This document shows positions 1-64,000 of a stretch of DNA of 64,000 nucleotides, in pieces. The notes below the pieces were generated by a model, which worked only from the letters and a program-made list of their open reading frames with translations, was not told the DNA's origin and did not search any database. Positions within the stretch are counted from its first letter, which is position 1. Every line of letters begins with the position of its first letter. Location: NCBI GenBank assembly GCA_963693285.1, contig OY848917.1, forward strand, positions 16,554,192 to 16,618,191, read 5' to 3'. Origin of the DNA: Xestospongia muta. Its lineage: Eukaryota; Porifera; Demospongiae; Haplosclerida; Petrosiidae. The position numbers were made by a program, and so were the translations under genes.

Positions 1-3000
1 TCTCTGGACTCGTTCTCCCTTAATGGCTTGCTGTGCTTAATGCATGCCAAAGTGACAACAGTTATAACTCCAAAACAACTGCAAACCTCTTTTTAGTCTT
101 CTAGCCCATCTTGAAATCTGACTACTGGTCTAGGCATGCTAATCCCTTCCAACCTCTTTGGTGTCATTTCCTCAAGCAACACCTTTTCCACTCACTTCAC
201 ACCAGTTTCATTTATATAGTTTCCAGTGTCTAGATCCTCATCAATATAATATACCCATCAGTACTTGTGACTGTACTACTGCTATTGAGGACTCCTCCTT
301 CTACACCCTGCCCCCTCTCTGCATACCTCACTTATCTCCTTTGGAATAGTTCTGTTGCCAACAGCTGACCCATTCCCAAGCAGGCTAGTAGACTGAATTC
401 ATTCAGGCCAGTTTGTTGAGATAAGAGATTCACTATCTGACAACATCACTCTCCTTTGGCACCTAGAGTCAGTGCAGAGTGTTGCCCAAGTTACAAGCCT
501 TCCATAAGCTGCTAGAAGCTGAGTATGCATTGCTTTCGAACGTCACATCATGTGAATATTTTTGTCTGATGTATGCTGCAATCAGAACTCAGACCATGTA
601 ACCAGAGACATGTTAGCATATGCTATTTAATAATTCATGAAGCACTCTGTTGTATCAGGCTACCATTAAACTCCTGTCTTCAGTGGAATACAGGTATGCA
701 GGGTTCGTTTATACTTGGCCAACCTCCTTTAACAAGATACATTTTGCAAATTTCTTGAGCAAGTGATCACTCTTGGACTGAGTGCACACTGGCGTTCCTC
801 CAGTAGCCTGCCCCCTCTGCACATCAACTGCACCAAAACCACAACTTCAGTCCTCATTGTATGTGTGTGTCTTGTGCAATAACAGCTCTTGCATTTTACT
901 GAGGCATTTGCGTCTATAAGCATATATGCATTACCTGTCAGCAGGTCTCAATATAAACCAAGATATATAGGCCAACCAAATGCAACAATGCCAACTGACA
1001 CATACAATTCAGATGATACCATCTGATGAATGGTTTTGTGTTGGATAGAAATCCACTATAATATTTTACAACTAAGAACTCTAAAGTTCTTTGGGGAAAT
1101 GTAGCATTTAGGATAGCCTGGATCTCAGTCTGAAGACTGTCTTTTCTTAAATGTACTAAATACTCTACTCAAATGTCAAGAGGGGCATTTGTCTATTAGT
1201 TGAGCTCCCACTGTTTGTAGATGCTTCAATAGCTATTACAAATGTTTGCAATGTCCTTTTGTGGGCACTGTCACCAAAATCTCAACAAGATAGACTGTGA
1301 CATAAGTAAGACTGTTGTTATTCACGCCCTTTATTAACATATCAGCATAACTTGACTTTCACAATATCAGAGAACTCCATCAGTTGCCTTAGACAAGCAA
1401 CAAATGCCAACGCTAACTCTCCCTGCTGACAAGTATACAAGTTGAACAATATTCTTTAACAATTGCTGATGGCATTCGATGGTATTGTTTTTACACCAAG
1501 TTCACATCTCCTTATGAGTCTTTGCAGCCCACAGGTATGGGATAGAATAGACACTGTGGCTCAAGAGAAAGACATACATTTCAGAATTAGACATAAATAA
1601 AAGATATTCACTTTGTGAAGAAATAAAAGCGATTTCATGAAATAAAGATCAAGAATGTACAAGAACAGAGGCATTAGTTCACTGCTAGGTCAAAATTGGT
1701 TAATTAGCTTTAGTTAATAAATGAATGCTTACCATTTTATAGCAATAGAAAAAATAGACTTATTTGTTATGCTTTTGTTTAAAATACATGATGAAACTAT
1801 TCTGCTGATATTCTACAGGTTCATTAGCTGTACCTGCAATTTTGATGTTTAGTCAAGCATCATACTGATTACTTAGAGATTAAAAATTGGCTTGGTAACT
1901 GTAGTTTTACTTGTAAACAGAAAATTATACTCCAAATCAACAATTATATTTAAGCTCAAGAAAAAGGTTTTACTTAGTTTTATACTCAATTAAAAGGAAA
2001 ATTAACTACTAAAATAGTCACGTGAGACTAGTCCATTTTCTTAGAGAGAAAGGTCTGACAAGACTATCACTAAAATTTGTCATTAAGTCCTTTTTCGTTT
2101 ATGCATTCAGAACCATTGTCTTCCATATGCAAATAGTCTTGACTTGTATAAATTTAGATACAGGTGACAAAGGACATCTGACAAGTTTCAAAACTATTAC
2201 TAAGTTAATAATTATCCAAAATTGCCTAAGCAATCAATACTTACTGGCTTCATATAACACCAGATACTATTAATCTATTCCTGTATGCAACGTCAAGAGC
2301 AGCAAATGAAGTTAACAGTTATCAAGTCACTGAAGCACACACACGACATTGAGTGACATTACCACAGGCATTTAAATGGGGCATGAGTGGTGAAGTTCCA
2401 GAACTCGGGAAAATACCTTTTTGAACACTTTCTTCACTTTTATGTCCTTCCAATATTAAGACATTCCAGTCCCTTACAGTACCACCAAAATAAAATTTGC
2501 ATGTGTGTTGTCTTGATTATTGTTCCTGATTTCAGGATCTACATTTACCCTGACCTGCAGCTGTTTTCTATATGAATGTCTAGTTGGTCACAAGTTTCTT
2601 CAGAAGGTCTCAAAGCCTTTCAGCATTTGTCTAATCTAGAAGGACTGAGAAGTAGGAAATCATCCTGATAGTGTGTAATGTCCTTTCTACATTACATGGG
2701 ATTGATATCAGCATGGAAAGCTACAGTGCTGAGTGATAAGAGTTAAAAACGGTCATTTTTTGGAACAGAACTAAATCTCTTTTTAATTAAGCTTGCAGGA
2801 AAAGATTCAAATTGTACTCTATGTTAAAGAATATAAAGATGTTAATGTACAAATGTGTAATTACTGCTATAGTCAGTAAAACTGTATATATATAGCCTTT
2901 AATATCCTCACACATACAATTGATGGCTAAAGAACATCCATGCAATTATCATTAACTGTCATTGTCATAATTCTACTATTTCTGTTATTTAAGTCTTAAA

Positions 3001-4469
3001 TAAAACATTAAATTAATACACAAGGTTATGTGATTGTAAGGGCAACTCAGTATAAGTAAGGCCATTAATGAGCTTGTTCAATTAGTTACATCTTTAGCAA
3101 GTGTTCTTTCGAAAAATGAATTGCATTACATATTATGTCCTTGAATCTTTCAACAAAATCACTGACTTTTATAACCATTTATCTCTCATTTTCAAGTGGT
3201 TCAAAGCCATTAATACTTATAGTCAATTCAAATGTATCACTAAATTATAAAATCAACCTCATGGTCACATTGTTCTTCCGATTTTAAAGAAGCAGAAAAA
3301 GCCAAGTTTGCATATGAGACATGTCCTAATACAGACAAGACATGATCAAGCAACTTTGCTTTAATGTGATTTATTTAATATTTTGTGGTGAATAATATTT
3401 GTGAAAATTTATTGATGTAAGAAATGTGAATATCTCTTTTTAGTCTATATTACCTCAGCAAATATGGCCTTAAATCTCAAAATAACAATGCTACAGACAT
3501 TTATAAACAGCTCACTCTCATTTTCAAGTATTTCTATACTCATAGTTAAGTCAGAAAGTATGGCTGAAGTAGCACATAGTTTGACAGCAAGAGTTTTCTT
3601 CTAATTCTGATTTGATTTTAGAAGGACTATGTTGATGATTCATGATGATTTAGTGCAGCAACAGAAAGATAGTGTTATGATTACATGAACAAGAAATCAT
3701 TTTCTATCCACTTGTATGGATGCCTTTTTTTATCTATTATTCATTGCATATTGTTATAATGAATTGCAACATAATCGTCAAACCTCACTAACATATAAAA
3801 ACCAGGCTGCCATTAGTTTTGTGGCAACAATATTAGACTTCCATAAAATGCAAGGGTTATTATTATTATAGAGTTATACAATCATCAATAGCATCAAATT
3901 TACCTCAATATGACTCTAAATGTTTAACATATAGCTATCACCAATATATATGTGAATATTGATATATGCATGTATTGTATAGAGTAAGTTATTGATATAA
4001 TATAATTGATGTAAATGTGGAAATACCATATACTTAGTAACTTTGGAGGGAGAAAATATTGATGAATTAGCTGAATTGTATTTCAATTACCTAAGTTAAT
4101 TTCTTAAGTTAGTTTCTTAAGTTAAGTTAATTTAAGTTAATTATGAATTGATGACTAATGTTTTCTCCCTCCAAATGGTGACATCACATTTGTGAAAATG
4201 TGTGAATGTAATAAAAGTGAATATTTCTTTTTAATCTTTATTACCTCAGTGAAGATGGTGACTGAAAAGTATTTAGACTTCCTTTTATTGCGTAATACCA
4301 AGAAAGAGTAGCATTGCCTACAATTATGATTCAGTCATTACTTAGATATATATTGTTGTGTAACATCAACACCTAAGTATAGAGAGATTCTGATCAGCTA
4401 TTGATGAGATATTTAGTGTTTTACATAGTCTTAAGGCGATATCATAGTACAAGATATTAATTTGTCTAG
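1..4469. other. Left flank without a recognisable gene
   Basis: No exon chain with consistent phases was found on either strand. The first 1.5 kb is a little less AT-rich and has short broken reading frames on the minus strand that could be an old mobile-element remnant, but no family was recognised. A short segment near 3,395-3,470 recurs in diverged form near 4,190-4,262 (shared wording around TATTACCTCAG). From about 3,660 the sequence is homologous to the region from about 52,450, the left edge of the segmental duplication. No counterpart was found here of the ankyrin exon that sits at 51,583 in the right copy. Confidence 0.5.
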
Positions 4470-7024
4470 GATCAGATGACAGCTCTATATTGGGCCTCAA
4501 GCAATAATCACACTGAGATAGTCCAGTTACTCCTGCAGTATAATGCCGATCCTAATATTTGTGACGAGGTCTGTCTATGACTTCTTTTATTCTAAATCTA
4601 CTTTAACACAGGATGGTAATACTGCATTACATATTGCCTGCAAAGAAGGTCATATCTATGTTATACAATCTTTGGTATCTGAAGGAGCAGATATGACTAT
4701 TAAGAATAATGGGAGTAAGACTCCTTTAGATGAATGTCAAGACACAAGGAAAGATGAAATTGCTAGTCTTGTTTCTAAATACAATCCAAAACGAGGTGAA
4801 ATGTTAAACAACAAATATGTAGTACTCCTACTTGTTTGATTTGTTATTATTTAGTTTTGGAAGATGTGTCTAAATGGAATATTGAATACCTCAATGAAGA
4901 GCAGGTTTTTGAGAAACACAAATATGGAGTCAAGTTTGTCATTCCACCATCATCAGTGGAGGTAGGGCAAGAAGTCAAAACAGAAGTCAAAGTAGTTGCA
5001 CCAAATGAGTCAGAGATCATCCTTCCTCCTGATGTTGAGATTGTTAGCTGTTTCTACAAAATTGAAACAAGAGGAAAATTCTCTAGACAAATTGAGCTTC
5101 ACATTCAACACAATGTTGAGCTAAGGTCAGAAAAGGAAAGCCAACAGCTAGCCTTTGTCAGGGCTAAAGGGTCACCACCATACAAGTTTGAGCTGTTACC
5201 AACTGAATATAACCAAGTGTTCAGACCCTACGATAATTCTGGTGTTGTAAGAATCCACAATATTTCTTTTGTTGCTATTGTCATCGAAAAAATAAAGAGT
5301 GCTCTATCTCAACAGCCATCTCTCAGTTATGTGATGACAGTCTTTTTCAAGGAAATGGAAAAATTCTGTTGGGAAATACAAGCAGTGGTCACAAAAAATC
5401 TTGGACCTTTTCTCGAGGTATGCAGACATAAAAAAGAGAACTAAAATACTATATTACCACTGTGTACATGTTCTTTGTTTATTTCAGAGAGTGAACACAG
5501 AGAAATGTTTTGAAAACTGGAAAAGGATAGGACCAGTTACTCTCTCTGATCCTGACATCAGTGAGGTTACAACTGCTAATGAGTGTTATGACATTAAGCC
5601 ATTGATGAATCCATTTAAAGTAAAGTTCAGTTGGTTTTATGATCTTTTAAATATAGTGTCATTTAAGGTTTGTAGGAAAGTGGTTGATCAATGTCAACCA
5701 GACACAGCCCTACCTTATATAAAGTTTAAAGTCTCTCTCAAAGAGGAAAAGAAACTCACTGACCTAGAGCTCACTTTTAAAGGAATAAGTGAAGAAATGA
5801 CTTTGGTAATTGGTAGTTATGATTTGCAACAAGTGCAGGAGACAACAAGTAAGAGACAATAAGGATAGGATCTAGTCATGTTTCTGTCAGGATAAAACAT
5901 TGCTGGACCTTTTATAAAATACTGAATATACTAATATGTATGCTCCTTTTCCTAATAGTTAACTCTGCCAGCACTTCTTCAGCCACTACTACTACTGCTA
6001 GCATGCCTACTTCTACCAGTAGTTCTCCTTCTATCCATAGACAGTCATCATATCCATTAGGAATATCTGATGAATTATTATGTGAGTTATGCAATATCCC
6101 AAGTTAATGGATAATTTGTCATTAAATTAATTTAATCATCTTTCATATTTACTCATTACTAGGTAAAGAGCCCAAGAAAAACCACCTGATGACACTACTT
6201 CACGAAATTAAGCACATGTGGAATATTATTGGTGGACAACTTGAAGTGCGTTATTGTGATATAAAGTCTGCTGAATATAATGTGGCATATAACGATACCA
6301 CAAAACTCTCAGAAGTCCTTCAGGTGTGGATAGACAAGAGAACATGTGAAGTGTCTTGGAGAATGATCATCACTGTTGTGAAGGAGCCACCTGTAGAACA
6401 CAAAGTAGTAGCTGAAAAGATATATAAGTTTTTAGCAAGGCGTGAGATTAGAAATGAATATCTCTCTTCTTATCAACCTGGTAAAGTTAGAAAATATTTA
6501 TTTAACAATTTCTCTAATGTTCCTTTCTAGGTCAAGTGATTACTACTTTTAATTCTCCACCTCCAGCTCAAACAAAACCTACTGAGATAAAAGGTACAAC
6601 TATATAGCTATAATATTAAATGACTCATTTACATGTTTGTTATATTGCAGTTCACCCTATTAATCCTACTACTCCACCTCCAATTGCACAAAAATCAGCT
6701 AAAAAGAAAGGTACCTACAACTAAATAGACTCTAAGATACTTACATTATAGGTCAACCTTTATCTGGTGCCCAACCTCCAAATATACCACAACTTGGTGA
6801 GAAGATAAATATGAAACAATTAGACAAATATCTTTATATACCATGAACATATTTGAAGGGATGTAATATTCATTTCTTTCTAGTGAAAGTAGATGAAATG
6901 GAACAAGAAGCTCCCTTACAGTCATCCAATCCTATTGGAGTAAGTTAATTAGTTATTATGATTTATTACTATAACAGTCATACTATTACATTGTTTTCAT
7001 ATATCTTTTGATATGCACATCCAC

Positions 7025-7059
<35 letters not shown>

Positions 7060-8421
7060 GTGTAATGCATTTCTCTATTAGTTTGCTGCTCATTGTCTTC
7101 ATAAACAAACTAAACAATGGGAGGAGAAAGATAATGATTTGATTGTAGCTGCTAAACGTATGGCCAGACTGATGATGCAAATGTCAAAGTTTGCCCAGTA
7201 AGTATTTTAGATTGAAATGTACACCTCAATATGTTGTACTTTATAAAATGTTGATATCACAAACACACCCACTATAGTTATAAATAGTCAGTAATTAAGC
7301 ACTAAAACTAATACTTTACACTGAGTATTGTACTAACGTATTACTTTCAGTTTGATAATAATTATGATTAACTTTCCTCTATAGAGATGAAGAAGGTGAT
7401 GTAAATTCTAAAGAAGATTTTATCCAAACAGCTAATCTTATTGTCAAAGACAGTGAAGAGGTCGTTAAAATAGCTACACAAGTTGCTAAACTATGTACAA
7501 ACAAACAACTGAAAAAAGTGAGGTTCAGAGTTTGATAACAAAACCTTTTAATGTGTGAGTGTGTAGCAAAAAATATTATAATTTTTCAACACTTCTTGAT
7601 AAATAGATAGAAACTCTAATATTTATTCACACCAGAGTTTGGTTATTTGCAAATTTCTCTTTAATTTCACTTAATACATTCCTTTATAGACTCTTTCAAA
7701 AGTCCTTGATGGTATTCCAAATTATGCCACACAACTCAAAATAAATGTTGATGTGCATGCCAAAAAAGGAGATAGTAAGTTATAAATTGAGAAGTATTGG
7801 TACTCAATCATTGCTATAACTCACAAACAAAAGTATACTTATTTAATCAAGATAATATTTTCCTTTTAATTAATAGTAAGCTTAACAGAGTAACAAAAGT
7901 AATTAAAAGTAACACAATAGTTTTGTAAGATTTGAAATAATTACTGTTGGTCTAAAATTGTAAGTACATAAATTCATGTAGTCATCATGTTATACAACTG
8001 ATTCTACAAATGTCAAAATAAACTATATGATGACTTATTTGATATATTGTGTCTTAAAGAGTAACTAAAGTACTATGTTCCACACAGTGGGTACTTCCAT
8101 GATTAAAAGCTGTTGTCCATGTTATAACAGTGTAACTATGTTATTATTGTATAATATTAACATTTCTTCAGCCAGTTTATACTACACATGTACATATATG
8201 TATCTTACATATAGTATTACAATGTATCTTATCCACCTTGTGTAATTCCTTCATTAACAGACCCAGAAGGAGATAAAGAAGCTATTAGTTTGTTGACAGT
8301 TAATGCTGAGAATCTCATGACTGCTGTTGGTATAGTACTTGAAAATACAGAGAGTGCTTTAGTAAAAGTACCTCCAAAAGCTCGTGTACACTTGACTGGT
8401 CTAAGCTGGGTTAAAAAATAA
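4470..8421 (+). CDS. Ankyrin-ZU5-UPA-death-vinculin-tail fusion protein, left paralog (5' end not found)
   Basis: Fifteen exons join in frame: 4470-4568, 4612-4795, 4855-5417, 5488-5619, 5668-5848, 5959-6081, 6163-6480, 6531-6593, 6651-6710, 6752-6796, 6884-6939, 7082-7197, 7385-7517, 7690-7774, 8261-8421. They give 772 visible residues and a TAA stop. Residues 1-94 are ankyrin repeats ([11 protein letters not shown]). Residues ~110-250 are ZU5 ([18 protein letters not shown]), then a UPA-like stretch to ~385. A Ser/Thr linker follows (387-427), then a death domain (~433-530; [23 protein letters not shown]). Residues ~534-590 are a proline-rich neck. Residues ~592-772 match the vinculin tail ([57 protein letters not shown]). 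ZU5-UPA-death modules signal or scaffold; vinculin tails bind F-actin and acidic lipid. A link from death-fold assembly to the cytoskeleton is inference. The start codon and any further ankyrin exons lie upstream, unseen. The first visible donor (GTCTGT) is weak. Confidence 0.85.
7026..7056. repeat. TA dinucleotide microsatellite
   Basis: An uninterrupted TA run lies in the intron before the first vinculin-tail helix exon. The right paralog has a TA run at the same place (about 56,018-56,041). Confidence 0.9.
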
Positions 8422-8899
8422 CACTGAACTAGCAAACTCAATTGATTGCTGTGCCTTTTATATGTACCTTTTAGTTACCTCTACTAGTAGTGTTTTTTTA
8501 GATATATTGATATTTTGTAATTGCTGATTTTGTTTTCCCCAGAATGATGTCATTTCAATTGAGTATTCACTAAACTCTATTTAGTTTGACTTTGTAGGAT
8601 GACCATAACTTAGTTGTACTGCTTGGTATTTGAATTTAATGGTGGAAAGATTATACTTGAGTCTGACAGAGATATTGGAGTATTGGAGTATCTAATAAAC
8701 TAGCTTATTATTTGCATGCATGAGCTCACTTGTGTACATTGATGAAGACACACTCCTGTGTGGTGATCAATCAATATGATATTTACTCTAGCTTTGATGA
8801 TTTGTATATTCTTTGTGTTAATACGATCCACATATTATAATTGCAGTGATACTCATTACTATGACACCTACATAAGCATGCATATATTAGAACCCTTAG

Positions 8900-8954
8900 A
8901 CCCATAGCTGTCACACCATTTGCTGATCTACTCTTTGATGCAAGGCATCCACTG
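8900..8954 (+). other. Short conserved exon-like segment downstream of the fusion gene
   Basis: A 55-base open segment is bounded by CTTAG on the left and GTAAGT on the right and reads PIAVTPFADLLFDARHPL. The right duplicate keeps the boundaries and frame at 58,189-58,243 as PIAVIAFADVLFDARHPL. No partner exons were identified, so it may be the remnant of another gene or a non-coding coincidence. The family is not recognised. Confidence 0.3.
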
Positions 8955-9194
8955 GTAAGTTATAATACATCATCAGCTAGTTCTTTGGTACAAGTATTAA
9001 AGGATAATTACATTGACATATATGAAGCAATATAATGCAAATATAGAAAGATTTTAAGACAATAAAAAATTGTATTTTGAAACTATCAGGTAACATAAAG
9101 ACACTATTTTATAATTTTTAAAACTAAGATACTCTGACAGCATGCAGAATTTGAAACTGAATCATATTCTGTTTGCTATATACAGTCTCCATTG

Positions 9195-9717
9195 TAGGGT
9201 GTCCAACCATGCATAACTCAACATACAAACATTTCGTCTAAATTTTTAGTATACGAAGAGCCCTCACCTTGTTTATAATGTATGCGAAGTTTGCAATAAT
9301 TTTGTTTTCTCAATGGTTCATAATGATAATTTGACTCAATTGAGGCAAATTTTGGTCACGTGATCAATGACGTACTACATGTAATTGATATTATTGCCAA
9401 CTCAAATGTTCACAGGACATTTTATTTAAGTCAAGAATTTAAATTGGAATCACATAACATACCTGTGCAATAGTACAAGAAAAGAAGTCGAATAGAACAC
9501 TTGAGTATAAAATTGCTGCATACCGTATGCCAACGTCATTGATCACGTGACCAAAATATGCCTCAATTGAGTCGTGCACAGTAAAATTATCATTATGAAG
9601 CATTGAGAAAACAAAATTATTGCAAACTTCGCATACATTATAAACAAGGTGAGAGCTCTTCGTATACCAAAAATTTAGACGAAACGTTTGTATGTTGAGT
9701 TATGGTTGGACACCCTA
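9195..9717. mobile_element. 523-bp foldback MITE with long terminal inverted repeats
   Basis: Both ends read TAGGGTGTCCAACCAT inward, and the inverted similarity continues for roughly 200 bases on each side, including GGTCACGTGATCAATGACGT. The element is flanked by a 7-base duplication TCCATTG (9188-9194 and 9718-9724). The matching position in the right duplicate (about 58,473-58,490) reads CAGTCTCCATTGTTATCC, a clean empty site with one TCCATTG. There is no coding capacity. The 7-8 base target duplication would suit a hAT-like or similar cut-and-paste family, but the mobilising transposase is not identifiable here. Confidence 0.9.
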
Positions 9718-9724
9718 TCCATTG

Positions 9725-11160
9725 TTATCCTAATCTGATTAACTGTTGACAAATGTGACTAATATTTTACAAATAATTATGCAAATATGGTATAATCTTT
9801 TGTAGGATCAAGAGAACACTTTAGAGAGGAAAAGATGAAAGCAGAAAAGAAACAATGGAAGCAAGACAAAGTAGAGTGAATGGTAATAGTACTTATACAA
9901 CAATAAAGAGAGTAATTGTAAAATAAGACAAACCAATGACAAAAAAGAAACAAGACTCAGAAGACTGGCTACAAATACAGTTTATAAAAGATTGTGAAAA
10001 GAGAAAACTGAAACTAAACAGATAATGCAACATCAATACCTTAATGAAGCATACATCAACAAACATTGGCTGAAAATAATATGTACCAGGACAGAAGATG
10101 AATTAACAGAACTATGTGATCTATTTTTGAATTACCTAATTGATATTTAATTTTATTACCTATTGTATCAAACCCTAGTACTACTATGCTTGAGAATTGC
10201 TGGAGTTACAAAGAACCTCACATTGTGAGGAAATTCAATCTCACATGTACAATTTACAGTAACTGTCTGCATTCTATACATCATTGTATTATTGTTAAGA
10301 TATAAGAATATACCACTTACTTACATAGTTCATGTAGTTCAACAAATGAAGTCTCTTGATCAGAAAAGATATGCAGGACTGTTCTATTATAAATTCCATA
10401 GTGACAAACCTACATGTAAATTCTAGTGTCTAACTAATGAGACATTAAACAGAATATTACCTTGAAAATTAATGTTAACCAGTATAATAGTTATGTCTGA
10501 TGTCTACTATACTTGTCAGTGTCTTGTATGCAGCCTAAATGACTCTATATTGGTTAAGTCAACTGATAAATTTTTTTGTAACATGTATGATGAATATATC
10601 AAGAAATGTAATTTTACCTCTGGCCAAAGAATATGCAAAAAAGTCTTAAACAGTATTAACTATCAAAGTAAAATAGGAGCATTTATGGAGGAAAGACTTC
10701 ATATTTAACCAAGACAATATTTTCCTTCAACTAATAGTAACATTAAGAGAGAATCAACAGTAACTGATAGTAACACAATAGTTTTATAAGGTTTCAGATA
10801 AGTACAATTTCTCTAAAAATGTAAGTATATACATAAATGTATATAGTCATCTTGTTATACAACTAGTCCCACAAATGTGACATTAAACTATAGTATTTTT
10901 ATATTGAGATATTTGGTATATTTTGTCTTTAAAAAGTAACTAAACTATTTATATTTCACATAGTAGGTGGGTACTCCCATCATTAAAAAGTGTTGCCCAT
11001 ACTTAGTGTATTACAATAGTGTTGTTATATTATTTTGATATGATATGTCTTTCTCCACAAATTATATTGCTTGGAAATAGCATATACATAGTATGTATTT
11101 TACATATAGTATTATATTATGTACCTTCTCTAATTTTTTGTGTATTTACTTGATTTTATA
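9725..11160. other. Intergenic stretch, duplicated, no gene
   Basis: No consistent exon chain. Most of it recurs at about 59,430-60,800. From about 10,700 it is a diverged second copy of the fusion gene's last intron (compare 7,850-8,260). The small reading frame at 10,472-10,708 is not kept in full in the right copy and is not called as a gene. Confidence 0.5.
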
Positions 11161-11290
11161 GACCTGAAGCAGATAAAGAAGGTATTAGATTGTTGACAGT
11201 TAGTGGTAAGAATCACATGACTGCTGTGGGTGTAGTACTTAACACTATAGAGAGTGCTTTAATAAAATATCTCAAGGAGCTCCTGTGGAC
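11161..11290 (+). pseudogene. Decayed spare copy of the vinculin-tail last exon
   Basis: After TTTTATAG the sequence parallels the last exon of the fusion gene (compare 8261-8421). It carries the same run through RLLTVSGKNHMTAVGVVL and ESALIKY. One base is missing close to the acceptor and another near the end of the exon, which leads to an early stop. The preceding intron is also duplicated, so exon and intron were copied together. The same broken exon occurs in the right duplicate near 60,806, so the local duplication predates the segmental duplication. Confidence 0.75.
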
Positions 11291-11588
11291 TTGACTGGTC
11301 TAAGATGGTCAAAACGTCGCACTGAACTAGTAAACTTATGATCATTGATGTATCTTGTATATGTACCATCTAGTTGTCTCTAATAGTAGTATAGTTTTTA
11401 GATTTATTGGTATTGTGTAACTGCTGAGTTTATTCTCCTCAATATGATGTAATTTCAATTGAGTATTTACTAAACTCTATTAGTTTGACTTTACAAAACG
11501 ACCATAACTTTGCTAACTGCTTATTATTGAGTTTAAGTAGATATCATTGGATTCCTTCATTCTTTCAGTTCTTATATCATGGAGTGAT

Positions 11589-11746
11589 GGGTGGTTCTTG
11601 GTGTGACATCACATAAAGTCTAAACCAAACCTAACATTATTAAATCTATGTCAACCAAACCTAACATTATTAAATCAATGACACATAGTGATGTCATCAT
11701 AGGACATGTTGTTACATCATCAGTCAAGTTACACCAAGAAGCACCC
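11589..11746. mobile_element. Small MITE with 16-bp inverted ends
   Basis: The left end GGGTGGTTCTTGGTGT is mirrored by the right end ACACCAAGAAGCACCC, with one mismatch in 16. The interior contains a duplicated stretch (CAAACCTAACATTATTAAAT twice) that the right-hand copy at 61,024-61,148 has only once. There is no coding capacity. Confidence 0.7.
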
Positions 11747-12156
11747 TATGTCTTAGAAAGACTCCATTTTAATCCATCACAATAACTCGAGCACATAGTC
11801 AGTGACAATTGGGTGGCCTAGTCAGTGATTGGTCTAACTTATTCAATACCATAGCATGTGATAGTGAAATGATTTTGAAGTTATATAGGAATTGAAAACA
11901 TTATATCACTACTTAGTACATTGGTCATGTAATTAGCCACAAAGAAGGATAAACAAAACTGTTTTAAATGTATTCTATCTTCTCACAATATATTGTTACC
12001 TTGTACAACAGCTAGTTACTGGACTATTGTTTGTTAACGAAATATAATGATACAAAGAATTTAACCACAATTTTGTAAATTATTTTGTTTTTATAAAATC
12101 ATAAATCAGAACAGAACTATGTCATGTAAATGACAACTACAATAAAAAAGTATAGT

Positions 12157-12175
12157 AATAATAATAATAATAATA
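12157..12175. repeat. AAT trinucleotide microsatellite
   Basis: A short run of AAT units lies just beyond the TGFBRAP1-like stop codon. A shorter run sits in the right duplicate near 61,685-61,702. Confidence 0.8.
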
Positions 12176-12191
12176 AGAGTTACTCAGACAA

Positions 12192-13747
12192 TTAATAATC
12201 AGAGAACCAAGTACCAGTTATGGGACATATATTTTTATTACGTCCACATTTGAGGTGAGTGACAATACCATTAGGATAACGTACAAATGCAGTGGCTTCA
12301 GTGAATGGTAACTGACAAACTGGACATACTCTATAGAAGAGAGAGTATCAGGTTACATTTACTATAATATATGTAGACAATGTCTTCTGTACAAACAACT
12401 AATGAAGATGTATTGTATGTAATCTATATTAAAATTACAATTGACAGTCTGTTGTCATAGTGATAATGATACAAACATGTACCTGGTATCAGTAATTTTC
12501 ACAGGTCCCTCTTGTAATTTCATTAATTCATATTTTGTCTAAAATAAAGGTAAAATAAAGAATAATAATTATATCAATAATATTAGTAATGTCTACAAAA
12601 GCGGAAATCCTATTTGAAAAACAACTATTAATTACTAAGATAATTGTGAGCTACCTCTGACTTATCAAATACAATCAATATTTATAATTTTACATAAAAC
12701 ATTTTAATAACTTGTGTTAATAATACATTTATTATATATCTATTATTATGCCATAAAATATAGTACAATTAATGTGTTGCACATTTGAAATCCTATTATT
12801 GTAGCAGTACATAATGTTTACCTGTAAATTTTCTCCTTTAGCTAGACTGTGTTCTATTTTACTTGTACGTCCAGCATTAGTTGTACTACGAATACTGCGA
12901 ACAAGAAAATCTTTGACAGTACTGATTTCCCATTGAGATGGTAATATCTGGAGTACCTATAATATGACAATATATAATAACAATATGTATCTGTAATATA
13001 ATAATACTTTACATGTAATTAACAAAATAGTAATATTTACTGACAATCATCTAACAGAGCTGTTGATGACTACACAAAACTAGATCAAGAACTGATACTT
13101 TGTATCAACTAACCACTGTACAGTGTGAAATTTAGTGAAAATAAAATTTAATGATTGAAATGGTGTTTAGAAAGTTAAACTTGACAAAATAAAAAATTAC
13201 TTTATTACCAAGGATAGCATAAAGTATCTGCACACAACACACACACGCGCACAGTTCTTACCTTTGCAGCATCAAATTCTTCACCATGTGTGTTCAAGAG
13301 TTTTAGTGCTTGTTTAATAAGAGGTGGTTTGGAACTAAAATAATATTATGTTAGTTAATAAAGGGTTAACTAACTTACCCATCAGATGGTCTAAGGTAGA
13401 CAGTTAATAATGTCTGGTATACTCGTTGACGATCTTGTCTGCTACGACCCTATCATAATTAAAGTTATATTATATCATATTCTATAACAAACTTATAACA
13501 AGTATTATATTATTGAATCTTATTTGCATATATATTAGCTTACCTTTGTATATATAGAACAATATCGTTCAGCACCTTCATAATCCTGTAAATGATGAGC
13601 TAATATACTAAGAGCTTTTTCATGTTCATCCATCTGTATAAATTATAAAGACACATAATAACTACATAATAACTACTGTTATGTACATGTACAAATATAC
13701 TCTCTCATGATAACATTATAATAAATGTGTTAGTGTATATATATGTG

Positions 13748-13787
<40 letters not shown>

Positions 13788-16700
13788 CATTTACATGTAT
13801 AGTTTTAAGATTTTTATGATTAAAGAAATGATATTGGAGGTATCTATCAAGTTTTCCCACTTATATATGCTACAATACATTGACTTACTCTGCCATAAAG
13901 AATAGCACATTCTTTGTATAAGTCAGTGTCTTGAACTCTGTTTAATAAAAAGGAGGCACGATAACTAGATGATTCTTCAAGAAAGCTCTGTAGTTTTGTC
14001 CTGTCAAATAATAAATATGATAATTAGTAATGTTAGATTGATTTTAAAATGTTAATATTATTAAGTGTCATGTAAAATGGATCAACAATATTTATATATG
14101 TACCTGGCCTCTTTCAAGTGTTTGGTATTCTTCTCTTCTTTCAACTTTAATACTTTTTCTAAATACAACATACCAAGACGAGTATGAAAGACCTCATCCT
14201 AGACAACACAACAATAAACAGTATACCTGTAATATTATTAATACATACATTATCAATATAATAGACTTATTAAATGATATATTAGTATTAATAATACACG
14301 ATTACCTTCAATTCTAGTTCATGTATTAAGTGCTCTAAGTAAAGTAGACTAGCTTGAACATATGGTGATAATTTTTCAAGTACTACAGAATGTTCTAGTT
14401 GTACACGTCCTTTGTCTTTACCAAGTCTGTCAATAAATATTTTAACTCCTTTTAGTTCATCATGATCTGGTACCCATTTAGAATACTTCAGTAGTAAATC
14501 ATTATCAATAAACCTGGAATATAAAGATAATATAATATTATATTGTAGTAATATTGCTGACATCAGCAATATTAAATAATCATATAGAAAGTTAGAAGCA
14601 ACCAAAATTCTGTACTATAGCACTGTCAGTTAGATGTACAATATATCATATAACTATATGTATATTAACTCTACTATTAATTGTATCTATTATATTTAGT
14701 TATAATTCAATATAGTATACATTAATATCAGCAATAAGACACACCCAATTCAATGTAATTTCATGTTTGCTATTAGAATTTTATCACATACTAATATTAC
14801 CGATAATTAGGATAGTCACTAAAATCACTAAATTAGACACTCAAGAACAGTAGAAGTAGAAAGTGTCATACAACTACAGTTAATAGTAGGATTAAACTGC
14901 ATAACAAGTCATGTGACTACAATCTTAACTCACGATGTTAAAAACTTGACAATATGATCAAGTCCAGGAAATTGATTATCAGATAATTTTCCATCATATA
15001 TTCTAGTCCATATTTGTAGTGCAGTATCCACATTACCATTATAATAATATAGTAAACCCAGAGCAAAATAACACTAAAGAAATAGTATATTATCATAAAA
15101 TAATAATATCATTTGGTTATATATAAATGTTCATGTGTCTGGATATACAAATGTATTAATACTTTATTAGTTGTTAATAATAGCTTTAAAACAACTGTTA
15201 GAGATAAGTATGACTTTTAGATAATGATAAAAATAACTACAATTCAGTACAAGTGATCCTTAAATAACTTATTATAATGCTAAGCTATGCAGTTACTAGA
15301 CAATAACATAAATTATACAGGCACTTTTCTAACTATCCAGTCTTGTATAGAGTTTATAATCAACTATAACAAAAAGTACCTGATTCTTCTCAAATGCAAC
15401 TCGAGCATCTTCAAAGTTGAGATAGAGTTCATGATGTTCAATATAATTTATAAGAGATGATGGATTGTCTTCAGCTAATAACTTCACTAGAACAGTATCC
15501 ACCTCCTACACATGTACATATATAGAGATACATTTATCTAGTTATTTAGCAATTTAAAAATAGTTTACAGTTTTCTGTATCAGTGGTTATAAACTATATA
15601 TACAAAATACCAGACACAGCTGATTAGTATGATATATTGGGAAAATATAATAGTGTTTAATGGGTTAAAATTTATGAGTAAAATTACTATATTTTAACCC
15701 TCATTATTACTCTACAGTTATCAACTCAATAAGATATAGAACTATACCTCTTTTCTTCCCAAAGCAACAGCTGTAGTTCGTATTTCTTTCTAAGGTGTGT
15801 AGATACGAAGTTTAAATATAAAATATATAAAAGTACTCACTAAATATCTGATTAAAAACTTTTTAGCTTCTTTCATGTTAATCTTTCCATCATTAGCTGT
15901 AATAATGGAAATAACAACATCACATGTATAAAACAATGTTTTCTAGATTATTCATAACAACAGTAAACATTCCTGTGATTATGTGTTCTTGAAAGTAATT
16001 AATTACATGTTTAAGTTATAAATATATAAATATTTCCCATGAAGTCGGTCTAAGAGTGTACTTCAGCTCCTAATACCATTGTGCTAACAATGTTCAGCAA
16101 TAATTATTTCTATTATATAGTCTTATTGTCTGGAACATAAAACATGATAGACAGTCCTACAATTGTGTTTTTAGAAATATCGTATAATAAATTAAAACTA
16201 TATACTTTAACTAACAATACATATGGTGATACATATGCTTTAGCAATAGTCATAACTGATTAGTGGTTAAAGCCTCTTCTAGGCTATTACTAAATTTGTT
16301 CCTCTCCATTCAAAACTCTCTGCCATCTCTTTCATTTTTCAATACACTAATATTTTATTATTATAAAAGCATTCACAAAATAATCATAAGAAGTTTCTTA
16401 ATAATTATAGTCTTATTTAACTTACCAAGGTCTTCTGCAGAATCCATTTCAATTTGTTGATGATATGTTGATGATGTTGGTAAAAGACCTTCAAACTTGG
16501 AGATAATCTGTGAAAGTAAACATTGTAACAGTATATCCATTATAACTGTCATTATTCTATTATAATTATGATAATAAGTTGGTAAGTAAGTAATTTCCAT
16601 AAACATATTAACACACTTAATAAAACATTTACAAGTACATCACATATCATACAATTACCTCTCTAGGATCTGTATTTCCTTCTAACAGTAGAGTTTCAGC

Positions 16701-19700
16701 TTTTGAAAATTGTCCTTGACTAAAGTATAGGAATGCAGCCTGTTGTTTTACACTCCCAATGTACTAAAATATAACAAGAGAAACAAAGTTAATTACAACT
16801 TTAATCAATCCATTGATTGTTAATGTAGACTTTGACCTTTACAATTGTATATGAATCTTCTTCTCTCATATGATATCAAATACTCTATTAATAATTTCTG
16901 TTCAGTAGTATAATTCCTATTTAGTTATTCATAAGCAAAGTATTATCAAAGAAGGATGTATAAACTCATATATTATAAACCCATCAAAGTCAATTACAAT
17001 GTCAAGGAGTTAATATAATGTATTTATATACCATTGTGTCTTATATTATATAGTTTGTACATTTGATGTGTACCTCATCAGCTTTATCAGGATTTTTACT
17101 TTCCTCAACAGCTGCAATAGTTTCAGCTAACAAGATGGCTTCTTCAACTTGTTGCTGCTCAAACAAACGAGTTACCTATAAGAGAAATACATCAGTTAAT
17201 ACACTAGGAATACCGTATATCGGGAAACTTTCATGTCAGGTTATTTTTGCGAATTGGTGAAATTGTGGTTTTTTGCGAATATAAATTTTGAGAATTATAC
17301 CTTTTCCCACCCACTTGCAATTATTACTGTTTGACCACACCCTAAACACGTTTTCTCACACCTGGACTGACAATGGAAGAGACATTCGAAATGGACTCCT
17401 GTATCAGAGGATACCATGTTTATAAAGAGGTATGGATGTCCAATGAAGAAGAAATCATTTTTTACTAACTATTTGCCAAACGGTCACCCACAATCAAATT
17501 TTCTGCTTAACCATTTGCCACGCCCATAATTGTAAGAAATTGGCGAGGGATATTTTTACGAGGGAGATAAATTCGTGAAATTTGCAAAAATTTTGCAACA
17601 CAAATGTTTCCCAATATACAGTAATGTCCATTAATTGAGAGACCTAGTTGAATCACTCATACATATTGTATCTATAAGTCTCTAATTGTTTAGTACATGT
17701 GACAATAAATATTTCAAACAGTACTGGTCTCTATACTTATTTGTCTTGTATTAAACTGACCTGTTCTTTTAATGGTACTAGTGCTAGAAGATATACTGAT
17801 GTGTTCACTGCAGCATATACTTTACCATGAAACTGACCCAAACACTTGCCACTCTAAAGAAAAGAATATTTAGTGAAACCAATAAAAATATTTTCTATAA
17901 AAAACAAGATCTACAAAAGGTCATATTTTGTAGTTGAGTGGTTATTTCTATAAATGAAACTAATTTTTCTGTTCATATCCATTTCTTTTCCATTAATGTT
18001 AAATATTCAAATAAATAGTGGAGAGGAGGCCAAAAGAAAAACAAATCTAACATTTGATCAATTGTGTCTGTGATACTTAGAAACCTTATCTTAACCTATA
18101 ACTATTTATCATAGATAGAAATAATGCAAAGAATTGAAGAAAAGTTTTGAGTAAAATATTCATTACTTTCTACCAATACATTTCAATGGACAATCCAGGC
18201 CATCCCTACATAGACCTACTACTACATATTAGATACTAACATATCATACATACACATATTATACTAATATGTCTGTACCGAGAAAGCGATGTCTTGTTTA
18301 CATTGTTGATCCATTAAACTAAACACATGAAGTGAATTAGTGTCCTTTGACCACGTCACAACATAGGGAAATTGATAACCAGCTGCATGTGGTCGTCTCT
18401 GACGCCACTCTATAGGTGGACGCTACATGGAAATATAAGAGCATAATAACTCTAATATATATAATATTGTATATAGACTTAACATCAAATGATACAGTCA
18501 TATATTAATGTAAACTTTGACCTTTGCTTTTCTGTCATAACTTTGAATTTCCAATTCTAAGGTACCAAATCACTTCAATAATACTTCAAATTAATGTAGA
18601 CTAAGTCTGTTATTAATATATTTGATGATTCCATAGTTAGCTGTATTACTCATAAACAAAGTATTGTCATAAAAGTACATATAAATAATGTATGTATTAA
18701 AAATATGATGAAGCCATTAAAGTGATAAACAAGGTCAAAGTAAACACATAACTAGACATTATTAACTCTACTATAATCTTACATTTGATGTTCCTTCACT
18801 AGAAACAATGACACCAATATCTCCAGTATTGATAAGAAACTCATCCTAAATGAGATAGACAATAATAACAATACATTGTATACAACAATACAAATAAGAT
18901 GATTTTAAAATTATTTGTTATATTTTGTGGTTTCATTACATACAAGTACATGTACATTGAGATACATACACAATATAGTTCATTATTACCTTGGCTGTTC
19001 TCTTAACCAGTGGACTTATTCCTATCTCATATGGAGGTAACTCTATCATCTACATTATAAAATATTATAATTCATATACTAGTTAATATACCTAAGTATC
19101 AGTTATATGGATTGTTAAATGTTATAAATTAATTGTAAAGACTTACATTTCCACTGTCTGCTAAGTTGATAAGCAAATAACGACCAGCATCAAAATGTTG
19201 ACTAGATATAGCAACACATATACTATTACCATCTCTTGCCTATAAAATATATTATTAATATTATAATATATGTACAATGTACAATATAACATGTACAATA
19301 TAATGTATGTATTGAAGTATACTGTATGGTTAGTAAATTTGTATGTAACAATTAAAAGTAAAGAATGAAATATAACCACATTCTTTAAATTCACTGCTCA
19401 ACTCCGTATATATAAAACCACACCCACAATAATTGATATTATTATGTTTCAAAATTGGCCTACCCACCTATAAAATCTACAAACGTTTATATCAATAAAA
19501 ATTACCAAGCATAAAGTTATTATAGTACATGTTGTAATTGTTGTTACCATAGCTACTGGTTGATCAGGTAAGGGTATATCACGACCAGCTACAAATCTAT
19601 CTCCATTGTTATATGTATACATCAGTAAACTCTTTCTTCTTTGTTGTGCTACAATGATCTATAGAGTAAGGACAACTTATATTATTATATATAAGTATAG

Positions 19701-22700
19701 TTATTGTTAGCATTTTAAAGTTAGTATTCTAAGAGACTATGATCTCTCATAAGAAAACTATACTTGTAGAGTGGAAAAATTATGATGAGCACTTGTGGCT
19801 ATACTGTTGTTATACAATCATTTAGCTAAGGATGTTTGCTAAATTCAATAAACATTTTCTGTTCAACAAATGTGGTTTTCTCAAGAAGATCATTGTTCTT
19901 TAACTAAACACTCAACCATTGGTATATAAATTACATAGCTACATTGACCTTAGTGTAACACCTCATCAGATCATGTACCAATATACAAGAAATGATAGAA
20001 TACATAATGTTGTAGACATACCTCACATGATGATGAGTGTGGTGATCTCCCTTCATCAATACAATAACATACAACCTATTGTTATATCAGATAAAATAAC
20101 AAGTACATAAAAATATAATAGATTAACTTACTTTTGTTATACGATCACGAGTATCAATAATCTAATAAGAGGACAACAAAGAGTTAAAAATACAGTTGTA
20201 CCATCATATGATCAATTTTTCCTTTTAAACTCATTAAATATTAATTGAACAACATAACATATATAAATACATTATTGACATACATTCATACTTACCTCTA
20301 ATCGTTGCATGTCCAGTACATAAATAGTCCCTATATATAAAAATAATAGACATTAATATAACTGATTGATAATTATAATAATTAAAGAAGAGGTGTGGCT
20401 GATAAACAAGTATCACTTTCTAATTATAAAATACATGTACTTGAATACTGTTATTGATATCTGGATCTAATGTGTATTACTGAACTTATAGGTACAGTTC
20501 AGTGTGTTCAACGACAGATCTGATGTGTATTACTGAACTTATAGGTACAGTTCAGTGTGTTCAATGACAGATCTGATGTGTATTACTGAACTTATAGGTA
20601 CAGTTCAATGTGTTCAACGACAGATCTGATGTGTATTACTGAACTTATAGGTACACTTCAGTGTGTTCAACGACAGATCTAATGTGTATTACTGAACTTA
20701 TAGGTACAGTTCAATGTGTTCAATGACAGATCTGATATGTATTACTGAACTTATAAAAATAAATAAATTATAACAAACAAAACAAATAAAACTAACCATC
20801 TAATTGTGCCAATAGTCTGTTCATACTAGGTATCAATGTTAGTTGTTGTAATGTCTTGCGCTGTAACATAGTCATATAATATATCATAGTATAATCCATT
20901 AATAAACAGTATAAATAGTAGATACTCTAATAAGACAAGGGAAGAAATTATGCTTCCATTAACTGCCATATATTTAGCTTTTAGAGATATAATATCGCTC
21001 TTTTCTGTCTAGTAGACAATTTTCTATATCCTAATAATATTATATTAATGATAATTAACATCAAGCAAAGAAGGATGGGTGTGTTCAAATTATTACATGT
21101 GGGCTCACAAAGATGACAATTAATACTTTATTAATTTGAATGCATTTTTGTTCTTATTTCAATTAAAATAGGAGGTACTCACTATAGCAAGTTATAAATA
21201 TAAATAAACTTTGATAGTAAAGTACACACCTAATATTTACACTACTTCATATACAGTGTCTGTTATTTAGAGGTTCCACAATACACATACATATATTGTA
21301 CATACATTACCACATACTGGTATAAGCTATACTTACCCGATCTGCATCTAGCTGTTTACGTACTCTTAATTTAGACTGATAAATTGTCTTGCCAAGGGGA
21401 GACTTACCATCTACCAAACTATAATACAAGATGGATCTATAAAAAAGAAAATAAAAATATGAAAGGCACTAAAGTGCCGAACCTCGCTGTAGTTTCTAAG
21501 TTATTTATAAATTCTATGCCAGCTTAGGCCCAGCTATGATGTTGTTATTGCAAGAAAATTTATTAACATTCCAGAAGGTGTGGTTATAAAATGGTAATTT
21601 TTGTCATTCTGTATATGCTCATTAATTGTTGCTTGATTTCTAGCTTTGCCATGTTTGTGAAGCAGTAACTGAGTAAGTGATAGTATCATTCAATTGCCAA
21701 GCAAGATTAAGTGCTAATTTCATGATGAAAAGTTTCTCTGAGTCTTTACATGACCCTTTAAAATGTATCAATATTTCATATATAAAATTTATTGTCACTT
21801 GAAGATGAAACGTTCTTTGGAAACGTCCCGTAGTACAAATATAAATCAATATATTATCTATTAGTAGCAGTCTTTTCAGTGCTTGGAGACGTTTCCTGAA
21901 TGCGTGACTTTGCTCCAAGTCCACAAAACATTTTTCAGAACTTTTCTAACGATTACTTCGACCAACGGCCTTCTATCTTGCTGATCCGTATTCCTCTGAG
22001 ATTGTTTACAACATACTAAAAAATCTCCACATTAAGTTTTTTACTTTTCGAGAAACGGCACTTGACCTCTGCAGCCTGAAAATTCTTTTGCGAGTTTTAA
22101 GCTTCTGTTTTCCTTGACGATGTTCTTGATACTACTGTTGTAAAGTCCACATGTTTTTCTATTCATTGCTAAACGTTTTACGTTTTCTCTCGTGTTAGTG
22201 AAGATGTCAACAGGAAAAAGACTGAAGTCTCAAACAAAGGAGGTTGTTCCGAATATCAATGACTATTTCGAGGAACTCAACAGGTATAAACGGACTCAAA
22301 GGCCTCTTAAACAAACAGCTGATGCCACAGGTGTTTCACGTACTAGCATCAAGAGGCTACAGAAAGAGAAAGTTGACACTGGTGGAGCTACTTTTTCAAC
22401 TCCAACAAAGAGGTACAGAGTCTCCAGACGCCTGTTAGGTGATGATTTTGATTGTGAAGCAATCAGACGGAAAATATACCACCTCTATCAAGCCAAAGAA
22501 CATGTGACACTTACCCAAGTTGCTTCTTGAGTTAAAAAGGATAACATCTTTCGCGGTCAGAGGTCAATCCTCTGCATCTTGCTAAGAGAAATGGGTTTCA
22601 AGTGAGTCATCATTACTTTTGTTATGATACCTATTAATATTGTACTTTATAGACATAAGAGAGTGGATGACAGATGCCACTACTACAAACAACCTCATAT

Positions 22701-24592
22701 TATTGAACAGAGGCATGCTTACCTTTGTCAAATGAGGACGAACCATCAAGAGAATAGGTCAATTGTTTACCTTGATGAGACCTAGGCCAACGCTCACGAT
22801 GATAAAGATTGTGCTTGGGTGGAGAGGGATGATGTGATTGGTGGAACCCTTAGGGGTATAAAAAGGCCTCCTAGGAAGGCTTATTATTCTTGGAGATGGT
22901 GGTGAGATTGATTGGATTCCCAATACCACTCTCATATTCAGATCCCCAAAAATACTGGTGATTACCATGATGAGATGATTGCTAATTATTTTGAGGAGTG
23001 GTTTGCTACCAAACTTCTCCCCAATATTCAACCTAACAGTCTTATTGTCATGGATAATGCCTCATATCATAGTCGTCGTAGTGACCCTGTCTCAGTCAAG
23101 AGTTGGACAAAGCAAAAGATGCAAGATTGGTTTCAGGCAAAGAGAATTGAATTCCCAACAAATTCCTTAAAAGCTGAATTATATAGCATCATACAAAGAT
23201 TGAAACTTACTCCTCGCTATGTTGTTGATGACATGGTAGCTGCTGCTGGTAAGTACTCACTCAAGATAGTATTTTATTTATTGATCTGTACACCATATAG
23301 GGCACGAGGTAGTCTGACTCCCTGTTGCTCACTGCACTCTCAATCCTATTGAGTTGGCATGGGTACAGGTTAAAGGTCACATCAAGGCCAATACTCGAGT
23401 ATTTAATCTTCGTGAGGTAGACCAGCTGGCATGGGAGAGTTTTGATGTTGTGACACCTGACCGTTGGAAGAGCCTCATTCAACATGTTCAAATCCACTAT
23501 GAAGACCACTATCGGTCTAGTGATGGCCTCTATGAGGAGTTAGTGGATGAGTTCATCATTCAAGTTGGAGGTGAATTGGATGAGTCTGATGATTCAGATC
23601 AATCTGATAGTTCTGATGACAAATAGTTCTAGGCATTCTTAGTTTTCCTTCTTTATTAAATGGGTTTTTTTTAGAACCACTGTGGTTTAATAGCGGCCTT
23701 AAATCACAAAAGACAATACCTGATTATTATTTTTATAATAAATAGTAGTCATAATAGAACATCTGTTCATATAATTAGAACTGTAATTTTGAATTGCCAC
23801 GTGACACGCAGCTGACTTCTAATGGTAAAAATTGCTATTTATTAAAATTCTCGAAGGTGTTGAGTTTGAAGTATTATGAAGGTATGTAATTGAAAATGTA
23901 TGGAGTTTTTTAGTTTGCTACTTTCTCATAGCACTATAGAGCCAAATTTTATATATAAAATGTGGGTTTGCAAGCTGAATTGATTGGTGCAAGTTCTATG
24001 CAGATAGCACATAAAACGACAAAGTTATTTACATGTTTGGGTGTCAAACATACTATAGTCTTTACTAATATTGTATCCAACAGCAATTTACTGACCTCTA
24101 TCACATCAACATATAAATAAGCTTTAATAGTGATCTCTAAGCCCAGTATGTGGACATAAACAGTGATTTCAGACAAATATTTATGATTTTAATTCTGAGT
24201 ATACATGATTTAAACATTATGTCAGACCTCACACTTTGTACCCAAACAGAACAGGGACATTCCAGTTGGGTACAAGACAAAGGTCAGAGATCTACAAGGA
24301 GGTGTGGTCTAGAGTGTGATTTAGAAATTCTCTACTCATTACATATTTCAGATTGAAGCAATCACCCTCAATTACATATACTTTCAATTATTATCACCTC
24401 AATATGTGTATACCAACCATCTTTGTACACAACTATGTTTGGTAGGTTAGCTAAGATTTGCCTGTTTGTAACATGTAATAAATATAAGCTCTATAACATA
24501 CCTGTTTGTCTGGTGGTAGCTGCTCTATGACAGACACCAAATCAAAGGCAGAAACAAGGTAACCACGTCTTGAAGACACGAGGATAAGCAAA
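12192..24592 (-). CDS. TGFBRAP1: TGFBRAP1/VPS3-like CORVET subunit (left copy; start and one early exon not found)
   Basis: Minus-strand exons, in transcript order: 24502-24592, 21337-21436, 20797-20860, 20296-20330, 20132-20161, 19548-19658, 19147-19239, 18990-19049, 18783-18845, 18279-18422, 17761-17853, 17074-17175, 16659-16763, 16426-16507, 15841-15896, 15748-15789, 15380-15505, 14934-15072, 14306-14513, 14104-14198, 13889-14000, 13544-13633, 13379-13449, 13262-13334, 12822-12956, 12483-12538, 12192-12330. The product shows an N-terminal CNH/beta-propeller region (AFDLVSVIEQ, LADSGN), VPS39-type helical repeats (YFALGLLYYYNGN, YIEHHELYLNFEDARVAF) and a C-terminal zinc-binding end (VCPVCQLPFTEA, FVRYPNGIVTHLKC). 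The family bridges Rab5 endosomes in CORVET tethering and, in vertebrates, also binds TGF-beta receptors. No ATG is visible before the first exon. Phases require one more exon between 24,502 and 21,436, which I could not find. A transposon occupies that intron. Confidence 0.85.
13741..13787. repeat. GT microsatellite in a TGFBRAP1-like intron
   Basis: About 20 GT dinucleotides with one interruption. The homologous intron of the right copy (about 63,280-63,300) has only a short ATGTAC-rich segment instead, so the run is copy-specific. Confidence 0.85.
17211..17623. mobile_element. 413-bp MITE with TA-type ends
   Basis: The left end TACCGTATATCGGGAAAC is mirrored at the right by a segment whose complement reads TACTGTATATTGGGAAAC, two mismatches in 18. 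The terminal TA pair is consistent with a Tc1/mariner-type target. It sits in an intron of the TGFBRAP1-like gene and contains no gene. The interior has repeated GCGAATT/GCAAATTT wording. Confidence 0.75.
20464..20755. repeat. 53-bp minisatellite, about 5.5 copies
   Basis: GATCT recurs at 20464, 20517, 20570, 20623, 20676 and 20729, exactly 53 bases apart. Units share GTATTACTGAACTTATAGG and differ at a few positions. The array lies in an intron of the TGFBRAP1-like gene. Each unit contains a GGTACAGTTCAGTGTGTTC core. No function is apparent. Confidence 0.95.
21462..22203. mobile_element. Left end of the DDE transposon, shared with two deleted relatives
   Basis: This starts with AAAGGCACTAAAGTGCCGAA, which contains the palindrome GGCACTAAAGTGCC, followed by CCTCGC. 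It runs without a gene up to the transposase start. The same sequence recurs at 33,059-33,810, and its last third recurs again at 34,882-35,100, where the transposase region is absent. This marks it as the non-coding left part of the element that carries the transposase at 22,204-23,626. Confidence 0.75.
22204..23626 (+). pseudogene. Inactive DDE-type transposase
   Basis: Exons 22204-22601, 22653-23248 and 23301-23626 read as a transposase. It has an N-terminal helix-turn-helix-like part (ATGVSRTSIKRLQKEK), then catalytic-type motifs SIVYLDET, SLIVMDNASYHS and CTLNPIELAW, and an acidic Asp/Ser-rich tail. The second D and the E are about 80 residues apart, much more than the 34-37 of classical Tc1/mariner enzymes. 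The relation is to IS630/DDE_3-like invertebrate transposases, subfamily unknown. It is dead: in-frame stops occur at 22528 (TGA), 22783 (TAG, where a Trp is expected) and 23315 (TGA), plus a one-base frameshift near 22,878. Two stops look like CGA-to-TGA decay. The element sits in the first visible TGFBRAP1-like intron on the opposite strand. Confidence 0.85.
23627..24501. other. Intron remainder, no gene seen
   Basis: This is the rest of the first visible TGFBRAP1-like intron. The missing exon required by phase should lie between 21,437 and 24,501. Open segments near 24,090, 24,250 and 24,400 on the minus strand were examined, but none ends in the required phase. The right end of the transposon was not located. 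Confidence 0.5.
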
Positions 24593-26440
24593 CTGGGAGG
24601 GCTCACACCCCATCCATTTGTTTCCCTCTAAGGACAGGACCCTAAATAAATATATTTTGGTCATCGACAAATTTAAGTCAATGTTCTTTGACTAAAAAAA
24701 CTTTAGCCTGTCTCTTCATCTATTGTTGTTTATCTTGTGAAAACTAACTAAACTGTTATTAAAGATGTAATGTAACATAATAAATACTAGGTAAGTTGTG
24801 AAACCACATGTACATATATATCCAATGATGTAATTGTAATCAAGCATTCTGATTGGTCAACATGGTACAAGTCAGTTATACACCTTGGTCTCTCTAGCTA
24901 CATGTTGATATACCTATAGTATATACATATATGTCATGTAAGTACCTTGACCTCAATATATAACCTATACATGATTATATCTACATGATATTATGATATA
25001 TCCAATATGACTGTACACTTTGATCATCATTATCACTTTCCTACCAGACATAGACATACATGTATAGTAATTACTCTATCTCACCTTCATTGAAATTTAT
25101 ACTTCTCTCATTTATGTACATTATATTTGTATTCCAGCATGTATACAGAGGAAGTAGTTTGATATGTAACATATGTCTGTCAATAGTACCAAGTGATATA
25201 TAAGTAGTTTTTGACACAAGTTATAGCAAGAGAATATGTTACATTACAAGACAAGTTATAAAGTACATACTGACATTGTTGAATAATTAATTAGTTAAGA
25301 TGGATAGAGGTCAATGCAATTCTGTGATACACATTTGATCAGTTTTAATACCTTACCTGATAGTTGTGGTTAACTAACAGACCAATCTAAAGACCTGCTA
25401 ATAAACTCTCTTTTAACTACTGTAACTTCTTTGTATAATTTTGGAAAATAACTAAAAACATCAGAACCTTGTATTCTGTTCTATCATTTATATATAAAAA
25501 AATTATCTGCATGTCTTGGTGGAAAAAATGTTTTTACAATTCCTCACAGGTGTGTTTATCTAAATAAGAATAATTATAGTAACAGCTATGTTTATAATCA
25601 TGTGCAATTGGCATATCTTCAAGTTTAATTTTCAGTTGAAGTGCAACAAGAACATTCAGTACATGCCTTTATCATGTTAGTTAAAAGCTGATAGCAACTT
25701 TTACAATATTTGGAAAAAGTTGGCACCATTTAAGGAAACACATGTATGAAAATAGTCTTCAGTTGGTACACAGATTTGAAAATATTGACATTCAACATCA
25801 TCATCAAATGCCATCATATAGGGAGTCACTCTATTTCACATCATCAAATACCATCATACAGGGAGTCACTCTATTTCACATCATCAATTACCATCATACA
25901 GGGAGTCACTCTATTTCACATCATCAAATACCATCATATAAGGAGTCACTCTATTTCACATCATCAAATACCATCATATAGGGAGTCACTCTATTTCACA
26001 TCATCAAATACCATCATACAGGGAGTCACTCTATTTCACATCATCAAATACTTGAAAATCCAAGTTAAAAAACTTTGATAGCATGAGCTTGAATTCTGTT
26101 TCTGAATCAAATTTAAATGACAACTTATCTGCCAGTGACTCCACACTACTCTCAAAGTCTTTTAACACACTTGATATAGCTATTTGCAATGTCAATAGGA
26201 AGGAAGGCTTTAAAACCAAACATGAGTTAAAATAGAGTAAAGGCAGTGGACTCATAAACTAAAGTATTGTATGGATATGTACATGTGTCAAGAAAGTCAT
26301 CTCACACATACTTCATGTCAAAGTTAAATCTAATTATAACTTTCATCAAATTCTAATGAAAATTCTAATGAAACCTTAAAAGGGCCTTGACAACACCTGG
26401 TACAAAGTAGTCTATTAGGATTAATATATATTGATTTACT
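24593..26440. other. Stretch upstream of the TGFBRAP1-like first visible exon, no gene recognised
   Basis: This should contain the start of the TGFBRAP1-like gene, but no minus-strand ATG-containing exon that joins in frame was found. The only clear structure is the 40-bp minisatellite at 25,799-26,050. Confidence 0.4.
25799..26050. repeat. 40-bp minisatellite, six units
   Basis: GGAGTCACTC recurs at exact 40-base steps (25822, 25862, 25902, 25942, 25982, 26022), each followed by TATTTCACATCATCAA. Because 40 is not a multiple of three, the long open frames across it on the plus strand are a by-product of the repeat and not a protein. Confidence 0.95.
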
Positions 26441-27102
26441 TGCCTTTAGAGTTGGTCTTATTGGGTCAATGAAATCAATACCAACATGTTACCAGAGTGT
26501 TTTCACAGGCAGAGGATGTAACTCTTGTGTTTGAGTCATCATTTTATGATTTAGTCATTAAATATCACATGATGATATATCTAGAAACAAAATGAAAAGT
26601 CCTTAAATGATTAGAGGGTCTTTAATGATGTCTATATTAATATTTGTCACAAGACTATTTACATAGCTAGTTTATAGTTATATAATATTATCATTTTCTT
26701 TACATCTTTAACTATTCCAAGTCCACATAAAGTGCTATAATTCTGTGAATACTTTTTTCTCACCTATACATGTGTCCAGCAGTTGGATCATCAAGGTGGC
26801 ATGCTTGAAGCATTTTCAGCTGCTCTTCTCTTGTTCTGAAAAATCAAAGCTCATCTATCTTTAAAATCAATAATGTAAATCAACAAAATAATTTACTTTC
26901 ATCATTTACCTTTCCCTTTACATCACTCTATCATGAATTACAAACATGCCAGCTTTCTTTCTGATAGCTCTCTTCCAAACATCACTACATCCACTAGGAT
27001 ACCTAGATTCAGTTAAGTAGAGGGAAAAGAACCATCGACTAAATCAATATCTTCAATGCCTCCAGACTTTTCAACTACAGCAGCTTCGTTATAATCTTCC
27101 AT
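26441..27102 (-). pseudogene. Broken retroelement-type integrase gene (KRBA2/GIN1-like)
   Basis: Read on the minus strand, an exon from 27,102 down to 26,910 begins MEDYNEAAVVEKSGG. After a one-base frame change it continues as YPSGCSDVWKRAIRKKAG and reaches a TAA where a Tyr is expected. A second exon, 26,835-26,764, gives TREEQLKMLQACHLDDPTAG, matching the zinc-binding (H2C2) start of retroviral-type integrases. A third segment near 26,546-26,441 gives QELHPLPVKTLW, a stop, then HVGIDFIDPI, which includes the first catalytic Asp of the integrase core. The rest of the core is not visible. The exons and intron suggest a processed host-style gene family derived from a retroelement, now disabled. 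Family assignment is by motif memory. Confidence 0.75.
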
Positions 27103-27491
27103 TGCTCTTCAATAACACCTCATGGCATAACGTGTGTATACACAGATCAATTTTGGCAATGGGGGTCGGGTTTTGGCTTGACTAAATTAGGTCCTGGATC
27201 CACCTTTTCCCCGGGTTAATTTTTTGCGTTACAGGTGTCACGTGATATGAGACATCTGTTATGTTGCAAGTTGCAGCTCTTTCGCAAACCAAAGCTCTAT
27301 ATGAGAAACCTTTGTTAGAAAATAACATTCCAGTGTGCTACGTTTACAGATAACTACACGACAAAAGAGTGCTTTCTTTGAGCAAAGAGATACTATAAAG
27401 GTGACAGGATCGTGAAGGACCAAGCAGTTCGCGAAAGGTATTTCATCAATTATCAATCTTAGTCTATCGTGTTATTGTTAAGTAGTTATTA
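27103..27491. promoter_or_regulatory. Possible promoter region between the integrase pseudogene and the 9-exon gene
   Basis: This lies between two divergent gene starts and is visibly richer in CG dinucleotides (CACGTGATATG, TTCGCGAAAGG) than its surroundings. No TATA box or initiator can be assigned with confidence. Promoter function is inferred only from position. Confidence 0.3.
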
Positions 27492-30216
27492 ATGTTAGTT
27501 TCGGTTCTAGTAGCGAACAAACTATTTGCAGCCTTGTCTGGCAAAGATTTCACCCTAAACCTAAAGGTATCATTGATTGTACATTTCCATTTTAACATTT
27601 TATATAAATCTACTTAAAGTGATAAAAACTACCAAAAGGATATTAGGTATGTTTCTTTTAAACAGTTCTGAGTTTGGCTTTCATTTAAGTCACAAGCTAA
27701 ACTTACATGTTTTCTAACAAGCAGTATTGAAGTAAAATGGTTTTATATAGAGACTTTATACTTATAAATTATTTAATTTCTCAAGACATTGTACTAGTTG
27801 TTAATACTATGCAGTACCAAAGAAAGAGTATTCCACATAGGATCCCATCTCATAGAAACAGGGATGTATCAAGTAAGTATTTAATTCTTATATAAGCATC
27901 TTCTACTGCCAGATGGTATCCCACAAAAAGAATATCACAAACATATGAATGACAACATTGTTACTTCAGGTAATGTCTTCAATTCATTCATTTCAGTATT
28001 ATGATGTTTCATAGACTTTAATACTACCTCAGACATGGACTTTCTAGCAGTGTTAACAAAAGGTAATACACATAGTAATTAAGTACATGTTCTAATATAG
28101 TTATGTACATAGAAGGCTAAACCTTCAAGAACCACAAATGTGGACCTTTGATTCTGACCTTAATTCTAAGGTTAGTTTAAATTTTTATTTGAGTATTTCA
28201 TTAAAAGCCAATGGGTGGAGTAAGAAATTTGACACTTTAAATAGGTCAACCATAAGGCTTTGCATAGAGCTAGCTAAAATTGTCTATTTAAGTTGTTATA
28301 TTTCAGTTGTCTTAATCAAAGTCTTTTGTTTGCAAGGTTGAGTTAAGCATTAAAGCTGATATATATGGAAACCGGTTCTCGTATATATATTTGTTTTCTT
28401 GTGGAAGTGCTGTTTGACTCCATCTTATTTTATTACGCTAGCATATGGTGCATATATATAATGCTAGTTCAGGTTAACTATGAGAATTGTGGTAACAAAA
28501 TAAGTCCAAGTTTACATTATTTTCTCCTCTCTACATATTTTATTGTTCAGAGAGCAAAGTGTAAGGTAGATTCTTATGAAAGAAAGAAACAGCTAGACAA
28601 TCACTCAACATTAAAACATTTGAGTATATTCTTTAAAGATAGTCTTTTGATATCTGACTGTCAGATGATGTGTGCGCTTGAGTTCCATTCACTATCTCCA
28701 GACATACCTTCATTGCTATCAATGTTGTCACCATTGGTCACTAGTCCTCAAGTAGAACTGTTTTTTTATATTTGTTTCAATTTGTGTAATATCATAGTAC
28801 TATGGAGATGAATACTACTACTACTCATATAATCTCCTCAAAGTTTATCAAATGTTATGTAATATATATTAGTGAGGTCATCAGATAACTAGTACTAATT
28901 ATTAAATTAAGAAAATGCTTTAACTGATGCCTCTCAATTAGGTTTAATAATAATGGATTTTTTTCCAAGGAGGAGCTTCCAATAGTAACTGCATGGAAGT
29001 TGAAGAAAGAGAGCTCCTTCAACAAGATATTATTGATGGTATTTGATGTCACTAATACTCACTATGTTGTTTGTTATAATTTATAGATGATTATTTTTTC
29101 TGACAGTACACGTTAACTACAAGTATCTTATGGCAATGAAAAACTTAAACAGAAAAAATGGAAAACTACTCCACAAAAATATTAATAGTAAATATAGAAC
29201 ACATCAGAGCAACAATTTATCAATATCAATTGAACTAACAATAAAAACTCATCAATTTAAAAAAGTTATGATCATCAGGCTCACCAGTTGTGGTGAAATC
29301 TTGTTCAAGTCTTTTATGTATTATTGCACTCATTACTTTGTCAGTAGGTATAGTAAAAATTAGTAATTGAAGTATGTGATTTATGGGGATTAGATAATTG
29401 GCAATAATTTGTGCACACATTTTAGATTTCACATTCTAATATTTTTTGTAGGCTAACTATGTCCCACACTTGTATAGATAGGTTTAACCCTTTAAATTAG
29501 CTTCAATCACAAATTTTATTTTTTAAAATTAACCAAAGACTACTACTTTTGTAACTACCATACTTGTTCACTAAATATTCATCACTAAAGGTTATCCTGC
29601 ATACATCTCAACTTTGACACCATTTAATGGACTCATGTCAGAACATCTTTTGAATAAGTATATGACTGAAAGTCTTCATTTTGAGGTATGTTCTCAGCTC
29701 TAATCATAATATCCTTGTATCAATTAAATAATAATGTCACTATTTGAAGGATAACTTACACAAAGTATTGTTCAAAGTTTTGTTTAAACAAATTTTGCTC
29801 CATGTATGTGTTATGTGGTACCAATTGAGTTGTCCCTCCAGCAGCTATTATTTAGTAGTAGGAGGCTAAGAACAATCCAAAGACACAAAACCTAGAGCAA
29901 TTGATAAGATAAATGCATTCATTAAAATTATTGGCTAACTATCATTAATGACAGTGTTACTATAGCAACCACTAGCCATCCATATAATATTCTATTGAAG
30001 ATATTCTACAGTATAAATTTATCATACTACTCATCTATGTAATGTACTTGTATAGTAATAACTACTAAATTTATTAATGTTATATGTTTATAGGTATTCA
30101 GAGAAAATAAAAGACTTTTGGATTTCTTAGTGACTATTGTGATGTACAGAAGTTTTATTATAGCATTCTTACTTTATTCAACATTCCCAAGATTTATAAT
30201 TTACGCTTTATTTTAA
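27492..30216 (+). CDS. Unrecognised 9-exon gene with a C-terminal membrane segment
   Basis: Exons 27492-27566, 27815-27872, 27913-27969, 28015-28062, 28130-28170, 28551-28785, 28970-29038, 29591-29685 and 30094-30216 join in frame through all junctions and total 801 bases (266 residues plus TAA). The start chosen is ATG at 27492 (MLVSVLVANKLFAALSG), a possible signal or anchor sequence. If that exon is wrong, ATG at 27809 is in frame with exon two. Exon six is the longest (DSYERKKQLDNHSTLKHL). Exon eight reads TPFNGLMSEHLLNKYM. The C-terminus is strongly hydrophobic (LVTIVMYRSFIIAFLLY), so a tail-anchored membrane protein is plausible. The right boundary of exon six is the least certain. I recognise no family and propose no function. 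Confidence 0.55.
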
Positions 30217-30804
30217 TGATGTAGAGGTGTTATCTATACCTAATAACTAATGAACAGTAGAGGTGTTAGCTATACTATGTATAAAACTAATGAACATTAA
30301 GAGGTGTTAACTATATTGTGTATGGTAAAATAACTATAGGAAGGAATGATTTCATCTCAAAAGTTACAGTCCATCATTGTACTGTTAGCAATACAGTTTG
30401 GTAGCCTGACTTTCCTTATGTTACAGTTGTAATAAAAATACACAGTGTAGCAAACAAATGTATCTTTCCTTTGCATTAGTATTGTAATTGTCCAGCACTT
30501 TACTTTAAAGTCACAACTACTTTAAAATAGCCAGTGTAAGTAATCTCTTAGAAAACACAATACAAAAAAATTATGTCTATAACATTATAACAACAAATAT
30601 ATTTGTATAGCTAATGAGGAAGATACTATGTTTAGGCTTCGTGACTGATAACCTTGATGATACTCAGACAGTGATGCTTTGTAAGTCACACTACAGACAG
30701 GTCCATTGTTTATCACATAACAATGATGATATGTAAGTATTATCCCCATAAGTGCTATACACGTTATGCTAACATAAAATATGACACAGCTTGATAATGG
30801 CCAG
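30217..30804. other. Short intergenic stretch, nothing seen
   Basis: This is sequence after the stop of the 9-exon gene. It contains two or three short near-repeats of AGAGGTGTTA-type wording around 30,224-30,310, and no gene. Confidence 0.5.
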
Positions 30805-31247
30805 ACCCTAGGGCACTTATAGAACATTATCAAGTTCATTATAATAGTGATTTAAGCTTTACATCAGATCATAGAATTTGTAACATTTGCTGCAACACTT
30901 ACTCTACTATTATGAAGAGGGTTCAATCTTTAATCTCTAGCTTAAATGAAAAGCTTCAACACCTTCTCCTAAATGATGACCTTCTATTACCTGAAGGTGA
31001 AGAGTATGGACATTAAAAAATGCTATTAACAAAACTCAAGTGATGACATTACACAGAAACAGTCTAACTTTTACAACAATCTACGACACATAAAATTTGA
31101 TTATATATATTTGAAGACCAATTATCACCTTCAATTGAACCTTTAGAACATCACTGGCTTAGATCTGTTGGGTCTATGACTACTATAGAATCAATATTGT
31201 TGGAATACAATCATTATTCTACCTGTGGATATATTTGGATGGACTAG
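30805..31247 (+). CDS. Gene-like exon pair with a CxxC motif, unrecognised
   Basis: An open exon 30805-30996, after GGCCAG and before GTGAAG, reads PRALIEHYQVHYNSDLSFTS then HRICNICCNTYSTIMKRVQ. It joins in matching phase to 31117 onward (QLSPSIEPLEHHWLRSVGSM), which runs to a TAG at 31245. Codon content looks protein-like, and the CNICC cluster suggests metal binding. No start codon or complete gene could be built. It may be a real small gene, or a remnant of a mobile or expanded family. Function unknown. Confidence 0.35.
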
Positions 31248-31303
31248 ACACAATGGAAATTTGTCTATAGATTAGAACCCATCTGAAAATACTTTAGAAG
31301 TAG

Positions 31304-31453
31304 ATGGAAGACTATAGATGTGGGGCAGCCAGGTGTAAACTTGTCAAATCGGGACATCATTATGGACCTACATACTCATGCAGTAAACATGTAATCTGTG
31401 TTAACAGAGGAGAGGCAACTCAAGATAACTTTCTGATTGATATAATATCTTAA
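31304..31453 (+). CDS. Possible cysteine/histidine-rich exon
   Basis: A 49-codon frame from ATG at 31304 to TAA reads MEDYRCGAARCKLVKSG, then HHYGPTYSCSKHVICVNRGE. The spaced C, H, C, H, C residues look like a zinc-binding knuckle. It is close to the CxxC exon pair just upstream, but I could not join them in phase through canonical sites. It could be one exon of the same decayed or incompletely resolved gene. No family recognised. Confidence 0.3.
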   Translation: MEDYRCGAARCKLVKSGHHYGPTYSCSKHVICVNRGEATQDNFLIDIIS

Positions 31454-33058
31454 TTATGCCAATTATAATTGTAGATATCAGAAACAATCATGCAATCATC
31501 CAATGGGAGTGACAAAATGCAGAACTAGACAGTTCAAATGATGGACTTACAGGTAAGGAAAGAGTATACACTGTTTCTCACAATATGTCTATGTTCAACA
31601 GATGACTTATGATAACTAAATTGAAATCTCATTTACTATTCAAGCCACTTCATTGACAGGAAGTCTTTAAATTTGTTATCTACACTTCCTTTATTCTGCA
31701 CATAATTTATATTATTACTGTAGATAGTACATATATAGTAGTAATATAAGTTTAAAAATGGTGACTGTCCTATACATTGTGTTGTATTTACAATCAACCA
31801 AGGATGATACTAATATTAATGTAAGACTGACTCATACAGACAAAGTACCTCAAAAAAATAAACTAAGTCAACCTATGACAATATTTATAACCACTTACGA
31901 AAAAAATACATTTTAAAAGACAACAGAATGATGAAATTACCTTTTAAAGGTAAAAGAACAGCTAATATCTCTCTATAGTTCAGTATCGTCAAACCACAAC
32001 CATTTTTGCAAAACGTCACTTCCACTTTGAGATGTTGAGTACAGAAATAATGAGAAATAAAGTAGAAATATAATTAGATGAAAGTGTGTAAATGAGAAGT
32101 ACTATGTAAACTGTCAGCTAATTGTAGTCTGTATTACTTACAAAAACATTATTTATTGAATGACTATAGTTGTATCTTAGAATGAACTTCATACACTCTC
32201 AGAAATTGTCACTCTATTGAGTCCATTAGAAAGACTTTGTCCTCAACAATACCTTCTGTTGTTTTTGGATAACTTTCTTAAACAATGAACATGTATCATG
32301 TAATATGTAGATATGTAATATATATTAACATGTTTTTAATCTACTTTTAACAATTTGAACTCAGACCAATCGATGCAACATTGTTATTTATTTAAGATTA
32401 TTTTTATAAATGTATTATATCTTGGGTGGAAATCACGAGAACTAATAAAATAAATGTTATTGCTCTTGTTAGTATGGATCTAGTACTTGATTTTGTCCTA
32501 CTATATATAGTAAGTATAAATATTGATAGTATTTTGTTTGTTTATTATCAGCTTGTAACAATATGTTTTCTATCACATTTTGTGTTCTTCTCTATTTGTT
32601 TTCTCCAAGAATTATGTAACTTATATTAAACTTTTTTTTCTTATTTTGGTTTGATAAATGGTTATGTCTGATGGTGAAATCTATATTTCTGATTTTTTTG
32701 AGTACATTGACTGTAGATGAGTTAAGCTCTTTCTTACTCACTAGGAATGGATATAACTGATCTATATATTATTATTTGGAGCCATTGTTGTTTATACAAA
32801 AATTAAATTAGGGTGCAGACTTCGTTTTGCACTTTGATTTTGTGTCTTTTAAGATTTTATTCTTGTGTCTATAACTATTATTTGAAGACGTAACATAAAA
32901 AATTATTCCTAGTCTATGTATGATACAGTAAAGATAATATGAACATATGAACTATAATGATTTTTCTAAAGTCACTCTATGCCTTTATTTAACTGTCTTG
33001 TGTCCCATTTTATCTGTAATCGTTATAGAGTAACGCCCATCAAATTACTCGTGAAATT
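31454..33058. other. No gene seen
   Basis: AT-rich sequence with only short open frames on both strands. No splice-consistent exon chain, repeat array or RNA gene was recognised. Confidence 0.5.
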
Positions 33059-33867
33059 AAAGGCACTAAAGTGCCGAACCTCGCAGCAGTTTCTAAGTTA
33101 TTTATAAGTGCTATGCCTGCTTAGGCCCAGCTATGATGTTGCTAGGTAGCATTCCAAGAAAATTTATTAACACTCCATGAAGGTGTCGTCACATTTTGAT
33201 ATGCCAGCTTTCTCTTTAACGAGAGAAAAGCTTTATTGTTTGCTGGCTAATTCACGTACTAATTGACAAGACGGTAGTATCAAGTAACTCGCTTATAAAA
33301 GTATGTGATGTCAGCTACGTGTAAGTATGTTTCGTTCTCGTTCAATGGATCGAGAAAAAAACTCCCAAATTTCTAAAAGTTCTCATATTTCATATACGAA
33401 ATTTATTGTAACTTGAAGATGAAACGTTCTTTAGAAACGTCCCTTAGTACAAATATAAATCAATATATTATCTATTAGTAACAGTTTTTTCAGTACTTTG
33501 AGAGGTTTTCTGAATGCGTTACTTCGCTCCAAGTCCATGTACAATCTTGAAAACACTTTTCAGAACTTTTCTGACGATTGCTTCAACCAACGGCCTTCTG
33601 TCTTGCTGATGCGTATTACTCTAAGATTGTCTACAACATACTAAAAAATCTCCACATTACTTTTTTACTTTTCTAGAAACGGCACCTTGACTTCTTGCAG
33701 CCTGAAAAATCTTTTGCGAGTTTTAAGCTTTCGTTTTCTTTGACGATATTCTTGATACTACTGTTGTAAAGTAGTCCACACATTTTTCTATTCGTTGCTA
33801 AACGTTGGTAGCTGCTAACGCTTCGCTTACCAAGTTATAGCAGTTCAAAAACAAGCAACATGCAGTG

Positions 33868-33904
<37 letters not shown>

Positions 33905-33947
33905 ACAGACTACAGTAACCTGCTTGGCGCCCACGCTCAACGAGGTT
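33059..33947. mobile_element. Non-autonomous derivative of the DDE transposon
   Basis: It starts with the same AAAGGCACTAAAGTGCCGAA as the transposase-bearing element and follows it to GCTAAACGTT (33,810 against 22,177). It then diverges to a short tail containing a CA run (33,871-33,902) and ACTGACAGACTACAGTA, ending at CGAGGTT. The ending is a partial inverted match to GAACCTCG near its left end. The transposase is absent, as expected for an internally deleted copy. Confidence 0.75.
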
Positions 33948-34881
33948 AATTATCTACGGTCTATTCTCGTGACAACCTTTAGTCTTCTAATTTGTTAATC
34001 TCGTATTGGACGACTATAACGTTTGCTCTACTTGTGTTTGGGTATATGAGCTGTTATCATAAACTATGGTAAGTACATTAAGCATAGTCCTATTGAATGA
34101 CACTAATAACCAACAATATTACATGTTATTGTTTACTATTAATATTATTAACTGTTTTATTTATTGCAACTTAAGTATCAAGTACAAGTTTCAGTCTCGT
34201 GTTCAGACGCCCACTAGTGGCATACACATGAGACAAACTATTTCTTAAGTCATTGTTGCACAACCATTAAAAAACAACTCATTGCTAACTGACTGATTGT
34301 CTTATTGGGTTATTTATTGACCTATCTAGTACTTATTTTATTTTTATGCAATAGATTTATTCTTTTCTAATATTTCTGTGGAAGGTCATGTATACTCTTA
34401 AAACTTATAGGGCCATTATCTGAATTTTATATAAGTCTAATGTACACTGCAAGACTGTAGTCTGTAATGTGTACAGATTGTCCTAAGTAAATGAAGTTTA
34501 AACATTCATACTGTGGTCTATGTGAACTTAAAAACAATTGTCGATATACCAAATTAAGCCAATTTGGGATTTAATTTTTTTCTATCTGGCAAGTGCAATG
34601 TGCCAGCAGACAATCCTAAGACTATTCTGACCCATACTGTATCTATATATACTTATACTACATGGTACATAACTTTATGTATAGTAGTTCATACTTCTTA
34701 TCATGTAACTGTACATGTTTACTTTAATATCTGATAAGGTTATTAATTAATTGTTTGTTAACTGTTAGCCTATCCCTGTTTTGACTACTCCCTGTACAAC
34801 TCTGAAATGATCAAAGCACTGTTTCGCCTACTAAACAGTTAGTTATCATGTGTTAAAATAAACAGATAAAATGATAGAAAG
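33948..34881. other. No gene seen
   Basis: Spacer between two related transposon derivatives. The 60-codon frame at 34,066-34,248 has no homology I recognise and no conserved context. Confidence 0.45.
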
Positions 34882-35235
34882 TATCGGCCTTCTGTCTTGC
34901 TGATGCATATTCCTCTAAGATTGTCTACAATATACTAAAAAATCTCCACATTAAGTTTTTTTACTTTTCGAGAAATGGCACCTTGACCTCTGCAGTCTGA
35001 AAATTCTTTAGCGAGTTTTAAGCTTTCCTTTTCCTTGATGATGTTCTTGATACTACTGTTGTAAAGTCTACACGTTTTTCTATTTGTTGCTAAAGGTTGG
35101 TAGCTGGTAATGCTTTGCTTGCCAAGTTATAGCAGTTCAAAAACAATCCCTGGTAATAGGTAGTGCAGACACACACACACACACACACTGACAGACTACA
35201 GTACCCTCGGTATGCACCCACGCACAGCGAGGTTA
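34882..35235. mobile_element. Truncated second derivative of the same transposon family
   Basis: CGGCCTTCTGTCTTGCTGAT onward follows the 33,590-33,947 segment, including the CA run and ACTGACAGACTACAGTA, and ends CAGCGAGGTTAA. The left two thirds of the element are missing. Confidence 0.7.
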
Positions 35236-35240
35236 ACAAT

Positions 35241-36170
35241 GTAAATTGACAATTACTTTCTATGCAGATTTCATGATTATTATCAATATTGTCTTCCTAT
35301 ATTAATTTGATATAGCTATAAACTTTGTTCAAATTAACTGTAGTATATTAAGTAAAGAGTGCTAAAATGATATATTATTATACAGAAACATAGATTTATA
35401 ACCCATTCATTGTAGCTAAGATATGACAATATTAGGATGAAGTAATCCTAGAAGTATTTATAATCTTGCATAGACCAATAGATCTGTTAACTTTAGAACA
35501 GATTTATAATTAAGAGTAGGCCAGGCCCACCCAAACACTGTACCCTCACTTCTTAGGTGTGGTAGAAGTTTCCATTAACAACTAGTGAAATGTACATGCG
35601 TGGTCTAAGGGTAGTAGTGTGATTTCTGCAAATATCATGCTTAATACATGAGTACATGTACTATAATTTCTGGCCCTCCTAAGTTTCTTTTGCTAGATCT
35701 ACCCTAGCTTGAGAATATATTCCAAATAACATGATAACAATTTCAATTTAAACTGCATACTCTAGAGTGCTATCCCAGTAATCTAAGTTGTGGTTTGAAT
35801 AGAGATTATAGGATTAAACAATGCAGAGAATTAATGTCATTGTGTTAAAGTTTATTCAAAACTTTCTTGTCATATAAGAATAGTGTAGTATTAATCCTAT
35901 AGGATATGTGATTATAATAATCTAAGATGACAATTACTGCTATATAAAATAATTATTGCATTAGTGTCTTTCTATATAAATTTTATACAGTTATAAGCAT
36001 TTCTTAAATTAAATGTAGTACATTGAGTAAGCAATGCTAAAATGTGACATAATAATGCAGAGAACATGGATTTATGACCGAATCGTTGTACAATGTATCA
36101 CTTTTGTAACCAAGACATGACAATATTAGGACAATAAGACTATTAGAAGTATTTATAATCACCATTAGAC
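35241..36170. repeat. Diverged direct repeat of about 240 bp
   Basis: The segment at 35,241-35,485 recurs in diverged form at about 35,928-36,170. Shared anchors are GACAATTACT, GAGTAAGCAATGCTAAAATG-type wording, GACAATATTAGGA and AGAAGTATTTATAATC. The repeat lies immediately left of the satellite. No coding potential was seen. Confidence 0.55.
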
Positions 36171-39100
36171 ATTGCTCATGCCTAGTTAATAGTATACCAA
36201 TGCTGTGGCAGAGTTTAGTAATTAAAGTAAACATTGATATCATAGGTGGTAGTATTATAGTACATTTACCTCTAATAGTAAGTATAGCTTCATAATTTTG
36301 ATTAACCCTGGCCAAATGTTTACGTATCATCTTATGAAACCAATTGTGATATAATGATATTCATCTTCTAAGTTTGGATAATACAATCCTGTTTTTTTCA
36401 TATATTTTGTTCCCACATTAATGGTGATGTGATTAATTGTCATCACTATGTGTTATTTATAATATCATAGGGAGTAAGTGTTATAATGTAAGATAACTTC
36501 TACGTTTAGTGTACACAATAGTGTTATTTTGTTTTCTTTTTTTATATTTTGTTCCCATATTTATGGTGATGTGATTACTTGTCATCTCTATATGTCATTT
36601 ACAATATCATAGGGAGTAAGTGCTATATAATGTATTATAACTTCTACATTTATTGTATACAATGGCGTGATGTTGTTTTCTTTCTTATATTTTGCTCCCA
36701 TATTTATGTTGATATGATTACTTGTCGTCTCTATGTGTCATTTACAATATCATAGATTGTAAGTGTTATGTAATGTAATATAACTTCTACATTTAGTGTA
36801 TAAAATGGTGTTATTTGTATTTTCTTTCCTATATTCTGATCCCATATTTATGGTGATGTGATTACATGATGTCTCTATGTGTCATTTACAATATCATAGT
36901 GGGTAAGTGTTATATAATGTATTATAACTTCAACGTTTAGTGTATACAATCATGTCATTTTGTTTTCTTTCTTATATTTTGTTCCCATATTTATGATAAT
37001 TTGATTACTTGTCATCTCTATGTGTCATTTACAATATCATAGTCGGTAAGTGTTATAAATGTTATATAACTTTTACATTTAGTGTATACAATTATGATAT
37101 TTGTTTTCTTTCTTATAACTTGCTCTCATATTTATGGTGATGTGATTACTTGTCATCTCATTGTGACATTTACAATATCATAGCCAGTAAGTGTTATATA
37201 ATGAAATATAAATTCTATATTTAGTGTATACAATGGTGTTATTCTGTTGTTTTTTTCTTATATTTTACTCTTATTATTATGGTGATCTGATTACCTGTCA
37301 TCTCTATGTGTCATTTACTATATCATAGCCAGTAAGTGTTATATAATGTAATATTAATTTTATATTTAGTGTATACAATGGTGTTATTTTGTTTTCTTTC
37401 TTATATTTTGCTCCCATATTTATGGTGATATTCTTACTTGTCGTCTCTATGTGTCATTTGCAATATCATAGCTGGTAAGTGTTATATAATGTAATATAAC
37501 TTCTAAGTCTAATGTATACAATGGTTTTATTTTGTTTTCTTTCTTATTTTTTGCTCCCATATTTATGATGATGTGATTAATTATCATCTCTATGTGTCAT
37601 TTACAATATCATAGTCGGTAAGTGTTATATAATGTTATATAACCTCTACATTTTGTGTATATAATGGAGTTATTTGTGTTTTCATTTACAGAATCATATA
37701 TAGAAAATGTGTTATATAATGTAATATAACTTCTACATTTAGTGTATAAAATGGTGTTATTTGTGTTTTCTTTCCTATATTTTGCTCTCATATTTATTTG
37801 TAATATAACTTTTAGTTTAGTGTATACAGTGGTATTATTTTGTTTACTTTCTTATATTTTATTCTTATATTTTGTTCGCATATTTATGGTGATGTGATTA
37901 ATTGTTGTCTCTATGTGTCATTTACAGTATCATATAGAGAAAGTGTTATATCATGTAATATAACTTCTACATTTAGTGTTTAAAATGGTGTTATTTGTGT
38001 TATCTTTCCTATATTTTGCTCCCATATTTATGGTGATGTGACTACATGATGTCTCTATATGTCATTTACAATATCATAGTGGGTAAGTGTTATATAATGT
38101 AATATAAATTCTACGTTTAGTGTATACAATGGTGTTATTTTGTTTTCTTATATTTTGTTCCCATATTTATGATAATTTGATTACTTGTCATCTCTATGCG
38201 TCATTTATAATATCATAGGAAGTAAGTGTTATATAATGTAATATAACTTCAACGATCAGTGTATACAATGGTGTTATTTTATCTTTCTTATACTTTGTTA
38301 TGGTGATGTGATTTCTTGCCATCTTTATGTGTCATTTATAATATCATAGGAGGTAAGTGTTATATAATGTAATATAACTTCTAAATTTAGTGTATACAAT
38401 GGTGTTATTTTATTTTCTTTCTTATATTTTGCTCTCATATTTATGATAATCTGATTACTTGTCATCTCTATGTGTCATTTACAATGTCATAGTCGGTAAG
38501 TGTTATATAATGTTATATAACTTCTACATTTTGTGTATATAATGATGTTATTTGTGTTTTCTTTCATATATTTTGTTCCCATATATATGGTGATGTGATT
38601 ACTTGTCTTCTCTATGTGTCATTTACAATATCATAGTCGGTACGTGTTATTTATTGTTATATAACTTCTAAATTTAGTGTATACAACAGTGTTATTTTAT
38701 TTTCTTTCTTATATTTTGCTCCCATATTTTTGATAATCTGATTACTTGTCATCTCTATGTGTCATTTACAATATCATAGGAGGTAAGTGTTATATAATGT
38801 AATATAACTTCTAAATTTAGTGTATACAACGGTATTATTTTATTTTCTTTCTTATATTTTGCTCCCATATTTTTGATAATCTGATTACTTATCATCTCTA
38901 TGTGTCATTTACAATATCATAGTCGGTAAGTGTTATATATTGTTATATAACTTCTACATTTTGTGTATATAATGGAGTTATTTGTGTTTTCTTTCTTATA
39001 TTTTGCTCAAATATTTATGGTGATGTGATTACTTGTCATCTCTATGTGTCATTTACAATATCATAGTCGGTACGTGTTATTTATTGTTATATAACTTCTA

Positions 39101-40999
39101 AATTTAGTGTATACAACAGTGTTATTTTATTTTCTTTCTTATATTTTGCTCCCATATTTTTGATAATCTGATTACTTGTCATCTCTATGTGTCATTTACA
39201 ATATCATAGTCAGTAAGTGTTATATATTGTTATATAACTTCTACATTTTGTGTATATAATGGAGGTATTTGTGTTTTCTTTCTTATATTTTGCTCAAATA
39301 TTTATGGTGATGTGATTACTTGTCATCTCTATGTGTCATTTACAATATCATAGTCGGTACGTGTTATATATTGTTATATAACTTCTACATTTTGTGTATA
39401 TAATGGAGTTATTTGTGTTTTCTTTCTTATATTTTGTTCGCATATTTATGGTGATGTGATTACTTGTCTTCTCTATGTGACAATTACAATATCATAGGTG
39501 GTAAGTGTTATATAATGTAATATAATTTCTACATTTAGTGTATACAATTGTTTTTTTTTCTTTCTTATATTTTACTCCCATATTTATGGTGATGTGGTTA
39601 CTTGTCATCTCTATATGTCATTTACAATATCACAGCTGGTAAGTGCTATTTAATGTAATATAACTTGTAAGTTTAGTGTATACAATAGTGTTATTATGTT
39701 TTCTTTCTTATATTTTGCTCACATACTTATGGTGATGTGATTACTTATCATCTCTTTGTGTCATTTACAATGTCATAGGTGGTAAGTGTTATTTAATGTA
39801 ATATAACTTTTAGCTTCAGTTTATACAATGGAGTTATTTTGTTTATTTTTCTTATATTTTTATATTTTATATTTTTGGTGATGTGATTACTTGTCTTCTC
39901 TATGTGTCATTTCAATATAATAGGGAGTGAGTGTTATATAATGTAATATAACTTCTATGTTTAGTGTATACAATGGTGTTATTTGTGTTTTCTTTCTTAT
40001 ATTTTGTTCGCATATTTATGGTGATGTGATTACTTGTTGTCTCTGTGTCATTTACAATATCATAGTTTGTAAGTGTTATATAATGTAATATAGCTTCTAC
40101 ATTTACTGTATGCAATTGTGTTATGTTGTTTTTTTATATATTTTTCTACCATATTTATGGTGATGTTTTTACTTGTCGTCTGTATGTGTCACTTACTATA
40201 TCATAGTTGGTAAGTGTTATATAATGTAATATAAATTGTATATTTAGTGTATACAATGATGTTATTTTGTTTTTGTTCTTATTTTTTACTCCCATATTTA
40301 TGGTGATGTTATTATTTATTTTCTCCTGTGTCATTTGCAATATTATAGCCGGTAAGTGTTATATAATGTAATATAAATTCTATATTTAATGTATAGAATG
40401 GTATTATTTTGTTTTCTTTCTTATATTTTACTATCATTTTTTTGGTGATCTGATTACTTGTTGTCTCTGTGTGTTTTTTTTACTATATCATAGATGGTAA
40501 GTGTTATATAATGTAATATAAATTGTATATTTAGTGTATACAATGGTGTTATTTTGTTTTCTTTCTTATATTTTACTTCCATATTTATGGTGATCTGATT
40601 ACTTGTCGTCTCTATGTGTCATTTATTATATCACAGCTGGTAAGTGTTATATAATGTAATATAAATTCTATATTTAGTGTATACAATGGCGTTATTTTGT
40701 TTTCTTTCTTATATTTTGCTCCCATATTAATGGTGATGTGATTACTTGTTTTCACTATGTGTCATTTACAATATCATAGCCAGTAAGTGTTGTATAATGT
40801 AATATAACTTCTACATTTAATATATACAATGGCGTTATTTTGTTTTCTTTCTTATATTTTGCTCCCATATTAATGGTGATGTGATTTCTTGTCATCTCAT
40901 TGTGTCATTTACAATATCATAGTCAGTAAGTGTTATATAATGAAATATAAATTCTATATTTAGTGTATACAATTGTGATATTTGTTTTCTTTCTTATAA

Positions 41000-42790
41000 C
41001 TTGCTTCCATATTTATGGTGATGTGATTACTTGTCATGTCATTGTGTCATTTACAATATCATAGCCAGTAAGTGTTATATAATGAAATATAAATTCTATA
41101 TTTAGTGTATACAATGGTGTTATTTTGTTTTTTTTCTTATATTTTACTCTTATTATTATGGTGATCTGATTACTTGTCATCTCTATGTGTCATTTACTAT
41201 ATCATAGCCAGTAAGTGTTATATAATGTAATATAAATTCTATATTTAGTGTATACAATGGTGTTATTTTGTTTTCTTTCTTATATTTTGCTCCCATATTT
41301 ATGGTGATATTCTTACTTGTCGTCTCTATGTGTCATTTGCAATATCATAGCTGGTAAGTGTTATATAATGTAATATAACTTCTAAGTTTAATGTATACAA
41401 TGGTGTTATTTTGTTTTCTTTCATTTTTTTGCTCCCATATTTATGATGATGTGATTAATTATCATCTTTTTGTGTCATTTACAATATCATAGTCAGTAAG
41501 TGTTATATAATGTTATATAACCTCTACATTTTGTGTATATAATGGAGTTATTTGTGTTTTCTTTCTTATATTTTGCTCCCATATTTATATTGATGTGCTT
41601 ACTTGTCATCTCTATGTGTCATTTACAATATCATAGGAAGTAAGTGTCATATAATGTAATATAACATCTAAGTTTAGTGTATACAATGGTGTTATTTTGT
41701 TTTCTTTCTTATATTTTACTCTCATATTTATGGTGATGTGATTACTTGTTGTCTCTATGTGTCATTTACAATATCATAGGTGGTAAGTGTTATATAATGT
41801 AGTATAACTTCTATGTTTAGTGTATACAATGGTGTTATTTTGTTTTCTTTCTTATATTTTACTCCCATATTTATGGTGATGTGATTACTTGTTATCTCTA
41901 TGTGTTATTTACATCATAGGTGGTAAGTTTTATATAATGTAATATAGCTTCTACATTTAGTGTATGCAATGGTGTTATTTTGTTTTATTTCTTATATTTT
42001 TCTCTGATATTTATGGTGATGTGATTACTGTCGTCTCTATGTGTCATTTACAATATTATAGGTGGTAAGTGTTATATAATGTAATATAAATTCTATATTT
42101 AGTGTATACAATTGTGATATTTGTTTTCTTTCTTATAACTTGCTCCCATATTTATGGTGATGTGATTACTTGTCATCTCATTGTGTCATTTACAATATCA
42201 TAGCCAGTAAGTTTTATATAATGAAATATAAATTCATTTAGTGTATACAATGGTGTTATTTTGTTTTTTTTCTTATATTTTACTCTTATTATTATGGTGA
42301 TCTGATTACCTGTCATCTCTATGTGTCATTTACTATATCATAGCCAGTAAGTGTTATATAATGTAATATAAATTCTATATTTAGTGTATACAATGGTGTT
42401 ATTTTGTTTTCTTTCTTATATTTTGCTCCCATATTTATGGTGATATTCTTACTTGTCGTCTCTATGTGTCATTTGCAATATCATAGCTGGTAAGTGTTAT
42501 ATAATGTAATATAACTTCTAAGTTTAATGTATACAATGGTGTTATTTTGTTTTCTTTCATTTTTTTTGCTCCCATATTTATGATGATGTGATTAATTATC
42601 ATCTTTTTGTGTCATTTACAACATCATAGTCGGTAAGTGTTATATAATGTTATATAACCTCTACATTTTGTGTATATAATGGAGTTATTTGTGTTTTCTT
42701 TCATATATTTTGCTCCCATATTTATATTGATGTGCTTACTTGTCATCTCTATGTGTCATTTACAATATCATAGGAAGTAAGTGTCATATA
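41000..42790. repeat. Higher-order duplication inside the satellite, offset 1,136 bp
   Basis: An eight-unit block is repeated: CTGGTAAGTG variants at 41,351 and 42,487 sit in matching neighbourhoods, with distinctive changes such as GGTGATATTCTTACTTG and TTTTTTGCTCCCATATTT. A related block is seen near 37,400-37,680. This shows amplification of multi-unit segments and not only single units. Confidence 0.8.
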
Positions 42791-44228
42791 ATGTAATATA
42801 ACATCTAAGTTTAGTGTATACAATGGCGTTATTTTGTTTTCTTTCTTATATTTTACTCCCATATTTATGGTGATGTGATTACTTGTTGTCTCTATGTGTC
42901 ATTTACAATATCATAGCTGGTAAGTATTATTTAATGTAATATAACTTCTACGTTTAGTGTATACAATGGCGTTATTTTGTTTTCTTTCTTATATTTTACT
43001 CCCATATTTATGGTGATGTGATTACTTGTTGTCTCTATGTGTCATTTACAATATCACAGCTGGTAAGTGCAATATAATGTAGTATAACTTCTACGTTTAG
43101 TGTATACAATAGTGTTATTATGTTCTCTTTCTTATATTTTGCTCATTATTTATGATGATGTGATTACTTGTTATCTCTATGTGTTATTTACATCATAGGT
43201 GGTAAGTTTTATATAATGTAATATAGCTTCTACATTTAGTGTATACAATGGTTTTATTTTGTTTTCTTTCTTATATTTTACTCTGATATTTATGGTGATG
43301 TGATTACTGTCGTCTCTATGTGTCATTTACAATATCATAGGTGGTAAGTGTTATATAATGTAATATAAATTCTATATTTAGTGTATACAATGATGTTATT
43401 TTGTTTTCTTTTTTATATTTTGTTCCCATATATATGGTGATGTGATTACTTGTCATCTCTATATGTCATTTACAATATCATAGAGAGTAAGTGTTACATT
43501 ATGTAATATAACTTCTGTTTAGCGTATACAATAGTGTTATTATGTTTTCTTTCTTATATCTTGCTCACATATTTTTGGTGATGCGATTACATGTTGTCTC
43601 TATGTGTCATTTACCATATCATAGCTAATAAGTGTTATATTATGTAATATAGCTTTTACGTTTAGTGTATACAATAGTATTATATTTTTTTCTTTCTTAT
43701 ATTTTGTTCCCATATTTTTGGTGATGCGATTACATGTTGTCTCTATGTATCATTTACAATATCATAGCGGGTATGTGTTATATAATGTAATATAACTTCT
43801 ACGTTTAATATATACAATGGTGTTATATTGTTTTCTTTCTTATGTTTTACTTCCATATTTTTGGTGATGCGATTACATGTTGTCTCTATGTATCATTTAC
43901 AATATCATAGAAAGTAAGTGTTATATAATGTAATATAACTTCTAAATTTGGTGTATACAATATTATTATTTTATTTTCTTTCTTATATTTTGCTTCCATA
44001 TTTATGATAATCTGATTGCTTGTCATCTCTATGTGTCATTTACAATATCATAGTTGATAAGTGTTATATATTGTTATATAACTTTTACATTTTGTGTATT
44101 TAATGGAGTTATTTGTGTTTTCTTTTTTATATTTTGCTCCCATATTTATATTGATGTGATTACTTGTCATCTCATTGTGTCATTTACGATATCATAGGAA
44201 GTAAGTGTTATATAATGTAATATAACTT

Positions 44229-47200
44229 CTATGTTTAGTGTATATAAATAAGTTATTTGTGTTTTCTTTTTTATATTTTGCTCTCATATTTATATTGATG
44301 TGATTACTTGTCATCTCTATGTGTCATTTACAATAACATAGAGAGTAAATGTTATATTTATGTAATATAACTTCTGTTTAGCGTATACAATAGTGTTATT
44401 ATGTTTTCTTTCTTATATCTTGCTCACATATTTTTGGTGATGTGATTACATGTTATCTCTGTGTCATTTACCATATCACAGCCAGTAAGTGTTATATAAT
44501 GTAATATAACTTTTACGTTTAGTGTATACAATAGTATTATATTTTTTTCTTTCTTATATTTTGTTCCCATATTTTGGGTGATGCGATCACATGTTGTCTC
44601 TATGTATCATTTACAATATCATAGCGGGTATGTGTTATATAATGTAATATAACTTCTACGTTTAATATATACAATGGTGTTATATTGTTTTCTTTCTTAT
44701 GTTTTACTCCCATATTTACGGTGATGTGATTACTTTTTGTCTCTATGTATCATTTACAATATCATAGAAAGTAAGTGTTATATAATGTAATATAACTTCT
44801 AAATTTGGTGTATACAATATTATTATTTTATTTTCTTTCTTATATTTTGCTTCCATATTTATGATAATCTGATTGCTTGTCATCTCTATGTGTCATTTAC
44901 AATATCATAGTTGGTAAGTGTTATATATAGTTATATAACTTTTACATTTTGTGTATATAATGGAGTTATTTGTGTTTTCTTTTTTATATTTTGCTCCCAT
45001 ATTTATATTGATGTGATGACTTGTCATCTCATTGTGTCATTTACAATATCATAGGAAGTAAGTGTCATATAATGTAATATAACTTCTAAGTTTAGTGTAT
45101 ACAATAGTGTTATTTGTGGTTTTTTTCTTATATTTTTCTCTCATATTTCTGATGATGTGATTACTTGTCGTCTCTATGTGTCATTTACTATATCATAGGA
45201 GGTAAGTGTTATATAATATAATATAACTTCTAAGTTTAGTGTATACAATAGTGTTATTTGTGTTTTCTTTCTTATATTTTGCTCCCATATTTATGATAAT
45301 CTTATTGCTTGTCATCTCTCTGTGTCATTTACAATATCATAGTCGGTAAGTGTTATATAGTGTTATATAACTTTTATATTTTGTGTATATAAATATGTTA
45401 TTTGTGTTTTCTTTTTTATATTTTGCTCTCATATTTATATTGATGTGATTACTTGTCATCTCTATGTGTCATTTACTATATCATAGGTGGTATGTGTTAT
45501 ATAATGTAAAATAAATTCTATATTTAGTGTATACAATGGTATTATTTGTGTTTTCTTTCTTATATTTTGCTCACATATTTATGGTGATGTGATTACTTGT
45601 TGTCTCTATGTGTCATTTACAATATCTTAGAGGGGTGTTATATAATGTAATATAAGTTCTAAATTTAGTGTATACAATGGTATTATTTTATTTTCTTTCT
45701 TATATTTTGCTTCTACATGTAATATAGCTTCTACATTTAGTGTATACAATGGTGTTATTTGTGTTTTCTTTCATATATTTTTCTCCCATATTTATGGTGA
45801 TGTGACTACTTGTTGTCTCTATGTGTCCTTTACTATATCATAGGTGGTAAGTTTTATATAATGTAATATAACTTCTAAATTTAGTGTATACAATATTATT
45901 ATTTTATTTTCTTTCTTATATTTTGCTTCCATATTTATGATAATCTGATTGCTTGTCATCACTATGTGTCATTTACAATATCATAGTTGATAAGTGTTAT
46001 ATATTGTTATATAACTTTTACATTTTGTGTATTTAATGGAGTTATTTGTGTTTTCTTTTTTATATTTTGCTCCCATATTTATATTGATGTGATTACTTGT
46101 CATCTCATTGTGTCATTTACGATATCATAGGAAGTAAGTGTCATATAATGTAATATAACTTCTAAGTTTAGTGTATACAATAGTGTTATTTGTGGTTTTT
46201 TTCTTATATTTTTCTCTCATATTTATTTATGATGTGATTACTTGTCGTCTCTATGTGTCATTTACTATATCATAGGAGGTAAGTGTTATACAATATAATA
46301 TAACTTCTATGTTTAGTGTATATAAATAAGTTATTTGTGTTTTCTTTTTTATATTTTGCTCTCATATTTATATTGATGTGATTACTTGTCATCTCTATGT
46401 GTCATTTACAATAACATAGAGAGTAAATGTTATATTTATGTAATATAACTTCTGTTTAGCGTATACAATAGTGTTATTATGTTTTCTTTCTTATATCTTG
46501 CTCACATATTTTTGGTGATGTGATTACATGTTATCTCTGTGTCATTTACCATATCACAGCCAGTAAGTGTTATATAATGTAATATAACTTTTACGTTTAG
46601 TGTATACAATAGTATTATATTTTTTTCTTTCTTATATTTTGTTCCCATATTTTGGGTGATGCGATCACATGTTGTCTCTATGTATCATTTACAATATCAT
46701 AGCGGGTATGTGTTATATAATGTAATATAACTTCTACGTTTAATATATACAATGGTGTTATATTGTTTTCTTTCTTATGTTTTACTCCCATATTTACGGT
46801 GATGTGATTACTTTTTGTCTCTATGTATCATTTACAATATCATAGAAAGTAAGTGTTATATAATGTAATATAACTTCTAAATTTGGTGTATACAATATTA
46901 TTATTTTATTTTCTTTCTTATATTTTGCTTCCATATTTATGATAATCTGATTGCTTGTCATCTCTATGTGTCATTTACAATATCATAGTTGGTAAGTGTT
47001 ATATATAGTTATATAACTTTTACATTTTGTGTATATAATGGAGTTATTTGTGTTTTCTTTTTTATATTTTGCTCCCATATTTATATTGATGTGATGACTT
47101 GTCATCTCATTGTGTCATTTACAATATCATAGGAAGTAAGTGTCATATAATGTAATATAACTTCTAAGTTTAGTGTATACAATAGTGTTATTTGTGGTTT

Positions 47201-47971
47201 TTTTCTTATATTTTTCTCTCATATTTCTGATGATGTGATTACTTGTCGTCTCTATGTGTCATTTACTATATCATAGGAGGTAAGTGTTATATAATATAAT
47301 ATAACTTCTAAGTTTAGTGTATACAATAGTGTTATTTGTGTTTTCTTTCTTATATTTTGCTCCCATATTTATGATAATCTTATTGCTTGTCATCTCTCTG
47401 TGTCATTTACAATATCATAGTCGGTAAGTGTTATATAGTGTTATATAACTTTTATATTTTGTGTATATAAATATGTTATTTGTGTTTTCTTTTTTATATT
47501 TTGCTCTCATATTTATATTGATGTGATTACTTGTCATCTCTATGTGTCATTTACTATATCATAGGTGGTATGTGTTATATAATGTAAAATAAATTCTATA
47601 TTTAGTGTATACAATGGTATTATTTGTGTTTTCTTTCTTATATTTTGCTCACATATTTATGGTGATGTGATTACTTGTTGTCTCTATGTGTCATTTACAA
47701 TATCTTAGAGGGGTGTTATATAATGTAATATAAGTTCTAAATTTAGTGTATACAATGGTATTATTTTATTTTCTTTCTTATATTTTGCTTCTACATGTAA
47801 TATAGCTTCTACATTTAGTGTATACAATGGTGTTATTTGTGTTTTCTTTCATATATTTTTCTCCCATATTTATGGTGATGTGACTACTTGTTGTCTCTAT
47901 GTGTCCTTTACTATATCATAGGTGGTAAGTTTTATATAATGTAATATAACTTCTAAATTTAGTGTATACAA
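44229..47971. repeat. Near-identical 1.66-kb higher-order duplication, offset 2,078 bp
   Basis: 44,229-45,893 recurs as 46,307-47,971 with very few differences. Shared rare variants include GAGAGTAAATGTTATATTTA and ATATCTTAGAGGGGTG, plus a truncated unit TTGCTTCTACATGTAATATA. The upstream neighbour 43,930-44,110 also matches 45,870-46,040, at an offset one unit shorter. This is the youngest-looking part of the array. Confidence 0.85.
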
Positions 47972-49515
47972 CGGCATTATTTTATTTTTTTTCTTATATT
48001 TTGCTCCCATATTTATGATAATCTGATTACATGTCATCTCTATGTGTCGTTTACAATATCATAGCCAGTAAGTCTTATATAATTTAATATAACTTCTACA
48101 TTTAGTGTATACAATGGTGTTATTTTGTTTTCTTTCTTATATTTTGCGCCCATATTTATGGTGATGTGATTACTTGTTGCCTCTATGTGTCATTTACAAT
48201 ATCATAGAGGGGTGTTATATAATGTAATATAGCTTCTACATTTAGTGTATGCAATGGTGTTATTTGTGTTTTCTTTCATATATTTTGCTCCCATATTTAT
48301 GATAATCTGATTACTTGTCATCTCTATGTGTCATTTACAATGTCATAGTCGGTAAGTGTTATATAATGTTATATAACTTCTACATTTGTGTATATAATGT
48401 AGTTATTTGTGTTTTCTTTTTTATATTTTGCTCACATATTTATGATGATGTGATTACTTATCATCTTTGTGTCATTTACAATATAATAGGGAGTAAGTGT
48501 TATATAATGTAATATAACTTCTACATTTTGTGTATATAATGGAGTTATTTGTGTTTTCTTTCTTATATTTTCCTCCCATATTTATATTGATGTGATCTCT
48601 TGTCATCTCTATGTGTCATTTACAATAACATAGGAAGTAGGTGTCATATAATGTAATATAACTTCTAAGTTTAGCGTATACAATGGTGTTATTTTGTTTT
48701 CTTTCTTAAATTTTTTCTCATATTTATGATGATGTGATTACTCGTCGTCTCTATGTGTCATTTACAATATCATAGGAGGTAAGTGTTATATAATGTAATG
48801 TAACTTCTACATTTAGTGCATACAATGGTGTTATTTTTTTATTATATTTTGCTCCCATATTTATGATAATCTGATTACTTGTCATCTCTATGTGTCATTT
48901 ACAATATCATAGGAAGTAAGTGTTATATAATGTAATATAACTTTTAAGTTTAGTGTATACAATAGTGTTATTAGTGTTTTCTTTTTCTTATATTTTGCTT
49001 CCATATTTATGGTGATGTGATTACTTTTCGTCTCCATGTGTCATTTACAATATCATAGCTGGTATGTGCTATATAATGTAATATAATTTCTAAGTTTACT
49101 GTATAGAATGATGTTATTTATTTCTTTTCTTATATATTTGCTTCCATAATTATGTTGATGTGTTTACTTGTTGTCTCTATGTGTCTTCTACAATATCATA
49201 GGGAGTAAGTGTTGTATAATGTAATATAACTTCTAAGTGTAGTGTATACAACAGTATTATTTTGTTTTCTTTCTTATATTTTGTTCCCATATTTATTGTG
49301 ATGTGATCACTTGTCATCTCTATGTGTCATTTACAATATCATAGGGAATAAGTGTTATAAGATGTAATATAACTTATACTTTTCGTATATACAATTGTCT
49401 TATTTTTTTCTTTCATATATTGTGTTTTTTTTATTTATGGCAATGTGATTACATGCTGTCTTTATGCGTCATTTACAATGATATAGAAAGTAAGTGTGAT
49501 ATAATGAAATACAAC

Positions 49516-49968
49516 TTAATATATTTTATAATATTAACCTAAGAAGTCACATCCATTTTAGTAAATGTTAAGAGTACTATTACTTCTAAATTACTCACAA
49601 GGCTACTATAATGAGAATTGTCTAAAGACTTATAATCATAGCTTTACTTCATACAAATTATACCAATTAACCACAATGTGTGTACCAGTGACAGTCACAT
49701 GGCCAATTAACTGTCTCTTTAGGCTCTTTTCCTTTGCTAATCCAAATATTATGTAGACTTAGATATAGCTTTTGTAATGTTAACACTTACAATAGTAAAG
49801 AGAAATGTGAAATTGAATAAAAAATGTCATAACTTCAGAACAAACCATTTTTATAAAACTTAGCACATTAACTTTGTAGGTAGTTGTTTTTTATATACAA
49901 AGTAAACATAATGTATTATAACAAAATATGTACCTGATATAAAAGAACATTATTTTCTAAATTAGTTA
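49516..49968. other. Non-satellite gap in the right edge of the array
   Basis: About 450 bases without recognisable 143-bp units separate the main array from decayed units further right. It holds one short open frame (49,565-49,756) that has no support as a gene. Confidence 0.6.
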
Positions 49969-50460
49969 AATGTGGTATGGTCATTATATTTTCCCTCTTG
50001 TATTTTTCCTCTAACATTTGTTGTGATGTGTCATTTACAATATGGTAGAAAATACGTATCATATAATGTAATATACCGTTTCTGTTTAATGACTACATTT
50101 TTTGTTTATTTTTGTCTCTCTTATATTTTTTCTCTTACATTTATGACAATGTGATTACTTGTTATCCCTATGTGTCATTTACAAAATCATAGCTGGTAAG
50201 TATGACATAATGTAATACAACTTATTAGTTTATTGAATACGATATTGTTATTTTGTTTGTTCTTGTATTTTTGCTACCACATTTATGATAATGTGTTTAC
50301 TTGTCATCTCTATGTCAATTAATATATAATAGTGGGGAATTTTTGATATATTGTTATACAACTTCTGATTTTATTTAATAGAATATTCTTATTTTTTTCA
50401 TTCTTACATTTTTCCTGACGCATTTATGACAATGTCATTGCTTGTCATCTAAATGTGTAA
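49969..50460. repeat. Decayed edge units of the satellite
   Basis: Three to four diverged units are still recognisable by TGTCATTTACAA, TTATGACAATGTGATTAC and AATCATAGCTGGTAAGTATG. They carry many substitutions, as expected for old units at an array border. Confidence 0.75.
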
Positions 50461-51582
50461 CATATCCACATTGACAGTTATTTACTCTATTGTTTGTTTC
50501 CACATTAACATGTTATGATTGCTTGTTATGTGAATGTACTCTATATAATTTGGTATAATATAATTTAATGTATTAGTCAATGCAACATTGTCATTGTAAA
50601 ATATTTATTCACTACTGTTCAAACTGTAAATTTTCAAGTTTTGTAATATATTTTGTCATAAGTAGGGACATTAAAGGTCTTTAATGTTTCTCACACATTT
50701 ATTGGTTTCAGCTTTGTCATGATTTATCTCATTTAGCATATTTTAGAATGGGCTTATCATTTTACACAGAATTATTGTTTGTTTAAAATGATTTTAGTAT
50801 AATATTACATTGTGTTTAGTATTAGTAATGTAGTCTTTTTTATTGCTCTGCAGTATAGCAATTATAGTGATAGCATTATTACCAACATATTATATTGCCA
50901 GGAGCCAATAACATCAAATGAGTAAAATTATTTGTTAAATTATTTATATTATGAGTAATTGAGAGTATATGGCTCTTTCAAAAGAGATTACATTGCTATA
51001 CTTGTACTGTGATGTTGTTAACATAGTGTAGAGACTTAAAGAACATTTTGTGCGTGTTTGAGAACTTGTAGCATTGATAATACTTGTATACATAATCTAT
51101 CTTTCTGTTAAAGAAGCTATCTGTTGAATTTTTTTTGTGAGAAAGATAAATAAGTGTTTGTTCATAGCCTTTTCTGAAATGGCATGAGTAAATTGTCTTT
51201 GTAAAGAGCTCTATTCTTCTTCTATACTAAATGAGCAATTTTAATATGGTCACAGACTACTGTAAAGTGTCAAATTTATATTTATAATGTCACGTTGATA
51301 ATTGTGCAAAAATATGTCTATTGTGATGTAATGTCTATGTATACTTGTGTACTTAGAGTGTTATTTTTATTGATGACATTATTGTAAGAGTTATTGAGAG
51401 CAGTTTGTTTAGTATAAGAGTACTTAATTTGACTTGTACTTTATAATGTTGTCTATGTTTATAATGTTACTAGTGTACTCATGTAATACATACATGTATA
51501 CAACACTAATGGTATAGTTAATGTGCAAATGTTATAATACATTCTTTAGTTCACATTAATGTGGTTATTATAATATATTTAG
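50461..51582. other. No gene seen
   Basis: AT-rich sequence between the satellite edge and the first visible ankyrin exon. No further ankyrin exon or start exon of the right fusion gene was found here. Confidence 0.5.
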
Positions 51583-54500
51583 GAGGGATCTACTCCAGTC
51601 ATATTAGCAGCAGAGAGGGGACACAGGGATATTGTTTGGATTTTAGCACAGAAAGGAGCTAATCTAGACATTGTTAACAAAGTAAGTGTTCATGTACATA
51701 TGTTATATAACAAACACTATATAACTGAAGACAAAATGTAGCTGTCTTAAAAAATATGGAAAATGAATGATTAGCACAATGGAACTATTTTTAATTAAAT
51801 TAGAATAAATATTAAAATTTTCATAAATTTTCTGGTAATCACACAAATATAATGGTGAATTGTCAAGATGTGAAACAACATTTTTGAATTTCTCTTTATC
51901 ATTAACACTCAGAGCTAATTTATTTGTATATAATACATATAATATAATTATATATAATATATACAGTAAATAATTGTTTGTTAATTTGGTTAGGCATAAT
52001 TTATTGTTAATATATGAATAATAAACAAGTATGATTACAGTAAACTATGCCCTCATGGTTTATATCACTGAAATCATGCACTAAACATACTGTGGGGCTC
52101 AATTTAATTAATGAAATGAAGACTTTCTTACTAACATACATGATGAAGTTACTTTTTTGCATTTTTAATGTTAGTTCTGATTTTAAATTTTGGCTTTTGC
52201 TAATGGCTGTCATAATTTGTCAATTTCGTTAGATAAATATGTCACAAGGATTTGTCTTTCAGATTCATATCACTCTTTCAAAGGAACTAATGATTTCATA
52301 GGATTGTTCACATTTGACTTAGCTCTGTTGCCAAATTTAAGGAATATTTGATCCAAATGAACAAATCCTAATTGGTAAAACGAAAACTGCTTAACAAATA
52401 TGATGATGTCACTTTTTGCATTTTCAATTTTAGTACTGAGCTTTTTCTTTTGTCAGATAGTATTATGGTTACATGAACATGAAAATCATTATTCTACCAA
52501 TCTGCATTGGCACCATTTATCCAATATTCATTGCATAATTAAACTAATTTTAATAAATAATAATAAGTAAAAACATTGTCAGACCTCACTAAGATGTAAA
52601 AACTGGGCTGTCATTATTTTGTGACAACAATATTAGACATCCACATTATGCAAGGAGTTAGTTTTATAGAGTAATGCAATCATTAATAGGATCAACTTTA
52701 CCTCATGACACCTTTATAATATTCAACATCTAGAATGGCAAAACATTAGTATGTAAGACAGTTATTGTGGATATGTACGGATACTGATGTATGTACTACA
52801 TAGTATAGTTATGTTTATATAGTAGAGGATGTAGTGTATTGTGTAAATTAATGATATAATACAATTAAAGAAAATATTGAAGTGCCATATACTTAGTAAC
52901 TTTGGAGGTAGAAAATATTGACAAATTTCATGAAATGTATTTCAATTGCCAAAATTTTATCCTCGAATACTTTAATTAGGGGTGTGGTAGTAGGTAGAAG
53001 ACTCCGTTCACAAATTTAATTTCTTCAAACTCTAGTATATTTTAAATTCATTAATATTTTCTCCCTTCAAAATTATCCACTATGTGGTAGTCAATGTGAA
53101 ATATAATAATTAACATTTTTTGAATCAGCAGACAGCTATATATTGGACTTCACTGACCAATCACACTGAAACAGTCCAGTTACATTTACATTAATAATGC
53201 TGATCCTATTATTTTTAGAAAGATTAGTGTGTATTGTGCATAGATATTATTATGTACAGATATGATATTGTAGTATGTACTACATATTCTTAGGGCTATA
53301 TCATAGTGCGTAATATAAATTTGTCTAGGATCGGATGACAGCTCTACATTATGTCTCAAGAAGTAATAACACTGAGATAGTCCAGCTACTCCTGCAGTAT
53401 AGTGCAGATCCTAATATTTGTGACAAGGTTAGTCTATAACTTATTTTATTGTTAATCTACTTTAACACAGAATGGCAATACTGCATTGCATATTGCCTGC
53501 AAAGAAGGTCATATAAATATTATACAATCCCTGCTATCTTGTGGAGCAGATATGACTATTAAGAATAATGAGGGTAACACTCCATTAGATGAATGTCAAG
53601 ACACAAACAAGGATAAAATTGCTAGTCTTTTTTCTAAATACAATCCAAAACGAGGTGAGGTATTAAACAACAACTATATAATAAATAAAAAATGTTAAAG
53701 TTAATAAATGTACTATTACTCCTACTTGTTTGGTTTGTTATTATTTAGTTTTGGAAGATGTGTCTAAATGGAATATTGAATATCTCAATGAAGAGCAAGT
53801 TTTTGAGAAACCAGAGTATGGAGTCAAGTTTGTCATTCCACCATCATCAGTGGAAATAGGGCAAGAGGTCAAAACAGAAGTCAAAGTAGTTGCACCAGGA
53901 GAGTCAGAGATCAACCTCCCTCCTGATGTTGAGCTTGTCAGCTGTTTCTATAAGATTAAGATAACAGGAAAATTCACCAGACCTATTGAGGTTCATCTCC
54001 AACATAACGTTGAACTCAAATCACAAGAGGAAAGTCAACAGCTAATATTTATTAGAGCTAAAGGACCACCACCTTATATGTTTGAACTGTTACCAACTGA
54101 CTATGACCAAGTGTTCACACCTTATGACAATTCTGGTGTTGTAAGAATCTCTGATTTTTGTCTCATTGGTATCATCCGATATTTAATTAATTCTCTAATT
54201 GAATGGCCATCTCACAGTTATGTAATGACAGTCTTTTTCAAGGAGATGGAGAAATTTTGTTGGGAAATACAAGCAGTGGTCACAAAAAATCTTGGACCTT
54301 TTCTTGAGGTATAGAAGACATAACAAAAAGAGAATTACAATACTAGATTACAACTGTATACATGCTATTTGTCTATATTAGAGAGTGAAGACAGAGAAAC
54401 GCTTTGAAAACTGGAAAAGGATAGACCCAGTTACTTTCTTTGATCCTGAGATTAATGGAGTTACAACTGCTAACGAGTATTATGACATTAAGCCATTGAT

Positions 54501-57438
54501 GGATCCATTTCAAGTAAAGTTCAGTTGATTTTGTGATCTTTTAAATATAGTGTCCTTTAAGGTTTGTAGGAAAGTGGTTGATAAATGTCAACCAGACATG
54601 GCCCTACCTTACTTAAAATTTAAAGTCTCTCTCAAACATAAGAATGAACCCCCTGACCTAGAGCTCACTTTTAAAAGAATACGTCAACCTTTGACTTTGG
54701 TAATTCCTAGTTATGATCTGAAACAAGTACAGGAGACAACAAGTGAGAGACAATAAAAATAGGATCTAGTCATGTTTCTGTCAGCATAACACATTGCTGG
54801 AGCTTTTATAAAATGCTAAATATACTATAATATGTATTTCCTAATAGTTAACTCTGTCAGCACTTCTTCAGCCACTACTCCTACTACTGATAGTATGTCA
54901 ACTTCTACCAGTAGTTCTCCTTCTATTCATATACAGTCATCATATCTATTAGGAATATCTGATAAATTATTATGTGAGTTATGCAATAAGCAAGTTAATG
55001 GATAATTTGTCATTAAATTAATTGAATCATTTTTCACATTTCCTCATTACTAGGTAAAGAGCCCAAGAAAGAGCACCTGATGAGACTACTTCATGAAATT
55101 AGGTACAAATGGAATACTATTGGTGAACAACTTAAAGTGCGTTATGATGATATAAAGTCCGCTGAATATAATGTGGCACATGACCATACTACAAAACTAT
55201 CAGAAGTCCTTCAGGTGTGGATAGACAAGAGAACATGTGAAGTGTCTTGGAGAATGATCATCACTGTTGTGAAGGAGCCACCTGTAGAACACAAAGTAGT
55301 AGCTGAAGAGATATATAAATTCTTAGCAAGGCCTGATATCAGGAATGAATACCTCTCTTCTGATCAACCTGGTAAAGTTGAAAAATATTTATTTAATGAT
55401 TTTTTCTATGTCATTCTATAGGTCAAGTGATTACCACTTTTAATTCTCCACCTCCAGCTCAACCAAAACCTACTGAAATAAAAGGTACAACTATATAGCT
55501 ATAATATTAAATGACTCATTTACATGTTTGTTATATTGCAGTTCACCCTATTAATCCTACTGCTCCACCTCCAATTACACCAAAACCAGCTAATAAGAAA
55601 GGTACACACAACTAAATAGACTGATAGATACTTACGCCATATAGATCGATCTTTATCTGGTCCCCAACCTCCAAATACACCACAACTTGGTGAGAAGATA
55701 AATATGCAACAATTAGACAAATTTCTTTGTATTCCATGAACATATTTGAAGGGATGTAATATTGATTTTTTTCAGTGAAAGTAGATGAAATGGAACAAGA
55801 AGCTCCCTTACAGTCAACCAATCCTATTGGAGTAAGTTAATTAGTTATTATGATTTATTACTATGACATTATGTGACATAATTTCATAAAACACTTGTAT
55901 ATTGTAGTAACATGTACCGCAAAGTAGTTATGTATAAATGCAAACGTTCTCTGAAGTTTCAAGTGCATCCACAATAAATAAAATTTTGTATTCATCTATA
56001 CACATGCATATAGTATGTATATATATATATATATATATATACAAATGTGTTTATTGATATTATGAATACATCTCTCTATTAGTTTGCTGCTCATTGTCTT
56101 CATAAACAAGCTAAACAATGGGAGGAAAAAGATAATGATTTGATTGTAGCTGTTAAACGTATGGCCAGGCTGATGATGGAAATGTCAAAGTTTGCCCAGT
56201 AAGTGTTATAGAGTGAAATGTATACTTCAAGATGTAGTTTATAAAATGTTCACTGAACTAAATATCACAAATACAAATATATCTGCTGTAGTTATAAATA
56301 GTCAGTAACTTAGCAATGAAAGTGTACTATACCCTGAGTATTGTACTAATGTATTACTTTCAGTTTGATAATAATTACAATTACATAGAGATGAAGAAGG
56401 TGATGTTAATTCTAAAGAAGATTTTATCCAAACAGCTAATCTTATTGTCAAAGACAGTAAGGAGGTTGTTAAAATAGCTACACAAGTTGCTGAGCTCTGT
56501 ACAGACTCACAGCTGAAAAATGTGAGTTATAGAGTTTGATAACAAAAATATTCATTTATAGAGTACCTTTAATGTGTGTGTAATAAGATTATAATTAGTT
56601 AACACTTCTTATATGAATTAATTTAAACTGTAATATTTATTCACACTTGACATTGGTCATTTGCAAACTTCTCTTTGATTCCATTTAATACATTCCTTTA
56701 CAGACTCTGTCACAAGTCCTTGATAGTATTCCAACTTATGCCACACAACTCAAAATTAATGTTGGTGTGCATTCAGGAAAATATGGTAAGCCAATAACTT
56801 TATGAGGAATATTAGTACTCAACCATTGATAGAACTCAGAAAACAGAAATATACTTATTTAACCAAGACATTATTTTTCCCTTTAATTAATAATAAGATT
56901 GAGAGAGTAACAAAAGTAATTGATAGTAACACATAGTTTTGTAAGGTTTGAAATAATTACAGTTGGTTTAAAAATGTTAGTATATAAATTCATATAGTCA
57001 TCATGTTATACAACTGATTCTACAAATGTCAAAATAAACTATATGATGACTTATTTGATATATTGTGTCTTAAAGAGTAACTTAAGTACTATGTTCCACA
57101 CAGTGGGTACTTCCATGATTAAAAGCTGTTGTCCATGTTATAACAGTGTAACTATATTATTATTATATAATATTAACCTTTCTTCAGCCAGTTTATACTA
57201 CACATGTACACATATGTATCTTACATATAGTATTACAATGTATCTTATCCACCTTGTGTAATTCCTTGATTTTACAGACCTAGAAGGAGATACAGAAGCT
57301 ACTAGTTTGTTGACAGTTAATGCTGAGAATCTCATGACTGCTGCTGGTGTAGTACTTGAAATTACAGAGAATGCTTTAGTAAAAGAACCTCCAGATGCTC
57401 GTACATACTTGACTGGCCTAAGCTGGGTCAAAAAATAA
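51583..57438 (+). CDS. Ankyrin-ZU5-UPA-death-vinculin-tail fusion protein, right paralog (5' end not found)
   Basis: Sixteen exons: 51583-51681, 53329-53427, 53471-53654, 53749-54308, 54382-54513, 54562-54742, 54848-54973, 55054-55371, 55422-55484, 55542-55601, 55645-55689, 55776-55831, 56083-56198, 56389-56521, 56704-56785, 57278-57438. All phases agree; 804 visible residues, TAA stop. It repeats the domain order of the left paralog and adds an upstream 33-residue ankyrin exon (TPVILAAERGHRDIVWILAQ) with strong GTAAGTG donor. ZU5 shows [18 protein letters not shown], death [11 protein letters not shown] and SWRMIITVV, tail [19 protein letters not shown] and GLSWVKK. The tail ends level with vinculin's C-terminal arm but lacks the final TPWYQ. 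Here the small intron 54514-54561 must be spliced, because it contains an in-frame TGA. The absence of stops in both copies argues for two functional genes. Start exons may lie left of the satellite. Confidence 0.85.
53125..53215 (+). pseudogene. Decayed ankyrin exon
   Basis: Wording such as CAGACAGCTATATATTGGAC, AATCACACTGAAACAGTCCA and AATGCTGATCCTATTATT parallels the ankyrin exon at 53,329-53,427 and its left partner at 4,470. Deletions and the missing acceptor and donor mean it can no longer be spliced in as a repeat. Confidence 0.65.
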
Positions 57439-60400
57439 CACTGAACTAGCAAACTCAATTGATTGCTGTGCCTTTTATATGTAACTTTTAGTTACCTCAA
57501 CTAGTAGTGATTTTTTAGATATATTGATATTTTGTAGTTGCTGATATTGTTTTCCTCAGAATGATGTCATTTCAATTGAGTATTCACTAAACAATATTTA
57601 GTTTGACTTTGTAGGATGACCATAACTTATTTGTACTGCTTGCATGCTATTGAGTTCAAATTGATATCATTGGACTCCTTTCATTCTTTCAGTTCTTATA
57701 TTGTGGAGTGATTGATAATTTAACCAAGTTTCTTATTAGTAAGTAGACAAACTCAGCAAGATTGGGAATCTGACTTCTTATCATAGTACACATGACACAA
57801 CAGATTATAATGTCACTATTATAAATAGATATAATTGTTGCTGGGCTAATGCAGAATTAAATGATTGTAAAATATTCCTATAAATGGATAGATGGAAAGA
57901 TTGTGACTACCATACTGATGAATGATAATCTGTTTTACAACTTGAGTCTGACATTGATATTATATTGGAGTACTAGAGTATATGCAATAAATTAAACTGG
58001 CTTATTATTGCATGAGCTCACTTTGTGTACATTGAAGATACAGTCCTGTCTGGTGATCAATCAATATAATATTCATTCTAGTTTGTGATGATTTGTATAT
58101 CTTTTGTTAATATGATCCATATATTATAATTGCAGTTATACTCATAACTATGACACCTACACAATCATGCATATATTAGAACCCTTAGACCTATAGCTGT
58201 CATAGCATTTGCTGATGTACTCTTTGATGCAAGGCATCCACTGGTAAGTTATAATGATACATCATCAGCTAGTTCTTTGGTACAAGTATTAAAGGATAAT
58301 TACATTGACATATATGAAGTAATATAATGCAAAAATAGAAAGATTTTAAGACAATAAAAAAATGGAATTTTGAAACTATTAGGTAACATAAAGACACTAT
58401 TTTATAATTTTTTAAACTTAGATACTGTGACAGCATGCAGAATTTGAAACTAAATCATATTCTGTTTACTACAGTCTCCATTGTTATCCTAATCTGGTTA
58501 ACTGTTGACAAATGTGACTATATGACTAATGCTTTGCAAATAATTATACAAATATGGTATAATCTTTTGTAGGAATGGTGGCTTTCAAAAATACCTATTA
58601 CAAGTGATGGAAATCATTTTTTTAAAATGATGAAATGATGCTAAGAAACCTTGTGGAATAAAATGAGAGAAATACGAGCATTGACAATTGCTACAATGTT
58701 ACTGTTCAGCTGAAGATGTTTGCTGTATAGGTGACAATTGAATGTGTCATTAATAACATTGTATGAGTTATTACTGTCAAAGCAGGCAAACATGCACCAG
58801 CTGAAGCAGGAACATGTCAGTTTGTGGTGGTGACAAAATTAAGGAGTCACGTATCTTGTTAGAGTGAGTTACTGTACTATAACATCTCTGTAGATTGAAA
58901 TAAAGAATACTTGATGGGGCAGCTTGTTACTCAAATTATTGAACCAGACATAGTCTTTTTTCTGGTAATCAATGACAGCAGAAACTCTTTTGTAATAGTG
59001 ACTTTAAAAAAGCCATTTATTTGAGCAAATCATGAGTAACACAAAAAATAATTTTGCTGCAGTCACAAATAATATTAAGGTTGTCTGTTGTCACTCTTGA
59101 ATGCTGCTTAACAACAAATTATTATTATGAAATCACTAATGCCAGAGAACAAGGTTTAGTTATAGTGCATATAAATAGATACAAAGATTAAGCTGACATT
59201 TTAGACAAGATGAGAAAGAAGCAAAAAAAGGAACAAAGTGATCGCATGAGAGGGAGGAAGAGTGAATGTGCCATAATAATGGAATATAAACCGAGTAACA
59301 GGGGACACAAATTAAGCTGACATTTTAGACAAGATGAGTAAGAAGCAAAAAGAGCAAGAGTGAGTGCACAAGAGAGGGAAGGAAGAGAGAAAGAGACTTA
59401 GTATTTGTGTATAAAATGAGTAACAGAGGATCAAGATTAAGAGAACATTTTAGAAAAGAAAACAGATGAAAGGAGAGAAGAAACAATGAAAGCAAGGCAA
59501 AGTAGAGTGAATAGTATCAGTACTTACACAACAATAAAAAGAGTAATTGTAAAATGAGACAAACCAATGACAATAAAGAAACAAGACTGGCTACAAATAT
59601 AGTTTATAAAAGATTGTGAAAAGAGAAAACTGAAACTGAACAGATAATGCAACATCAATATCTTAATGAAGCATACATCAACAAACATTGGCTGAAAATA
59701 ATATGTACCAGTAACAGAAGATCAATTAACAGAACTGCTATTAATATTTTGTACTATTGTGATCTATTTTTGAATTACCTAATTGATATTCAATTTTATT
59801 ACCTATTGTATCAAACTCTAGTAATACTATACTTGAGAATTGCTGGAGTTACAAAGAACCTCACATTTTGAGAAAATTCAATCTCACGTGTACAATTTAC
59901 AGTAACTGTCTGCATCCTATACATCATTGTATTATTGTTAAGATATAAGAATATACCACTTACTTACATAGTTCATGTAGTTCAACAAATGAAGTCTCTT
60001 GATCAGAAAAGATATGCAGGACTGTTCTATTATAAATTCCATAGTGATAAACTTACATGTAAATTGTAGTGTCTAACTAATGAGACATTAAACAGAATAT
60101 TACTTTGAAAATTAATGTTAACCAGTATATTAGTAATGTCTGATGTCTACTATACTTGTCAGTGTCTTGTGTGCAGCCTAAATGACTCTATATTGGGTAA
60201 GTCAACTGATAATTTATTTTATAAAATTTATGATGAATATATTAAATCAAGAAATGTAATTTTACCTCTGGCCAAAGAATACGCAAAAAAGTTGTAAACA
60301 GTATTAATTGACAAAGTAAAAATAGGAGCATTTATGGAGAAAGGACTTCATATTTAACCAAGACAATATCTTCCCTCAACTAATAGTAACATTAAGAGAG

Positions 60401-60805
60401 AATCAACAGTAACTAATAATAACACAATAGTTTTATAAGGTTTCAGATAAGTACAGTTGCTCTAAAAATGTAAGTATATACATAAATGTATATAGTCATC
60501 TTGCTATACAACTAGTCCCACAAATGTGACATTAAACTATAGTATTTTTATATTGAGATATTTGGTATATTTTGTCTTTATAAAGTAACTAAACTATTTA
60601 TATTTCACATAGTAGGTGGGTACTCCCATCATTAAAAACTGTTGTCCATACTTAGTGTATTACAACAGTGTTGTTATATTATTTTGATATTTGATATGTC
60701 TTTCATCCACAAATTATACCGCTAGGACATAGCATATATGCATTTTACATATAGTATTATATTATGTACCTCCTCTAACTTGTGTGTATTTACTTGATTT
60801 TATAG
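57439..60805. other. Intergenic stretch, duplicated, with a small tandem triplication
   Basis: This repeats 8,422-11,160. It carries the exon-like segment 58,189-58,243. Extra sequence from about 58,574 includes three copies with a period of about 125 bases, marked by the similar core AGCTGACATTTTAGA at 59,191, 59,315 and a variant at 59,441. No gene was built from it; the short frames at 59,647-59,871 and 60,115-60,297 are not conserved between copies. Confidence 0.5.
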
Positions 60806-60935
60806 ACCTGAAGCAGATAAAGAAGTATTAGATTATTGACAGTTAGTGCTAAGAATCACATGACTGCTATGTGTGTAGTATTTAACACTACAAAGAGTGC
60901 TTTAATAAAATATCTCAAGAATCTTACGTGGGCTT
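60806..60935 (+). pseudogene. Decayed spare copy of the vinculin-tail last exon, right copy
   Basis: This is the counterpart of 11,161-11,290. After TTTTATAG the frame is lost by small deletions and a TTG-to-TTA change that does not restore it. Only scattered matches to the intact last exon at 57,278-57,438 remain. Confidence 0.7.
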
Positions 60936-61023
60936 GACTGGTCTAAGATGGTCAAAAATTCACACTGAACTAGCAAATTCATGGATTCTTTTCATTCTTT
61001 CAGTTCTTATATCATGGAGTGAT

Positions 61024-61148
61024 GGGTGGTTCTTGGTGTGACATCACATAAAGTCTAAACCAAACCTAACATTATTAAATCTATGACACATAGTGATGTC
61101 ATCATAGGACATGTGTTACATCATCAGTCAAGTTACACCAAGAAGCAC
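61024..61148. mobile_element. Small MITE, right copy
   Basis: This is the same element as 11,589-11,746, with ends GGGTGGTTCTTGGTGT and ACACCAAGAAGCAC. It lacks the internal duplicated stretch, and its right flank diverges into about 110 bases not present in the left copy. Confidence 0.65.
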
Positions 61149-61717
61149 TTTGGAGTGATTGACATTTTAAGTATTGATATCCTTATTTGATAACTTTCTA
61201 TTTAAAGTCAGGTCAACTAAATCAAAACAAGTACAGTTTAGTTAAACAAGGCCATGTGTGTTTTATCTGTGTTGAAGGTATGTCTTAGAAAGAATCTATT
61301 TTAATCCATCACAATGACTCGAGCACATAGTCAGTGACAATTAGATGGCCTAGTCAGTGATTGTTCTAACTGATTCAATACCATAGCATGTGATAGTGAA
61401 ATAATTTTGAAATTATATAGGAATTGAAAACATTATATCACTACTTATTACATTGGACATGTAATTAGCCACAAAGAAGGATAAACAAAACTGTTTTAAA
61501 TGTATTCTATCTTCTCACAATATATTGTTACCTTGTACAACAGCTAGTTACTGGACTATTGTTTGTTAACGAAATATAATGATACAAAGAATTTAACAAT
61601 TTTGTAAATTATTTTGTTTTTATAAAATGATAAATCAGAACAAAACTATGTCATGTAAATGACAACTACAATAAAAAAGTATAGTAATAATAATAATAAT
61701 AACAGTTACTCAGATAA

Positions 61718-64000
61718 TTAATAATCAGAGAACCAAGTACCAGTTATGGGACATATATTTTTATTACGTCCACATTTGAGATGAGTGACAATACCATTAG
61801 GATAACGTACAAATGCAGTGGCTTCAGTGAATGGTAACTGACAAACTGGACATACTCTAAAGAAGAGAGAGTATCAGGTTACATTTACTATAATATAATA
61901 TGTAGACAATGTTTTCTGTATAAACAACTAATGAAGATTTATTGTATGTAATCTATATTAAAAGACCATTTTGGTAACAAGAAGTAAACAAACTACAATT
62001 GATTACAATCTGTTGTCATAGTGATAATGATACCAACATGTACCTGGTATCAGTAATTTTCACAGGTCCCTCTTGTAATTTCATTAATTCAAATTTTGTC
62101 TAAAAAAAAAGGTAAAATAAAGAATAATAATTATATTAATAATATTAGTAATGTCTACAAAAGCGGAAATCCTATTTGAAAAACGACTATTAATTACTAA
62201 GATAATTGTGAGCTACCTCTGACTCATCAAATGCAATCAATATTTATAATTTTACATAAAACATTTTAATAACTTGTGTTAGTAATACATTCATTATATA
62301 TCTATTATTAAGACATAAAATATAGTACAATTAATGTGTTATACATTTGAAATCCTATTACTGTAGCAGTACATAATGTTTACCTGTAAATTTTCTCCTT
62401 TAGCTAGACTGTGTTCTATTTTACTTGTACGTCCAGCATTAGTTGTACTACGAATACTGCGAACAAGAAAATCTTTGACAGTACTGATTTCCCATTGAGA
62501 TGGTAATATCTGGAGTACCTATAACATGACAATACATAATAACAATATGTATCTGTAATATAATTATACTTTACATCTAATTAACAAAATAGTAATATTT
62601 ACCGACAATCATCTAACAGAGCTGTTGATGACTACACAAAACTAGATCAAGAATTTAATGACTGAAATGGTGTTTGGAAAATTGTTTGGAGAGTTAAACT
62701 TGTCAACTTAAAAAAAATCTCACTAAACTGCTATATTACAGTTACCAAGGATAGCATAAATTATCTGCACACAACACACACACACACACACACACACACA
62801 GTTCTTACCTTTGCAGCATCAAATTCTTCACCATGTGTGTTCAAGAGTTTTAGTGCTTGTTTAATAAGAGGTGGTTTTGAACTAAAATAATATTATGTTA
62901 GTTAATAAAGGGTTAACTAACTTACCTATCAGATGGTCTTAGGTAGACAGTTAATAATGTTTGGTATACTCGTTGACGATCTTGTCTGCTACGACCCTAT
63001 CATAATTAATGTTATATTATATCATATTCTATAACAAACTTATAACATGTATTATATTATTGAATCTTGTCTGTATATATACTAGCTTACCTTTGTATAT
63101 ATAGAACAATATCGTTCAGCACCTTCATAATCCTGTAAATGATGAGCTAATATACTAAGAGCTTTTTCATGTTCATCCATCTGTATAAATTATAAAGACA
63201 TATAATAACTACATAATAACTACTGTTATGTACATGTACAAATATACTCTCTCATGATAACATTATAATAAATGTGTTAGTATATACATGTACATGTACA
63301 TTTACATGTATAGTTTTAAGATTTTTATGATTAAAGAAATGATATGTGAGGTGTCTATCAAGTTTTACCACTGATATATGCTACAATACATTGACTTACT
63401 CTGCCATAAAGAATAGCACATTCTTTGTATAAGTCAGTATCTTGAACTCTGTTTAATAAAAAGGAGGCACGATAACTAGATGATTCTTCAAGAAAGCTCT
63501 GTAGTTTTGCCCTGTCAAATAATAAATATGATAATTAGTAATGTTAGATTGATTTTCAAATGTTAATCTTATTAAGTGTCATGTAAATTGGATCAACAAT
63601 ATTTATATATGTACCTGGCCTCTTTTAAGTGTTTGGTATTCTTCTCTTCTTTCAACTTTAATACTTTTTCTAAATACAACATACCAAGACGAGTATGAAA
63701 GACCTCATCCTAGACAACACAACAACAAACAGTATACCTGTAATATTATTAATACATACATTATCAATATAATAGACTTATTAAATGATATATTAGTATT
63801 AATAATACACTATTACCTTCAATTCTAGTTCATGTATTAAGTGTTCTAAGTAGAGTAGACTAGCTTGAACATATGGTGATAATTTTTCAAGTACTACAGA
63901 ATGTTCTAGTTGTACACGTCCTTTGTCTTTACCAAGTCTGTCAATAAATATTTTAACTCCCTTTAGTTCATCATGATCTAGTACCCATTTAGAATACTTC
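61718..64000 (-). CDS. TGFBRAP1: TGFBRAP1/VPS3-like gene, right copy (C-terminal part; continues past the window)
   Basis: Minus-strand exons visible are 63817-64000 (cut), 63615-63709, 63400-63511, 63091-63180, 62926-62996, 62809-62881, 62384-62518, 62044-62099 and 61718-61856. Every exon length equals that of the left copy, and no stop or frameshift was seen. The C-terminal zinc-binding end VCPVCQLPFTEA and FVRYPNGIVTHLKC is preserved. Introns are also nearly identical to the left copy apart from microsatellite and small indel differences, so this half of the duplication is either very recent, recently homogenised, or an allelic copy placed in tandem by the assembly. Whether the N-terminal propeller is present cannot be seen. 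Confidence 0.85.

What the first reader, a model, noticed from the sequence alone, without database searches (positions are those of the whole stretch)
4470..8421. Fusion of ankyrin, ZU5-UPA-death and a vinculin tail in one gene
The sequence shows one phase-consistent exon chain running from ankyrin repeats through ZU5 and death domains into a proline-rich neck and a vinculin tail. [19 protein letters not shown] lines up with vinculin NDIIAAAKRMALLMAEMSR, and later helices and the WVKK arm also match in order. Known biology: ZU5-UPA-death supramodules occur in UNC5, PIDD and ankyrins; vinculin/alpha-catenin tails bind actin and lipids. I know of no described protein joining them. Inference: a receptor-proximal or intracellular scaffold that couples death-fold assembly or inflammatory-type signalling to the actin cortex. 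The neck plus tail appear to have been captured together, since vinculin also has a proline-rich neck just before its tail.
Basis: partly seen in the sequence, partly recalled or inferred. Interest (0 to 1): 0.92.

Follow-up and report, generated by a model that had tools for sequence, protein, structure and literature searches.

The report
Death-domain scaffold with vinculin actin tail
A sponge-like animal carries dozens of copies of a gene that joins a cell-signalling scaffold (ankyrin repeats, ZU5 and death domains) to the actin-binding tail of vinculin, and some close sister copies have a membrane-anchor-like exon in the same place, which suggests signalling proteins with interchangeable anchors.

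Summary
The fusion is real at sequence level. Fifteen exons at 4470-8421 splice in one frame into ankyrin, ZU5, a putative UPA region, death domain, short neck exons and a full vinculin tail (Pfam Vinculin 5.8e-39). A second gene at 53329-57438 has the same 15 exons. In the own 158-Mb genome, 46 of the 68 closest death exons (93 of 150 listed hits examined) are followed by tail exons. Tail introns match the genome's own vinculin in position and phase, so the tail was copied as intron-bearing DNA; a tree separates 26 such tails from 9 vinculins (99/96). Nine matches of a transmembrane exon all lie downstream of tail-less sisters. Three loci have the tail behind 7TM-receptor exons. Residues matching vinculin I997 and V1001 are each kept in 21 of 23 models. 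Best reading: intracellular death-domain scaffolds with an exchangeable C-terminal anchor, actin or membrane. The fusion is well supported, the mechanism inferred. UPA is unconfirmed; the proline-rich neck was not shown to come from vinculin. No such fusion was found in the searches made.

The parts
4470..4568 (+). exon, ankyrin repeat (gene 1; five further ankyrin exons lie upstream of the window)
   Evidence: Pfam Ank; phase-0 exon with AG/GT borders
4612..4795 (+). exon, ankyrin repeat and spacer
4855..5417 (+). exon, ZU5 domain and start of the following region
   Evidence: Pfam ZU5 in 10 of 10 family members at E<=0.1, best 1.3e-7
5259..5267 (+). codons N-I-S at the place where 17 of 22 models (genes 1 and 2 included in the 22) read F-S or F-C, resembling the FIIND autocleavage motif
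   Evidence: motif from PMC3210808 (passages)
5488..5619 (+). exon, putative UPA region part 1
   Evidence: conserved in paralogs; no Pfam UPA match
5668..5848 (+). exon, putative UPA region part 2
5959..6081 (+). exon, Ser/Thr-rich linker
6163..6480 (+). exon, death domain
   Evidence: family profile matches FADD death domain at 1.8e-4; Pfam Death in 7 of 10 members at E<=0.1, not in this exon itself
6531..6593 (+). neck exon 1, phase 1-1, also in tail-less sisters
6651..6710 (+). neck exon 2, phase 1-1
6752..6796 (+). neck exon 3, phase 1-1
6884..6939 (+). neck exon 4, matches the end of the vinculin neck ([17 protein letters not shown])
   Evidence: P0032 and own vinculin L024
7082..7197 (+). 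vinculin tail exon 1
   Evidence: Pfam Vinculin; same intron phases as own vinculin
7385..7517 (+). vinculin tail exon 2
7690..7774 (+). vinculin tail exon 3, carries the I997- and V1001-equivalent residues (709 and 713)
8261..8421 (+). vinculin tail exon 4, ends WVKK stop
53329..57438 (+). gene 2, paralog with the same 15 exons; a further ankyrin exon at 51583-51681

Best explanation
This is one member of a large, tandem-duplicated family of intracellular scaffold or sensor genes in a demosponge-like animal. The protein is: several ankyrin repeats, one ZU5 domain with a putative UPA region, a death domain, fast-evolving neck exons, and the vinculin tail helical bundle without a vinculin head. 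SHOWN by sequence: one reading frame across the exons, constraint on ZU5, the UPA region, death domain and tail but hardly on the neck, tail exons with the intron pattern of the genome's own vinculin, fusion tails apart from vinculins in a tree, and a transmembrane exon downstream of tail-less sisters. INFERRED: the ankyrin repeats bind a partner or ligand; the ZU5 region holds the death domain in check; once freed, the death domain assembles with others and recruits downstream death-fold proteins; the C-terminal module places this assembly, on cortical F-actin and acidic lipids through the vinculin tail, or in a membrane through the transmembrane segment. Without a vinculin head the tail lacks the head-tail autoinhibition known for vinculin (recalled) and would be open to actin unless another part of the protein masks it.
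For: Exon chain in genes 1 and 2. Domain matches. 46 of 68 close death exons followed by tail exons. 16 of 21 further tail-bearing models have no stop; splice borders kept range from 8 to 14 of 14, with L027 and L036 at 14. dN/dS of gene 1 against L011: ZU5 0.16, UPA region 0.26, death 0.10, tail 0.35, neck 0.77. Exon gap columns between genes 1 and 2 are 9, against 197 in introns. Tail intron phases 0, 2, 0, 1 identical in gene 1, own vinculin, receptor-linked tails and L039. Tail tree: 23 fusion and 3 receptor-linked tails against 9 vinculins, 99/96. All 9 transmembrane-exon matches lie just downstream of tail-less death exons. I997 and V1001 equivalents each kept in 21 of 23 models; Vt I997A weakens actin binding in PMC10721916 (passages).
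Against: No transcript or protein evidence. Death and ZU5 are below the Pfam cut-off in gene 1, and its death exon is not among the listed Pfam Death matches of the genome. UPA was not detected. Structure models were unusable (mean pLDDT 57.8 and 36.1). Five of 21 tail-bearing models hold one to three stops, and the aligner penalises stops, so the stop-free ones are not fully independent evidence. Between genes 1 and 2 dN/dS is 0.50 overall and 0.59-0.65 for the tail; against the nearer copies the tail is 0.43-0.85: weak constraint at close range.
Confidence: 0.72

Rival explanations
1. Two neighbouring genes (an ankyrin-ZU5-death gene and a stray vinculin-tail fragment) that only look like one.
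For: No transcript data; a solitary, decayed-looking copy of the last tail exon exists at 11154-11294, with similar DNA at 60351-60981.
Against: Same order and strand at 46 of 68 close loci; neck exons all phase 1-1 up to the last one in genes 1 and 2; constraint on the tail; the chain upstream of the tail is death, ZU5 and ankyrin, not vinculin head; a transmembrane exon takes this place in tail-less sisters.
Confidence: 0.04
2. The vinculin tail does not serve actin binding and acts only as a helical bundle for dimerisation or scaffolding.
For: The residues that follow WVKR in own vinculin are missing; tail dN/dS is above that of ZU5 in all 12 distant pairs with gene 1 and above that of death in most of them.
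Against: I997 and V1001 equivalents each kept in 21 of 23 models; a membrane-anchor-like exon in the same place suggests a placing role.
Confidence: 0.2
3. The ZU5 region is a FIIND-like autoproteolytic gate that releases a UPA-death-tail fragment, as in PIDD, NLRP1 and CARD8.
For: F-S in 12 and F-C in 5 of 22 models near the end of ZU5; autocleavage at SF/S at the C-terminus of ZU5 is described in PMC3210808 (passages); one of 10 family members matches Pfam FIIND at 0.018.
Against: Gene 1 reads N-I-S and gene 2 D-F-C; the distant member L038 lacks the motif; the FIIND match is weak; no reliable structure model.
Confidence: 0.2

Closest known systems
Vinculin (tail domain Vt)
   Same: Tail aligned over residues 2-161 or more of 164 with most solved vinculins, neck end [15 protein letters not shown], four tail intron positions and phases as in own vinculin
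   Different: No vinculin head; joined to ankyrin, ZU5 and death domains; ends at WVKK
Canonical ankyrins (24 repeats, ZU5-ZU5-UPA, death domain)
   Same: Order ankyrin, ZU5, death
   Different: One ZU5 matched, UPA not matched, vinculin tail added; [quoted passage not shown]
UNC5, PIDD and NLRP1/CARD8 (ZU5-UPA with a death-fold domain)
   Same: ZU5 followed by a death-fold domain (family features from PMC3210808, passages)
   Different: Ankyrin repeats in front; actin or membrane anchor behind; UPA unconfirmed
Sponge lineage-specific death-fold expansions with variable C-termini (TRADD-N proteins of Amphimedon)
   Same: Large repertoire with variable C-terminal modules (PMC8195603, passages)
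   Different: TRADD-N was not looked for here; a vinculin tail is not among the modules named in the passages seen

Membership tests
Vinculin family | Homologous C-terminal tail | tested here: met
   Pfam PF01044 5.8e-39, profile positions 609-847 of 852; PDB vinculin sequences
Vinculin family | Vinculin head (D1-D4) | tested here: not met
   Only the end of the profile matches; exons upstream are death, ZU5 and ankyrin
Vinculin family | Actin-contact residues I997 and V1001 | tested here: met
   I and V in gene 1; each in 21 of 23 models. I997 from PMC10721916; V1001 as a contact is recalled
Vinculin family | F-actin and lipid binding | not testable with these tools
   needs purified protein
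Canonical ankyrin | Tandem ZU5-ZU5-UPA core | tested here: not met
   one ZU5 stretch per protein, no UPA match at E<=1
Canonical ankyrin | 24 ankyrin repeats | tested here: inconclusive
   7 ankyrin exons seen (2 in the window, 5 within 20 kb upstream); gene start not found
UNC5/PIDD-type ZU5-UPA-death | ZU5 domain | tested here: met
   10 of 10 members at E<=0.1, best 1.3e-7; gene 1 alone below cut-off
UNC5/PIDD-type ZU5-UPA-death | UPA domain | tested here: inconclusive
   no Pfam match; not covered by a usable structure model
UNC5/PIDD-type ZU5-UPA-death | Death domain | tested here: met
   FADD 1.8e-4 by family profile; 7 of 10 members Pfam Death at E<=0.1, not gene 1 itself
FIIND autoproteolytic proteins | SF/S (or HFS) cleavage motif at the ZU5 end | tested here: not met
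   gene 1 N-I-S, gene 2 D-F-C; F-S in 12 of 22 models

The most novel reading that the evidence does not exclude
An animal innate-immune type repertoire of ankyrin-ZU5-death sensors whose C-terminal anchor is exchanged by phase-1 exon shuffling between an actin tail taken from vinculin and a membrane anchor, with the same tail cassette shared with SRCR-bearing 7TM receptors. In F-S/F-C members a FIIND-like self-cleavage would free a death-domain fragment that stays tied to cortical actin, so that death-fold assembly is built directly on the cytoskeleton.
Probability: 0.2. Interest if true: 0.9.

Novelty: new variant of a known kind. Interest (0 to 1): 0.74.

Why it matters
Death-fold scaffolds and actin linkers are, as far as I know, separate proteins elsewhere. 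A large, selected family that joins them in one chain, with sister genes that have a membrane-anchor-like exon in the same place, offers a natural experiment on where death-domain assemblies are placed in a cell. It also shows an intron-bearing vinculin tail used as a C-terminal cassette by two unrelated host architectures in what is likely an early-branching animal.

Tried and rejected
Structure prediction of the death exon and the ZU5 exon gave low confidence (57.8 and 36.1; alignments of two and three rows), so no fold search was run. The first protein search was swamped by ankyrin repeats. The second, drawn from residues 98-772, found 44 proteins at 23-32% of the query covered; the Pfam sets listed for them hold Vinculin but no Ank, ZU5 or Death. 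The third scored 7991 candidates and found one 403-aa protein (P0076) that shares the ZU5 part. These searches see only relatives that share 5-residue words and fall within a length range, so absence is not proof. PDB profile searches with ZU5 alignments found nothing useful (one noise hit, none). An earlier death profile reached FADD only at 0.0083 with antibody sequences at 0.029. I considered that the proline-rich neck came with the tail and dropped this for neck exons 1-3. I considered a retrocopy origin of the tail and rejected it on intron positions. The ORFs at 22144-23626 looked like a transposase from recall only; Pfam gave no family at E 0.001 for the two scanned. The search of the own genome with a named vinculin did not complete; the own vinculin genes were recognised from tail hits and local tblastn. 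PMC12345144 was looked at for ankyrin, death domain, vinculin and ZU5; the passages held nothing on this fusion. Paper listings were partial: 20 of 41, 10 of 374, 12 of 86.

Full report
What is there. The window lies on contig C1 of a 158-Mb, 28-contig genome. At 4470-8421 fifteen exons with GT/AG borders join in one frame into 772 residues. Pfam finds ankyrin repeats, a sub-threshold ZU5 (0.0053) and Vinculin (5.8e-39, residues 532-772). The tail aligns with solved vinculins, best with VIN1 (6bfi, 1.9e-28), which I recall to be a sponge vinculin. Death was not listed for gene 1 at E<=1, but was for gene 2 (0.0079, below cut-off).

Second gene and extent. Gene 2 at 53329-57438 has the same fifteen exons, no stop, and 80.7% protein identity. 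Exon gap columns are 9 against 197 in introns. The two genes lie 49 kb apart in duplicated stretches. Five more ankyrin exons on the same strand lie within 12.2 kb upstream of the window (20 kb scanned). Four of the five show AG/GT flanks at the printed borders; the one at -4205 was printed one codon out of register. That they belong to gene 1 is inferred.

Are ZU5 and death real? Ten of ten ZU5 exons match Pfam ZU5 at E<=0.1, best 1.3e-7. Seven of ten death exons match Pfam Death at E<=0.1, best 2.8e-4, gene 1 not among them. The family profile hits FADD at 1.8e-4; 10 of the 11 PDB sequences listed at E<=0.1 are FADD. An earlier, smaller profile gave FADD at 0.0083 with antibody sequences at 0.029. 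In a Pfam Death scan of the genome the window's exon is not among the listed matches (150 of 1488 candidates scored). So the death domain is remote, but I take it as real. UPA is not shown.

The family. Searches of the own genome returned 158 tail matches (150 used) and 150 each for death and ZU5, all capped lower bounds. I took the 93 best of the 150 death hits: 48 of 93, and 46 of the 68 with at least 65% identity, are followed on the same strand by a tail exon within 9 kb and before the next listed death exon.

Selection. I modelled 25 stretches from fetched loci by spliced alignment; 21 bear a tail and 4 do not. Of the 21, 16 have no stop; L014, L017, L025, L035 and the second gene of L036 have one to three. 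Some models are partial (among them L029 and the second gene of L036). Splice borders kept range from 8 to 14 of 14; L027 and L036 keep all, and losses are mostly in and near the neck. Against the 12 more distant loci (L011-L015, L017, L019, L025, L032, L034, L035, L039) dN/dS of gene 1 is 0.16-0.29 for ZU5, 0.10-0.56 for death, 0.32-0.49 for the tail (0.74 for L019), and 0.47-1.05 for the neck where it could be computed (9 loci). These are simple NG86 values. Close pairs are higher and noisier, up to 3.28 for the tail of L034 against L015.

Origin of the tail. The genome's own vinculin genes lie at C1 28.84-28.86 Mb (L023, L024). The four tail introns have the same positions and phases (0, 2, 0, 1) in gene 1, two own vinculin copies, three receptor-linked tails and L039. 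So the tail was taken as intron-bearing DNA. Only neck exon 4 matches vinculin. In a tree of 35 tails, 9 vinculins and 26 other tails fall on two sides of a branch (99/96). This fits a single capture, but the root is not fixed and five rows, among them L017, L019 and L025, have long branches.

Tail exchange. For gene 1 against L011, tail dS is 0.30 while ZU5 and death dS are 1.36 and 1.70. The trees disagree: in the body tree L039 joins the L011 group (95/89), in the tail tree L039 joins the receptor-linked tails (100/100) outside a fusion clade that holds L011 (99/96). Gene conversion or cassette exchange of the tail is the likely cause.

A membrane-anchor-like exon. In L028 the exon after the neck has a phase-1 acceptor and codes one hydrophobic segment followed by KKRK and a stop; L026 and the second gene of L027 have close matches (hydropathy only, no dedicated predictor). 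The own genome holds nine matches at E<=0.01, and all nine lie 261-3948 bases downstream of death exons that have no tail. So of the 68 closest death exons 46 have the tail, 9 the transmembrane exon, 13 neither seen. In the body tree the three tail-less sisters group with tail-bearing L029 inside the tail-bearing genes (98/95), which suggests replacement rather than an ancestral state.

A second host of the tail. At C3 4.24-4.33 Mb three loci have secretin-type 7TM exons upstream of the tail (Pfam for L018 and L020, tblastn for L021). SRCR exons lie upstream at L018 and L021; at L020 the SRCR matches lie downstream and the locus ends too early to tell. An Ig domain was found at L018. In L018 the 7TM exon ends at a phase-1 donor, followed by acidic neck exons like those of L039 and then the tail. 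These tails are nested beside L039. That receptor and tail form one transcript is inferred.

How it may work. Shown: domains, frame, constraint, different C-terminal modules, and I997 and V1001 equivalents each kept in 21 of 23 models (numbering from the alignment). Vt I997A reduces F-actin binding (PMC10721916, passages). Inferred: partner binding by ankyrin repeats, gating by ZU5, death-domain assembly, and placing by the tail or the transmembrane segment. A FIIND-like motif is seen in many paralogs but not in gene 1 and remains a lead.

Known background. PMC5135030 (passages) describes canonical ankyrins and could not identify them in nine sponge species. PMC8195603 (passages) describes large sponge death-fold expansions with variable C-termini. 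PMC6208332 (passages) reports ankyrin-repeat and death-domain genes up-regulated on exposure to microbial molecules in two sponges. PMC6820919 (passages) reports one vinculin homolog in Ephydatia muelleri. Paper searches for the combination listed nothing that I recognised as this fusion; I saw listings only, apart from the papers named, and the library lacks most subscription papers.

Host. Own vinculin resembles Amphimedon queenslandica vinculin (65-92% per matched piece of L024, leaving out two pieces that run across introns), so a demosponge is likely but not proven.

Noticed in passing
L018, L020, L021 (C3 about 4.236-4.337 Mb): Vinculin-tail cassette downstream of 7tm_2 receptor exons (SRCR exons upstream at L018 and L021, Ig at L018), joined in L018 through phase-1 acidic neck exons like those of fusion gene L039.
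   Followed up: partly
L026, L027 (second gene), L028; nine places on C1: Sister genes without a vinculin tail have a transmembrane-like exon downstream of the death exon.
   Followed up: yes
window 11154-11294 and 60351-60981: A solitary, decayed-looking copy of the last vinculin-tail exon after gene 1, and similar DNA after gene 2.
   Followed up: partly
window 9196-9717: Insertion of about 520 bases with inverted-repeat ends of about 185 bases (90% alike), absent at the matching place after gene 2 (about 58477): MITE-like element.
   Followed up: no
window 22144-23626: Three ORFs of 102-146 aa that look like a transposase by eye; the two scanned gave no Pfam match at E 0.001.
   Followed up: partly
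whole genome G000: Pfam Death scan: 150 matches scored out of 1488 candidates, listed ones over the cut-off; a very large death-domain repertoire.
   Followed up: no
L023, L024 (C1 28.84-28.86 Mb): The genome's own vinculin is present as tandem copies; one tail model holds a stop.
   Followed up: partly
window 5259-5267 and paralogs: F-S or F-C near the ZU5 end in 17 of 22 models, resembling the FIIND self-cleavage site; gene 1 has I-S.
   Followed up: partly
C1:18966785, C1:10601165, C8:784543, C8:402089, C8:673744: Five tail exon matches with no linked death exon in the list used; context unknown.
   Followed up: no
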